A stretch of DNA of 64,000 bases. It comes from Spinacia oleracea. Lineage: Eukaryota; Streptophyta; Magnoliopsida; Caryophyllales; Amaranthaceae. The notes under the pieces are model-generated. The model did no database searches, was not told where the DNA came from, and saw only the letters and a list, made by a program, of their open reading frames with translations. The stretch lies in the NCBI RefSeq assembly GCF_020520425.1, contig NC_079488.1, forward strand, positions 91,183,285 to 91,247,284. Direction: 5' to 3'. Every line of letters begins with the position of its first letter. The first letter of the stretch is position 1. A program made the translations under genes and the position numbers. Shown here one piece after another: positions 1-64,000 of the stretch.

Positions 1-142
1 TCTAAAACTTTTATAGGCTACTCTTCTTAATCAAGGACACTTCCCTTATAAATTTGGCATAAAAAGGGCTTGTAAACAGGGTTCCTAAATAACAAAATGC
101 TCCAAACAAACTCTCAGAAGTAAAATAGGTCATATTTGGTCA

Positions 143-3100
143 CTATCGCAATGGCTGTAGTTCTTGCTCGGGAATAATAGCATCGCTGTCAACAGGCTTG
201 TATTGTGCTGTTGTTTGCTGCCTCCATTTCCAAACGAACCAAATCCCATAAACAGATAACCCCGACGTCAATGCAAGAATAACTGCCATAACAACGATCA
301 AGTAATGTTGTTGCCACCAACTCCTGCATAATTCCAGAAGAATCAAATATTAAGGCGAGCAGAAAGAAGTTATAAATACAACTTGTTGATTGACAAAATG
401 AACCCAGTGATCCTGCAAGGATAACTGCAAAAGCTAAATGTATCGACTTTATTCCATCATCAAATTGCAAACTGTGCAACAATATGAAGCCTAGAGAATA
501 GGACGGTAGTTTCCACTCAACAATCTAGATCAAGAAGGTGAAATGAGAAAAGGCATGTTCAAAATTTGAAGGATCACTGAGCTCCGGAAACTGTCATAGC
601 ATAGAGGGAAGACTTAAACTTAGTCACACAACACATAATCGTCTGAACAGTAAAGCCAAAAATACTTATATGCACACTTACTATAGAATGAGCAGAAGAG
701 AAACCAGATTACACAGATGTTCGGGAAACTGAAAGGATGAATTTACCGTTTCAAAGGTGGCTCAACCTTCCAATTAACCAACTTATAACTGCCAAAGGTT
801 TCCGGAAGTTGGACATTACTTTTTGCTAAATGAGCAATTATACGCTGCACAAGTAACGATCAAGTCAAAATATGAAATCTACTGTCCATCTTCCTCCCCT
901 TTTAAACAATTTCATCAAGGCAACCTACCATTGCAGTTGCGTTTGAGATATACTTGGCAGATCCTTCAGGATAAATGGCCCACGTTATCAGGGAACCATT
1001 CCCGGATGAAGTCAAATTTAGTAAATGTACCTGGAGAAACCAACAGAGATGCTTTTTAAACATAATATGAAGTAAAAAACAAATAACAAGTTATTTGCAT
1101 TAGAAAAATGTCTTCTTGTACTTCAACTATGACAGCGCCCATTGAAATTTGTGCTCACATGATACATTACAAATAAACAAAACTCACTATAATGCAAGGA
1201 GATGTAGTTCTAAAGCACTCTAAAATCTAAAGTTAGGGAGGGGGGAAATGTACTTGAATAAATTTGAACATATCTTAGCTTCTTCAATAGCATTGTTATA
1301 GTAAAACCAACTTCACAATACCTGTGTAATATTGATGCCCAACTCTCGAGCAATAAAACCATATAGTTCTGATACACGAGGCTTCAAGTCCAAATCTTTG
1401 ACGCTCAAAGACATTTCAAATGTTATGAATCCAACTTTTATCCCTCCTGAAATTAAGTCAATGATAAAATTAAAAAAAAATATATGCATCACCAGACTCA
1501 AGTTAATGTGTAAAATAAACTTTCTTTATTAGTTTAATGTGTAACATAAACTAACGCCACGTTTAGTAGTCGGTAATAAATGGTTGGAATGAGAACATAT
1601 ATACTTACTTCGGTCCAATATTATTTCACCATTTCCATTATAGGAAATAAAATAGTTGCTTTCACACCATAAAAATCAAATATAGTATACCTTACATCTT
1701 AATCCTTCATTTATTTAATGTTTTCAATCACATGGGCAAGTTTTTATTTTTGTCGTTCTCTCTCTCCTTTTTATCCACGACCAAAATTCTTGGACATAAC
1801 CTACAAGAAATTTTGTATTTTACCACTTTTTAAAAGTCCGAATTTGTGTTTTACCACCTAAAAATCTCAAACTTTTATTTAACCACCTAAAATAAATAAA
1901 AATATTTATCTTACCACCTTTTAACGGCACCGTTAGTGGAGCTCACAAATTATGCTTCCCCCCAATTCTTTACCAAATTTATGCGATTTTTTCTTTACTC
2001 CTCCTTCTCATTCAATTTTTCACCTTCTTCTTCAATTCTCACCACCCATTTTTGCATTTCAAATCTCCAAATTAATCAAACTACAAACTTATATTATACA
2101 ACATGCTTAAAAACATCATGGAATTTTATAAAAGAAATGTCATACTAGCCGTTGAAGCGGGCCCTGGAATGATTCCATTAACTCTGCTGTTAAAAAGTGG
2201 TAAAACGAATTTTTTTTATTTTTTTAGGTGGTAAAATAAAAGTTTGAGATTTTTAGGTGGTAAAACACAAATTTGGATTTTTTTAAGGTGGTGAAACACA
2301 AAAAAAAACCTAACCTACATAATGTAATAATATTGGAATAGGGAAGTGAGTGTTATTTGATAAGAAAAATAACATCATAATGTCCATGGTAATGAAATTT
2401 TATCTCAAACTTGATGTTTTTATTCATAAATTTTATTCTCATCCAATACCACAGTATTACCACTTCCCAAATGGTAATGAATGGTAATAAAAAGTTATGA
2501 AGAAAAGTAGATAATTTTGAGTAAACTAGCATTACCATGAAAATAAATATTGATTTTCCTTACAAATTTATATACAAATTCATTCTCATTGACACCGTTT
2601 ATGATCGGCTACCAAACGCGTAGTAAATTCTTGGACCCTTGACCCCCAAGGAAAATGCAGGCACCCCATTTGTATCAGGTGGGCTTAGGCTTTAACCTGG
2701 GCGTTTCAGGAGAGCCACTCAGGTGCCCACCATCTAGAAGCTAATTATGTGTAGTACCCCCTCTTGAAATTCATTCATTTGCATGTACTTTTAGTCTGCT
2801 ACTGCTCCAACATGCTTCTATAATCCAAAAGACAATGAACATTGACATTTGGAGAAGCAATTTTCAGGATATTAAAGTTCTTCAAATTCAAACCACAAAT
2901 AAAACAATTATGGTACTAGGCAAACGTACCTGGAATAACATAACTTGGTACTGCATTAGGTGTTGATGCTGGAGACATTCCTGGAGTCGAAACCTCCCCA
3001 CTTGATGGTGTGGGTGCATGTGTTAATGAAGTGTTAGACACATGAAGTCTCTCCCATAACTCGGAGCAATTTGTCTTCCAAAATCCAACTTTCAAGCGTT

Positions 3101-6100
3101 CACGATCATATGTGACAAGAGTATTACGGACAACGATTCCTACATTATTAAGGAAGAAAAAACAATGACATTAGATACAGAGAAACTAAAGCTACTCAAA
3201 AAAAAAAAAAAAAAAAAAAAAGGAAAAGACAAAGTGAATAAAATATCAGATGATTAGCCAAGCGCACTATACCTCCTAAAAGAGTTGTGGGATCTTTTCC
3301 ATTTTGAAAGACTCCAAGGCAATATGCACCATGCACCTTCGAATGCTGAATAAGGAATTAAGTATAAGTAAGCAAGAGAGATAGTCTTATATAGATCAAA
3401 ATCCTAAATATGTCATACCTAGTAACCTAACCTACTGATTTTCCGTGAAGAAATTGAATGCCATAGATTCCAGTTTCCAAGTCATCAAAAACTTTAAGAA
3501 AGAAAAAGTAGAACAAGACGACAAGATCACCTTGAATAAATAGTTTTCCGGTGACATTGAATACTTTTGACCATTTTCAAAAACCATATCAACTGTAGGG
3601 AAAGCCTTTGAAAGTTCTGACGATTCACTGAGGAAAAATCAGGCGCATCAAAATGTTCAGAAATGGGACAAATTTCAACTGCCAAGTTAGTGTACAACAC
3701 AAATGGTAAACACTACCTTCCAGCACCAGAAAAGCAGATATCATTATAATTGGGATCAGGCCCACGAATTTGCTTAAGCCCATGGAGCTCATTAGTTAAC
3801 TGCATTAACAATATGCATAAAGTTTAGTTATCTGACATATTCTGCAAAATACAATTCACTATGGAGATGTGGTAAAATATAGATCTCATTCAGAAAAAAA
3901 GTTATAATAACTGTGTAACTAGAGTTAGACACAGAAGAGAAAGGGGAGGAACGATACAATATACAAGAGTATTCAATCTGTTTGGCATAGAGATAACAAT
4001 TTAAAGTTAAGTAGTAACTAGTAACTTAGTCAGTGCCTAAGTATCACGTTTGTGTAGTAACAATTTTATTCACATCCAACTCATCCAAGTCTAAATCTAA
4101 ACCTATCCTTTGCATAATTGATAGTGAATAACCAACTTAAGACACTCCTCTGTTTTTATCATTCTTGTTAAAAATTCATACAACAGAATCCACAATGCTT
4201 TTTCAAACTAATACTTCATTTTTGTTATCTTATCATATAGGTCCACTCAGCAACAGCCAGAATAAAAAAAATCCTAAGATGATAGCAGAGATACCCTTTA
4301 GAAACCAAGTCTTACAGCATGAATAAAAGCAACAAATGCTCCTTCTGGTAAGTAGGCGTACGTTGTACCACTATCCAGAACAGTTCCATGTTTTCCATCA
4401 AAAACCTTTGGATCAACAGGCAGCTTCTTTCCAGCAACATGTAACTCCTTCAGCTCAATGTTGTAATATGGACTGTTGCCACCCAGAAACTAGGGTAAAT
4501 GTGTCAGATGTTAATAAATACAAGGGAGATTCAATGAAAAAAATAATCCTTCCAACTCATACCTGCGGTCGGGGTCAGAATGGCTGAAGACCATGTCAGA
4601 AGGGGGTGATACAGAACCAAGAATCATAGCACCCCCGCCTATGCCCATTCCTCCATAACAAAGCGAAAAGGAATCACTGATTACACCTTTATCAACAAGT
4701 TGATCAACAATACTCAGTTCACCTCGACCCAGACCCATTATACCATCAGCATGCTGACTGTACAGGTCACCAGTTTCTGAATTTTCACAACCAAAAACAG
4801 CACGTTGGGGTTTAAGCTCGCTCTTATTGCCAAATGACACAATATCTTCACCAAGGACGCCACTGCTGGAACTCATTTCAGCATACCGTCTCTCATAAGC
4901 ACACTGAGCATTCTCAGCATTACATGTACAGTCAGGGTTGCATTTTACAGGATGATAGGTGTTTGAATGATCTGGTTGGAATTTCGGGTCCTAAAGGTGG
5001 AAAAATTAGGACGAGGCAACAGAGTGAAGTAGTAAAAGAACCAATTGTATTCAGGTAAAATGAAATGGGAGGGGGGACTGTCAGTATCCAAGACAACCAT
5101 GAAGATGTTTCTAACAAAACTGTAAAATCCTGTTGTTGTCAATTTGTCATAGACTCATATAACAAGGAGAAACCTTTTGGGGCTGAACAACCAGGCAAAT
5201 ATTTCATACATGACAAATGGAGAAAACAAGTAGAAAAAAAATATCTACGTTCTCCTTCAAAAAGAAGTAGAAGAAAAGTTTCCATTCTATAAACATTCAC
5301 CAAAGCAGATTCTCACACCAATTTCCCATTCCTTCAAACATTATGTCCAATTTTAGACAACCATACTATTAGATAGTTGAATGTTTTGCATTCTTTTATA
5401 ATTACACTTGAAAAGAGCGATTTTGGATAACTTCACTCCAAATATCAACCTTTTGGAAAGTATGGTAAGACACAGGAACTCATTTCCCCAACCAGATGGC
5501 TTTATCCACACATTACGCCTCCACTCTACTTGTTGAGCAGGAGATCCCAAAAAATTTCCACTTCCAAAGTTGGCATTTTGAGAATAAAGGGCGAGAAAAA
5601 GATTCTCCCTGGAGCAAAATCCTTGTTGCCCCTTAGTAGGAGCTTGACATCCTTAGTTTGATATTCATCTAAGATTTGCTTAATTATCAACTCCTCCGAT
5701 TCCAATTGCATGATCTATTGAAAAAAAAATTAACTTGTTTCTTTGAGCTTGGATTCTCCGAGTATTAAAATTGACAAACAAGCTAAATTATTTTCTAGAT
5801 AGTATCATAAAATTTGGTAAAAGTACACTATTAACACGAATTTTCTCCTCCTTAATTAGACATTTAGGTATCAACGTGTCGCATTACCGTTTCAAATGAC
5901 ACTATATATCACAATAAATTTCAAGACGGAGGGAGAATCAATGTATTAACTTGATCCATCAACTATATCGAGAACACTCCGAATTTCACATTCACTAATC
6001 CCATTTCAGAGTTTACTCCTCGATGACCTAATTATTGCTCTCAATCCAATTCCCAGGTTCATAACTTAATTATTATCAACAAATTGAAACTTCAAATCAT

Positions 6101-6630
6101 TGCAAAAAATTAAGACAAAGTAAAAAACAACATAAAATTAACTTAATTGAATAATTTTTAAAATAAACATAAAAATTCCAGCTTAAGTACCTGATGATTA
6201 CCACAATGATCACAACTAGAACAAGGCACATACGTAACAGTACTCCCTGTATCTACAATCAACGCAAACTCTTGTGCCGGAGTTCCGATGTAAAGCCTCG
6301 TCGTATAATACCTAATTAATTAAATTTCCATCAAAATCACTGATCAATTGAAAAGATTAATAAATAATTAGGGGAGATGTGTATATACCCGTTAGAGAGG
6401 AGATCGTCGAAAAGATTCATGCGAGCAGTAGGAGGGGTGCGTTTAGATTGAAGGTGACGCCGGAGTTTAGCGTCGGGAATTCGATGAGAGAGAGTGAGAG
6501 GTAAGATTAGAGGTGGAGGGCGGTGGTTGGTGAGGATGGATGTAGAATTGACGGCGGGAAATATGGATATGAGGAGAATGAGTAGGAGGATGGTAGTTGT
6601 GGCGGCGAATCGGACGTGTCGCCGCGTCAT
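143..6630 (-). CDS. Membrane-anchored aspartic protease (pepsin A1 family)
   Basis: Twelve exons read from high to low: 6630-6389, 6311-6191, 4990-4563, 4472-4316, 3799-3717, 3627-3531, 3345-3273, 3139-2930, 1446-1322, 1030-929, 844-747, 323-143. All junctions are GT..AG and the joined frame is open for 638 codons plus stop. An N-terminal hydrophobic signal or anchor covers about residues 8-28. The two catalytic motifs are DTGST (Asp101, exon 2) and DSGTT (Asp297, exon 4). A Cys-rich stretch (CSSCDHCGNHQ, then CNPDCTCNAENAQC) follows the first. The last exon encodes a single transmembrane helix at about 585-607 and a short basic then acidic tail. Length and layout match the ~630-residue Arabidopsis aspartyl proteases with a C-terminal membrane anchor (the At5g43100/At3g50050 type). 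It is probably a secretory-pathway or plasma-membrane endopeptidase; the substrate is unknown. Intron 8 carries nested transposons. The model is secure apart from untested minor splice choices. Confidence 0.93.
1553..2624. mobile_element. TIR MITE in intron 8 of the protease gene
   Basis: Two imperfect inverted termini bound the block: CGTTTAGTAGTCGGTAATAA on the left (from about 1559) and its diverged reverse complement ending ACCAAACGCG on the right (about 2622). The AT-rich interior has no coding sequence. It is interrupted by the foldback element at 1806..2310, so the host element was there first. No clear target-site duplication was found, and the superfamily is uncertain (hAT-like at best). 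Confidence 0.5.
1806..2310. mobile_element. Foldback Mutator-like MITE with TTACCACC modules (copy 1)
   Basis: The left arm carries tandem TTTTACCAC/TTACCACC modules and the right arm the mirrored GGTGGTAAAA modules, so the element can fold on itself. It is flanked by a perfect 9-bp direct repeat TAACCTACA (1797-1805 and 2311-2319), the duplication length typical of Mutator-like elements. There is no ORF. Two more copies lie at 57771..58970 and about 59476..59835. Confidence 0.75.
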
Positions 6631-7320
6631 GGTGAGTTGATTTGGGTTTGGCGATTCTCCGGTGAGGGTGATTGAGTTATCAGTGGGAGGAGATGTTGAC
6701 CGACCCCTTTAGTTTGACTCGGCACGGAGATGTTGCTGGGGTTATGTTTATAAGACACACCGTAAAATGGTCTCCGTAGTCCGTAACTCCGTACTCCGTG
6801 TCTTATGACTTGTGAGTTCTGAGATCACTCCGCCAAAGTCCAAACCAAGAGAACTGAGAATTTTTTTTTTTTTCTTTATTTTTTTTTGGTGTTAGTACCC
6901 GGTTTAATTTTAGGACTAATTTGAATTCGGGGTGAGTTCTTGGTGGATATGTTACAGTCCCCTCCCAAATTGTTGTTGTAGGGGGGTCGAACACGGGTCC
7001 TCCCTACCAAGTTCAGCTCTAATCACCACTAAACCAACAGGCAATTGATATACATTGTTCAGGCAATTGATAATACATTGTTTTGGATAGAGATGTTGTC
7101 TAATTTTTGTTTATCCGAACTTTCTGATCAATTTTTTTTGTCTATTATTTGTGATGATTAGTTGTAACTTATAATAAATAATTTTTATTTTTCATATAAT
7201 CTCTTACACACGCATATAAGAGTATTAGAGACGTAAGTAAAATCGTAATATATTTAAGGTTTTTGTGCATCCATGAATAAACTATCCTTTTGTTCCTTCA
7301 AAAGTAGCCAAACTTGAGCC
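6631..7320. other. 5' flank of the protease gene with a repeat containing a tRNA-like segment
   Basis: Immediate upstream region of the minus-strand protease gene. Around 6885-7045 lies a dispersed-repeat-like stretch. Read on the minus strand it contains TGGTTTAGTGGTGATTAGAG followed about 35 bases later by CCGTGTTCGACCCC, which resembles the A and B boxes of a tRNA promoter. No promoter element can be assigned with confidence. Confidence 0.4.
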
Positions 7321-8302
7321 ATGTCTTTGGATAACGGTGGAGCTACTCTTACCTTTTGTCTTTTACTATATCCGTTTCAAAATGATTTTCACACTTTTGG
7401 TTTTATTCTATTTCATAATGTTCTTTACATTGTGTTATTCTATTTATTGACATTAAAATTTAATATTTTACCCTTCTTATCCTACAACATTTATAATTTT
7501 CCATTCAATTTCTCTTGCTTTGTTCATTTTTGTCCTTATACCCTCCCACCTTTTTTTCACATGTCTCTTACTTTATCCATATTTTATTTATATTCTCCAT
7601 ATTTTTACACACCTTTTCCATTTTTCCTTAGTATTATTGCAGCTCCATATATTTCTTTGTAAAACACCGAATCCATAGTAACTATTCCGTAATTAACTAT
7701 CGTAGATTGTGTTTATTAAAGTTTTTGTGGTTTAAAAAATGAACTATCGTAATTTTTCACTTTGATTTCTACCTTGTAACTTCTAAAATAGATAGAAGAC
7801 ATGCACTACTCAAGTCATGTCACAATTAAAAAAAATGAGAGATAGGGCGTTAATCCCGTTATGGTAGCTCAAGATTTAACCATATCTTTAAGGCATAGCA
7901 TGTGGACCTTTCTATTGATCGATGTTCGCCATCACCAACAACTCAATTACCATTGATAAAATGCCCGGTTTAAGTGATTCAAATAATAGGCATTATATAT
8001 ATTCACGTATACATGATATTTCCCCCTTTGTAAGAATCGAGGGAACTTGAGCTAACAATATAATTAACTATACACAATAGGAAATACGGAAGCAATATAC
8101 TACCTTACCGTTTTTATCTTACAATTTTTAACTTATTTTCTCTTACTTTAATTATTTTTTTTCTTATATCCACCCACCTTTTTTACATAACTTTTCTTAT
8201 TTTATCCATATTTTATTATATTTAACCAATTTTCTTACTTTTGTCTCAATATTTGTGCAAATAGTGACCTTAAAAATTTTTGTGAAACGAATATAAATAC
8301 AA
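7321..8302. other. AT-rich gene-free stretch with two related T-rich repeats
   Basis: No gene seen. Two loosely similar direct copies of a T/C-rich sequence (about 7360-7660 and 8098-8290, both with CTTATA(C/T)CC(C/A)ccCACC and TTTATCCATATTTTAT) look like decayed MITE copies. The open frame at 7321-7662 translates to low-complexity Phe/Leu/Ser-rich sequence and is not a gene. Confidence 0.35.
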
Positions 8303-8882
8303 TCTATACTAATATATTAAAAGGCGTTTTGGAAAACGTCTATGTGTCACGTAGTACTCTTCTCTCGTTCGAACTCTAGACCTCATGTCTGAATGATAAT
8401 TCTCATTACCATCTTAACCAACCACCAATTGTGGTTTATTTCTTCACATTAATTTATAAATAAATGTTAACATAAAATCTAAAGCAACTAAATTTTTATT
8501 TGATTTTTTACAGTATTTTCTATGGAATATTTTGAAAAAAATAAAAATAAATAATTAGGACAACTATGAAGAAACATGATGTCATGAATCTTTTAAGCAT
8601 CAACTATAGAAATACCTTGCATGGCTGCTTATATCTAATTTGGTGTTATTAATTTGAAGCACTTAGTTCCACTAGAAAACAAATTATACAATTGTAAGAT
8701 GATCTAAATGAAAAATTACTTGGCATGATAAATGACGTAGTGTGTCTGTGTAGTTGACAAACTTAATTGATGTTTTTCACTTTAAGGTATACATGCATTT
8801 CGTCAAATATTGAGCTCAAGAAAAATCTAAAATTTTAACTATTCAATGTAGCGATCGGGGCATCACCCGGACCACACACTAG
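8303..8882 (+). mobile_element. Non-autonomous Helitron, 580 bp
   Basis: Starts with TCTATACTAATATATTAAAA directly after an A and ends with CTAG directly before a T, the A^T insertion rule of Helitrons. A hairpin (CGGGGCATCACCCGG) sits about 11 bases before the CTAG end. It shares both ends with the copies at 16486..17068 and 42737..43044. No Rep/helicase coding sequence is present. Confidence 0.85.
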
Positions 8883-9130
8883 TTTATTCTTATACTTCGT
8901 ATGTATGTAGTACACGTGCATAGAAATGTTCTAGCTAGTTAACGTACACGTGCATAGAAACGTAGACCTACCGACCAAGACAAACAAGAAGTGTACATTC
9001 GTAGCTAATTCATCAATCATGATTCATGAATACTCTAATTAAGCAATGCAATGACCCGTGATTACATGAAGCAAAAGCCATTACAAGTTTCTACGCACCT
9101 GTTTAACTTCAATTCCCCTTAAGCCCTATT
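8883..9130. other. Gene-free spacer
   Basis: Between the Helitron and the TGAAC microsatellite. A short tandem echo (ACACGTGCATAGAAA twice, about 8912 and 8947) is the only visible structure. Confidence 0.4.
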
Positions 9131-10060
9131 CTATAGGGCTGAATTGAATTGAATTGAACTAAACTGAATTGAACTAAACTGAACTGAACTGAACTGAACT
9201 TAACTTAACAAAATATATTACCGAAATAAATAATAAATAATAAATAATAAATACTACCTCCGTTCCTAAATGATCTTTACGGTTACTATTTGCACGGTAA
9301 TTAAGGAATTTTGGTGAACATGTGATGGTGGGGTAATAAATGGAAAATGAGTGGCTATAAATTGTCCAACAATGTGAGTGGGTGGAAACTAATATTAAAG
9401 TATTGTGAGTGGGTAAGTTATGGTGGGCCAAATAAGAGTAAAAATTGAATAAAGTAAGAGTGTAAAGAACTTTCAGAAACGGACTAAAACGGAAAGCGTA
9501 AAGAACTTTTAGGAACGGATGTAGTAATAAATAAATAAAAAATAAATAAAAAAATAAAAAATAAAAAATAAAAAATAATAATAAATAATGTTAACTAATG
9601 ACTAAATAATAATTATTAATTAATAACTAAATAACTATATAATAAATAATAAAAATAATAATAATAATAATAATCTGTAATTAATTACTCAATAATTACA
9701 TTAAATGATAAATATTAATAATAATAATTCATATTTAATAACTAAATAATTAATAACTAATAATCCGTAACTAATTAATAAATAATAAATTATATTAATT
9801 ATTAATAAATAATTAGTTATAAATAATAATAATAATAAGTAATATAATTATATAAATATAAATAATAAGTAATACAATAATATAAATAATAATATAAGTA
9901 ATATTAATGATAATAATAATAATAATAATTATTATTATTATTATTATATTAAATTGAATTGAATTAAACTGAATTGAACTTAATGCTCCTGAACTGAACT
10001 GAACTGAACTAAACTGAACTGAGTTGAACTGAACTGAACTGAACTGAATTGCCAAATAAG
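9131..10060. repeat. TGAAC pentamer and AAT/ATA microsatellite block
   Basis: Both edges hold degenerate TGAAT/TGAAC pentamer runs in the same orientation (about 9140-9205 and 9950-10050). The core between them is a long (AAT)n/(ATA)n mixture. A Stowaway-type MITE (9254..9524) is inserted near the left edge. The block is followed by an A-run and CAGGGCC near 10080-10098, perhaps the end of a larger element. No coding potential. Confidence 0.75.
9254..9524. mobile_element. Stowaway-type MITE, 271 bp
   Basis: Terminal inverted repeats CTACCTCCGTTCCTAAATGA on the left and TAGGAACGGATGTAG on the right, flanked by TA on both sides (9252-9253 and 9525-9526), as for Tc1/mariner-derived Stowaway elements. 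It lies inside the TGAAC/AAT microsatellite block. Confidence 0.8.
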
Positions 10061-10633
10061 TCCTGAAACTGAAATTAAGCCAAAAAAAAAAACAGGGCCT
10101 TAAACTCCTTCTTCTCAACATTATAAAATAAAAATTCACCATCTATTTAATTACTTTGCTTGTACCACACATATACGAAAACTACACATCAAGACGAATC
10201 ACATAATATCTCATACGAAGTATGAGCTTTTTATTTTTATTTTTTTATTAAAGCATATAAGATCCATAAACAATGCAATGTATCTACTGTACTTGTATAA
10301 ATATTCCAAACATGCAATTAAGATTTAAGAGCAAGTTAAACAAACGATCGAGAGCAAAAGGAGTAAGCTAGATATATTCCGTACGACCGTACCAACTGAA
10401 AACCAGACTATTAATTAATTAGGAATTGAATTATATTACTTGTACTTTTTAATAAAAATGTTTTTGTTTAACTTATGTGTTACACTGGAGCAGTTTACCT
10501 ATAACTTTGACTGCTTAACCAAGTAACCAATAACATTTCCCTACATAATCTATTAATTAATTAAAATGGATCCAATATATATTTATATATAATTATGAAG
10601 CAAACTAAAGGTAGCTAGCTAGCTTAATTCCCC
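10061..10633 (+). other. 5' flank of the RING-H2 gene
   Basis: AT-rich upstream region. A TATA-rich run (ATATATATTTATATATAATT, 10575-10594) lies about 40-60 bases before the ATG and could serve as the core promoter, though it is too low in complexity to assign firmly. Confidence 0.3.
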
Positions 10634-11101
10634 ATGGAAATCCCTATGATCGATCAAGAGTTGTTAGGCAAAGCAGTTGTTTTCAGTGCCTTGGGTTTGG
10701 GTGTGGTGGTGTTACCGTCGTTATTGGTATGGAGGTTGTTATGGTGGCGAGAAGGCCGCCTCCCCGCCACCACGTATCGAGCCAAGCCAAATACTAAAGA
10801 TGCTCCATTTTGCTTGGTGTGCCTCAATGGGGTGACTCAAGGAGAGAGAGTACGGATACTACCAAAATGCAAGCATTGCTACCATGTAGACTGCATCGAT
10901 GCATGGTTTAAGTACAACTCTACGTGCCCTACTTGTAGGGATCAAGTTATCCCTGCTCCTCTTCTTCATCATCAACAACAACAACAACAAATATTTATTA
11001 GGAAGAGAAATATTGTTGTTTCTATGTTATTAGTTATTGAACATTTGTCTACCAAATTCGGCTATCCTCTTGATTTTGGGATGACTATACTCTACTTTTA
11101 G
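10634..11101 (+). CDS. RING-H2 finger E3 ubiquitin ligase, ATL-like
   Basis: Single exon, 155 codons. A hydrophobic helix covers about residues 13-37 (VVFSALGLGVVVLPSLLVW), giving an N-terminal membrane anchor. The RING-H2 domain follows at about residues 60-101 with the C-x2-C...C-x-H-x2-H-x2-C...C-x2-C pattern (CLVC, CKHCYHVDC, CPTC) and the conserved Trp in DAWF. An N-terminal helix followed by a RING-H2 finger in an intronless gene fits the plant ATL family, which transfers ubiquitin from E2 enzymes to membrane-associated targets. A CAA-rich run encodes Gln x6 after the RING. The C-terminal tail has no recognised domain. The canonical ATL GLD motif is not obvious, so this is a divergent member. 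Confidence 0.85.
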   Translation: MEIPMIDQELLGKAVVFSALGLGVVVLPSLLVWRLLWWREGRLPATTYRAKPNTKDAPFCLVCLNGVTQGERVRILPKCKHCYHVDCIDAWFKYNSTCPTCRDQVIPAPLLHHQQQQQQIFIRKRNIVVSMLLVIEHLSTKFGYPLDFGMTILYF

Positions 11102-11661
11102 AGATCCATATTTGATATTTCTGTTAATATACAACCAATTAAGAATAGACTTACGGTGTGTTTGGATTCACAAGTTGAGAAAACAATATTGCAGGTTTCT
11201 AATTAGGAATTACTTTTTGTTTATATTATTACCAAGTACGTAGTACTACGTATTATTTTTAACATTCAATCAAACGAACATGAAAACAACTACGTACTAG
11301 AAAACTAAAAAGTGAATTAAAGTGAGAACCTAATAAAGTTGCATCTTATGACATGCAATCTTTTTGTAAGTTGCCATGGCTTCCATGAAAAATCCGTGTT
11401 TGGTCCCCCCATGGCTTTCATGCATTTTTCCGTGCTTGGTTTTTACCTCGACGGAAATTCATGCGACGTAGGGGGTTGCATTTTCCGACTAAGTGATGGG
11501 GTGTTGCCGTGTTGGTGATATTGTGAGCAAAACTGATGAGTTGTGGTGGCTTTGTCAGCTCAAGTGACAGAGAGAGGTGGTGGCTCCACCTCCGTCTATC
11601 TTTACTTACGTTTTTCGGCGCATAATGGTAGTACACTTACGTTTTCCAGCAAAAAATGGTA
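11102..11661. other. 3' flank of the RING-H2 gene
   Basis: No gene seen. A short local duplication (CCATGGCTTCCATG-like and CCATGGCTTTCATG, about 11374 and 11409) is visible. Confidence 0.35.
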
Positions 11662-11966
11662 CTCCCTTCGTATTTATTTAAGATATACACTTGGTCGGAC
11701 ACGGATATTAAGAGGAAGAATTTAATGAAATAAAGAAATAAAATAAGTGGGGTTTGGTAGATATTTTAATAAGTAAAACAAGTGGGGACCATGTCATTTT
11801 AGGAGGTGGGGTGTAGTTATGAAGTTATTGGTGGGACATAGGATATATTAGATGGATTATTTAATTAGATGGTGGGGTTGATAAGTTACTAAAAATGACA
11901 AGTGTATCTCTTAAATAAATACGGCTGAAAAAGGCAAGTGTATCCCTTAAATAAATACGAAGGGAG
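11662..11966. mobile_element. Stowaway-type MITE, 305 bp
   Basis: Left end CTCCCTTCGTATTTATTTAA, right end TTAAATAAATACGAAGGGAG, nearly perfect inverted repeats, with TA on both sides (11660-11661 and 11967-11968). A second inner copy of the right terminus (AAGTGTATCTCTTAAATAAA, from 11900) means the right arm is partly duplicated. Confidence 0.85.
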
Positions 11967-12407
11967 TAGTAGCCAAAGGAGCGAAAGGGTTTGCCAACAG
12001 AATTATTAAAAAAAAAAGTTCTCCGGAATTTTCGACTGGCGGCGAGAAGATGGATCAACCTGTCGGAAGGGGAGGGGAGGGGTGAGAGATGGGTGAAAAA
12101 AAAGAGGGGTAATATTTTCATAAGGGTAAATGTGTCATTTCATGTTTAAAATGTGAGCGATTTTAGTTTACGCAGACATCAAATAGTGATACACAAGCAA
12201 TCATCAAGCTAATAAGAAAAGAGATTTATAAAATTCAAGTGCCACATAATTGTGAATTTGGTTCTAATTTTTTTTGGTTGATATGAAACAGGAACATATA
12301 CATATTTTTTCAAATACAGTGAAGATGTATACGGAGTATATATTTTTTAGGATTAATAAGAGTTTATGTGAAGTATTCTATACTTTTACACAAATGATCG
12401 TTTATAT
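11967..12407. other. Gene-free spacer
   Basis: A/T- and G-rich sequence without an ORF or recognised element. Confidence 0.3.
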
Positions 12408-12704
12408 CCGGTGTATAATAAATATTGTAAGCGGGTGTAAAGTTACCCAAAATATTTAAAAGTTAGAGTAAATATTTTAAAAGTTATTAATTTTTTATTG
12501 ATAAATTTTTTCTTTTTAATAAAAAAATTTCCTTCAAAATTACTTATAATGTATTAAGTTAACCATGTACTCCGTAACATTTTAAAAAGTTAATCCATAA
12601 AAAATTCTTCATATACATATAACAAAAAAAGTTAATCAAAATATTTTAAAAGTTACCAAAAACTGGTAAAAGTTAAGAGATGTGCAAAATTTATTATACA
12701 CCGG
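12408..12704. mobile_element. Small inverted-repeat element
   Basis: Begins CCGGTGTATAATAAAT and ends ATTTATTATACACCGG, perfect 16-bp inverted termini (two more flanking bases, AT/AT, also pair). The interior repeats ATTTTAAAAGTTA-type motifs. There is no coding sequence. Similar interior sequence occurs near 43060-43290. Confidence 0.6.
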
Positions 12705-13274
12705 ATTCGTACAAGACCTATTAAAACTTTTACACTATTGTGAGCTTGGTTGTAACTCTTCTAGTTGATACGTCATCGACACTAGCTGTGGTATAATATT
12801 TCACGGTGGTTATAATAGAGGTCGACCTGACAAGGTCTAAGTTTTTCTATTGAAACATATTTTCATACGGAGTATAAGAGGACTCATGAAGTCAATTTAG
12901 TAAGTGTACTTTTGATGTGCTCCTATAAAATATTCTATTATACCCTCGCTCACAATTGAATTAATAATAAATTCTTGCCTTAAATTAAATCAAGAATAAT
13001 TATATCATAATACCAACTTGGAAACAAATTAAATAAATTCAATCGTCTCTATGATTATTGCAATTATAATTTATGATTAAGCTAAATTTGGGGATAATAA
13101 CAGTTAACCCATAATTCGCGTCAATCACCTCTTAAAAGCCAAAAATAAGTAGCATTTGTTTACTATATAAATTTAACCCCTTTCCCATCCTTATCACTCA
13201 AAACAAATAGTATATATTTCGCTCTCCCTTTATGTGATCACTAATGTATGACCATGTTAGAGCATTATATATTA
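12705..13274. other. Gene-free stretch with a diverged Helitron 5'-end copy
   Basis: Sequence from about 12868 (AGTATAAGAGGACTCATGAAGTCA...) resembles the first ~100 bases of the Helitron that starts at 13275, so it is probably an older, truncated relative. Otherwise AT-rich with nothing recognised. Confidence 0.4.
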
Positions 13275-13948
13275 TCTCTATTCTATAATAGAGCTCTTGA
13301 AGTCATTTCGTAAATGCTCTTTTGGTATCCCCTATAAAATAGTCTAAAATACCCTTCATATATAACTTCATCACCAAATTGAATTAGTTAAAAAAGTTGA
13401 ATGTTTTATGACTTTGAATTTAATTAATTTAAAATCGATTATTTAACGCAAATCACCAATTAAAAAAGTCTAATGCAAATCAAGGATTGAATCATGTAAT
13501 CTCTAAAAAAGACATAAAAGAAAATTAGTCAATTAATACTATTTACCAATTTTATTAACATTAATAGTAAAATAAATAAAAAAGTATAAAAGAAAAATAT
13601 TTAGTCAATTAGATTTAATCGCAACAGACAAACAATCAAAAATTTAAAAAAAAAAGTCATAATCAAACATTTAATCATAACCAAATATACTCCTTATTTT
13701 TCATGTAATATTCTTTTCCTTTCAAGTACTTTATTATGTCACATTTTTGTATTGTCAGAAATCAATCATATTTTAATTTAAAATTTGTAAACAAAATTTA
13801 ATAAAAGAAAAATACTCTGTAATAAAAATACATCCCCTATGATTGATGTCTACTTTTTTTGTAGAGAAAGTTTGCAAATATTTTTTTCTACAAAACTTAA
13901 TTTTGTTTTTTATATATATCTGCACGCATCGCGTGCATATAAGACTAG
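13275..13948 (+). mobile_element. Non-autonomous Helitron, 674 bp
   Basis: Begins TCTCTATTCTATAATAGAGC after an A and ends CTAG before a T. The 3' hairpin GCACGCATCGCGTGC (13922-13936) and the tail ATATAAGACTAG are identical to those of the large gene-capturing Helitron at 52356..56777, so both belong to one 3'-end family. No coding capacity seen. Confidence 0.85.
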
Positions 13949-14000
13949 TTTTAGCATATTGCAGCGTAAATCAATAATTTAATTGAAAGTTAAGAACTTA

Positions 14001-14291
14001 CTCTTCCCATCTCATATTACTCGTTAGCCTTTTTTTCCATTTGTCCCATATTATTTGTTATACTTCCAAATTATGAATGGTATCACTATTAATAAATTGC
14101 CTCTTTCATCCCACTAACAAAAGTTTGGTCCTCACACTCTCTCTCGTTCAATTAAAAAAAATACGGAGTACCTAACTCTTATCCATTTACTTTTTCAATA
14201 AAATAACAATTCATAACCAAAGAACCACTTATCAGCTAAAACTTTGTGCAAAGGTAAGAGTAATGTAACGAGTAATGTGGGACGGGGGGAT
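14001..14291. mobile_element. Stowaway-like MITE
   Basis: Left end CTCTTCCCATCTCATATTAC, right end carries the diverged complement (AACGAGTAATGTGGGACGGG). TA flanks both sides. Gene-free interior. Confidence 0.65.
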
Positions 14292-15159
14292 TACTTTTTA
14301 TTTTTTTGTTACCTTACTTCCATTATCGATAACGTTTAGTTCTTTATGTCTAACATGTGATCGGTAGATGTTATTTCATGATCACGGGCTCACGTTCCAT
14401 TTAAAAAAAGGCCATCACACATTCATCTAAATACTAAAGGGTCACATCGAGCTCTATCTTTCCCTAAAAAAAAAATTAAAAAAATATTAAAGGGTCACAT
14501 CATTTTTGAGGTATTCAATTCTTCCCACACTGATTCTCTCTCTATATATACTTTATCTCTCTAACTAGCAACCGACTTGAGCATCGGAGAAGGTATCTCG
14601 GGAACAATCCTCCAAAGTAGCCTATTTTGTTAATTTTATAGGTTACGAGTCACCCAAGAATAAAAAATCGGTCGCCTATTCGGACGACATTGCCACTCAA
14701 CTTACTACATATAATTTCTACGCAAAAACAAGAGTTGTTGCAGATTCGCATAAGTGTTCTAGAACATGATAAACGATCATATATCTAACTAGTGTTGGAT
14801 TGGCTTATAGATTTCTGTAGAGATTAAGTTTTTCTACTACGTACGATTTTGGAATATCTGAGGTTTCTACTTTTGACTTTGTAGGCAGATTGTCACTTAA
14901 TTACCTAACTGCTTTTCGAAAAACAAGGTCCATATTTTGGAATTTAGGTAATGGCATTTTCTAGGGTCACCTTTCCATCAATTGAGATTTGAGGTGTACG
15001 GAGTAGTTGTTATTTGCAAAAGCCAAAAGGGAATCAATTGGAAATAAAATTGAATTGAAATGACACCATGATGGATGTCTATGTAAGACTTGTTCGGTTT
15101 AGGTAATTGATTTTGGGGAATTGATGGACACTTCAGCGTAGCTTAGACTCATTTGAGCG
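14292..15159. other. Gene-free stretch
   Basis: AT-rich sequence without a credible ORF, RNA gene or recognisable element. Confidence 0.3.
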
Positions 15160-16090
15160 TTCTTGCTTGCTATTTTTAGAACAATTATTTCATGAAATAA
15201 TCTCGAGGTTTCATAAAATTCATTAAATAACCCAATATTTTCAGAAATACATAAAAAATAATCACGTGATTTGCGAAAATGTACCAAATGTATGTACTTA
15301 TGGACTAACGGACGTTAGCTCCGTTTCCGTTAGTCAATAAGCCACCAACCCAATAAATTAAACTACTGACCCACTAAATTAAACTACGGTGCATGATTAT
15401 TAAAATCGCGATTCAAATCGTATAATCTTACGTTCTAAGATTCAAATACGGTCTTACGATTCGATTTACAATTCTACACAATTCTACATGCATTTTTTTC
15501 TTTACTAGCGAAAACCATGTAAATTTTAATTACTCTAAAAAAGTTATTAATAGATAAATATTGTTAATTATTGATTATTTAGCTAGTAAATAATTATATA
15601 TTTCAATTTTTAAGTTTTCCACCTATAATATAAGCACTTTCAAAGAATTTGAGAATAAAATATCGATTATACTTGTTCTGCGATTCGATTTTACGATTTG
15701 ATTCTAAGAGTCCTTTATGATTCAAAGTAGAATGACAATTTTTTTGCTACAAAGTATCAAGAAATAAATTAAACCCCACCCTTTAATTTTTTTGCTACCT
15801 TCTCTTCCTCTCTCCGACCACCTTCGCTTCTTCCTCCTCTCTCCCGCCACCTTCCCTTCTCCCCCCTCTCTTTAATCATATCGCCTAGCCCTGACACCAC
15901 CATCCCAACCAGTCAACCACCCAATCAAAACCTCAAAAACAAATTAAGTCTTTTAGTTAATAAGGGCATTTGATATGTTTTCGCAAATCTCAGGGGTATT
16001 TGGTGAATTTCTAAAAATATAAGGGTATTTCATAAATTCTTTGTAAAACCTTAGGGTCATTTTAAAAAAATAACCCTTTTTAGAAGTTTA
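15160..16090. mobile_element. Probable Mutator-like element with long diverged TIRs
   Basis: The left ~130 bases and right ~130 bases are imperfect inverted copies. Shared pieces include TTTCATGAAAT/TTTCATAAATT, TTTGCGAAAATGTACCAAATG on the left and CATTTGATATGTTTTCGCAAA on the right. The arms resemble those of the element at about 17141..19250. The interior contains a CT-rich stretch near 15790-15870. The ends are not precisely defined and no target-site duplication was found. Confidence 0.4.
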
Positions 16091-16485
16091 AAATTAATAG
16101 TTTGACCATTAAAATTGAAATATCAAATTAACTTGGCCAAAAAAATATGCTTGAGAAAAATCTTAGAAAATGAGGAAAAAAAGACTTGAGTTGGTGTGAG
16201 ATACAATAAGGTAAGAAATAAAATGAGAACGGTAAAGATACTTGTGGGTCGGGTCGGGCTTCATATCGTGGGCCTGAATGGACCCAACACACTCTGCATC
16301 GGCCCAGGTCGTACCAGGCCGAAAGTTTCAAAATAGGACACGGGCGCTCGTCCCGGGTCGGGTCGGACCGTTATATATACCTAAGCATAATTTTATTAGA
16401 TTTAGCATGTTTTTTCGTGCTAGGTTGGATCGGGCCTCGTGTCGACCCAACATATAACCATCTTTAGTGAACGGTGCTTGTACTA
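16091..16485. repeat. GC-rich GGGTCGGGTCGG repeat-like stretch
   Basis: A GC-rich island in AT-rich DNA with GGGTCGGGTCGG at 16246 and again at 16355, and scattered GGCCC/GGGCC words. It resembles the 51230-51340 region, so it is probably a decayed dispersed repeat and not a gene. Confidence 0.35.
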
Positions 16486-17068
16486 TCTATACTAATATAT
16501 TAAAAGGCGTTCTTAAGAATGTATACGTGTCACGCATACCTCTCCTCATTACGCCACATCACCACTAATTAGCATCATGACATGTCATTACAACCAAAAA
16601 CATGTAACAAGGATTGAACACCAGACCTCTTTGTTAAAAGTTACACTTCCTACCATCTTAGCAAACCACAACTTATGTTATATCTTTCTATATAAACATA
16701 TTTTTTCTTTTGACGTTAAATAATACATTAAATAAAAGTGAATGCAAAAAAAAAGGACTGATTACTTAATTTATAAATGTACAGTTATTACTTTTCTAGC
16801 TTAAGCCTCAAAAACAAAAAAAAACAAAAAATGGTGCAATAAATCAACTAATTATGAAGAAAAGTATCTAACTTTGTTTTGATTTTCGAATGTGGGATTT
16901 CATATTTGGGAAGTTTGTTGATCGGCCACTGTACTAATCTTGTGTCACCACCGTAATTTGATGTCATTTGATGTCGACGACGACTCCATCTATATGTGCA
17001 CATATTTACAAAATAAATAAACTCGAATAAAAGTAAGAAACCGGGGCAACGCCCGGGCCACACACTAG
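16486..17068 (+). mobile_element. Non-autonomous Helitron, 583 bp
   Basis: Starts TCTATACTAATATATTAAAA after an A and ends CTAG before a T, with the 3' hairpin CCGGGGCAACGCCCGG (17041-17056). Same end family as 8303..8882. The minus strand of about 16611-16680 contains a tRNA-like promoter pair (see findings). Confidence 0.87.
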
Positions 17069-18388
17069 TTATTACAATTCAAAATTGTAGTTCACCCCTT
17101 TGTGGTCCCAACAACTTCAATCAACCATTTTTTATTCGGATTTTTCATGAAATACCCCCGACTTTTAGCATAATTCACCAAAGGCCCATCATGTTTCAGA
17201 AATACATAAAATGTCATCCACAATTCGTATAATACCATTAAATGTCCTTGGAGTTAACGGATGTTAAGTCGCCGTTATCATGAGTTTACGATTACACCCT
17301 TATTTTCTCTTTGGGTGCCATTACCCATCCCGGATCAACTCATTCTTGTGTTTGTTGTTATCTTTCAACTACTTCTCTCTCCCATGTTCTTCCTCTTTTA
17401 ATTGTGTGTGTATTTTGGTAATTATTTTCCCCCGTTCTTGGTTGTTTGTGTTTAAGATATGGGTTCTTGGTTGTTCTTTGTACACAATAATCGGTATTTT
17501 CACTCTAATTTTTCTCTTTATTTCTGGGTTTTCTCTGGGTTCGTTTTTATTTCCTATCATTTTTCGTGTTAAAATCTAGGTCGTTGTTAAAATCTGGGTT
17601 CTGGGTTGGTGTTAAAATCTAGGTTCTGGGTTCGTGTTCAAATCTTTCGTCTTTGATATGGGTTCGTGTTTATCATGGTTCATTTTTTATCTGGGTTCGT
17701 GTTTAGGTGATTGGGTGTGTAATTGGGTTTTTCATGTACGCTCGGCAATTGGGTTTTCTGGGTTCATCAAATACTGTAAATGTATGCTTCATCAAATATC
17801 TGGGTTCGTGTTTGTTTAATTGGGTTTTCAAGGTGATTGGGTGTGTTACTAACTTTTTTTTAATTGCAGAGGTACATTACATCATTATCAATTTTTGGAG
17901 TTGTTGGTTCATACATTTGATCAATTCAGATTAAAGAGAATCAATCCACGAGAATTTAGTCGAATCTAATTCACATTGTCGAAATTAATTAATTCGCAAT
18001 CAAAAGTAAATTTCGCGAGTTTATACGCATTGTGAAGATGATATCCCGTACAATGGGCTTTATCATTGTTCATAAAGGTTGATTTAGGGAATAATATGTA
18101 CTACAATCCCGTAGTATATATTTATAACCGCAATCACATCGGAAGTTGTTGATAAATAAAGAAATTTTATAGGTCGGTTTTTCTATGTTATCTTTTTCCT
18201 TAATAATCACGATTTTAGTCAATGCGCACTATATTTTGGAACGGGGGAAGTAGTATACAATAACTATATATCTGTCGTCAAAAGTATGAGCCTTTCATTG
18301 TTTTTGAAAGAAAACTCATGACAAAAAATCTTATGAAATTAACAAAATAATTGTTCAACTACGTACATAAACCATTCATAAAAGGGTA

Positions 18389-19045
18389 CTCCCTCCGTCA
18401 CTTAATACTCGCACCGGTTTGACCGGTGCGGAGTTTAAGACACTTGAATTGACTTATTAATTTAATGGGTGTTAATTGATAGTGATGTATTTTTTTTTAA
18501 TATAGTTAGTAGGAAATGTGTAAGGGGTGGGGAGTGGTGAGTGGAGTGAATTTTCAAATGATTTTTTTGTAGGGAGTATGGTGTAGGTGGGTTAGAGCAT
18601 CTCTAATGGTAAGTCAATTTGACAATTAGCTTGTTATGCCACATAAGATTTCAAGCTATTTCATTGTCTAGCTAGTTTGTGTTCCAATGGCTAGCAACTA
18701 GCTTGTTATTTAAATTGGTCTCACTTGTCCCATTTGTCAATTAATAATTTGGCAACTTTTGGAGCTAGTTGTCAAGCAAATTAGCTTGTTTAAGCTAATT
18801 TGCTTGGCCAAGCTAATTTGCTTGGCCAAGCTAATTTATTACTTTTATTCCAATGGTGTAGCTACTAGCTTGAAACTTTAATAAATTTCAAGCTAGTCCC
18901 TAGCTATAACCATTGGAGATGCTCTTAGTAGGTAAGTGCGAGAAATAATATAATATTTGTAAATATTTCCATTTATAGAAGCGGTGCAAGTATTAAGGGA
19001 CGGTCCGAAAAGGAAAGCGGTGCGAGTATTAAGGGACGGAGGGAG
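18389..19045. mobile_element. Stowaway MITE carrying a nested Tourist-like MITE
   Basis: Ends CTCCCTCCGTCACTTAATAC on the left and TTAAGGGACGGAGGGAG on the right, TA on both sides (18387-18388, 19046-19047). After removing the nested element (18595..18924 plus one TTA) the Stowaway is about 324 bp. A 5'-truncated relative lies at about 26965..27229 upstream of SRP9. Confidence 0.87.
18595..18924. mobile_element. Tourist/PIF-Harbinger-type MITE, 330 bp
   Basis: Inverted termini GAGCATCTCTAATGG and CCATTGGAGATGCTC, flanked by the trinucleotide TTA on both sides (18592-18594, 18925-18927), as for PIF/Harbinger elements. The centre has tandem copies of AAGCTAATTTGCTTGGCC. Confidence 0.87.
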
Positions 19046-19306
19046 TATTCAAACACAAAATCTAGGGTATTTGGTGAAATAAGTATTAAATGGGGGTATT
19101 TAGTGAATGTGAAACTTGGCTAACGGAGGACTAACATCGCGTCATTAGTAAGGGTGTCTTGGGTATTAAGTAATTTATGAGGGACATTTTATGTATTTCT
19201 GAAACTTGATGGGCGTTTGGTGAATTATGCTAAAATTCGGGGGTATTTCATGAAAAATGTAAATCAAGTGTTAAAAATTGGGTTCAACAAAATCTATTAT
19301 ATTATA

Positions 19307-19694
19307 TCTATTACTATATACTAAAAGAGACACCAGGAATGACACGTGTCAATTTCTGGTGCGATTTTTTTCCGCCAAAAACCACTTTCCCAAAAAAGTG
19401 TATCTGTTTTGTTTTATTTTTATTCTCTACCTTTTTTTATATAAACTATTTATGTATGAAAAAAAAAACTAATTTATAAATTATGGTAATAATAAATACG
19501 ACGTAATAATAATTATTCTGAATTGTTATATTTTGCTATATTAATAATGGAAAATATATCACTCAATATTTTGGTCAAATTATCATATTAGCATTTTAAA
19601 TATGCATATTAGATGAATAAATTTAAACAAGTATGTTAAAAATGTATTGTGAAAAAAATTATCAAAATCCGTGCGTGCACGGGATCTAATCTAG
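19307..19694 (+). mobile_element. Non-autonomous Helitron, 388 bp
   Basis: Starts TCTATTACTATATACTAAAA after an A, ends ATCTAATCTAG before a T. The 3' hairpin CCGTGCGTGCACGG (perfect stem) lies just upstream. No ORF. Confidence 0.8.
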
Positions 19695-20877
19695 TATTAT
19701 ACTAAAAGAGACACCGACACCAGAAATGACACGTGTTATTTCCTGGTGCGATTTTTTCCCGCCCTAAATTATTTTCTTGAGTTTTAAAATTAGCACCACA
19801 AAGTATCCGATGACAAGATTCCAGTGTATGTAAATTGGTAATAAGTTTATTACGGAATACATGCACTCAAATTGGTAATAATTTAATTACGAATATTTGC
19901 ACTCAAATTGGTTAAGAATTGGTTATTACGAAATATATGCACTCTAATTGGTAATAATTTTATTATGAATATACTCCATTTAAAATGACTAGAATTTCTG
20001 TAAAAAAAAAAATTGACGAGTAGTTTAATTGATAGAGAATCGTAATCTATGGTTATGGTTATGGAAATTACATATGAAATTGGTGTAAACAAAAAAAAAA
20101 TTGACCAATAGTTTAATTGATAGAGAAACGTAATCTATGGTTATAGTTATGAAAATTATCTATTGACTATGAAAATTCATGGTTATAAAAATATTTGACC
20201 AAAATTTAATTGAAATAGACTCCAAATATATGGCAATAACAAATTGCACTGTACATGTTTATATAGGCTGACAGAAACGAATTAGAATCTTTTACAAGAA
20301 TTATATACATAAAATAAAAGTAGATCTTTGACATATAAACCAAACATTTTGGTATAATACATAATCTGCCAACTCCATTTTTGAAATTAACGCCTATCAC
20401 AAAAAGGGAAAAATATATTTGATATTTTTAGATTAAAAAAAAAATCTTTGAGAATATCTTCATAACCCTAAACTTATGCATTACAAAAACCACGAAGGTA
20501 TAACATTAAAAAAACCACGTACAGCTAAATTGCTCATATTATTCTTAAATTTATTAGAGCTTTTAAACACACCAATTAGAAACTAAGACAAATATTAACC
20601 AGTCATTCTCTCTTGATTAGTTTTCTTAAAGGCTTTGATAACTTGGTGCCTACTAAGCTCATTACATACAAGATACCACCAAACATCAAACATCAAACAT
20701 GTCCACTTCTTTTTCTTTCTTAATAATATCCGCTATTTACTTTTTAACGATCTCCTTTAAAAAATAAACATTGATGGTATTGAAAAATAGGTTCTTACGA
20801 ATGTATTTTTGAAAAGATACATACCTTCTCAATTATTTTGGATTACCATGTGTGTAGTGGCACGGGTCTGAAACTAG
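19695..20877 (+). mobile_element. Helitron-like remnant abutting the previous Helitron
   Basis: Directly after the CTAG end at 19694 a second copy of the 5' sequence begins (TATTATACTAAAAGAGACAC, then GACACGTGTTATTTCCTGGT). A degenerate 3' end with CACGGGTCTGAAACTAG is at 20861-20877. Internal tandem copies of ATTGGTAATAAnTTNATTAC occur at 19830-19970 and a duplicated block (AATTGACnAnTAGTTTAATT) at about 20010 and 20100. The first bases are not canonical. Confidence 0.4.
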
Positions 20878-21915
20878 TAACCTATAAACACGTAACCCAA
20901 TTAAATATCTGGTCTAGAAAATAGGGTATTGTAATTGATATGTTTATCAGATCATATACCATATCCGAAAACTTGAATAGAGGGTACGGGTATAGTTATA
21001 TACGGATATCATTCAATACTAAATTAAAATAGGTACTAGTACCTGATAGCAGTCTGATAAGTTTGTTTTATTCATTTTACCAACTTAAGTATCTTTATTG
21101 AAACACTAAACTCCTAAAATTGCACTTATCACTTTACAATTAGAGTAAATAATAATATTTTCTAATTTCCTTAACAATCGATGATAAAACTAGATTTTAT
21201 TGGGAATTTTTTTTTTTAATAAATTAATTCAGACATAGATAAAATTTATTTAGTCTAATCCGTAAGTTGCATGAGAACTAACCTACTTATACCTGATGAT
21301 AACTTATCTGAACTTATCTAATTTTATTGCGCCCGAAACTTTTTTTTAATATGTGAACGAAATGCTTTTTTTTTTGTTAAAAAAAACCTTAATTTCAAAA
21401 AAGAAAAAAAAAAGAAAAGAAAAAGGTGGTGAATGGGGCCGAAGCGATCCAAACCGAACCCAGCAGTCTAACCATTTATAAACCCAACAACTTTATCTAC
21501 AGAAGCTTTAGAAATTAGAACAAACTGCAGCAAATGACACTTCTCCCGAGTCTCGTATGAGTATACGTATATTGCAACTTCATCTCTGGTTAGTGTATTT
21601 TCTCTCTCTTACTTGTTCATTTTCTGTTTTCTTTCTTTAATCTTATACTGAACTAATGTTTCTGTTATCGAAATACTGTAATTTGTTCCCAATTTAGACC
21701 AATTTTGCGTTTTAATTCTATTGCTTATCATGTTCAGTCAGTTCATTGATAAATTAATTGAAAGAAACTGAAGTAATTATAGTTTTGGATGATTTCCTGC
21801 TCATTTGGGGGAGGGGGAAGTAAGTTTTAATTTGAGTGAATTTTATTTTCGGTAGAAATACTTGAATCAAAATCTGTATTGAAATTACAGGAATTTCCTA
21901 TAAATCTGAAAGAGG
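20878..21915 (+). other. 5' flank of the L18-like gene
   Basis: AT-rich upstream DNA with no recognised element. The segment 21540-21900 is likely transcribed leader: it has T/C-rich stretches and a possible donor (CTG|GTTAGT, about 21589) and acceptor (ACAG, 21890) for a 5'-UTR intron, but I cannot verify this. Confidence 0.3.
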
Positions 21916-23854
21916 ATGGCTTGTAGTATATCGGCTAGTACATTTCTCATATCTTCAGACTTTTTTCGACCTCGAATCAACAAACCCACTTCGTTATCAT
22001 GGTCTTCTTCCATGCCTCAATTGAATCTCTCACTCAATTCCAGAACTAATTTGTCAAATTCCACTCCCAAACAGGTACTATTTACTGCTTCATTGTCCAA
22101 CATTTATGTATGCGTCGTCTTTTATCGGAGTATTACTTTCGTCTAGATTTGGTTGTCAAATTGATTCCGGACGAAGGGAGTATGTTTACCCATCTGTTGT
22201 GCTTCGGTTTCTACTTTCAATTTAAAATGCTGTGTTGGGACTATTGAAATTGATAGTTAGTGCTTGCTACATTTTGTGTCAAAATAATTGGCAACATTTG
22301 AAATTTGGGGATAAAAGTGCCGCGTTCTATTCACCTGATTTCCAATTATTTTTCCTGAAGTTATCTTATCTGAACTTATCTGAACTTGTCTAAACTTATT
22401 AGAACTTATCAAAACTTATTTTAGTTATAAATTGTATTTGGCCAACCTTATTTTTCCTGAACTTATCTTATCTGAACTTATCTGAACTTGACTGAACTTA
22501 TCTGAACTTATTTTTCCTGAAATAAGTGGAAATAAGGTGAACAGAACAAGCTATTTTTGATGTGAAATTGTGAAGTATTTCGTTTAGGAAGTAAATTATT
22601 ATGAGATTATCATTATACGGTTTTTATCATGATATGAATTAAGCAGTAACAACATTTATAAGATTGGACAACAAAAATTAAATGTGGCTTCTTGTATAAA
22701 GACGAGGAAGTATTTCAAGAAGTATGTTTGACAATGTTGTGTACAATTTCATTGTACTTGTTGCCTTTGTTGGTCTAAAACGATATATATTGTGTCACAC
22801 GAAATGAGATCACGTTTCTTCATCCATCCAAGCATGCTTCATTGCTCCATATGAAACTCTTAGGAGGAGGCTTGTCATTTTGATTCTTTTGCAATATAGG
22901 TACTCTGTTGGCTTTTCTGCAGTCATCATTCAGGTGGTTGTGCAATGTGTCTGGTTGAGATGGTTGTGCTAGTCTAGTTGTGAAAAAAGTGAGCTTATTA
23001 CTATTGTGTTTAGGCGAAAGCAATGTTCTTTCTTTCCACACTTCATGTGAGATATGATCATCTTTTGATGTCAATGATAAGTACAACTGTTTGTACTTGT
23101 ATGTAATTAAATCAGAATGACCAATTTGGTGCATTACTCTCTAATAGCAAAAATTTAAACAATCATGGCTAAATGAAAAAAAAGTCCTTTTGCCTAGTTC
23201 TTTAGGGAACATTACGGGGAGTGAAATGCCTTATATACCTTTAAGGAGTAGCTGTGGTCGGAGACTTGGAGTTGGGGTAGAGCTCTGTTGATATTGCACA
23301 TCTTTGCACCGTGCTATTAGCCAGACTGAAATGTATTTAGGAGTCGAATAGATGGTTTAGCTGGGATCGATATATTCTTATGCGCATTAGTCTATACATC
23401 GAAAGCCATGTCTGTTGCAATTGTACTGGCTGATCTGAATTTGAGTTTATACATGTAGGACTTTGTTGTTCAAGCAGCCTGGACCAGGAGATCTCGAGGA
23501 GAACCAAAGAAAAGCGGAAGGAAATCATGGAAACAACGGACTGATATGTACTTGAGACCTTTTCTGCTGAATGTTTACTTCTCAAAGAGGTTCATACAAG
23601 CCAAAGTGATGCACCGTGGAACCAGCAAAGTGATATCTGTTGCCACCACAAATTCTAAGGATTTAAGAACTACCTTGCCATCTCTTCTTGATACTAATGC
23701 TTGTAGAGTCGTGGGCAAGCTAATAGCTGAACGATCAAAAGAAGCCGATGTATATGCCATGGCCTATGAGCCTAGGAAAGATGAGCGGATTGAGGGTAAA
23801 CTTGGTATTATCCTGGATACCATCAAAGAAAACGGGATCATTTTTGTAGACTAA
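21916..23854 (+). CDS. Ribosomal protein L18/L5e family (uL18), organellar type
   Basis: Two exons, 21916-22074 and 23459-23854, joined in phase 0 through a GT..AG intron of 1384 bp; 184 residues. Residues 1 to about 55 are Ser/Thr/Asn-rich, low in acids, and look like a chloroplast (or dual) transit peptide. The rest is an uL18-like domain: a basic segment (RRSRGEPKKSGRKS), the RPFLLNVYFSKRFIQAKV strand, TLPSLLDTNACRVVGKLIAE helix, and a C terminus ending FVD. This agrees with plant 'ribosomal L18p/L5e family' proteins such as At1g08845, which would bind 5S rRNA in the organellar large subunit. It differs from the canonical chloroplast L18 in its C-terminal half, so it may be an L18-like paralogue. 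The intron contains a repeat with reiterated TCTGAACTTA (22360-22520). It is convergent with SRP9, 709 bp away. Confidence 0.85.
22355..22550. repeat. TCTGAACTTA tandem repeat within the L18-like intron
   Basis: Repeated decamer-like units (TCTGAACTTA, TCTGAACTTG, TTAGAACTTA) at about 22370-22410 and 22465-22510, ending with CCTGAAATAAGTGGAAATAA and AACAGAAC. A related stretch lies at about 43730-43900, so this is a dispersed element. Confidence 0.5.
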
Positions 23855-24563
23855 TTTTACCACATTTTCTAGCTATGGTGTTGTCTGAAATTATGAGCTT
23901 AATCTTTTCTTAATCATATTTTACATGTTTCAATCACAACATGAGTTTAATCTTTTCTTAATCTGACTTCAATTTCGGGCAAACATATTTTCTTAATCAT
24001 ATTATTGGAATGTGACTTGTTTTAGGGACGAAGTAGTCTCGGTAATGGATACTGATCAATTAGTGAAGTTGAGAAATAAAAGAGGCATCTGGCTTTTATA
24101 GTCAGTACGCAGAGTCACAGATGCAGATAGCTATATTTTGCTTGCAATCTTGAATCTCCTTTCCAAACTTCACTAAAATTTGATTCAACATGTTTCTGTA
24201 TCACAATTTCATTGCTGATTAGTTGATGTCATTTAATAAACTGGTCAGGTGAAAAATATGCTACATACTACATACCCACCAACACAATGTGTTAATGCTC
24301 TTCACAAGTTGCATAAAGCAAAGAACCGAGCCATATTAGGCTGGGCTTTATACAGCATTCTTAGACGAACTTGCAAAGAAAAAGTCAGGCCTGAATCATT
24401 CTTTGTGAAAATTACTACTTGTCCATTGCCCTTGGCTAAAATAATATTGACATCATGACAAAATCTGTAAAGCAATGAAAAAATATCTGCGCAATAACTC
24501 GTGCTCCAGCAGTAACATGCCAATCCCAACCCCTAGTTTCTAGTCAAACATCAAAGCTGCAAG
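23855..24563. other. Convergent 3' intergenic region between L18-like and SRP9
   Basis: Presumed 3'-UTRs of the two convergent genes. A partial direct repeat (GAGnTTAATCTTTTCTTAAT at about 23895 and 23943) is the only visible structure. Confidence 0.4.
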
Positions 24564-26844
24564 TCATTGTTTTCTTCCCCTTCCTTTCTTTGACGGTTGA
24601 GCCTCCATCTGTTCTTTCCCTGTGACTTCTGTAATATCCACTGCAGAAGAGGGACATGGAACTTTATATCAGAAAAATGTGACAAAAAATCCCAGCAAAA
24701 AATAAATCTGGCATGTTAAAATTCAGCTTCCTTCTAAATAGAGCTATACTTTTCTCTATCCTTGTTTTTTATCTATGCATATCCAACCCTTGGATTCAGT
24801 ATGTACTATTATCCTTTTCTCTATCTACCCATATCCACCCCCACCTCCACCCCCACCATTAAAAGAAGTCCGTAGACAATGACAACAAAGAACTCGATTT
24901 GCAAGTAGCAACGTCTCCGGCTTATACATGAATAATCAAATCAAAACAGGCAGAGATGCATGCAATACCATTCCCTGTAGACATAAGGGCAGAAAAGACT
25001 GTTACCTTCAGGACCTCGAGCCATTAAAGCAAAGAATATATTGTTAAGCTTCTCCATCTTCTTTGCATCCTGTGCTTGGTCAGTCTTAAACTTGAGGCAC
25101 TAAAGACAGATCACATAAGTAAAGACAAGGCTCAGAACAGGGATCCATAAACTATAACCAGCCACGATAAATGAACAAACACTTGAAGAATCAGGTTTAC
25201 AATCACTAGTAAAAAACTACAGAGTAACATAAAGAAGCAAAAACCAAGACACTTTATGTTACTGAAAATACGAAGTAATTTAGTTCTCCCTAAATAATTG
25301 GTAATCAGTACTTAGGACATATTAGTTCTTCTTGAACTACTTTCTCCCTCTCCCACCCCCCTCCCTCCTTTTTCGTCCACTGTGGGTACTTCAAAATATT
25401 TCTAGTCTCGGTGGTGTGGCATCTACGTAAAAAAAACAAAAACTGAATTACCAAGACATCATGTGACACGTGTACATGGATACAACACTACAAGTGTAAC
25501 TTTTGACACGCTTCTTACCAAATTTGTTAACTATAGCAATTAAGCTCCAAGGGCCAAAATCAAACATATTACGACAGCCATCAAATTTTAGATCACTGTT
25601 TGTGAATGATGCCCCTAAACTAGCTGATGCAAAATCAAAAGTAATCCTGTATTTAAAAGTGAGGTAAGTAACAGCAGACAACCACATTTTCTATAAAACA
25701 TATAGTAAATCATCATAATTAAAGAACAATTACAACAACATCCGACTCTGTATGCTTTTGGAGAATATATTTGCATGCTCAAGCCATGCACTTCAAAGAA
25801 AGAAGTTCTACTTAATAGGTCAGACTCCCTACACAAAGAGTACTAAAAAATCAAACATAACCCAACAACTAGATTCGTTCTCAATATATCTTTCACTTCA
25901 ACATATCAGGTACCTTAAAAAAATGACACCTTCACAAGACTTGATAAAATCCATCAAATTGCTACAACAACATTACCCTCAAACATCCTAAACCTACTTA
26001 TATGCTTGATTTAAACACGTTAGACCTTCACAGTGATGTCCTTTTTTGGTATATAAATGATTGCAAGTCTAAAAAGGATTCAAACTATTCTTTTGCAACC
26101 GCTAAGCGGGAGTAGCATATTGCAGCAGAAAAATTACTTTTACCCTTACAAGAATCAAAACTATTGACTTTACCTAATGCCCACTATTTAGCACGAAATC
26201 TGGTTATGACCTTATATGTCATTATACAAATACAAAACAACTAACCGCTATACCATACTCCATAAGAATTGCTTAATTGCAAAAGCCTTTTACAGGAATC
26301 TACTATCTGCTGATCAAGTCCACTAATTATGTACTCATTTTCAATCAAGGTCCATACGAAATTTTCTTCCACCCACAACATTTTCTACAGATATAAATTC
26401 CATCATTTATACATTCAAATAGTTATCAGATAACCAAAATAATCCTTACTTCTCCATTTTCTTATAATAGAAATCACATAAAAACTTATATAATTCAAAT
26501 CCAACAATTCCAGCACTAAAAACCAACTAATTGGAATCTAACATAGAAAAACACAAAAATCCGGCATGAAGAAATCGACTAATACCTGTTTGTTATCGGT
26601 GACTTTGAGAACTAATTTGCCATCACAGTGTCTGTATTTCATCAAATAACGAGTCTGCATTGAGCAGTGAATCGTAAATTCATAATCAACAACTCAACTT
26701 GCGGAATTCCAACAATGAAAAGCAATGCGATTAAAGAGATTAATAGATTTAATGATGAAGTGCAGGACTTACAGATTCGGGATCGGCGCGGAATAATTGG
26801 ACGGATCTCTCCACGAATTCATCCCAGGAAGCAATGTAAACCAT
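24564..26844 (-). CDS. SRP9: Signal recognition particle 9 kDa protein
   Basis: Four exons (26844-26773, 26654-26586, 25099-25006, 24640-24564) give 103 residues in frame, the usual length of plant SRP9. The start MVYIASWDEFVERS with the FRADPESTRY motif, the YRHCDGKLVLKVTDN strand and the C(L)KFKTDQAQDAKKMEKLN helix are the conserved SRP9 landmarks. A short basic tail ends KKGRGRKQ. In the SRP Alu domain SRP9 pairs with SRP14, binds the 7SL RNA and slows translation elongation of secretory proteins in the cytosol. Introns are GT..AG. A truncated Stowaway MITE lies about 120 bp upstream of the ATG. Confidence 0.95.
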
Positions 26845-26964
26845 GGTAAAGTTAGAGAGAGAAAGAGGGAATTTTTGAGGGGTTTTATGATTTTCTCTGC
26901 AAGTCGTTTGCAGAGAAGACAGTAAACGCTTATGTTAGGCCTGGATTTTTGAGTTTTTGAAAGT

Positions 26965-27229
26965 ACGGAGTTTTTTTTTTTTTTTTTTACAACATTTGGA
27001 TCTTGGAAGTGTGCTGTTTAGTTAGTGGAAAATGGGAAATGGGTAAAGAGGTGGGGTTGGGGTAGAGCAAGAGTTGAATTTTTAATTATTTTTTGTATGG
27101 AATAGAGGGTATTTGGGTTGATAGGGGGAGTGAAAAATAATATAATATTGTTAGAATATTTCCAATTTTAGAAACAGGTCAAGTATTAAAAGACGGCCCA
27201 ACAGGTCAAGTAATAAGGGACGGAGGGAG
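26965..27229. mobile_element. Truncated Stowaway MITE upstream of SRP9
   Basis: Right end TAATAAGGGACGGAGGGAG followed by TA (27230-27231). The interior (GGGGTTGGGGTAGAGCAAGA, then TGAATTTTTAATTATTTTTT) resembles the Stowaway at 18389..19045. The left end is degraded to a T-run after CGGAG. It sits within the SRP9 promoter region. Confidence 0.6.
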
Positions 27230-27231
27230 TA

Positions 27232-29094
27232 AAAGGAAAGCAAAAGGTCATGTATATGCACAAGTTATATATATAAAAAAAACTAACTAATTTTTTTTAC
27301 CTTTTAACGTGTTTTATTAACTTTTCTATTATTGAAAGTTAATAGATAAACATTGTAAATGACTAATTTTATATCATATTAGTGATTTTGAAGAAAATTT
27401 TGTTATTAAAATAGAAAATTTTATCACTAAAAAATAGATAACTTTTAACTTTTTTTTTATATTTTATTTTATAAACAAACTAATTCATTGATAAAAAGTC
27501 ATACGACATCTACATAATGATTTAAATCTAACATATACATAACAATCGAATCAAATAAAAACTTCCTTTCACCATAACTACGATCGTAATATATCAAACA
27601 TACTGTATACCCTCTTTTATATCGTTGTGATTTACAGCCTTCATTGACGAGGGGGTCTATAGATCTGTTATAGCCGTGACAAATATGGTTTCTGTCTGAT
27701 TCGTCTGATTGTAGTCGAAAGATTGACATCCTCTTCGATCCCGCATAAATCTTTACCAAAGAAATAACTTGAACTAAACTAAACATACAAAACTTAACTA
27801 AAAACAAACCCCCATAGGGGTACTTACTACACCGAAACAATCAAACCCACCATAGGGGTATTTACCACACTGAAACTATGTAGTTTTATTGAGATCTAAC
27901 GCAAAAACACGACGGAAATGAAGGAGAAGGGGCGGAAATAACTAAATTTTCGAAGAAAATTGGCTATTTCCGACCTAGAAAACCCTAAATTTTGTAAACC
28001 ATAAAAAAGAGAGAATAAAGGGAGAGAGGGGAGAAGCCCTGTACGTAAGATGGTCATGTAGATAACTTTTACCTAGATAAGAGTAACTTTTTAATCACTT
28101 GTAAATAAAAAAATTGTGAAAGGAAAGACAAACAAAAATTCAAACAAAAGGCAACGCTCGTACCCGCGGCCCAAAGTTAAGGAACTTGTGATCAAATTGG
28201 ACACAAGTCACCCAATATAACATTTTTGGTTCTCCGTATCAACAAAGAGTTGTCAATTACCAATAAGGCACATCTGACTTGTATTGATACTACTTAGTAG
28301 TGTACTTGTTGATTAATACCATACTAATTTGTACCAATACCAAATATATGAGTATCAGTAGAGTCACATGCTTCCATTTTAGACACAAGCCACGTTTGAC
28401 ATAAATTTCCTCCTTCCGACCCCTTAATGTCTTGCTATTTGAGCATCGCCTTTTCTTCCTTTTTTTTAAAGAATTTTTCTAAAAATTCTGAACAATCTTT
28501 TTAAAAAAGCACATACAGTATTTTTGTGTTTAGGCAACTTATTAGAGTCATGGAGTAGGTAAGTCGGTTGTATTATGCAAGGAGTCAGGGGCAAAAAATA
28601 ATAAGGGATCAAGAATACAAAATGTAGGATAGTAATTTGATCGGATTAGGGTGACAAACAAAGTATCATTATGAAATACAAGTATTAGGTGAGTTAAGGG
28701 TGAAAATACTAAGCATAATCAAACATTTAAACACCGATTCGATTAGTGATTTCCTAAATTATTACCAATTTAGAAAACATATTTAATGTTGACTGATTTC
28801 TGCAAAGACTGTATGAAAAAAAAAATCATTGAACTTATAGTAATTGATTGATAAAGCTAAGTTATCTTCTAATCGTGCAACTAATACGGTTCTCTTAATC
28901 TCTAATGGACTAAAACTCTTGGTCCTTGTAAATTCGGTTTTGCTTCTTGTTAGGATAGAATTAGGAGACTTTTTAGAGTTATGTTTATCTTATGTTTCTT
29001 ATTAGTTTCCTATTACATGTCGATTAGGATTAGGAGAGTAGTTCTTATTAGTTTCCTATTACATGTCGATTAGGATTAGGAGAGTATATGGTAC
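27232..29094. other. Gene-free intergenic stretch before the sugar transporter
   Basis: AT-rich. 27290-27480 is a self-complementary A/T-rich block. Around 27780-27890 there is a tandem echo of CATAGGGGTA(C/T)TTAC(T/C)ACAC. The open frame on the minus strand at 27499-27840 has no family signature. 28996-29086 holds a perfect 45-bp tandem duplication, listed separately. Confidence 0.35.
28996..29086 (+). repeat. 45-bp perfect tandem duplication in the STP promoter
   Basis: Two identical 45-base copies (28996-29040 and 29042-29086, separated by one G) that begin TTCTTATTAGTTTCCTATTA and end GAGAGTA. They lie just upstream of the TATA box. Confidence 0.95.
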
Positions 29095-29102
29095 TATAAA
29101 TA
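29095..29102 (+). promoter_or_regulatory. TATA box of the STP gene
   Basis: TATAAATA, 76 bases before the ATG and right after the 45-bp tandem duplication. Distance to the start leaves room for a leader of about 45 nt. No other core element was assigned. Confidence 0.6.
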
Positions 29103-29177
29103 CGTTATATTTGTGTTCTAATTTATTCATAATATCCATATTTTCTCTATCGATCAAACCTAAAGATAAAATAAACA

Positions 29178-31735
29178 ATGGCGGGTGGAATAATTGTTGA
29201 TGGTGGAAAAGTTGGTAAAGACTATCCAGGAAAACTAACTGGCTACGTCTTTTTGAGTTGCCTTCTTGCGGCGGCAGGAGGTTTGATTTTCGGCTATGAC
29301 ATCGGGATTTCAGGTATATATTTGGTTTATTGAATTATTATATTATCAAGGTTTAATTTAATTTGTATGGCTTGAATTGAATGAATTGATGTTGCTAGTG
29401 TTATTCGCTTTTTTTTTTTTGAGGGATAGTGTTATTCACTTAATTAGTAAATCTCGTATATGGATGCTAGCTAATTAAAGCATTAATCGCACTTGTGTTT
29501 GTTATTAGATACGTACGTGAATTAACATATTATAATTGTCATTAGTACGTAAATCTCGTATATGGATTCTAATTAAGAGTATTAATAGCATGTGTGTTAT
29601 TAGATACGTCAATTAACATAATATAATTTTCATATATGTAGGTGGAGTTACATCAATGCCGATGTTTTTGGAGAAATTCTTCCCATCCGTTTACCGACAG
29701 CAGATGGCGGATTCTGGAACAAATCAATATTGTAAATTCAATAGCGTCAAATTAACCATGTTCACATCCTCTTTATACTTGGCAGCATTAGTAGCTTCTA
29801 TTGTGGCATCCACTGTCACCCGAAAGTGGGGCCGTAAGCGATCCATGTTTGCTGGAGGCCTCCTCTTCCTTGTTGGTGCCGTCGTTAATGCCGCTGCTCA
29901 AAACGTTGCCATGCTTATCATTGGTCGTATACTTCTTGGTTTTGGCATTGGCTTTGCTAATCAGGTACGTACTCCTTTAGATCGAAGTGTTAATGCATTA
30001 TGCATATATAACCAATATTTTTACTGTAATTGTAATATGTTTTACTTAGAGATTACTATTAGTGGTAGAACATAACTCTTGTTTTTAAGCACAATTATAT
30101 TGCGTTCTATCTTAAAGTAGACGTTTGCTTATTACGAAATTATTTATATCAAAGTGTTAGTGCATTATGCATGTATAACCTATATATATTTTTACTGTAC
30201 TGTACTGTAATTGTAATTGTAATACTTTGTATGTTTTACTTATATTGTATTCTATCTTAAAGTATGCGTAGCTTTTTACGAAACGATTTATATATATCAA
30301 AGTGTTAATGCATTATGGATATATTAACCAGCTTATTACGAAACGATTTATATATATCAAAGTCTAATACGTAGTACGTAGTTCCTAACCTATATATGAC
30401 ATTGATATTGATAGAGCTACCGTTTCTAATTTATACTTCTTATTGCTATATCACAAATAGAACCAATTAATATGTGTAATTGTAAGTTGAGATTTGTTTA
30501 TAAAAAATTAAACTAAGTAAATTATTGGTTGTTGTATAATATTTGCAGTCAGTGCCTGTGTTTCTATCAGAGATGGCACCTTACAAGCACCGTGGTGCGC
30601 TAAACATGATGTTCCAACTGACAATCACAATAGGAATCCTGATAGCCAATCTCCTTAACTACGTATTTGCCAAAGTTGACCACATTGGTTGGAGGTTGAG
30701 TCTCGGGGGAGCTATGGTTCCTGCTCTCATTATCCTTGTTGGTTCTTTAATCCTTCCCGAAACCCCCAACTCCCTCATTGAACAAGGCAAACCCGATGAA
30801 GCTAAGAAACAACTGTTAAAAATCCGAGGGGTTGACAATGTTGACGCCGAATTCCAAGACCTAGTTACAGCTAGCGACGCCTCCAAGAAAGTGGAAGACC
30901 CTTGGAAAAGCCTCTTAAAAGACAGACAATATCGACCTCCTCTCATCTTCGCCTTTGCAATTCCAATGTTTCAACAACTTACCGGGATCAATGTGATCAT
31001 GTTCTACGCACCTGTTTTGTTTAAAACAATTGGATTTGCAGATGACGCTTCCCTCATGTCAGCTGTTATTACCGGTGGCGTTAACGTTGTTGCTACTTTG
31101 GTCTCCATTTACGGTGTTGATAAGTGGGGAAGGCGCGCTCTCTTCCTTCAGGGTGGCATTCAAATGCTCATTCTCCAGGTAATCAAATCAATTTCTTCCA
31201 TCTTAATTTAATTAAATGTAACATTAATTGATTGATTAATTGACGACTTATCTTAATTGTTATGTTGCATATTTGTCAGATCTTGGTAGCAATATTCATC
31301 GGATGGCAATTTGGGGTGACAGGGGATGCAACAAATTTGCCAGAATGGTATGCAATTGTAGTTGTATTGTTTATATGCATCTACGTAGCAGGATTTGCAT
31401 GGTCATGGGGTCCACTAGGATGGCTCGTCCCTAGTGAAATCTTCCCTCTCGAAGTCCGATCAGCTGCACAAAGTATCAATGTATCGGTTAATATGATATT
31501 CACCTTTATTATAGCCCAAGCTTTCCTCCCAATGTTATGTGCCATGAAGTTTGGACTCTTCATCTTCTTCGCCTTCTTCGTGGTGGTTATGACGATATTC
31601 ATCTACTTCTTGTTGCCTGAGACCAAGAACGTGCCTATCGAAGAGATGAATCTTGTCTGGAAGAATCACAAGTTTTGGGGTCATTTCATTCCCGAGGATG
31701 TTGTTACTCCCGAGATGCCCGTACTTAAGGCTTAA
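29178..31735 (+). CDS. Hexose/H+ symporter, sugar transport protein (STP) family
   Basis: Four exons (29178-29313, 29642-29964, 30549-31178, 31280-31735), GT..AG introns, 514 residues, the usual STP length. Family signatures appear in order: [15 protein letters not shown] in TM1; RKWGRKRS after TM2/3; [14 protein letters not shown], with the second signature continuing as [28 protein letters not shown] in TM7; DKWGRR; the [15 protein letters not shown] segment; and [13 protein letters not shown] at the C terminus. The two Cys of the STP apoplastic lid (YCKFNS early, MLCAMKFG late) are present. STP proteins import monosaccharides from the apoplast across the plasma membrane using the proton gradient. 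The exact paralogue (STP number) cannot be set from sequence reading alone. Small odd change: FANQSVP where most family members have FGNQAVP or FGNQSVP. Promoter and introns carry local duplications. Confidence 0.95.
29443..29638 (+). repeat. ~95-bp imperfect tandem duplication in STP intron 1
   Basis: Copies at about 29443-29542 and 29543-29638 share TAAATCTCGTATATGGAT, TTATTAGATACGT and AATTAACATA in the same order, with substitutions and small indels. Confidence 0.75.
29985..30370 (+). repeat. Three imperfect direct repeats in STP intron 2
   Basis: The block AGTGTTAATGCATTATGCAT followed by TATAACC, a T-rich ACTGTAATTGTAAT stretch and TTCTATCTTAAAGTA recurs at about 29985 and 30152. A third, shorter unit starts about 30300. 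The words TTACGAAACGATTTATATAT recur at 30277 and 30335. A reverse-complement copy (GGTTATGCATAATGCATTAA, from 31960) lies 3' of the gene. Confidence 0.75.
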
Positions 31736-32724
31736 TTCCATGTGTTACTTTTATTAAGATTGTTAATTATATGACAGATTTTAGTAGATTATTTATGTTT
31801 AACTCATTCATTCATTAACCGTACGTATGGAGTTATACACATTTTATAATCCACTTATTTTGTCATGTGTGTTTAGAAATAATTATTTGTGCAATTTGCA
31901 AAAAGTTAAAATATACCAAGTACTTGGCATATATTTTTCCCATAATTATGAGACTAACTGGTTATGCATAATGCATTAACACTTTGATATATTTAATAAT
32001 GAATGCATTATGCATATAAGCGGAGATGAAAACAACGTATTAATAGTCTAATACTAGTAATTGAGGAAAACTGGAAAACACCAATCTATCTATATATTAT
32101 ACTAAAAGAGAGGAAATCAATGTGGTGATGACAAATGTCACTCATTGATTCGCCTCTCTTTTAAAGAGTAATTAATTACTAAAGAGTTGTTTCGCTTCTT
32201 TATCGGGATTGTTGTTTAGTTATACTCGGTATGTAATGTTTCTGCATATACGAAGTAGTTTATTAACGGTTTAGTGTATACTACTCACGAGTCACGACTC
32301 CGTAAAAGATAAAGAAAAGCGATGCACTAAGTTTGAGAAGAAAAACTAAACTACATTAAAGATTCTGAATAATGTTACAACTTACAACATAAGTAATTGC
32401 ATTTTCCCCCTTAACTCTTAATAATCCTACTTGTATTTCTCAATATACAACAATTACAAGCTTTGGGATTTTTAGGTTTTACCCCCAAGGGCCATCAAGA
32501 ACTCAACAAGAGATACAAAAATCCAAACCACATAGTAATTCTTTCTGTGTCTTAACAGCTTTCTCTTACGGACTTTCTTCCATTAGAACTGGTTTGGTGT
32601 AGCAAAGTACCCAAATGTATATAATCCAGTTATCATGTTTCTTTCCAGCACGAGCCGAGCAGCATATCTGCTATGCGCACTTTGTGTCCTCGAATCTTCA
32701 CCAGGATCATACACAAAACTATTT
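31736..32724. other. Convergent intergenic region between STP and the NOG1-like gene
   Basis: Presumed 3'-UTRs. Contains an inverted copy of the STP intron-2 repeat (31960-31995) and a Helitron-like 5' end (TCTATCTATATATTATACTA after an A, 32085). That end is followed by a strong inverted repeat, AAAGAGAGGAAATCAATG and its near-complement CATTGATTCGCCTCTCTTTT (32106-32162). No matching Helitron 3' end was found, so it is probably truncated. Confidence 0.45.
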
Positions 32725-35700
32725 TCATGTAGGAGTTGCATCACATTTTGGATCTATTATCTGCCTTCTGATCTTCTCTGATTGGGAGATTAGCATATTA
32801 TGAACCTTTTCCTTCAGCTGCAATAAATAAGTAAAAGAGACGCCATTGAGAATCCATCAATAAAATGTAACAAGATTTGTAGAAAAAATATAGGCCAGGA
32901 AATGACAGGAGCATAAAGAATGATAAAATCAGCAAAATCTCTTCTAACAATTGATATATAAGTACCATTTTGTTTGTGTATACAAATCCTATTAAGTACA
33001 AGACAGATTCAGTACATACCTCATCCAGACCATGTCCATTCATCACGGATACACGCATGGCTCCTTCAGGCCCAAAAATCCGATATCTTGCCAAATCCGC
33101 ATCATCAGTGGTCAAGTCTTCAGTTATGAAGGCGGAAGGGGACTCGTGCAAAATATCACATTTGGAAACAACATCGATCCAAAGGTGCTTGCTAAACCTT
33201 CCCCGGATTTCTGTGTACGTTGTGAACTGCGTAATCATCATAACCAATCAAATATTTGGGAATGCAACAACTACAATCACCATGCACGTCTTACTATCTT
33301 CTAGTTCACTAGATAGGAGTGAGGCCGTGTAACAAATGGGCCTTCCTAGAACCATGCCTATGGAAGTACACAAGATTGTTGTTTATCGAAAGTTTGAAAG
33401 AGAGCTGATAACTGGGAAATCAAGAAATTTTAAAAATATAGCATAAGAAAATTTTGCCTTTCTAAAAGTTCAAACAGAGAAAAGGGCTTATACATCTATG
33501 ATCAGATGAACAAATGAAGTGGACATATTTTTGCGGATTCTAACACCATATCTTCAAACAAAAATCAATTCTTAACAAAAATTATATACCTGGTCAGAAA
33601 CTGAAGTTCCACATTCTCCTGTTAAGTCATGAACATAAATTACTGCTGTTGGCAAATGTGTGAGGACTGCAAGAGTCAGCTTCTCCAAATTGTTCCTCTC
33701 CTCTTCAGATTAAGCAAATCAAAACACACATGATACTTTTAGATACAATAAATGAGCAGTGAAGTAAGAATCAAAGCTAAGAATGCAACAAATAGATTAA
33801 GCAATGCAACAAAGTTATTTATTATTTTTTCAACAATAATTTAGAAAAAATAAAGTCTTTTTGAACATAATAAACTTAAATTTTGAGATGTGACATTGGG
33901 AAATTTGTGTACGGATATGAAAAATCAACGCACAAATGTTAGAAAAAGTCTCTTGACCCGAATGACCCGTCTAACTGTCTTGACCTATACCGTAACCGAA
34001 AAGCTCCTTACACAATTATGATCCAACCTAAATGGATCAACAATTACTTAAGTCGAATCGACTCGATTTCCACCAATACTATTGAGTACTCCCTCCCTCC
34101 GTCCGTCCAGATTAGTTTTTACACTTTCCATTTTCACCCGTACCAATTAGTTTTTACACTTCTATTTTGGGGAAGACCCTAAATTATAATTTAGTACTTC
34201 CCTTTATACACTACCAAAAAGTTAGGATATCACACTTTTTCACATTCAATTAAAATATCATCCAGTATATTATCACATTTACTTTTCAATAAATAATACG
34301 CCACTATCACTTTTCACATTACTTTGCCAACAAAATAATATATGATAATCACACAACATTTTATTTCCTAAAACTATGTGCTATGATAAGTGTCAAAACT
34401 AACTTGGGACGGATGGAGTAGTATGTTTGGACTGACAAAACTGATACATGTTAATGAGCCATACGAGTCATATTTGATGGCAATTGGCAAAAACCTTCCT
34501 ATTTGCAGAGTTCTTGACCCTTGCCTATCTTCATTCATATGGCTCTTGACCCTAGCCTATTTTCATTCACATGACTCTAGACCCTTTCTATATGCAAAGA
34601 TAAAGTTCTGATAAGCCACATGGCTTCCATTAGTACCATAAATATCCTGCCCATTTCATCCACAACTCCAACCCGAAGCAACATAAATTAGAATGTAACG
34701 AAGAAAGCAGAAAACATCTTCACTTACCATCTAATCGCGTGAGTACCCCGGGTGTGTCTGTTACCTATCAAAAAAATTTATATCAAATTGCGCAATAAAA
34801 GTAGCATTGATAATTTAATATACTTCGTATTACAAATACATAAACACTTTCATGCAGACCTGAAAACGCTGATAGTTCACAACAATATGACCCATCAAAA
34901 TTCCCCTGGTTGTAAATGGATAGTTGCAAATCTGGAGAAAATGTTGAAGGAATAGTCATTTTCAATAGAAATGTAATCACAAAGCTTCATATCCTCAACA
35001 GCTATAGAATTCCATACAATCTAAAAATCTATGCATAAAATACAAAAAAAGTGAGTAAAGAGGATATGGTAGGTATCAATTTGAGCAGTAGGAAACACCA
35101 CTTCACTGACTAAAAAGATAATGTAATCTTGGTTCGTCCATCTTTCATCTGATGTGGAGTTAAACAGTAGCTATTCATGCTTCATATGCCACTTTATGTT
35201 TTCATTCAAGGACTTCATGCCTAACATAAGCCATACGGGAGCCACTGTTACAGGATTCAAATTTACACCAAATTCACTCTTCTGTTTACGTTTTCTCTTC
35301 TCCTTCACTCCCTTTCACCAATTGAATTTACACATCATGAGATGAAAGGCCAAAATTCCAAGCTGTTATAGCCCTAGTTTGTCCAAAATACTAATTGCAG
35401 TGGTGCCAAATAGTTCAAAACCATGACTATACTAATCTTAATAACTAATTTAGTCCTAAAACATGATTTTCTACTAGTCTCAACTCTCAACTGGAGCAAA
35501 CTATCTTAACGGAGCTCTATCCACGATAAAATGCGCATCTAAACTCATATCATTTATAGCCATACAATATCATCTGTAGCCATACAATATCCTTTTCTCC
35601 ATAGCATGGTAAAATTTCCTCAGCAGGGTATGAATGTATGATTCCCTAAGCCAAATCAGTCAACGGATCATTTAAATTTATCCAAAATCATGGCAGCATG

Positions 35701-38700
35701 AAAGTTGCATCTTTGGTCCAAATCAAGAGGTAACTAATCGCTCTTATCCACACATTTGGTGCACACGGATAACTCAAAAGCCTGTTCTTTAGACTAACAG
35801 TTCTGATTTTCCTCTTGGAACTTGATTTCAGTGCTTTCCTTCACATTGAACAGAGCTCCCAGATATCATTATATCAACCAAGACTAGAAAGCAGATTTTG
35901 AAAAGGGCGCACCACACATCTAGGTTTTAAAGCTCCAGGAGCCACATCCCATATGCTTAGAATGGATTAGTCACACGCTTTTGATCGGGCGCACAGAGAA
36001 ATTAAGAAGCGCATCAAGTGCTTGAGGCCCATGACACACTGCTTTTTGGGATAATAATTGAAATGCTTGGTTTTTATATTCTTCAGGTTAGAATTTATTA
36101 TGGACTGCACCACCATATTATCTCTGTAACAACAGAAATCCCTAGATCGGAGTACCAAGAGTCAAGGAAGGAAAAGACAGAAAGAAGACAATGACAGAAA
36201 GGACAAGCAGCCAGTCCTTCCTCTAGCTTATTTTATGGCTTGAAGTAAATATTGCCTCTTCCCACAGCTCCTAGTTCGGATAAATGAAATGTGTAATATG
36301 GTGCGATGCTATCTTTTGTTTAACGATAAAGTGGTTGCTAATCTATGCAAGTGGATTATGTATAAGAGTGATGTTTTTATTAGTACTCGGAAGTGTGCCT
36401 CACTTCCATGAGGCGCACACATAATGCATTGTGCCTAAGCTCTAGGACCCATATTGCCTCAATGCACCTCAAGCCCGCCATTTCACACTGCTGGATAACT
36501 TGTGTTAGGAAATAAACACAACTTATGTCAACCGGCGGGATCTCGAGTCGGAGCCTTGAAGTTACATGCTAAAATAAATAAGAAACACGAGTCAACTAAG
36601 TATCTTGAGGGAGTTAGTGTTGTAATGGAAATCTTCAAGGGGGAAATACACGTACTCCATAAGATTGTTGAATTGCCAATTGGTTTCTTGTTTATTATGT
36701 TTAGTTTCCTAGTTGAATACATAATGTAAATAGGAAACTAGATATATTTTGGCATGTACCAATCTCTATAAATTATTTAGACTTGGGGTGCAAGTATAAT
36801 TCTAATTCTAGTAGAAGAGGGTTTCTAGTTTAGCTTATAAAAGGAGGGTTTAGGCCTAGCTAGAAAGTGAGAGGGAAAAACACATTGGTGAGAGGAATCA
36901 TCAATTTGGGGGTTATTGTATTATTTTGCAGGAACTTAATAATACGATATTATTTGAGGGGAAGAAATATAAATTTCCTCGTAAACACTTGTGTCCTTTT
37001 AATGTTTTTGCTATTTGTTCTGCATTGTACTTGCAGGGTTTGTTCCTAATCCTTCGTGGCACGTGCTTGGTTATAACAAGTTGCTTAGTCATCTGCTTCA
37101 AAAGAAAATTCAGAACAAGTACTAATTATCAAAATCAGCTCTCTGAATACCTCAGGCTTCCCTGTTGAAAGAATACGAACTAAAGATGATTTCCCAACAT
37201 TAGGGGCTCCAACAAGAGACAGTGTTGGAGTTTCCAGATCAACCACTGGCATAGCTCGTAAAGTCTGCAATGAAAAATGAATCATAAGGGAGAGGCTAAC
37301 AGCGTTTTAGTAGCTTATGCACAAGTAATTTGACCTAGAATCCAGATATAGATTATTTAATAAACATCACAAGGTAGAAGCACGTGAATCAGATTTGCAG
37401 GGGCATGAATATAGGGCAGTAAAAAACATAGGTGATTTTGTCCAACATTTAACAAAGAAACACTTGCTTAAACCCTAACAAGCACCAAAATTTGGTAAAA
37501 AATGGTCGCAATTATACAATTTCAGAACATCTCAAGCATGGCGCCCATAGTGAGGAGTCACATCCCCGGTTTTTAAAAGTTGGCTAACCTCAACCATTTT
37601 TTAAAAGTTGGCTAACCTGACGTGACACTCTACCAGTCACCATTAATCCCATATAGAGACGATCACAGTTCAGAGGGCGTACATTTACTAATCAAATGAT
37701 CAATTGTCAACCAAGATTTTTCACAACTTCATTCGTCCAACACGTGTGATGATAAATCAGTAGTAAAATTGAGTTCACCATTTACAATTTTTAGCCAAGA
37801 GGTTTGCATGCAGAGGAACTGATAACAGAATTTGTTTAGAAAATGAATAACCTGTGCATGCTATCCACAAAAGGTTAAATAGAGATCACTAACAGTTTCC
37901 CCTACAATGCAATTGAAGGAAATAATGCCCTTGGTCCAAGTATGCATTCTATGTTAAGTCTAATAAATGCGGTTCAGTATTAATTAACAAGTTAATAATT
38001 CAGTGAGATCAAGTGAGCTGAATGCCTAGCTAGAGGCCGCTTCAGTTCAAGTGGAATTAATGATATTAATCCACAGCTTACTCTTGACTGAACCCGTAGG
38101 GTCACACAAATAGTACGTAAACGGATCAAGTATTTAATGGCATTAAATACTCTATCTATGGATATTCGGAATCGACGGATCTTGGTTTCAGTGGGAGCTG
38201 AGATCGTCACAAGCAAGAAATGAATACTCCGGAAACGATGATATTGCCGGAAACGGAAATATGGATCGTATCGGAAATATAAATATTATCCAAGTCGTAG
38301 ATGTTGCCGGAAACGGAAACATGGTACGTATCGGAAAATATTATCGGAAATGGAAATATTGCCGGAATCGGAAATATTGCCGGAAACGAAAATATTGTCA
38401 GAATCGGAAATATTATCGGAATCGGAAAATAATTCCGGAAACGGAAATATTAAATATTTGTTCGAAACGGAAATTAATTCCGGAATCGGAAATATTAAAT
38501 ATTGTTCGTATCGGAAATAAATTCCGGAATCGGGAATTTAATCGGAAGCGTATCGTACGAATTAGCATCGGACGAGGCCCGCTAGACGAAGGCCCAGCAC
38601 GAAGGCAGGCCATCGCCCAGTGAGCCGCACGCACCAACGCACGCCTCGACCAGGCCCAGCGCAAGGCCAGGCCCAGCCAAGGGCGCGCGCGCGCAGCACA

Positions 38701-41700
38701 GCAGCATGGGCTGTGCGCCTGTCGTGGACCGCAAGGCCTGCGCGGGTGCACGGCTTGTGCGATGCGTGTGCGGGAAATCCTAATCCTATTAGGATTTGTG
38801 CAAAGATTAAAATCCTAATCCTATTAGATTTGCTTTGTTATTTAGAGTCCTAATAAAGTTCTAACTAGCAAATCCACATCCTAGTAGGATTACAATTCCT
38901 TTTCCATACTCCTATAAATAGGTGCCTAGGGTCACAATTTATGGGTACGATTGAAGTATTCAAAGGGTAAGTTTTTGAAATAAAAATCAGCCATACACTT
39001 GCAAACACTAGCCGAAATTCCTAAGCACCTTAAGGGCGATTCTAGTTGGTCTAACTTGAGGCGGATCCGGACGTACTGTGGACTATCTACGGAGGGACGA
39101 AATTTGGAGTCCTAAAGGCTTGTTCTTGTTCGGTTCGGGCGCAACTAGGGAAGGCACGCTACAACATGTATGCATCCATTCTATGCTAAATGATTATGTG
39201 TAAATAATATGCTTTCCTGGCTTTATGGTTTTTCCGCATGATTTATGAATTGTCATATGTATCATAACCTAACAGCAATATCTCGAGATGAACTACCTCA
39301 TCAACAAGGACTCATAGTTCATACCTTGGCAATGTTCAACAAATCATCAACGGCCTTACTTTCACGGTAATAAGCAGCTTCTACTCTTTTCATACCCTTA
39401 GAAACAAACAAAAAAAAAAGCAACGTGAATACTTATATGCATAAGTGCAGAAGTAGAATAACTAATCATATTCCAAGTACTGGATGTCGCGTTGTGCTCC
39501 AGCTGCATGTAGTGGGGAATTAGCAATGATCTAAGATCCATCATTGTTAATGATGAATTCAGCTAATTATTGCTATTCACACAATATTGTCACTAACCTT
39601 GGAAAAAATGACATATGTTATACTTCCTCCGTCTTTTAATACTCGCAACGTTTGTTAGTTTCACGCATGCCAATGCATAACTTTGATCATTTATATCTTA
39701 AATTCTCTTTATGCAAAAATTATAAAAAGTTTATATTTTGAAAATACATATTGAGACGAATCTAACAAGATCTCACATGACTATGTTTTATCTTATATAA
39801 AAAACACTACAAATAATCAAAGTAGATTATATGAATAGTGGCAAAAGTCCAAACGTTGCGAGTATTAAAAGACGGAGGAAGTAATAAATTACCCAACTAT
39901 TACTAACTTGTACCAAAAAATTTAGAATTACATTAAAAAACTAAAAAAGTTGATTTTAGAGTAGAATGAGCGACACCAAAATAAAATATTTGATGCTTTT
40001 TTATAACAAGCAACGGCAAAGGATTACTAAGTGAATAGAAAATCTTTCAAAGAAGGCAACAAAAACTTGATGACTGAAATTTTACGTTGTTCTCTAATTA
40101 CTTAAATAGGTGACAGGAATTTTTCAAAAGTGACGGCCAGAGCTTAATAAGCGAAATCCTTGAACAGCGCAACCTTAGGTTAGTTAAAAGCTTCCTTAGA
40201 AACAAGTACTTACCTCATTCAACCGTTCCTCTGCCTCTTTCTTTGTCAAAGACTGCAATGTACATAATTAAGTGTTAATTAGAGTAATTAGTAATCTCTT
40301 ACAAAAAGCAAAGAAATTTAGCAGTTATTTTAGATGTAAGCACCATTTGGTTGCCCATTCACTCCTTTCAATAGTTATTCAATGCTACAGTCCACTAGTT
40401 GGATTTAGTCAAACTCTTTCTAGGGGGGAAAGGGGGTACGCTAATATCTCCATGAAGGAATCCATCTCATCAAGCATAAATAAACAAAACAATATAGCCC
40501 AAAGCAAGTATCATTTTTGGTCTCTCCCATGCTCTTTGTCTCAGTCTATCTCTTTTGCCACCTAGGTAAACTAAAGTGTGAATTACGAATGAATGAACAC
40601 ATATCAGATATTTGAGTGAGACAACATCAGCCCTCATGCAAACTTAGAGTTCAGAATGAAGCATTGTATCATAACAGTAACTCACCACTTGGCTTCAAGA
40701 TGATTCAAAATATGATTAGATTAAATGAGAATAAATGTAACTTATCCAGGCAAGCCAGATAAAAAAGACAAACTGACAAAGGCCTAATTAAAAAATAATC
40801 AACCTTGGCACAAACAGAAGCATGTTCCTTTGCAACAGCTGTAACCTTCTTTCGCAGGTTATTTACCTTCGACAAAACCTGCAGAACAAGCAAGGACCCA
40901 TGAGGCACGAATATGCTTGCTACAGTACAAACGCGGATTTCTAATTCGTAATGATCACAAGATAGTTCTATGCTAATGTTAGGCAATAAATTTGGTAATT
41001 AGAAGACTACCCAACTGACAAGTAGATTGATATATGGTGTGTGCTTTAACTGCCTAAAGCAACAGACATAAGAAACTACAATGGACACCATCGTATTGCC
41101 TGTCTGATGTAATTTGCTTAAAGGACACATTCCCCTTAAAAGGGCATCACTCCCGTTGGTGTCTTGTAAGGTTATCCACTTATTTTCGACTCTTTTATGG
41201 TTGTCTTTGATAGAAATTTCAGTCTGACTTAAACAACAATAGTAGACATATTCACATAAGTTAGTCGGTGAAACATCAATATTCCCCAATGCAATTGGAA
41301 AATGTTAACTATTCTACTCAAAAACTTTGTAAAACTGGAATTTAGAAATGTGAGGAAAAGCATAATATGCACAGGGCAGGTACATTCTGCAGCCCAATTT
41401 TCTCTTGCAATAAGGTCTTTGCTTCGCCATTAGTGATATTATACTCCTTACAGGAATAAGGGTGAGTCATTAAAAAATTAGAATACTTGCAGATACATCA
41501 AGCAATAAAAGTAATGCGCAGAGTAACAAGAATATACGGATCATATAAACATGATAGGTGAAAACTTAGCAGTTACCTCTTCATAATTCCCATCTCCAAG
41601 AGTCAACTCGATAAGAGAACGCTCATAAGGATGCAAATGATTTTTGTTAGGGAAGCTCTCTGTATACAATCTAAGGGGAACTGCCAACTCCTAAACAAAC

Positions 41701-42578
41701 AAACAAACAGACAAGATAATCACAACTTGATAAGACAACAAGCCAAAGACACAAACAATACGACACATCAAATATCTTACCTTCATCAGCGCATCAAGTT
41801 GCTTAGCGCCCCGGTTCCTCTCACGCTTTGCAATATTAGCAATGCCTATCAAACAATCAGCTCAAAATTTCAACAATCTCACGTTCAACATAAACATTCA
41901 AATAAATCAAACCAACTGAATAAAGAACCAGTTACCCTTTGTAGCTGAAACCTTCTTAGCTTTCCGGATAGCGGATTGAATTATATCAACAGAAGGCATT
42001 ACCATAGGTAGCTTTTGAAAAGCACCAACACCTTCAATAACTACTGGTTCATTAACCTAACATTGTTTCGCAAAGAAACACAGATTGATGAATATAATTG
42101 TATAGACAAACATAAACACAACAGTATGTAGAATAGAAACAAAACAATCAACAATTCTTCCAAAATATACCCCAAAAATAATATAATCACCTTCAATTTG
42201 GTTTCCTTTTTGAATTTGGTATCAGGAATATAACTTGCACCCATGATTTTTTCAGCAGTAGTTGTTTGTATCTCTTTGCATAAACACATTATTGGATAAA
42301 ATGATCTATTGGGTATTTGTCTAGAACCTGTTAATTGAGAAAACATTGGCAAATTTGTCAAAAACTCGAAATCCCAATAAATGCAACATTAACAAAGAAT
42401 TCAAATTAGATAATGATTCAACAAATTAAAAGATATTTTCTTCCAAATACAAAATTAATACAGAATTATTTACACTAGAAAGGAAAAAGAGGGTACCTTT
42501 GATGAGTTTGGAGGTTCCGAATAAGAATCTGTTGGAAGGAATCCGACATAATTCGAGCATGTTGGAAGCTCCCATCAT
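32725..42578 (-). CDS. NOG1/Obg-like GTP-binding protein, probably organellar (PDE318-like)
   Basis: Fifteen exons, high to low: 42578-42497, 42327-42191, 42056-41936, 41845-41781, 41690-41577, 41446-41384, 40878-40804, 40252-40214, 39396-39325, 37264-37151, 34931-34860, 34764-34728, 33702-33590, 33226-33020, 32817-32725. All join in frame to 467 residues. The N-terminal ~70 residues are basic and Ser/Cys-rich with no domain, consistent with a transit peptide. An all-helical NOG1-type N domain follows (QLDALMKELAVPLRLYTESF onward). GTPase motifs: G1 GAPNVGKSS (275-283), G2 region CNYPFTTRG (about 296-304), G3 DTPG (321-324), and SKCD (389-392) where NKxD is usual. Arabidopsis has an organelle-type NOG1 relative (At1g80770, PDE318) whose loss impairs chloroplasts; this gene resembles it in length and layout. 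A role in organellar ribosome assembly is inference. Introns 9 and 10 each contain a solo LTR; introns 8 and 12 contain MITEs. In intron 10 (34932..37150) the part outside the LTR, 34932-36500, shows nothing recognisable. Confidence 0.88.
34089..34418. mobile_element. Stowaway MITE in NOG1-like intron 12
   Basis: Left end CTCCCTCCCTCCGTCCGTCC then AGATTAGTTTTTACAC; right end ACTAACTTGGGACGGATGGAG. TA on both sides (34087-34088, 34419-34420). 330 bp, inserted between exons 13 and 12. Confidence 0.82.
36503..37078. mobile_element. Solo LTR, ~576 bp, in NOG1-like intron 10
   Basis: Begins TGTTAGGAAATAAACACAAC and ends GCTTGGTTATAACA, so the ends are TGTTA...TAACA. Near-identical 5-bp flanks ACTTG and AGTTG fit a target-site duplication with one mutation. 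It contains a TATA-like TTATAAAAGGAGGG (36836-36849) as in retrotransposon promoters. No internal coding region or second LTR is present, so this is a solo LTR, probably Ty1-copia, made by recombination. Confidence 0.7.
37914..39274. mobile_element. Solo LTR, 1361 bp, in NOG1-like intron 9
   Basis: Starts TGAAGGAAATAATGCCC and ends ATCATAACCTAACA, flanked by a perfect 5-bp duplication GCAAT (37909-37913, 39275-39279). The centre (38222-38555) is an array of diverged CGGAAATATTGCCGGAA units, followed by a GC-rich part (38560-38770). A TATA-like CCTATAAATAGGTG (38910-38923) is present. It looks like the LTR of a large Caryophyllales retrotransposon family; no internal region remains. Open frames here are repeat artefacts. 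Confidence 0.85.
38222..38555. repeat. CGGAAAT minisatellite inside the solo LTR
   Basis: About 25 diverged copies of CGGAA(A/T) words with larger units such as CCGGAAACGGAAATATT. Long runs of (C/T)GGAA on one strand give phase-independent open frames rich in Arg, Asn and Lys. Confidence 0.85.
39623..39881. mobile_element. Stowaway MITE in NOG1-like intron 8
   Basis: Ends CTTCCTCCGTCTTTTAATAC on the left and AAAAGACGGAGGAAG on the right, TA on both sides; the inner arms (ACTCGCAACGTTT / AAACGTTGCGAGT) pair as well. 259 bp. Confidence 0.87.
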
Positions 42579-42736
42579 TTCGCTGTTTATTTATTCTTGT
42601 AACAGTAGAAGAAAGCTTTAGTTACTGGTGAAGTTTTGAACTCCGGCGCACAGCTTTGTTGGTGGTCTACGAAAGAGTGACTTCAATTTAGTTGGACATT
42701 CATTTTCTTTTCTTTTTTTTAGTCGGAGATCACAAA
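42579..42736 (-). promoter_or_regulatory. Promoter-proximal region of the NOG1-like gene
   Basis: Only 158 bp separate the ATG from a Helitron insertion at 42737, so the core promoter must be compact or partly inside the Helitron. No clear TATA box was found. Confidence 0.3.
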
Positions 42737-43044
42737 TCTATACTAATATATTAAAAGGCGTTGATAAACAAGCCTATGTGCCACGTGGCACTCGCACGAA
42801 TCTCATTTCAATGTTCCATGTCATACACAATTATTTAAAAATGGTAAATATGTGTGGTAGAAGTCTTGAACCCGTGACCCTCTAATTGTAAACCAAACAA
42901 TTAACCACTACTCCAAATCAAATTATATGTCATTTTTTCATTACAAAATATAATAAATGACAATTTAATAATACAGAGTATTGAATTTATTTAAAAATTT
43001 TATACGTGTATCAACCCGGGGCATCGCCCGGGCCCAAATACTAG
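42737..43044 (+). mobile_element. Non-autonomous Helitron, 308 bp
   Basis: Starts TCTATACTAATATATTAAAA after an A, ends CTAG before a T, with 3' hairpin CCCGGGGCATCGCCCGGG (43016-43033). Same end family as 8303..8882 and 16486..17068. The minus strand of 42861-42925 contains TAGTGGTTAATTGTTTGG and CGGGTTCAAGAC, resembling tRNA promoter boxes. Confidence 0.85.
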
Positions 43045-44364
43045 TTATTATTTAAAAGTGGTGTACAATAAATATCTTAAATTACAGTAAAATGTCTAAA
43101 AGCTATCTATTTTTTAGTGTTTAAATTTCATTTTAATAAAATTGTTTCTACAAAATCATTAATAAAGTATAAATTAATCATTTAACCCGTTAAATTTTTT
43201 ATCTATCAACTTTTTTAAAAATTAATTAAAATATATTAAAAGTTACAAAAAAAAAACTGGGTAAAAGTTATCATGTTGTACAATAAATTATGCGTGGAAG
43301 ACCTTTTGTTTCGAGATACCTTGTATCATCCATTCAATAAATGTATCTAAGAATCGTGCAAATGCATGGCATTTGCGTAACTGAATCGGTAAAAAGAATA
43401 AAATAAAAGGTGGAAATTAAAAAAAAATTGAAAAAATTAACTAAATGATTACAATTTGAGCTTAAATGAATCAAAATTGAGTTTAACGTATATCTTAAAA
43501 GTCTGTTTATTTACGATTATACTATTTGATTTATTCTTCAACAACATTTAGTCAGTTATTGAATTAGAATCACTCACTTTTTATGGGGTACATTGACTAT
43601 GAGTATCAAGACTGACAACGATGGTTAGTCACGGACTCATCACTCATGGAGTTATGGTACAAGTGCGTTCGTTCGGTTCGATTGAATTTGACTAAAATTA
43701 AGGCTTCATTTTATTTGACTAATTTTGTATGAACTTATTTTATCGTATTTTATCTGAAAAAGAGTTTATTTTGTCTGAAATAAACATATTGGTGTGTGAA
43801 AATAATTAGAAAAAACTTGTTTTTTTGAACTTATGTTAACTTATCTGAATTTATTTGAATTTATTTTATCTAAAATATTTCAGACAAAATAAGTCGAACA
43901 GTACAGACAATGACTTATCTAAATACTACTTTTGTTTCTTATTAGATGACACAATTGGATTTTCACACTATACACACATCTTCTTTGACTTTCTTCAGCA
44001 ATCGATTTTGTACATAATCTTCAATGTGTATAATGAATTTGATTTATTTTTCGATAATCCTTTTGGTCTGACTGGTTTTTCTGGACGAGACTTTCTGACA
44101 GATACAATTAAGCTCGAAGTGTTTAGAAGGACTAGTGGTTTCCTGGTGCATATTTGGCTTAGCCCGGTTTCCTGGTTTCAGTTGATTTACAAGGCAAACA
44201 GGTTCACATAATCACATAAGAACACAGATCCAATACCCTGCTCCAGTGAAGCATATATGAAAAATGCTCAAACCAACAAATAAATACAGTAGCAAATACT
44301 ACAGTTAGCAGTACACCTATAATAAATACATACATACAAAAAAAAACAACAACACTCCAAAGTA
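43045..44364. other. Gene-free region between NOG1-like and DRP1 genes
   Basis: 43060-43290 is AT-rich and related to the small element at 12408..12704. 43680-43910 repeats TCTGAA/TTTGAATTTATTT-like words as in the L18-like intron. 43920-44220 is unique sequence of unknown nature with an ORF lacking any signature, and could be the 3'-UTR side of DRP1. Confidence 0.4.
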
Positions 44365-47300
44365 TCATCGGGCCCATGAAACAGACTCGATCTCATCCCT
44401 CGCTGCTTTGTATAATTCAAGCCTCTTAGCACATTTTAGTCTTCTCTCCATCAATGTTGGGTCTTCATCAAGCATCTGTCCAAGCTGTTTAGCCTGAAAG
44501 CAAAGAGTAATGCATAGTTTCAGGTTCATCCCCCCCAAATCAATGCTCAGAAAGTGCATGAACTCAGCCTATTAAGGAAAGATATTGGAAATTGGCAGGT
44601 CTATAAACCCGGTAAAAGGTCTTTCTGCGGTCTTTGACTCTGAGCTACAACTGTAGAAAAGTTCAGGCTATTTAATCAACAACACTTTTGCCTAGTGGAA
44701 TTTCCACTTCAGCACTCCTTGCTTTGCTATTTGAATATGCAGTAAATAGCTAAATTAACAAAACACACATACACAGCCCACATACAAAAGCATGTCGTAT
44801 ATCAGCAACTAACTACTCAAAAAATATTAATGACCATAGCTCAAAGATGCAAGTGTCATTGCTGGTTCCTATCAAACAAGCTAAATTCAAATGCATAATA
44901 GTAAATTTGGAAGTCATAAACCAACTTGGTGTCAAATACCACAATCAACAGTTGAAAACAGATGAATACTTCTTATCTAGGGTAGTATGGTAAGAATTCA
45001 TTCCCTATCCATACACTACATGACATAACACACAGAACGGCTTCATGAATGCATGAATGGAATATTTTATAACAAAAGAGAACACATCTATTACCTCTCT
45101 CTTTCCAACTTGGGTGTAGAAGAGATTCAGCAATGAGTGTTTAGCTTCCCTGACTTGACAATGAACAGTTGCCTTAGGGATGGTGTTCTTAAGTGTGTCT
45201 GATATCATATTTATATATGACGAGACGTTTGATGCAATTCTTCTGAAGTGTCCCTCATTGTATCGATCCACATTTGGGACAGCTGGATTTGCCCCTTTCT
45301 CCACATCCTGAGGAAGTTTGCGGAAGAAATCCACAGTCAGGTATGCAGATTCCATGTCCACTAACCTGATAACCGTCTTCCTGCTTTCATCACGGAACCT
45401 CTCTAAGGAAGCAAAACAAGCTGCAGCTAGTTCAGCTTGTAAGGATGGAAAGCGCTTAAGTTCCTGTTAAATGTTAATTGAAGTAAAGGAAGTTCAATAA
45501 TCCACGAAAAGAACTAATAAACTTTTGAAGCCACCACATAAGAGGCAAATCTCAGGTCACCTGAGTTTCTGCAATTGACTTCCTCACTAGTTCCTTTAAT
45601 ACAAAGTGGACCTATACAAACAACATAGTTAGAAATTGACCCAAATCAGACAACAGCAAGCAAGGGTGTACACCTATTAGCAAACTTTCACTCCAAAGCT
45701 GATAGGAAGGAAATAATGAAATCAGTGAGCAAGTTTCATAAAACAGCAACATGAAACCATTTTTAATCTGCTATGAAAGATGATTTACAGGTATGAAATA
45801 ATTAAATTGATCAACTCTCACACCAATGTGAGTGACGATGATCAGCAGGAGACAAATAAAGATAATAGATAAAATATACATGTAGAGCAGATAGCACTTA
45901 CAGCGTCTACAGAAGCTTCGGCAGGGCCTCTGAAATAATTTAAACCACCATCAATAAGACGGCGGTAACCTTGCTCGGGGGCTATGAGATGAGGCTGGTA
46001 GCCATCAGCCTCGGAGACCACCTTCTTAACATTTGGTAGAGAGAGATACCGATCAAATGGAAGCTTTTTCAAAGCAGCAGGTAGCTGATTGTCAAAAACA
46101 CCATATATTCGATCACCACCAGGACGCCTGAAAGAGAAAATTTTAGGCACCTTGAATAATTCTATGAGAGCAAACATAACCAAAAAAAAATTAGGAGTGT
46201 GAATAAGAATTCGATAAAGATATATTCATAGAAAATACATAGAGCCGAAGCTATGTTACAGCAAGGTAAGGTCATCCCACAGAATAAAATCCGTATTAAG
46301 GTTAATCAACCATAAGCACATAGAATACCTTGGCTTCCGGAGTACTGAAGTCAAATTCCCATACAAAACGTAACAAATATAACTGGACCAAGTGGTGATA
46401 CAAATATTTATGCATAAAAGGAGACGGTAACCATAAAGGCTTTATTAGCCAGCGTGAAGCCGTGAAGTTGACGAAATACAGTGAAAACAATGACTCATAT
46501 TTCCTCTAAATCAGTAAAGAACACATATGAGAAAAAATGAACGATGGATACTGGAGAATGAAACATAGTCACAAATTCGCAACTCATATACCCCTGGAAT
46601 AATCTATAGTACACAACTTGTACGAAGGCAGAAGATTACCCTCCATCCAGATGCTCCTTGAATATTTTATCAAACGCACGGCAGAGTTCCAAGATTGTGT
46701 ATAACTGGGCCTGAAATATAACATTTGCGTTATTGAAGTATGACGTCATGTGTTAGCATAGCAGCAATAAAAATTCTGGAAAAGCTACTTACCCCTGCAT
46801 CAACACCAATAGGTCTACCTAGCCGGTCCAACTCTGCTTCTAGTTCATCGATGTTTTTGTTTATTAAAGCAATAATACTCGGGATACGGGCCCTAATTAC
46901 TGCCTCCAAATGCTGAAACAGGACAAAAAAATTCATTCATCGCAAATGCAAAAACAAGACAGAAAACTCCATTAATTCACCAAAGAATGGCCCAGAGAGT
47001 TATACCATTGAAAGGATTTTTGCAAGATATTCTGATCCCATTCTACTAACTAAATGTGAGTAGTCCGGACTGGTTGCAAAGTACTCACGCTCCTTGTGCC
47101 TAGCAGCCATCATATCTACATTTCTATTGATTTCTGCCTGTGAGCGATTCACTATTCCCACCCAGGGATGTTGAAGTCGATAAGATCTTCCTTCAAGAAC
47201 CTTGTACAGAGAAGGAAAGGGATAAGAAAATCAGAGTATTAATCACATTTCACACTCAACATTGCTTCACGCCTTCACAAAATGCTGTCAGCCGCCAAAT

Positions 47301-50300
47301 GGAAGGGACAACATAATGGATCACTGAAGAAACTGGTGCCATGAAATTTCCTACCATTGACGAATAGTTGCTTTAGCGCCTAAAAGTGTAAACCTCGGTC
47401 AAAGCATTATTACACAAGTACATTGATGTATTTTGATAATAGGTCCTGTGTCATTTAGACTTTCCAGAAATATCTGACTTGCAGAACTATCGGATAAATC
47501 GAGCTCTTATATGATTTCACACTAGTTTCAAAGGATTACATATCTATGTCTTCTCAAGGTGTCCGAGCGTCTGACACATGTGAAAGTCAATTGGTTAACC
47601 CATGTAGCAAAGGGAATCACACATGGTAACCCATTGAGAATTATATCGAGATACTTCTACACATAGGCGACTATTGGAATCTAGTATCGGGAACAACGTG
47701 AAAATAAGAGAGGATCTAACCTCTTATATTGGTTTAATTGAAAACTACATAGAGAAAATGTAAAATTTGAGCTAAAGAAAATTTGAGCTAAAGAAACCTA
47801 CATCCAAGGCATTTGTCCCTTTATCCATTAAATCCAACTTTGTTAGAACACCGAAGGTTCGATCACCTGGAAAATTTAAATCAAAATATCCTTAGTACGG
47901 AAGAGAAGAAAGATGGGACAAAATGATCGGGTAAAAGATAAGCACAAGCAAAGAAAGTAGAATTACCACTGGGGTCCACTTCTTTGGCAAGTTTCATGGC
48001 ATCTGATGTTGCTATATCTTGATTTGCTGGAGATATTGCCAGAATGATGCAGTTGGGCTAGCAAAGAAAATGCTTCAACATTAGAATAATGCTATACTAC
48101 TTCATGCAGCATTTCCAAATTAAATAGAGTAACTACTCTAACAGACTAGCAGTAAATAATTAAATATAACAAAAGTATAAAACTATGTCATCCATAAACA
48201 TAGACTAGAAATAACACCTAGGTTTGACAAGAAAAGCATGGGTGGGACTTTTGCAGGAACCCCCCACCCCTCTTCATTTCTGGCTCCATGGGTGGGACTT
48301 TAAAGGAACACTGTCCAAACTCCTCTGGCCTTCCCCTCCTCTTCAGGGTATGAAAACTTCATACCTAGGGGGCTATTGGGGGTTTGGAGTGTGGGCCCTA
48401 GTTTCAATTAAGGTAATTTTCCTGACCATTTATGGTTCCTAAAATGTGTGAACCAAACACCTGCTAAGTAATTCAGTAACTAAAAGCACCCTGCTCAAAG
48501 AACCTGTAAACACTACAAGTTTTAGATCTTGCACATATGCTTTACAATTACAAAACAACCTCATTAGATAAGTGTCTTCCCAGCATGTGCATGGTGGTCA
48601 AGAAGGTGGACATCAAGGTTATAATGAGGATGCAGACAGAATATAATGATGAAGTTGGTGATTACCTTATCAACGTATGTACGGATCATATCTTCAATGT
48701 CTTTGACAATACTCTCAGGCTGTCCCTCTGAGATTTAACACCAAAAAAACAGAAAACAAGTATCTTAGCTCACCAACAAGCTAGAATAGATAGCTGGTAG
48801 AAATACTATATGTTGCACGGAGAAGACGAGGAGCTCACCTACAGCAACTTTTGTCAAACCCGGCAAATCGACGAGGGTCAAGTTGACAACTAGACAAGCG
48901 GTGAAACAGTCAAAAAAGGTTCCATATACACAAATTACACTAGCAAGTCACAAACCAGTAGATAGACCAAACCCTGTATCCGGCACAAAAAAGATGATGT
49001 GAGTAAATTACCATGAGGCGAATATATGCTGAGGTGAATTGGAACAGGCGATATCATTTTCGACTTTCCCGTAACTCGATCAGTCTCATCTTGAATCTCC
49101 TTGCGAACAAGGGCTAACAGAGCGCACATGTTCAACAGAAAATATTATTCAGAAAACAAACTTTGCAAAGACCAAAATGTCACACCAAATAAAAATGCAA
49201 AGCACATTTAGTACAATAATTAACTCCGTATCATATATCAACACAGAAAGAAAACATCCTAAAATCGAAGAAAATAATGCATATCGAAAAATAAGCAAGT
49301 AACAGAAGTATACAACACTTGGAGTATCGCATTAAACATTAAAGAGGTGCGAGATAATTAAAACTAGCTTCTTCTGTTTAGGTAAACTACACAAACTATA
49401 GAGTACTAAACTACTAATCATAATCCGGTATGTAGAATTCCATAAAGAAACTGGACTTTTTTTTAAATAAATGCTAAAATATTAAATTTAGAGCTCAAAG
49501 ACACTGAAAAGTGGAAACCTTCACAACATGGAGTCAAAGAATAATCTACTAATTGTAACAAAATGAGAAATTTATGCGAAATTGAATCATGCATCATCTC
49601 TAAACTGCATAAAAAGTTGTAATTATCTAAATGAGAGTTACAGACCACTATCACCAGTAAAACAGACGCCTAAGCAAGTGCAGAAACCGAACAAGGACAA
49701 ACCTTGAATCATTTACGAAGTACTAACCAAAACAAAATGAGAAATTTATGCGAAATGAATCATGCCCCTCAGTTCTAAATTATAATTAAACCATAGAAAT
49801 AATAATCCGCCAAAAGGGTCAGAATTTCATACCAAAATCACTGAACCGACGCTTTGGCAAGTGCAGAAATTCGCCATATTCTTGCTCTCCTTCATCTGTT
49901 TTGTGCAATTGCAACACCAACGGCCGCCTCGTCACAATTCCTGCCACAAATTTTCCAAATAAAAAAAACTTTTCCTTCAATTTTACTCCTAAAAATTAAC
50001 CAAAATTGAAAACTTTCCAAGAAAAAAGAGGAATTAGATAGCTAACCAGATCCTCTGGGAAGGAAATCACGTCCAACAATACTCTCAAGAACAGAAGATT
50101 TTCCTGAACTCTGAAAAATCAGACAAAATTCAACAATCAAACATCAAATTCAACTGAAGAAAAAAATCATGAGTGAGAAGTAGTCCATACCTGACCACCG
50201 ACAACAGCGACGGTAGGAAGAGCTTCCCAAAGAGAAGAGAAAGACGAGTCACCACCGCCATGGTCGCCTAGAACAGTACAAGCTCTTTGAATTCTGTTGA

Positions 50301-50331
50301 CAAGTCCAATCAAACTCTCCATAGTAGACAT
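44365..50331 (-). CDS. DRP1E: Dynamin-related protein 1, DRP1E-like
   Basis: Fifteen exons, high to low: 50331-50191, 50110-50047, 49940-49833, 49113-49012, 48889-48839, 48727-48666, 48057-47967, 47866-47802, 47200-47006, 46912-46793, 46710-46640, 46127-45902, 45611-45561, 45463-45095, 44493-44365. They join in frame to 614 residues, the family length. Start chosen at MSTMESL; an upstream in-frame TTG is not a plant start. GTPase motifs: GGQSSGKSS (45-53), IVTRR with the switch Thr72, DLPG (146-149), TKLD (215-218). The stalk (middle) domain includes [12 protein letters not shown] and [14 protein letters not shown], and the GED runs from about residue 515 to the C terminus, ending SVSWAR. As in plant DRP1 proteins there is no PH or Pro-rich domain. 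DRP1 proteins act at the cell plate and in clathrin-mediated endocytosis. [19 protein letters not shown] and [13 protein letters not shown] favour DRP1E over DRP1A or DRP1C, but this rests on memory of those sequences. Confidence 0.93.
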
Positions 50332-50724
50332 CTCTCTTCCGAGAATCAAAACCCTAGAGTTTGAGTGTTGGAGAAGGTCACCACGGTGGTGGAGCAGCAG
50401 AGCAATGGAGGAGGAGAGAGAAAATTAGTTTTGGGGGAAGTTTTGGACGCGCTGAAGAAATTTGCGGAAGAGAGAATCTAGACAAGTAGAAATGTTTTGT
50501 AATAAACTTAAAATTAATTGTTAAAATGATGAAAATAGTAGGGATAAGGAATGAAAGTTTTAGATTCGTATTTTTGGTCAGTGTATCTATGTCAGCTCTT
50601 ATGTTTTTTTTACTTTTTTTTTTAAAAAAAGAGTAAATTGTTAATTTGATGTTTCAAATTTTGAAAGAGGAAAAAGATGAAAGGTCCACCTTTGGTGCCG
50701 TTGGAGAATGTGGATGTGATGAGG
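50332..50724. other. 5' flank of the DRP1E-like gene
   Basis: GA-rich leader-like sequence close to the ATG, then AT-rich DNA. No clear TATA box. The hAT element begins at 50725. Confidence 0.35.
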
Positions 50725-51166
50725 CAGGGCCGTCTCCGGCAATTTGGAGGCCCTGTGCTAAAATACAGATATTGGGCCCATATAATTTTTTATGGGCAAT
50801 TATTTAATGTAAAACATATAATTATTATATTAATATTTTTTATTTATAAAAAATATAAAGTCAAATTAATAATATGGTTTAACGTTTTGTGTGTGATGGT
50901 TTGAGAAAATTGATGTAAAGGTTTAATGGACATGAAAAAAGCAAATAAAAAAAAGGGGCATGGTAAGAATCGAACCCTGGTCTAGGCTACCACACTTATA
51001 ATTCCTTACCAATTAGGACAAAGATTACTTAATGCATAACAAAGCAGCTGTTAAATATATAATATTTGTTCTTGGGGGGTTTAACCAACATAATTTCTTT
51101 TTGGGGTCCCAAAATTTTGTGGCCCGGTGCTGAAGGTCCGCCTGGACCTCCCTTTAGCCGGCCCTG
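50725..51166. mobile_element. hAT-type MITE, 442 bp
   Basis: Ends CAGGGCCGTCTCCGGC on the left and TAGCCGGCCCTG on the right, with CAGGGCCG-type inverted termini. Flanking 8-bp repeats TGATGAGG (50717-50724) and TGATGACG (51167-51174) differ by one base, matching the hAT duplication length. The interior repeats GGCCC/GGGCC words and carries a tRNA-like segment on the minus strand (about 50950-51020). No ORF. Confidence 0.75.
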
Positions 51167-51229
51167 TGATGACGAAGGATCTGACATTGGGCTAGGGGGC
51201 CAATCTAGCCGTAATGCCATACGGCTAGA

Positions 51230-51340
51230 CCTGTCAAACGGGTCGGTCGGGTCGGTTTGTAAAAAAAATATTTTCGGGTTTGAGTTGAATCGGGTCCGTC
51301 ATTTTCGAGTTCGAGTTGAATCGGGTCGGTCATTTTCGGG
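51230..51340. repeat. GGGTCGGTC-type GC-rich repeat
   Basis: Tandem-like GGGTCGGTCGGGTCGG, then TTGAATCGGGTC(C/G)GTCATTTTCG twice (51286, 51323). It recalls the stretch at 16246-16370 and terminal parts of small plant elements starting with ACCTGTCAAACGGGTC; boundaries not defined. Confidence 0.45.
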
Positions 51341-52355
51341 TTTTGGGTTCACAAATGCTTGTTCAAGACCCATAATTTTCGGGTTTGGAACTAACTACTA
51401 AAACTTACTTTTAAAAGTCTAACTTCAACTTAAAGCCCTTACAACTTGGAACCATTATAGGTCCACAAATCTTGCAACCCAAAACATTTGTAACCATTAA
51501 GTAATCAAACTAATTATATAAACTTGAAATAAAAGCGTTCAAAGCATTTAAAGGTTCACTCAACACTCAATCCCGAATGTAGAATGTCAACCTGCAAATG
51601 CTTTGACACTTGTTGACAACTCACCATAATTACAAGTGTAAATATTGATCTTCACATGGTCAATAAGGAAAAGGTCATGACCAAGACAAACAAGAGAGCA
51701 CGAATCAGTAAAGCTGAGCACATACATGCATGAAAAAGAAATACAACTAACATGCTTAACTTGACAACGAAAATGGTCACTAATGACCTACTTAATTGAC
51801 AATTCAACATGCATGACATCATTGAATAAATTAATAAAAGCCACTCTTGACTTTTTACTAAAACAACTTCTTCTTTTCTACTAGTCGGAATTTAAAGGTT
51901 CCTTGAATGGATTAAGCAATGAACCGGGTTTACTTCTACTAATGTCCACTTGGGACTATAGCGCGGGAGCTACACATGCTATAAAACTATATCACTTATC
52001 CGTAACGGAATTTCAGCGCATTAAATAATAAGAAATGGTACAACGTTCTGAACAACAACGGATGCCACGGGCTACAGCCGTGTACCCTCCATATGTTCAC
52101 TCTAGGTATACGATCCAAGAGCTTTTAATGCTTATCCAAAATATAAAACTTATCTACTAGACCTTCATTTACTTAACGGACGAAGCCTTAACTTGCCACC
52201 AAGTATCTTTGTCAATTACATGGATACTTTTGACACACATACAATCAAAAACTTCTCTTCTTACATGGGGGTACCTTGACACACATGTAATTAAAACTTA
52301 CTTGACTTTAACATGAATTAGACACTAGAATAATCCACACCCCCATGCTTGAATA

Positions 52356-52645
52356 TCTCTATTATATAAAGGAACAGTTGAGGTCTTTTTGGTAAAATAA
52401 CTTTTCGTGTCCCCTTTTGAAAAGTCCGTTATATCCTCACATATCTCTCCTTCTGTTTCGTTGTTTATGCACTCTCTTCAGTCTTCCCCTCTCACTTTTC
52501 TCTCTATTATATAAAGGAACAGCTGAGGTCTTTTTGGTAAAATAACTTTTCGTGTCCCCTTTTGAAAAGTCTGTTATACCCTCACATATCTCTCCTTCTG
52601 TTTCGTTGTTTATGCACTCTCTTCAGTCTTCCCCTCTCACTTTTC
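52356..52645 (+). repeat. 145-bp tandem duplication of the Helitron 5' end
   Basis: Copy 1 52356-52500 and copy 2 52501-52645 both run from TCTCTATTATATAAAGGAAC to CCTCTCACTTTTC with only a few substitutions (CAGTTGAGG/CAGCTGAGG, AGTCCGTT/AGTCTGTT, TATATCC/TATACCC). Confidence 0.93.
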
Positions 52646-53564
52646 TCTCTCCTCCCTTTTCCCTCACTGACCCATTCGTAGGGTTAGACATTCTCGCCGT
52701 CTCCTGCGATTTCTCCCCTCCATCTCTCCCGCAACTGCGATTGACTCGGGTGCTGCTTCCTCATACTCAAACTCCATATCGTCGTAGGTTTCAAGCTCTA
52801 CCAATTCGCCTTCAATGGCGAAGAATAGAGGAAATGGGGTTTCTGGGAGGTCGTTTCGTCGATTTCAATGGCGTCGTCGGAGATTGTGGTCTCAGGTACT
52901 AATTCTATATCGAAATTTAAAACATGGTTTTCCATTTAAAATTTTAAGTGTGAAATTTAGGGATTTAATTTGATTTTAGGGTTTTTCGCCAGGTTAATTT
53001 GATTTTAGGGTTGTCCGCCATGTTAATTAATTAGTTTTTTTATTGTTTGATTTTAGGGTTTACATAATTTTCCGGCGGATTAATTAGTGATTTGGGTTTG
53101 TAAAACTGCAGACTGTTGCTATGAATTTTATAATGAAGCATGGGAAGGGTGATTAAGATCTTCACAATCTTAGGAAGGAGATTAAGGTAATATTTGATTA
53201 ATTTTTATTCTAAAAACGGTAATTGGTTTCATACATGGGAAGTTTGGACTTTGAAATTCAAATTATTAGTTGCAATTATAGTTGAATTTTCTTAATTAGT
53301 GTACTTCTGAATCATGTAACGTACTTGATGATTGGCGCTGAAAATGGAATGAAGGTTTGTGGGTTTGTTGAAACTGTACAGCTTAAACTGGGTGCTGAAA
53401 AGGCATTTGAATATAATAGAGATTTGTTCAGGATTGAAATCAGTATGACAGGTTTTGATTATAATTAAGGAAAAGAATTAAAATCTGTCAAGCTGTTGAT
53501 TACTTCTGCCATTAGAATTTAGGAGGGGGAATTTAATGGTGAAAAGTGTCTCATTTGTTTGTAG

Positions 53565-53687
53565 GTTGAGGATCAGTACAAGAAAGCGTTAGAAGAAGAC
53601 CCGTCCGTATTTGATTACGATGGTGTTTATGATGATATAAAATCGAAAATGGTTCAGTCGAAAGCCGAAGATAGACAGCAACGACAG
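53565..53687 (+). pseudogene. Captured exon of an NSRP1/CCDC55-like splicing regulator
   Basis: A 41-codon open exon bordered by TTTGTAG on the left and CAG|GTAATT on the right. The translation holds KKALEEDPSVFDYDGVYDD, the hallmark of the DUF2040 (nuclear speckle splicing regulatory protein 1) domain. The rest of that gene is missing, so this is a fragment. Its splice signals are intact and could still be used in a chimeric transcript. Confidence 0.75.
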
Positions 53688-54305
53688 GTAATTGTCTAAC
53701 AATTCAGTCATTGTGTTTGTTAATTTGGATTTCATTTGTTTAAGTTTTTGGAGGTGTTGTTAAACCTTTAGGTATGCAATAGTTTGGGTTACATTGAACC
53801 AATCTTTTGAAAGGCGGTGTTGAACCGTTATCAATAATTTGACACGTTCTGTTTAGTAGCTAATCATTTGTTGTTGTTTCTTCGGATTTGTTTCTGTTGT
53901 TGCAACACCAATTTTACAATCTAGGGATTTTAATTGCTATTTTGTTTTCGTTTTTGCAATTTTAATTACTAATTGAAAGCATATGTGTAACGATGTTTTG
54001 CTTTTGATTAGGTATTAGAAATCTAATTTGGATTCCTAATAAGTTCTGCCTACAAGTCTCTATTTAAATCTGATTTGGATTTCGGAATCGATTTTTTTGT
54101 ACAATGTATGATTGAATATTGATTTTTTGGTGATTCAATTTGATTGGTGGTTTTGTTAGGCGAATGCGTTTGTGGAAGGTGTCACGCAAAATCGATGAAC
54201 TGGAGAGATCTTCCTGCGTTGATGGTGGTGATTTGACGACTGATGGTGGTGCCTTATCAGGATTTTGGCAAATCGCCAGTCAGTTGCTCGGTCATAGGAG
54301 CGATA

Positions 54306-55066
54306 GATGAGATATATATATCAGAATTGGAACACAAAGTTCAGACTTTACAAAATGAAGCTACAACTTTGTCTGCACAACTTACATTATTGCGGGTACC
54401 ATGATCATTGGTTTAGAAGTGCGCACTTTGTTGAATATCATTCGTGTGACCTTAACTGAAATTTTCTTTTGTGAACAGAGAGATTTTGCTGGACTTTCCA
54501 GCCAAAACAATGAGCCGAGGTTCCGTCTACAAGCGATGGAGCAACATCAAAAGCTTCGTGGCGGTATGATTTCTATTCTATAAACAAATAAGCAGTAAGA
54601 ATTGTTATGAATGTGGCTGGTATCAATTTGTTCTCTGAGTTTGCTAAAGGTTTGTCGTCTTTGGTCTAGAAGTCTAGAACACTGTTTCAATTATCATAGC
54701 TCTATCTATATGAACCAAATCAACCAACCTTCCCAACCCCCCCGTTCAAAAAGAAAAAGAAAGATAAGAACGGTAAGAGATTGAATCACAGCGTGGTGTT
54801 CGTGCAACATGCTCACATTCTGGTTATGCTGTCATGATAAACAATTAATTCATTGATAGTTAAATCATTTAGAAGTTACCTCTTCTTGGTAGTATAGATA
54901 TATAGTAGCAAATCTCATTGAGTTTTCTATATCTTTGGCAGCTCTAAATGAAGCATTAACAAAGGAATTACAATGCTTAAGGATAGCCATAGGAGAGCTG
55001 AACGCTAAGTCCATATTCAAGTGTTTTGGGCAGCAGCTTTATGTCAATCCGCAAATGTACCAGTAA
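54306..55066 (+). pseudogene. Captured C-terminal part of a VIP1/RF2a-type bZIP factor
   Basis: Three exon-like segments with splice borders in place: about 54306-54395 ([19 protein letters not shown]... leucine-zipper start), 54479-54563 (RDFAGLSSQNNEPRFRLQAM) and 54942-55066 (ALNEALTKELQCLRIAIGEL... then QQLYVNPQMYQ and TAA). This order and intron placement match group I bZIP proteins (VIP1, RF2a). The basic DNA-binding region and N terminus are absent, as is the usual longer tail; substitutions (for example FKCFG) suggest decay. Without the basic region it could at most dimerise with bZIP partners. Confidence 0.8.
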
Positions 55067-56110
55067 TAGGGTTGGTCTAGATTATATTGTTTGCTCTGGT
55101 CGTCGTTCTTTGATTACTTCCTTTATCAGTTTGCTTTTAAGTTTCTCTCCTAAAATCTTTCAGTGATAAAATTGTTGTTCTATGTTGATCAACCCTATTC
55201 AATTATGTTGCATGTGTGACTAATAATTTGTTTCTCATGTCAGGTTTGCAAATTCTTTACAGTTAACCATAATGATATGGATACCCTCCAGAAATGATTG
55301 TTCCCTGCTGACATTTTCCAGGTTTGTTCTTTTTCTTCATATTGTTTTCACTCTTTCAGTGATTTCAAGAAAACTGAAAACAAGAAGTTTACTTATTGAA
55401 AACATGAAGTAATGGGGTTGATCTACAAAATATTGTTTGCTCTGGTCGTCGTTCTTTAATACTTCATGTTTTCAGTTTGCTTCGTCAGTTAATCAGGTTC
55501 AATTCCGGTTCTTTATTTTATTGTAATTTTTTAATTGAATGTGGAATTTCAGTGTTTAGAAGTTAACATACGATGTCGGTTTGTGTGATATTGAGTAAAT
55601 TGTGGAATTGTCTGCAATTTTGGATGAGAATGAGAGGAATTGTGTTCTGTGATATTGAACAAATTTTTGTATATCACGTGTTATTGAGCAAAAATCAATA
55701 CACTGCAAGTTTTATTGATCAAATTTTTGCTGCTGATGTATTTTCTCTCTCATACCTTTTTTATTTAATTTGTTTTGCGCCTTTTGATGTCGATTTTGAT
55801 GAATCTAGGGTGTAATTAGTTTGTGAATTCAACTTTGTTTTGCGATTGTTTAAACTTTTGATTGAGTATTTTAATTTCAGATGCCTATTGTTTGTTATTG
55901 ACCACGTTGAATCTAGGGTCTCCAGCATTTTTGAGATGATCGTATAACCAGGCATTGATTTAATGTTGTTCAGTTGTTGTTGTTTAGCCATGATTAAGCA
56001 ATGGATTTTGGTTTGCAAATGTTAATTAGCTTGAAATTGCATGAATTGATTGAAATATGTACAAAATCAACGGATAATTGCTGATCTGCATGTTCTATTT
56101 TTTGGTGTAG

Positions 56111-56317
56111 GTTTTGGAATTGGAAGGAAATGCTGCAAGAGACAACAAGAAAACTCGAATTTTGGGGGCACTTCTTCAATTGGCAGTAAGAAACGACGAG
56201 GAGCTAAGCAAACTTCTTGGTGATGTGACCATTGCTAATAGAGGTGTGATGCCCAACTTCCACAACCTTCTTCTCTCAAAGAAGGCTGGTGGCAACAAGC
56301 CTACTGAAGATTACTGA
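56111..56317 (+). pseudogene. Captured last exon of histone H2A
   Basis: Begins after TTTGGTGTAG and is open to TGA for 68 residues. [37 protein letters not shown] and the C-terminal KKAGGNKP tail identify the C-terminal half of plant H2A. The first exon (N tail, helices 1 and part of 2) is missing. The normally invariant PRHIQ segment reads LGALLQ, and GGV reads RGV. A non-functional copy is likely; it could supply a 3' end for a chimeric transcript. Confidence 0.85.
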
Positions 56318-56777
56318 AGATTTGATTTAGTGATCAAATGAAAATGTGGATCTCAATAGAACCCGAAAACTCACTGTTGTCGAATGTTCAATAGATTTTA
56401 TAGGAATGTAGTTAGTGTATTAGGGGTTTCTTATCATCTCAATGATTAATTTATGTTGCTGGAGAATCAAGGATCAGTCAAGTAAAAGCTTTAAGCATCA
56501 CAAATTTACACTAAACATCTCCATTTTTATCAACAAGGAAGCTATACACAATTTCAACTTACAGGCGAGCAAAAATTCAACTGCGGTACAGGAAAATGTA
56601 AAGATGGAAATAGAATATTTGGCCTGTTTTGATGCAAGATAAAATCAATAAGCTTTTGAAATACTGAGTTCATGTCCCGGATTTATATTTTGATTTTTCA
56701 TTGTGATATATTTGTTGTAACAATACAATTTTAAGTTTTTTAATGATTTCGCACGCATCGCGTGCATATAAGACTAG

Positions 56778-57447
56778 TATTAAAATAATGACAAACATGC
56801 TCTACTAAATATTTACACAATAATATGCATCATAAACTTTTTCTTGAATCAAGTAACCACCACATTCACATATGACATAATGCTACAAGATTAAATATAA
56901 CTTCATGTACATGATACTACACACATAAGAATAATCTAAACATGTACGTACCTTGAGTACGTTCTCAAATGTGCCACTTTGCTCAAGTAATCTTTCAATC
57001 AAAACTTTTTCCTAAACTAAATAATAAATTAATAATTATTCATACTTTAATAAATGTTCAACAACTCTTTTAAGATTTAAAGTATCATTAAGACCTTAAT
57101 TAATCCTTTGTTAACCATAATTAATTACCATGCTCAAATCCTAGGTCAAACATGCATTTAACACATTAAAAATCTCAACCTTTAGGGTTAAACATGCACA
57201 ATTCAGTAATTTAATAAATCTGAATTTTTATACATAAAAACTATAAAATATAATTAATCTAATTAACAAACATAATCTGAAAATTAATTAAATTAACAAA
57301 GCTTATTTTTTTGTAATAAAATCAATTAGTTACAAAAAGAGGAGAAAGTAGAGGAAGAAATGCACCACCCACGTGGTTGCAGCGTCGTGGGGATGGTTGT
57401 GGTGGGTTGCGGTTGTTGCTGCGTGCGGCTCGCGGCAGGGCATCTAG

Positions 57448-57509
<62 letters not shown>

Positions 57510-57770
57510 AATACTTAAGGTGAAGTTTTTCTTATGCTCTAAGGTTTAAATAGGGTTCCATACTTGGGAATTCAATTAGGATTAGAAAACCGTAATGAAA
57601 ATATTTTATTACCCTTAATGATTAATTGTTATCTTTTTCCACTTTTAAACTCTCCATCCTTTTTATAAAAATGGTTTCCACTTAGAAAATATTTGGAACT
57701 TTCTTTTCTAAAATACATTTAATGAAATTAATAAATATAAAATGCATTTAAATCTTCTTTATAATTTATA
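56778..57770. other. LTR-like sequence right of the large Helitron
   Basis: Continuation of the degraded minus-strand LTR. Contains TGTACGTACCTTGAG (56943) shared with 62646, an AT-rich part, and the GA microsatellite. No gene. Confidence 0.4.
57449..57506 (+). repeat. (GA)n microsatellite
   Basis: Pure GA dinucleotide run of about 29 units between a GC-rich segment and AT-rich DNA. The overlapping Leu/Ser frame on the minus strand is an artefact of the repeat. Confidence 0.97.
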
Positions 57771-58970
57771 GGATAAATTTTTTTTTACCACCTAAAAAAA
57801 TCGAAAAATTGTCTTTTACCACCTAAAAAACTAAAACTTGTATTTTACCACATAACAAAAATTTAAAACTTGTTTTTTACCACCTGAAAAATGGAAAAAT
57901 GTATTAAAATGTTATGTAGGGGTAGGGCTGAGCAAAACTATTTGAAAACCCAAATATCCGATAATCCGATTCGTATCTGATCCGATTTTTTGGATATCCG
58001 ATATGAAAATTGAATTCGGATCAGATATCCGATCCGAAAATTCAAATATCAAATACCTATTTGGATATTGATTTTTATTATTTCGGATATCCGATATCCG
58101 AAAAATATCCGAAATAAAAATAAAATCTAATGCAATTTATTTTTAATTTTTACAATGTGAACAATTGATGAAGTATATGCTCCGTAACACTTAAAAGTAA
58201 GCAACACTAGGAGCTTGTTTAACACTAGGGCACAATTAGCTCTTGTACTTATTTTTTATACAAAGTAAGAATTTATGTATTCTTGAATTACAGATCTCCA
58301 TTTCATAATAAGGAACTTTATTTCTTTGTTTTGGATAGTGAACGGTGAGATTACAAGTAAAAGTGAGAAATTGATGGAAAACAAAGTTACATTTTTTAAA
58401 AAAACATTAAGAAATTGGATATCGGATATCCGGGATACCCGATCCGAAAATTTTTGGGTATCGGATATTGGATATCCGAAACTTTTTGGATCAGATACAA
58501 ATATCAAATTTCACAATTTTCGGATTCGGATATCCGATCCGAAATCAGATTTCGGATCGGATATCCGATCCGTGCTCACCCCTATGTAGGGGGCGACAAT
58601 AACGGTAATAATTCTTATATGTTCTATTCTTCCATGATTTCATGTATTTAACTCTCTTCACTTCCCCAACTTACTTATGTTTCACGGATTTGCATAATTT
58701 TTCACCACCATTAATTCACAAAATCGAAAAACTTTAATGAAAGTAAAGCAAGAAGGGTGAAAGAGTTAAGGAAAATCATATAGGGAGTGTCAAAAATTGG
58801 TGGAAAGTTGAATTAGATAGCCATACATAAAGGATTTATCTAATTTTTTGCTTTTAGGTGGTAAAAAACAAATTTTAATTTTTTTTTAGGTGGTAAAATA
58901 CAAGTTTTAATTTTTTAGGTGGTAAAAAACAATTTTTCGATTTTTGTAGGTGGTAAAAAACAATTTGTCC
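57771..58970. mobile_element. Foldback Mutator-like MITE with TTACCACC modules (copy 2), interrupted
   Basis: Ends GGATAAATTTTTTTTTACCA on the left and GGTAAAAAACAATTTGTCC on the right, flanked by a perfect 9-bp repeat TAATTTATA (57762-57770, 58971-58979). Each arm has three to four TTTACCACCTaaaa modules. A hAT element (57921..58582) is inserted. Without it and one TSD copy, copy 2 is about 530 bp, close to copy 1 (505 bp). Confidence 0.85.
57921..58582. mobile_element. hAT-type MITE with palindromic GGATATCCGA interior
   Basis: Starts GGTAGGGCTGAGCA and ends TGCTCACCCC, flanked by the perfect 8-bp repeat TATGTAGG (57913-57920, 58583-58590). Both ends are filled with GGATATCCGAT/TCGGATATCC words that pair within and between arms. 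It is inserted inside the foldback element, so it is younger. No transposase; small frames are repeat-derived. Confidence 0.82.
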
Positions 58971-59007
58971 TAATTTATATGACTCAATAATAAAATTCTT
59001 AATTAAA

Positions 59008-60020
59008 TCTAATATACATATATAAATGAGGCATAATTTTTGAATTATTATAGCGCCACGTAGGCAATCTAATGGTTTCGGCCAGTGAAAAATAAGATTT
59101 CTAATTTATTTTTGAATTAAAAAATTGAGTGCCACGTAGATAATTGCCATGTAGATATTATTAACTAATAATATATACAACTCCATCCAAAATCAAACAC
59201 TAACAATTAAAAAATAAATCTAAAATAAAATTCAATCCAAAATCAAAAACTAATCTAAAATAAAATTATATCCAAAATCAAACACTAATCCAATATTAGA
59301 GCGCTACGTAGGAAATCTAATGGTTTTGGCCAATGAAAAATAAGATTTTGAAACTATTATTAATTTGAAAAGTCAAGTGCCACAATTCCACGTGGATATT
59401 TTTATTAATTAATTACTAATACTACGTATATACCACTGTATCAAAAATAAAACACTCTAATAATTAAAAAATAAAGGAAAATTTCAAAATTACCACCTTA
59501 TAAAGTCCACATTTTCAAACTTACCACCTTATAAAATCAAAAACCTTGAAAGTTACCACCTATTAACGGATTTTGTCAATTTTTTCATTAACAGGTGGTA
59601 ACTTTGAATGTTTGTGATTTTATAGGGTGGTAATTTTAAACCAAAAAATGTAAATTTTGGAGGAAAAACATAAATAAACCTTCAAAGTTACCAATTGCTA
59701 AGGGAAAAATTGACAGAATCCATTAACAAGTAGTAACTTTGAAGTTTTGTGATTTTATAAGGTGGTAATTTTAAATTAAAATTTTATAAGGTGGTAAGTT
59801 AGAAAATTTGGACTTTATAAGGTGGTAATTTTGAAAAAAATCTAAAATAAAATTGTATCCAAAATCAAACACTCTAAAAACTAAATCTAAAATGAAAATC
59901 AATCTAAAATCAAACCGTATTCTAATCTAATATATAAAATATAGCAGTTGGTATGTATAAGAGTTTTATTTTAACTTAACAATTTAATAGAATTCGTGCA
60001 TCGCACGGGCTAAAATCTAG
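59008..60020 (+). mobile_element. Non-autonomous Helitron, 1.0 kb
   Basis: Starts TCTAATATACATATATAAAT after an A, ends AAAATCTAG before a T. The 3' hairpin is CGTGCATCGCACG (59996-60008). The interior has two diverged repeats (GCCACGTAGGCAATCTAATGG at about 59053, CGCTACGTAGGAAATCTAAT at 59301) and words AATCTAAAATAAAATTnnATCC repeated several times. The third foldback element is inserted in it. Confidence 0.72.
59476..59835. mobile_element. Foldback MITE with TTACCACC modules (copy 3)
   Basis: Left arm GGAAAATTTCAAAATTACCA then TTACCACCTTATAAA modules; right arm GGTGGTAATTTTGAAA and further GGTGGTAA modules. Arms are inverted copies as in copies 1 and 2. The right limit and target-site duplication are blurred by A-rich sequence. 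It lies inside the Helitron 59008..60020. Confidence 0.65.
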
Positions 60021-60074
60021 TTATAAATATATTAAAACTATATTTATAAGATAATAAAAATACGGGGTATTACA

Positions 60075-61368
60075 AAGGAAGTGTATTGTCCTCATGGACT
60101 GAAGTTGTAGGTTTATGAGGGTTTTCCGAGGAGATGTCATTGTTCTGATCATTGTCCTCCATGCGGATTTCCTCTTCTGTTTCTCAGTCTTTGGAGACAT
60201 AATTCAAGATGAAAAATTATGCAGTGTATTTACAAGAGATTTCTTAAGTTGTTAATTATCTCTGCCACTGTGGTTGTAAACTTGTTGACGCTATAAGCTA
60301 GCGAACAAGTATAATATCACCTTATGATGTAGGGTGATCAAGGTTCCCAAGGGTACTGCTCTTAAGGACAACTGACCTTTTTATGTAGAGTCTCTCGTGA
60401 ACAAGTAATTTCGTAGGAAACTACCAAGTTGAACTCAAATAGTGAGTAATAAGTGCGAAATGAAATTCTTAAGATTAACAACAACAAAATTTAATAAATA
60501 TCATTTATTAATGTGTAGTAAAAATTGGACAAACAATAAATCGCGAGGAATGTTACCTGCATGCTTGAATTCTTGGAAGGACGCACTGGCGCTAGTAACC
60601 CTGAGTTTTTCAAAACATAGAGGATTCTAGGAAACTACGTTATGCTACTACTAGGCTACTAAACCTAGAGCTAACTATAAACCAAGGATAAAAAGCTAAG
60701 GAAAGATTAGAATTTAAGAAACGTTGTTGTTGTTGTTGTTGATGTTGTCCTCACTCTGCCATTTTAATCCATATTTATACTCTTGGTATGTTGCAGTTGT
60801 AAAGCGGTTGATGGGAAGTGAGATTTATTTTCCTTAACTGCTTAAATGGGAGAGAAAAACTGACTGCTTTGGCAGTTCGTGGCCACGTCATCCCTATCTT
60901 CCTTTGACTTGTTCCATGCGTCCAACTTGTGGATAATAGTGATGATTGTGTAGGCCACTTTGGTATCCTCCTCCCCCCCCCCCCTTTTATTCCGAATAAA
61001 TTAAAATAAATTCGAAGAAAAGAAATTAATTAACTTGAACAAAGGGAAGTTAAATTTTCATATAATTTTAAATAATTTCGAAGAAAAAGGAATTAACTAA
61101 CTCGAATAATTTTAAATAAATTCAAAGAAAATCATTAATTCGAACCAAAAAGAAAGTTCCGAATTTATAAATTTTCAGATTTAGGACAAATAAAAGAAAT
61201 TCGGACTCTTTGAAAAATGAAGAAAATATTTCGATCCATTTAATTCAATTATTTGGAGCTTAATTCAACGAAATTCGTTTTAAGTAAACAATTAGTTAAT
61301 TAGGCGCCTAAAAACTTAGAAAGTAGACACGAAAGTTATATAAAACCTATAGCTCAAAAATACCACTT
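60075..61368. other. Gene-free stretch between two LTR-like blocks
   Basis: Mixed sequence with no supported gene. A (GTT)n run at 60723-60742, a 12-base C run at 60973-60984 and A/T-rich words (GAAATTCG, AATAATTTTAAATAAnTTC) in the right half. Possibly retrotransposon-internal or flanking DNA. Confidence 0.35.
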
Positions 61369-62820
61369 TGTAACACCCCGACAATTCCCTCTTTTCTAAA
61401 ATAACCTTTTAATATAAATATAGAGAATTATCAAGGCATTATCGCCCGTGTGAAAATGTATCGGCTTATTCAGGATTTTGCAGTGGAAAACATAAAACTT
61501 ACTTTAAGTTTATAAATAGTCAACTACGGAATTAACTCCTAAACTAACCAACGAAAAACAAAGTCAACATAACAAATTCAACAAGTTTAAAGTCCACTTA
61601 AAACAATCAACTTAGAATATTAAAACTAAACTACAAGCACTCCAATCCCGAACCCAATGATGCATCATCTTTGACATGTAGATGGACAATGCTTATTGAT
61701 CCTTATAGACTGCTCACAAATTAAAATGGGTCATCACATGATCAATAAGGCATAGCCATGATCAACACACACACAAACAAAGCACGTAATCAGCAAAGCT
61801 GAGTACTACATACTAAATCAATGAATAAATATTCCTAACATGATACTAACAAAACATAAGTAAGGACAACCAAAACATATTAACTTGAAGACCACACATG
61901 ACTGGACTAGACTGGACTAGACTGGACTAGACTTTTATAACATTAATATTATTTTAATTGAAATAGTCAATGGACCGAGTTGTCTAACCAGAAGCCTTCA
62001 CTAAGGAAGACGAGGTACGGGCGCGACTCCGTAACCTCAGTGACCTGCGATATCAAGGAACTTTTGAAGAAAATAGAACACGGTAATCAATCCGGTCCCA
62101 GAAAAAGCCATGGGCTACCACCATAAACCCCAACTCCTGATTGTCCATCACTTCAGACGCACAATCTAAAGCTATTGCTATTCAGTTTCACTTTACATGA
62201 TTTACCAATTAATACTTTGTTATGACTCGTCAATCACATAAATCATATAATCAACAAGTATCCACAACTGTTTTTATCTTGGAATTAAGTAAGCGATCAC
62301 AAGGTTATCAATCAAGACTCATTCCAATTAATTCAACCTTTCCTTTAACAATGGTTAACCACCTTTATATAGGTGTAATGTAAACAAGGTCCTCGTCCCC
62401 CATAAAGTAGTGAAATGCTAAAAGGGAACAACAATCAATTGATCTAAACCAATATATAAAATACTATAAAGTTCCCAATTGACATGCTTGCACCAATCAT
62501 CCATGCTAACATGTTATAATTCTTATAATAAAGTTCTATGCCCAACACATTCATTCAACGACATTGAACATGAAATTCAACATAAACCAGTTCATATATA
62601 CATCCAACATAGTTTCAACAATAGCACACATTCACAAATACACATGTATGTACGTACCTTGTGTAAATAAACTGATAGGTCAATTTAACACTTTCAAAAG
62701 TCGCCTACATAGGATTCTCCTCCTAAAACAACCAATAAAGATTCCCAATCAACTTCTAATAATTCACAACAATAATAAAGTATTCTAAATACATCCTAAG
62801 CATACTGATGAGTTAAAAAG
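61369..62820 (-). mobile_element. Diverged second copy of the gypsy-like LTR
   Basis: On the plus strand it opens with TGTAACACCCCGACAATT, which on the minus strand is the terminus CGGGGTGTTACA. The body shares short landmarks with 51400-52355 and 56930-57000 (ATCAATAAGG, CAGCAAAGCTGAG, CATGGGCTAC, GTACGTACCTTG). It contains a short tandem ACTGGACTAG x3 (61901-61930). No coding sequence. The other end is not defined. Confidence 0.4.
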
Positions 62821-63700
62821 TGATACCACAAGTGCACGGTGTCTGTTGTTAGCAGATACTTAGCAAATGCGGGTCGATCCCACAGGGAGACAAGTTCTAT
62901 TAGTTTTTGCCCAATTATACGAACTATTTCAATAACGAAAGTTGAGTTTGAGTATTAACTACTAAAGCTAAAGCAATAATAAAAATGCGTAATTTATCAA
63001 TGAATTAAAGGCTAGGGCGTCTGTTCGGTTCACCATGCTTATACCAATCCAATAACACAATTCAATTCGACAACGAATAAACCAGACCGAGTAATTAAAG
63101 TACATGCTAATCCTACGGTCGGGTCTTAACACTTTCAATTCAACATATGCAGTACGATCGCTAACATAATCAGAATTGCCAATTGTACAAAGCCTCTAAA
63201 AACACGATCTTTCGATTCTAATTCCTATTAGCTAGATAATTAATCCATGAAATTGGCCGATAACATGAATCAACGATTAAGAACAAATCAATTGGAATTA
63301 CTCAATCATAATCTATAAATTAACGAACTTTAATGCATAACGATTATGGTATAAACATGGCTTCCCTTACTTAGCCCTAGAAAAAGACTACTCGCTCATA
63401 ATTAATTTAACAATCATGAAACGAATAATAATAATGGAATTCATAATCAACGAACGAATTAATCTAAGGAACGAAAAATAATAAATTTGAATTAGAGAAA
63501 AAGAAATTATGAAATTACCTTAGATTGATGAATGAATGAATTCAGAAAAGCGTTCGACAATAAAAATAAACGTTCAAGGAATTCTAAGAAAAATAACATA
63601 AGAGCCCTAGGAATATAATTCCCTTCAATATTTATAGGCTTCCTATTTCTGAAATAATAATAAATAAATAAATGAGAAAATAAAAATAGAAGTCGTCAAC
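62821..63700. other. Repeat-derived stretch
   Basis: Opens with GTGATACCACAAGTGCACGG and GCGGGTCGATCCCACAGGGA, words I recognise from a widespread dispersed plant repeat. The rest is AT-rich with no gene. Confidence 0.35.
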
Positions 63701-63739
63701 GATTGGTCGATGGCATGAGAGACATACACAATATGGATT

Positions 63740-63980
63740 CGTCGGCCTGGACGCACTGTGGGCGCAGCACTTCGCTGTGGGCAAGCCAGCAACTGTTTAG
63801 TGAAGCGTGAGTGAGATGTGGGCGCAACAACCCTTGCTGTGGGCGCAGCACTTCGCTGTGGGCGCAGCACTTCGCTGTGAGCATGGCAGACGATGTTTAG
63901 TGAAGCGACGGGGTGCTGCGGGCTGGGTGCGGCCACAAAGCTCTAGATATGGGCATAAAGCACTTCGATGTGGCCACATT
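63740..63980. repeat. GC-rich tandem repeat (GTGGGCGCAGCACTTCGCT)
   Basis: The unit GTGGGCGCAGCACTTCGCT occurs at 63758, 63839 and 63858, with diverged ones nearby. A larger ~99-bp period is marked by TGTTTAGTGAAGCG at 63794 and 63893. All frames here are open in places because of the repeat. The window ends inside this region. Confidence 0.75.
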
Positions 63981-64000
63981 GCACGATTCAAGTACGATGT

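Follow-up and report, generated by a model that had tools for sequence, protein, structure and literature searches.

The origin of Helitrons that carry pieces of several genes is debated, with serial capture, read-through and exchange as the competing views. In maize, two reports describe Helitrons with TC...CTAG termini, a hairpin close to the 3' terminus, an A^T target and carried gene fragments, from which chimeric transcripts were also reported (PMC2267711; PMC4528327). For Helraiser, it has been described how the old 3' end is bypassed, a new 3' end is gained and downstream DNA is transduced (PMC4778049). In Fusarium oxysporum, composite FoHelis with several 5' termini and one 3' terminus have been described, and self-insertion has been proposed for them (PMC5148889). 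Here we describe a Helitron of Spinacia oleracea located at 52356-56777 of the window, which is the whole stretch of 64,000 nt analysed from NC_079488.1. It is similar to the gene-carrying Helitrons of maize in termini, hairpin, A^T target and gene fragments, and it differs in its host and in that its ends and most of its cargo blocks can be matched to two Helitron subfamilies of the same genome (PMC2267711; PMC4528327). Diversification of the 3' end is shared with the Helraiser read-through, but the new 3' end here appears to be that of another gene-carrying Helitron, and parts of the sequence past the join were apparently replaced and not just added to (PMC4778049). The features of the element are as follows, where L numbers denote genomic loci compared with it.

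52356-56777, + strand: whole insertion, a non-autonomous Helitron, recognised by its TC...CTAG termini, the hairpin near its 3' end, the flanking A and T and further copies
52356-52500, + strand: tandem duplicate of the 145 bp at the 5' terminus, 98% to 52501-52645
52501-53393, + strand: Block I, family 5' end and first cargo, ~97% to Helitrons L016/L018/L019 and L020
52751-52970, + strand: exon-like piece, no gene source recognised; ATG at 52815, splice donor after 52895; 88% to L035
53017-53379, + strand: FUSED/TIO-type kinase fragment, 91.7% DNA identity to L038
53394-53524, + strand: sequence joined upstream of NSRP1; the same join recurs in other elements
53525-53877, + strand: piece of the NSRP1 gene; its exon 53565-53687 keeps a splice site on either side
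53867-54246, + strand: Block III, 93.9% to the inside of Helitron L027 (both ends seen)
54249-55066, + strand: bZIP gene fragment; exons 54261-54395, 54479-54563, and 54942 to the TAA at 55064-55066
55062-55136, + strand: direct repeat copy 1
55408-55482, + strand: direct repeat copy 2, 81% ungapped and 87% gapped to copy 1
55476-55729, + strand: block common to L021, 92.9%
55728-56452, + strand: piece of a histone H2A gene comprising an intron, exon 2 (56111-56317, stop included) and 3' UTR
56453-56777, + strand: 3' part and Helitron 3' terminus; common to L021, L022 and L037, not to the H2A locus L028
56751-56765, + strand: 3' terminal hairpin GCACGC-ATC-GCGTGC with a 6-bp stem, 8 nt ahead of CTAG

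The window copy starts with TCTCTATTATATAAAGG at 52356 (TCTCTA...CTAG overall) and is closed by CTAG at 56777, the flanking bases being A on the 5' side and T on the 3' side; the sequence expected at this site without the insert is CTTGAATA followed directly by TATTAAAA. The Helitron ends and A^T flanks of the original prediction are real. Of the two ends it had called clean, the 3' end stands, but the 5' end that the family has in common is at 52501 and not at 52356. The further copies with the same ends that it had envisaged are present as well: at least six near-full copies, 98-99% identical, were found at other sites in the genome search. With the window copy included, the A/TC junction occurs in 6/7 copies and the CTAG/T junction in all seven. 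Six of the seven therefore sit between A and T with no duplicated target, the exception being the L013 copy, whose 5' end is 7 nt short and which is flanked by a 10-bp repeat. Insert-free target sites were found for three of the seven copies (L014, L009 and L011), each other than the window copy; the site of L014, a repeat, was insert-free in 38 of the 41 matches listed, and those of L009 and L011 matched at 95% and 100%, respectively. Because near-full copies exist elsewhere together with insert-free sites for three of them, 52356-56777 is one unit, and the two positions are supported as its joint boundaries. The termini themselves are abundant in the genome, with 790 exact occurrences of the 28-nt 3' end and 249 of the 22-nt 5' end (reversed controls, 0 in both cases; the exact 3' end had 0 matches in viral_contigs). 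Among 27 listed 5' ends, all from C1, 14 pair with a same-strand 3' end no more than 10 kb downstream, and three controls gave 0. The RepHel protein is expected in autonomous Helitrons only; it is absent from the element according to a six-frame Pfam scan with E up to 1, which yielded NSRP1_N and Histone_H2A_C only, and Helitron_like_N (PF14214) is present elsewhere in the genome with 154 matches.

The original prediction counted three captured genes. NSRP1, bZIP and H2A are indeed there, but a fourth source, exon 2 of a kinase gene, had been overlooked, bringing the recognisable gene sources to at least four. Neither PDB phmmer nor Pfam gave a kinase match for this exon; its identity was settled through genome loci, of which L038 reads GEGSFGKVYKGRRKFTGQ / TVAMKFIMKHGKSDKDLHNLRQEIE / ILRKLKHENIIEMLDSFE; the family name of this kinase type we take to be FUSED/TIO. 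The fragment spans the end of exon 1 or the start of intron 1, exon 2 (53112-53186, with an in-frame TAA inside) and part of intron 2. The exon-like piece at 52815-52895 was ruled out as exon 1 of this gene, L038 aligning to the element only from 53017 onward; the piece at 52751-52970 has additional partial matches elsewhere. The NSRP1-like exon at 53565-53687 is confirmed by Pfam NSRP1_N (E=1.1e-9), with no credible match in PDB (best E 0.4). The bZIP fragment, presumably VIP1/RF2a-like, is borne out by a bZIP_1 match just below the Pfam cut-off (E=6.1e-6, 26.7 bits versus 27.6), obtained with the exons joined and X placed at two stops, and by intact counterparts of its three exons at L023; it begins near 54261 instead of at 54306 as initially proposed, and its basic region carries two TAG codons and a 2-bp insertion. 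The H2A exon at 56111-56317 is supported by a PDB chain named Histone H2A.6 (E=4.1e-29) and by Pfam Histone_H2A_C (1.1e-14). All pieces lie on the + strand with GT or AG at each splice border examined, in agreement with the orientation and mostly intact splice sites first noted.

Considering the sequence relationships of ends and blocks, we propose, with a probability of roughly 75%, that the element is a non-autonomous mosaic joined from earlier gene-carrying Helitrons and then amplified, because its 5' end matches one Helitron subfamily and its 3' end another. The 5' 110 nt are 98% identical to L016/L018/L020 and only 59-68% to L022, L024, L025, L027 and L036, and the 3' 150 nt are 91-93% identical to L021/L037 and 39-56% to L016/L018/L020. 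The majority of its blocks, though not every one, also occur in other elements that have Helitron ends, and these are often closer than the gene locus found. In L025, L036 and L042 the 5' end only was seen, in L037 and in L021, which holds an H2A piece, the 3' end only, and in L034 and L026 neither end lies in the DNA retrieved. No Pfam family was detected at E 0.05 in all three sense frames of L016 and L037 or in most frames of L020, L022 and L027. The first picture of a Helitron assembling gene fragments stands as to several fragments in one orientation, but not as a simple capture of three genes, since most blocks are found again in other Helitron-ended elements and the two ends match different subfamilies. 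Serial direct capture, in which one Helitron took host gene fragments successively, is nevertheless the best surviving alternative, although an improbable one. It agrees with the cargo being exonic and intronic DNA that runs one way and has splice sites, a pattern also described in maize, and with the intact-looking loci found for all four sources, namely L040 (NSRP1), L023 (bZIP) and L028 (H2A), the candidate donors that had been anticipated, plus L038 (kinase). Against it, apart from the two kinds of ends, stand joins that include NSRP1 and H2A, which are common to other elements and absent from the gene stretches examined, and thus argue for exchange between elements.

The comparison of individual blocks is mixed in this respect. 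The kinase block is 95-97% identical to Helitron-borne copies versus 92% to the gene locus. NSRP1 is 97% identical to L034 over 53394-53709 and 88% to the gene L040 over 53525-53877; its identity to Helitron-borne copies ranges from 94 to 97% versus 88% to the gene, over intervals that are partly different. The join upstream of NSRP1 is common to the L016 family, L034, L036, L042 and L026, and its sequence was not found in the 421 bp examined upstream of the L040 gene match; a tree split with ultrafast bootstrap 99 sets the join-sharing elements and the window element apart from the NSRP1 gene. L047 and L048 fall on the gene side of this split, despite having part of the upstream sequence, partial and weak, beside NSRP1. 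L026 is not supported as NSRP1 donor; the next NSRP1_N segment (positions 45-118) occurs at C1:102182178 only, so the gene there is taken as the donor. The 11-nt overlap that seems to exist where NSRP1 meets the L027 block does not hold up as a clean microhomology once the source sequences are compared. For bZIP, the 3' part is 93.0% identical to L025 versus 83.2% to L023, and L023 is slightly closer in the 5' part (86.0% versus 85.3% for L024); L023 may not be the true donor, and the genome search gave six bZIP-matching places beyond those compared. For H2A, the gene locus is as close as the Helitron copies, the identities in its two parts being 91.1% / 90.3% for the L028 locus, 92.6% / 91.2% for L022 and 92.1% / 83.9% for L021, the second being the exon part, in which L028 is closer to the element than L021. 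Overall, L028 (90-91%) and L022 (91-93%) are at much the same distance from the element, and L037, which lost the H2A exon, gives 93.1% over the first part only. Descent of the H2A block from Helitrons is thus argued by the shared H2A-to-3'-end join alone, and if the true donor were another H2A paralogue, what follows 56452 could be the 3' UTR native to that gene. Between bZIP and the L021 block, 55067-55475 matched none of the loci compared apart from copies of the element itself.

Regarding the formation of such a mosaic, we hypothesize that an ancestor with one 5'-end type and the FUSED/TIO kinase fragment gained further blocks one at a time and in a single polarity, namely the NSRP1 block, an L027-like Helitron block, the bZIP block and, last, an H2A block bringing its own, different Helitron 3' end. 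These joins would most likely have occurred in rolling-circle copying past an old 3' end, or by a switch to neighbouring or nested Helitrons. Read-through alone would be insufficient because it only adds, and at both 53393 and 53621 the downstream sequence has been replaced, so template switching or recombination would also be needed. The finished mosaic would then have been mobilised by a source acting in trans to give the at least seven copies observed, with the gene pieces as decayed passengers. More tentatively, the gene fragments could form a cargo pool circulating among Helitrons with different ends in this genome. If so, a host exon once taken up would spread mainly from Helitron to Helitron, and multi-gene Helitrons would be built largely without new contact with host genes. 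Since this one genome contains the gene loci, related elements that share the blocks, and the mosaic proposed here, the joins can be read directly.

A young chimeric gene that yields a conserved fusion protein through splicing of these exons, either NSRP1-bZIP or one with H2A at its end, is a far less probable explanation than the mosaic or direct capture. Splice sites are present, and the window copy has an open reading of 183 codons including the stop through 52815-52895, 53565-53687, 54261-54395, 54479-54563 and 54942-55066; the kinase exon with its TAA must be skipped to obtain it, however, and the same reading stops at codon 29 in 6/6 other copies, which have one T more in the first exon. 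A conserved chimeric protein seems unlikely because the reading is open here only (1/7). A protein ending at the H2A stop, in line with the chimeric transcript suggested initially, finds no support, given the TAA at 55064-55066, where both the reading and the bZIP block end. The stops in the bZIP basic region, the loss of the PRHI motif from the H2A exon and the stop inside this exon in the L009 copy also speak against a chimeric gene, and no lower exon variability was detectable (15/750 variable columns in exons, leaving out the first with 3/82, versus 87/3458; p=0.51). A neat chimeric reading in a single copy can thus be due to chance, which is relevant to gene annotation. Finally, that separate insertions lie together by chance between Helitron-like ends would agree with the distinct histories of the blocks, but is refuted by the six other near-full copies at different sites and the three insert-free target sites.

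The extra 5' end was found in the window copy only, as the 145-bp duplicate is missing in 6/6 other copies. Its outer copy carries T23 and T79 and the inner one T72, none of which occurs in the other sequences aligned. A duplicated 5' part of less than 200 bp is a likeness to the FoHelis; here, unlike there, a C precedes the inner 5' end and the duplicate junction falls in a shared TCTCT microhomology (PMC5148889). A nested A^T insertion is disfavoured because this base is C and not A, and a later local tandem duplication in the window copy fits better than nesting.

The original prediction of a Helitron at 52356-56777 was borne out by its ends, and the NSRP1, bZIP and histone H2A exons attributed to it are real, all of them on the + strand and with GT or AG present at the borders examined. 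The count of three gene fragments did not stand, since a fourth piece, from a kinase, is also present. The features that bear on this are:

52356, + strand: 5' end of the element, TC preceded by A
~52751-52970: further exon-like piece
53112-53186, + strand: kinase exon piece, reading TVAMNFIMKHGKGD*DLHNLRKEIK
56751-56765, + strand: 3' hairpin with a 6-bp stem
56777, + strand: 3' end of the element, CTAG followed by T

The kinase assignment comes from 53017-53379, which is homologous to an intact kinase locus: identity is 91.7% to L032 and L038 and 83.7% to a third locus, L033, and L038 retains intact exons next to the matching one. These neighbouring exons fit what we take to be the N-lobe of a FUSED/TIO kinase. 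PDB and Pfam searches using the 25-residue piece alone returned no kinase.

Seven copies of the element were found, with ends of two Helitron subfamilies and shared joins, and insert-free sites exist for three copies. The search for further copies suggested by the original prediction, made in the 894-Mb assembly (242 contigs, six of those met measuring 115-189 Mb), recovered at least six other near-full copies, with differing flanks and 98-99% identity, a lower bound because 40 of 2171 candidates were scored. The arrangement A/TC...CTAG/T was seen directly in four of the six, and in a fifth, L011, once a 358-bp mini-Helitron lying in opposite orientation within its 5' terminus (L011 1633-2001) is discounted. 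The sixth copy, L013, lacks the first 7 nt of the 5' end and lies between two direct copies of a 10-bp repeat, TTACAGTATA (L013 ~1991-2001 and 6275), and so departs from canonical Helitron insertion. Joined flanks identified insert-free sites for the copies in L014 (in 38 of the 41 matches listed, the site being a repeat), L009 (95% match) and L011 (100%). The L011 and L012 copies lie ~1.5 kb apart on contig C6 in inverted orientation. At L010, from 6289 onwards, the copy is directly adjoined by the 5' end of an AAGCC-type Helitron minus its first four bases, an arrangement suggesting that Helitrons insert into one another's ends.

The window copy differs from the six others in that its first 145 bp are present twice in tandem (98% alike), a doubling absent from all of them. 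In Fusarium, nested insertion has been given as the explanation for composite Helitrons with several 5' ends (PMC5148889). In the window copy, by contrast, the inner 5' end is preceded by C, and nested A^T insertion therefore fits poorly. The joint between the units falls in a shared TCTCT, and both units hold substitutions absent from the other sequences aligned. A local tandem duplication accounts best for the doubled end, and the 5' end of the family is 52501.

Comparison of the ends and internal blocks points to a mosaic. Over its 5'-terminal 110 nt the element shares 98% identity with Helitrons L016, L018 and L020, the 3' ends of which are just 39-56% like its own. Over the 3' 150 nt, identity is 91-93% to L021 and L037, two elements that contain H2A pieces and for which a 3' end but no 5' end was observed, and 79% to L022, a Helitron that carries H2A and shows both its ends; the 5' end of L022 is 59% like that of the element. 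The kinase block is 95-97% identical to Helitrons versus 91.7% to the gene locus. The NSRP1 segment 53394-53709 is 96.8% identical to L034, 94.4% to L036 and 88.6% to L026, the NSRP1 gene (L040) being 88% identical over a partly different interval, 53525-53877. Block 53867-54246 shows 93.9% identity to Helitron L027. For the bZIP block, the 3' part is 93.0% identical to L025 versus 83.2% to the gene locus L023, and the 5' part 86.0% to L023 versus 85.3% to L024. The H2A intron is 92-93% identical to L022, L021 and L037 versus 91.1% to the gene locus L028, and the exon part, lost from L037, is 91.2% identical to L022, 90.3% to L028 and 83.9% to L021. In this segment-by-segment comparison, block 55067-55475 matched nothing apart from the element's own copies. 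Among the related elements, L020 carries Vps4_C in sense, L027 matches a bromodomain weakly, short of the Pfam cut-off, and in L026 ribosomal L37e exons adjoin an NSRP1 exon.

Judged over 421 bp of upstream sequence, the match of the NSRP1 gene starts at 53525. The preceding stretch, 53394-53524, adjoins NSRP1 at other loci too, namely the L016 family (L016, L018, L019), L034, L036, L042 and L026; L047 and L048 have part of it. In a tree, the NSRP1 gene is split off (ultrafast bootstrap 99) from a group formed by the element, L034, L036, L026, L042 and the L016 family; six more copies lie on the gene's side, as do L047 and L048. Similarly, the H2A locus L028 diverges at 56453, beyond which L021, L022 and L037 still match the element. 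Since both joins are common to other elements, such elements are the most likely source of the NSRP1 and H2A blocks. The NSRP1 exon was found at 20 places in the genome, seven of which are the element's family; for the part of NSRP1 that comes after it, one place was found. One exon copy, L042, is situated ~6 kb from the NSRP1 gene on contig C1 and has a Helitron 5' end close by. The same repeat-like reading, GSWFQWELRSSQARNEYSGNDDIAGNGNMDRIGNI, was noticed by eye at 38147-38620 of the window and at ~1821-1934 of L034, there beside an NSRP1 exon.

We hypothesize that the blocks were joined by read-through beyond a 3' end, a process shown for Helraiser (PMC4778049), together with template switching or recombination between Helitrons inserting into each other's ends. 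The sequence changes at 53393 (versus L020) and at 53621 (versus the L016 family), and these changes need replacement, addition alone being insufficient. Mobilisation would have occurred in trans; PF14214 (Helitron_like_N) matches 154 places in the genome, some with open frames of >1000 aa.

With respect to coding potential, five exons of the window copy together give an open reading of 183 codons, stop included, provided that the kinase exon is left out. A stop stands at codon 29 of that reading in all six other copies. Variable columns occupy 15/750 positions in exons versus 87/3458 elsewhere (p=0.51, first exon, 3/82, left out), and the H2A exon matches L028 at 57 of 67 residues, with loss of the PRHI motif. 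Judged from these alignments, the element is unlikely to encode a conserved fusion protein.

No account of this element was recognised in titles and abstract openings on Helitrons with histone H2A, template switching, or chimeric or mosaic Helitrons. A repeat survey reports a Helitron cluster for B. vulgaris only and none for Spinacia (PMC7840529). The 249 exact 5' ends and 790 exact 3' ends counted in the assembly suggest, provided that the host is spinach, that Helitrons of this kind are under-annotated in that survey; the 790 3' ends and the 154 Helitron_like_N matches both contrast with the missing Spinacia cluster. The window itself holds a second, small Helitron at 13275-13948 (674 bp, A^T flanks), whose 3' end pattern agrees with that of the element at 28 of 29 bases.
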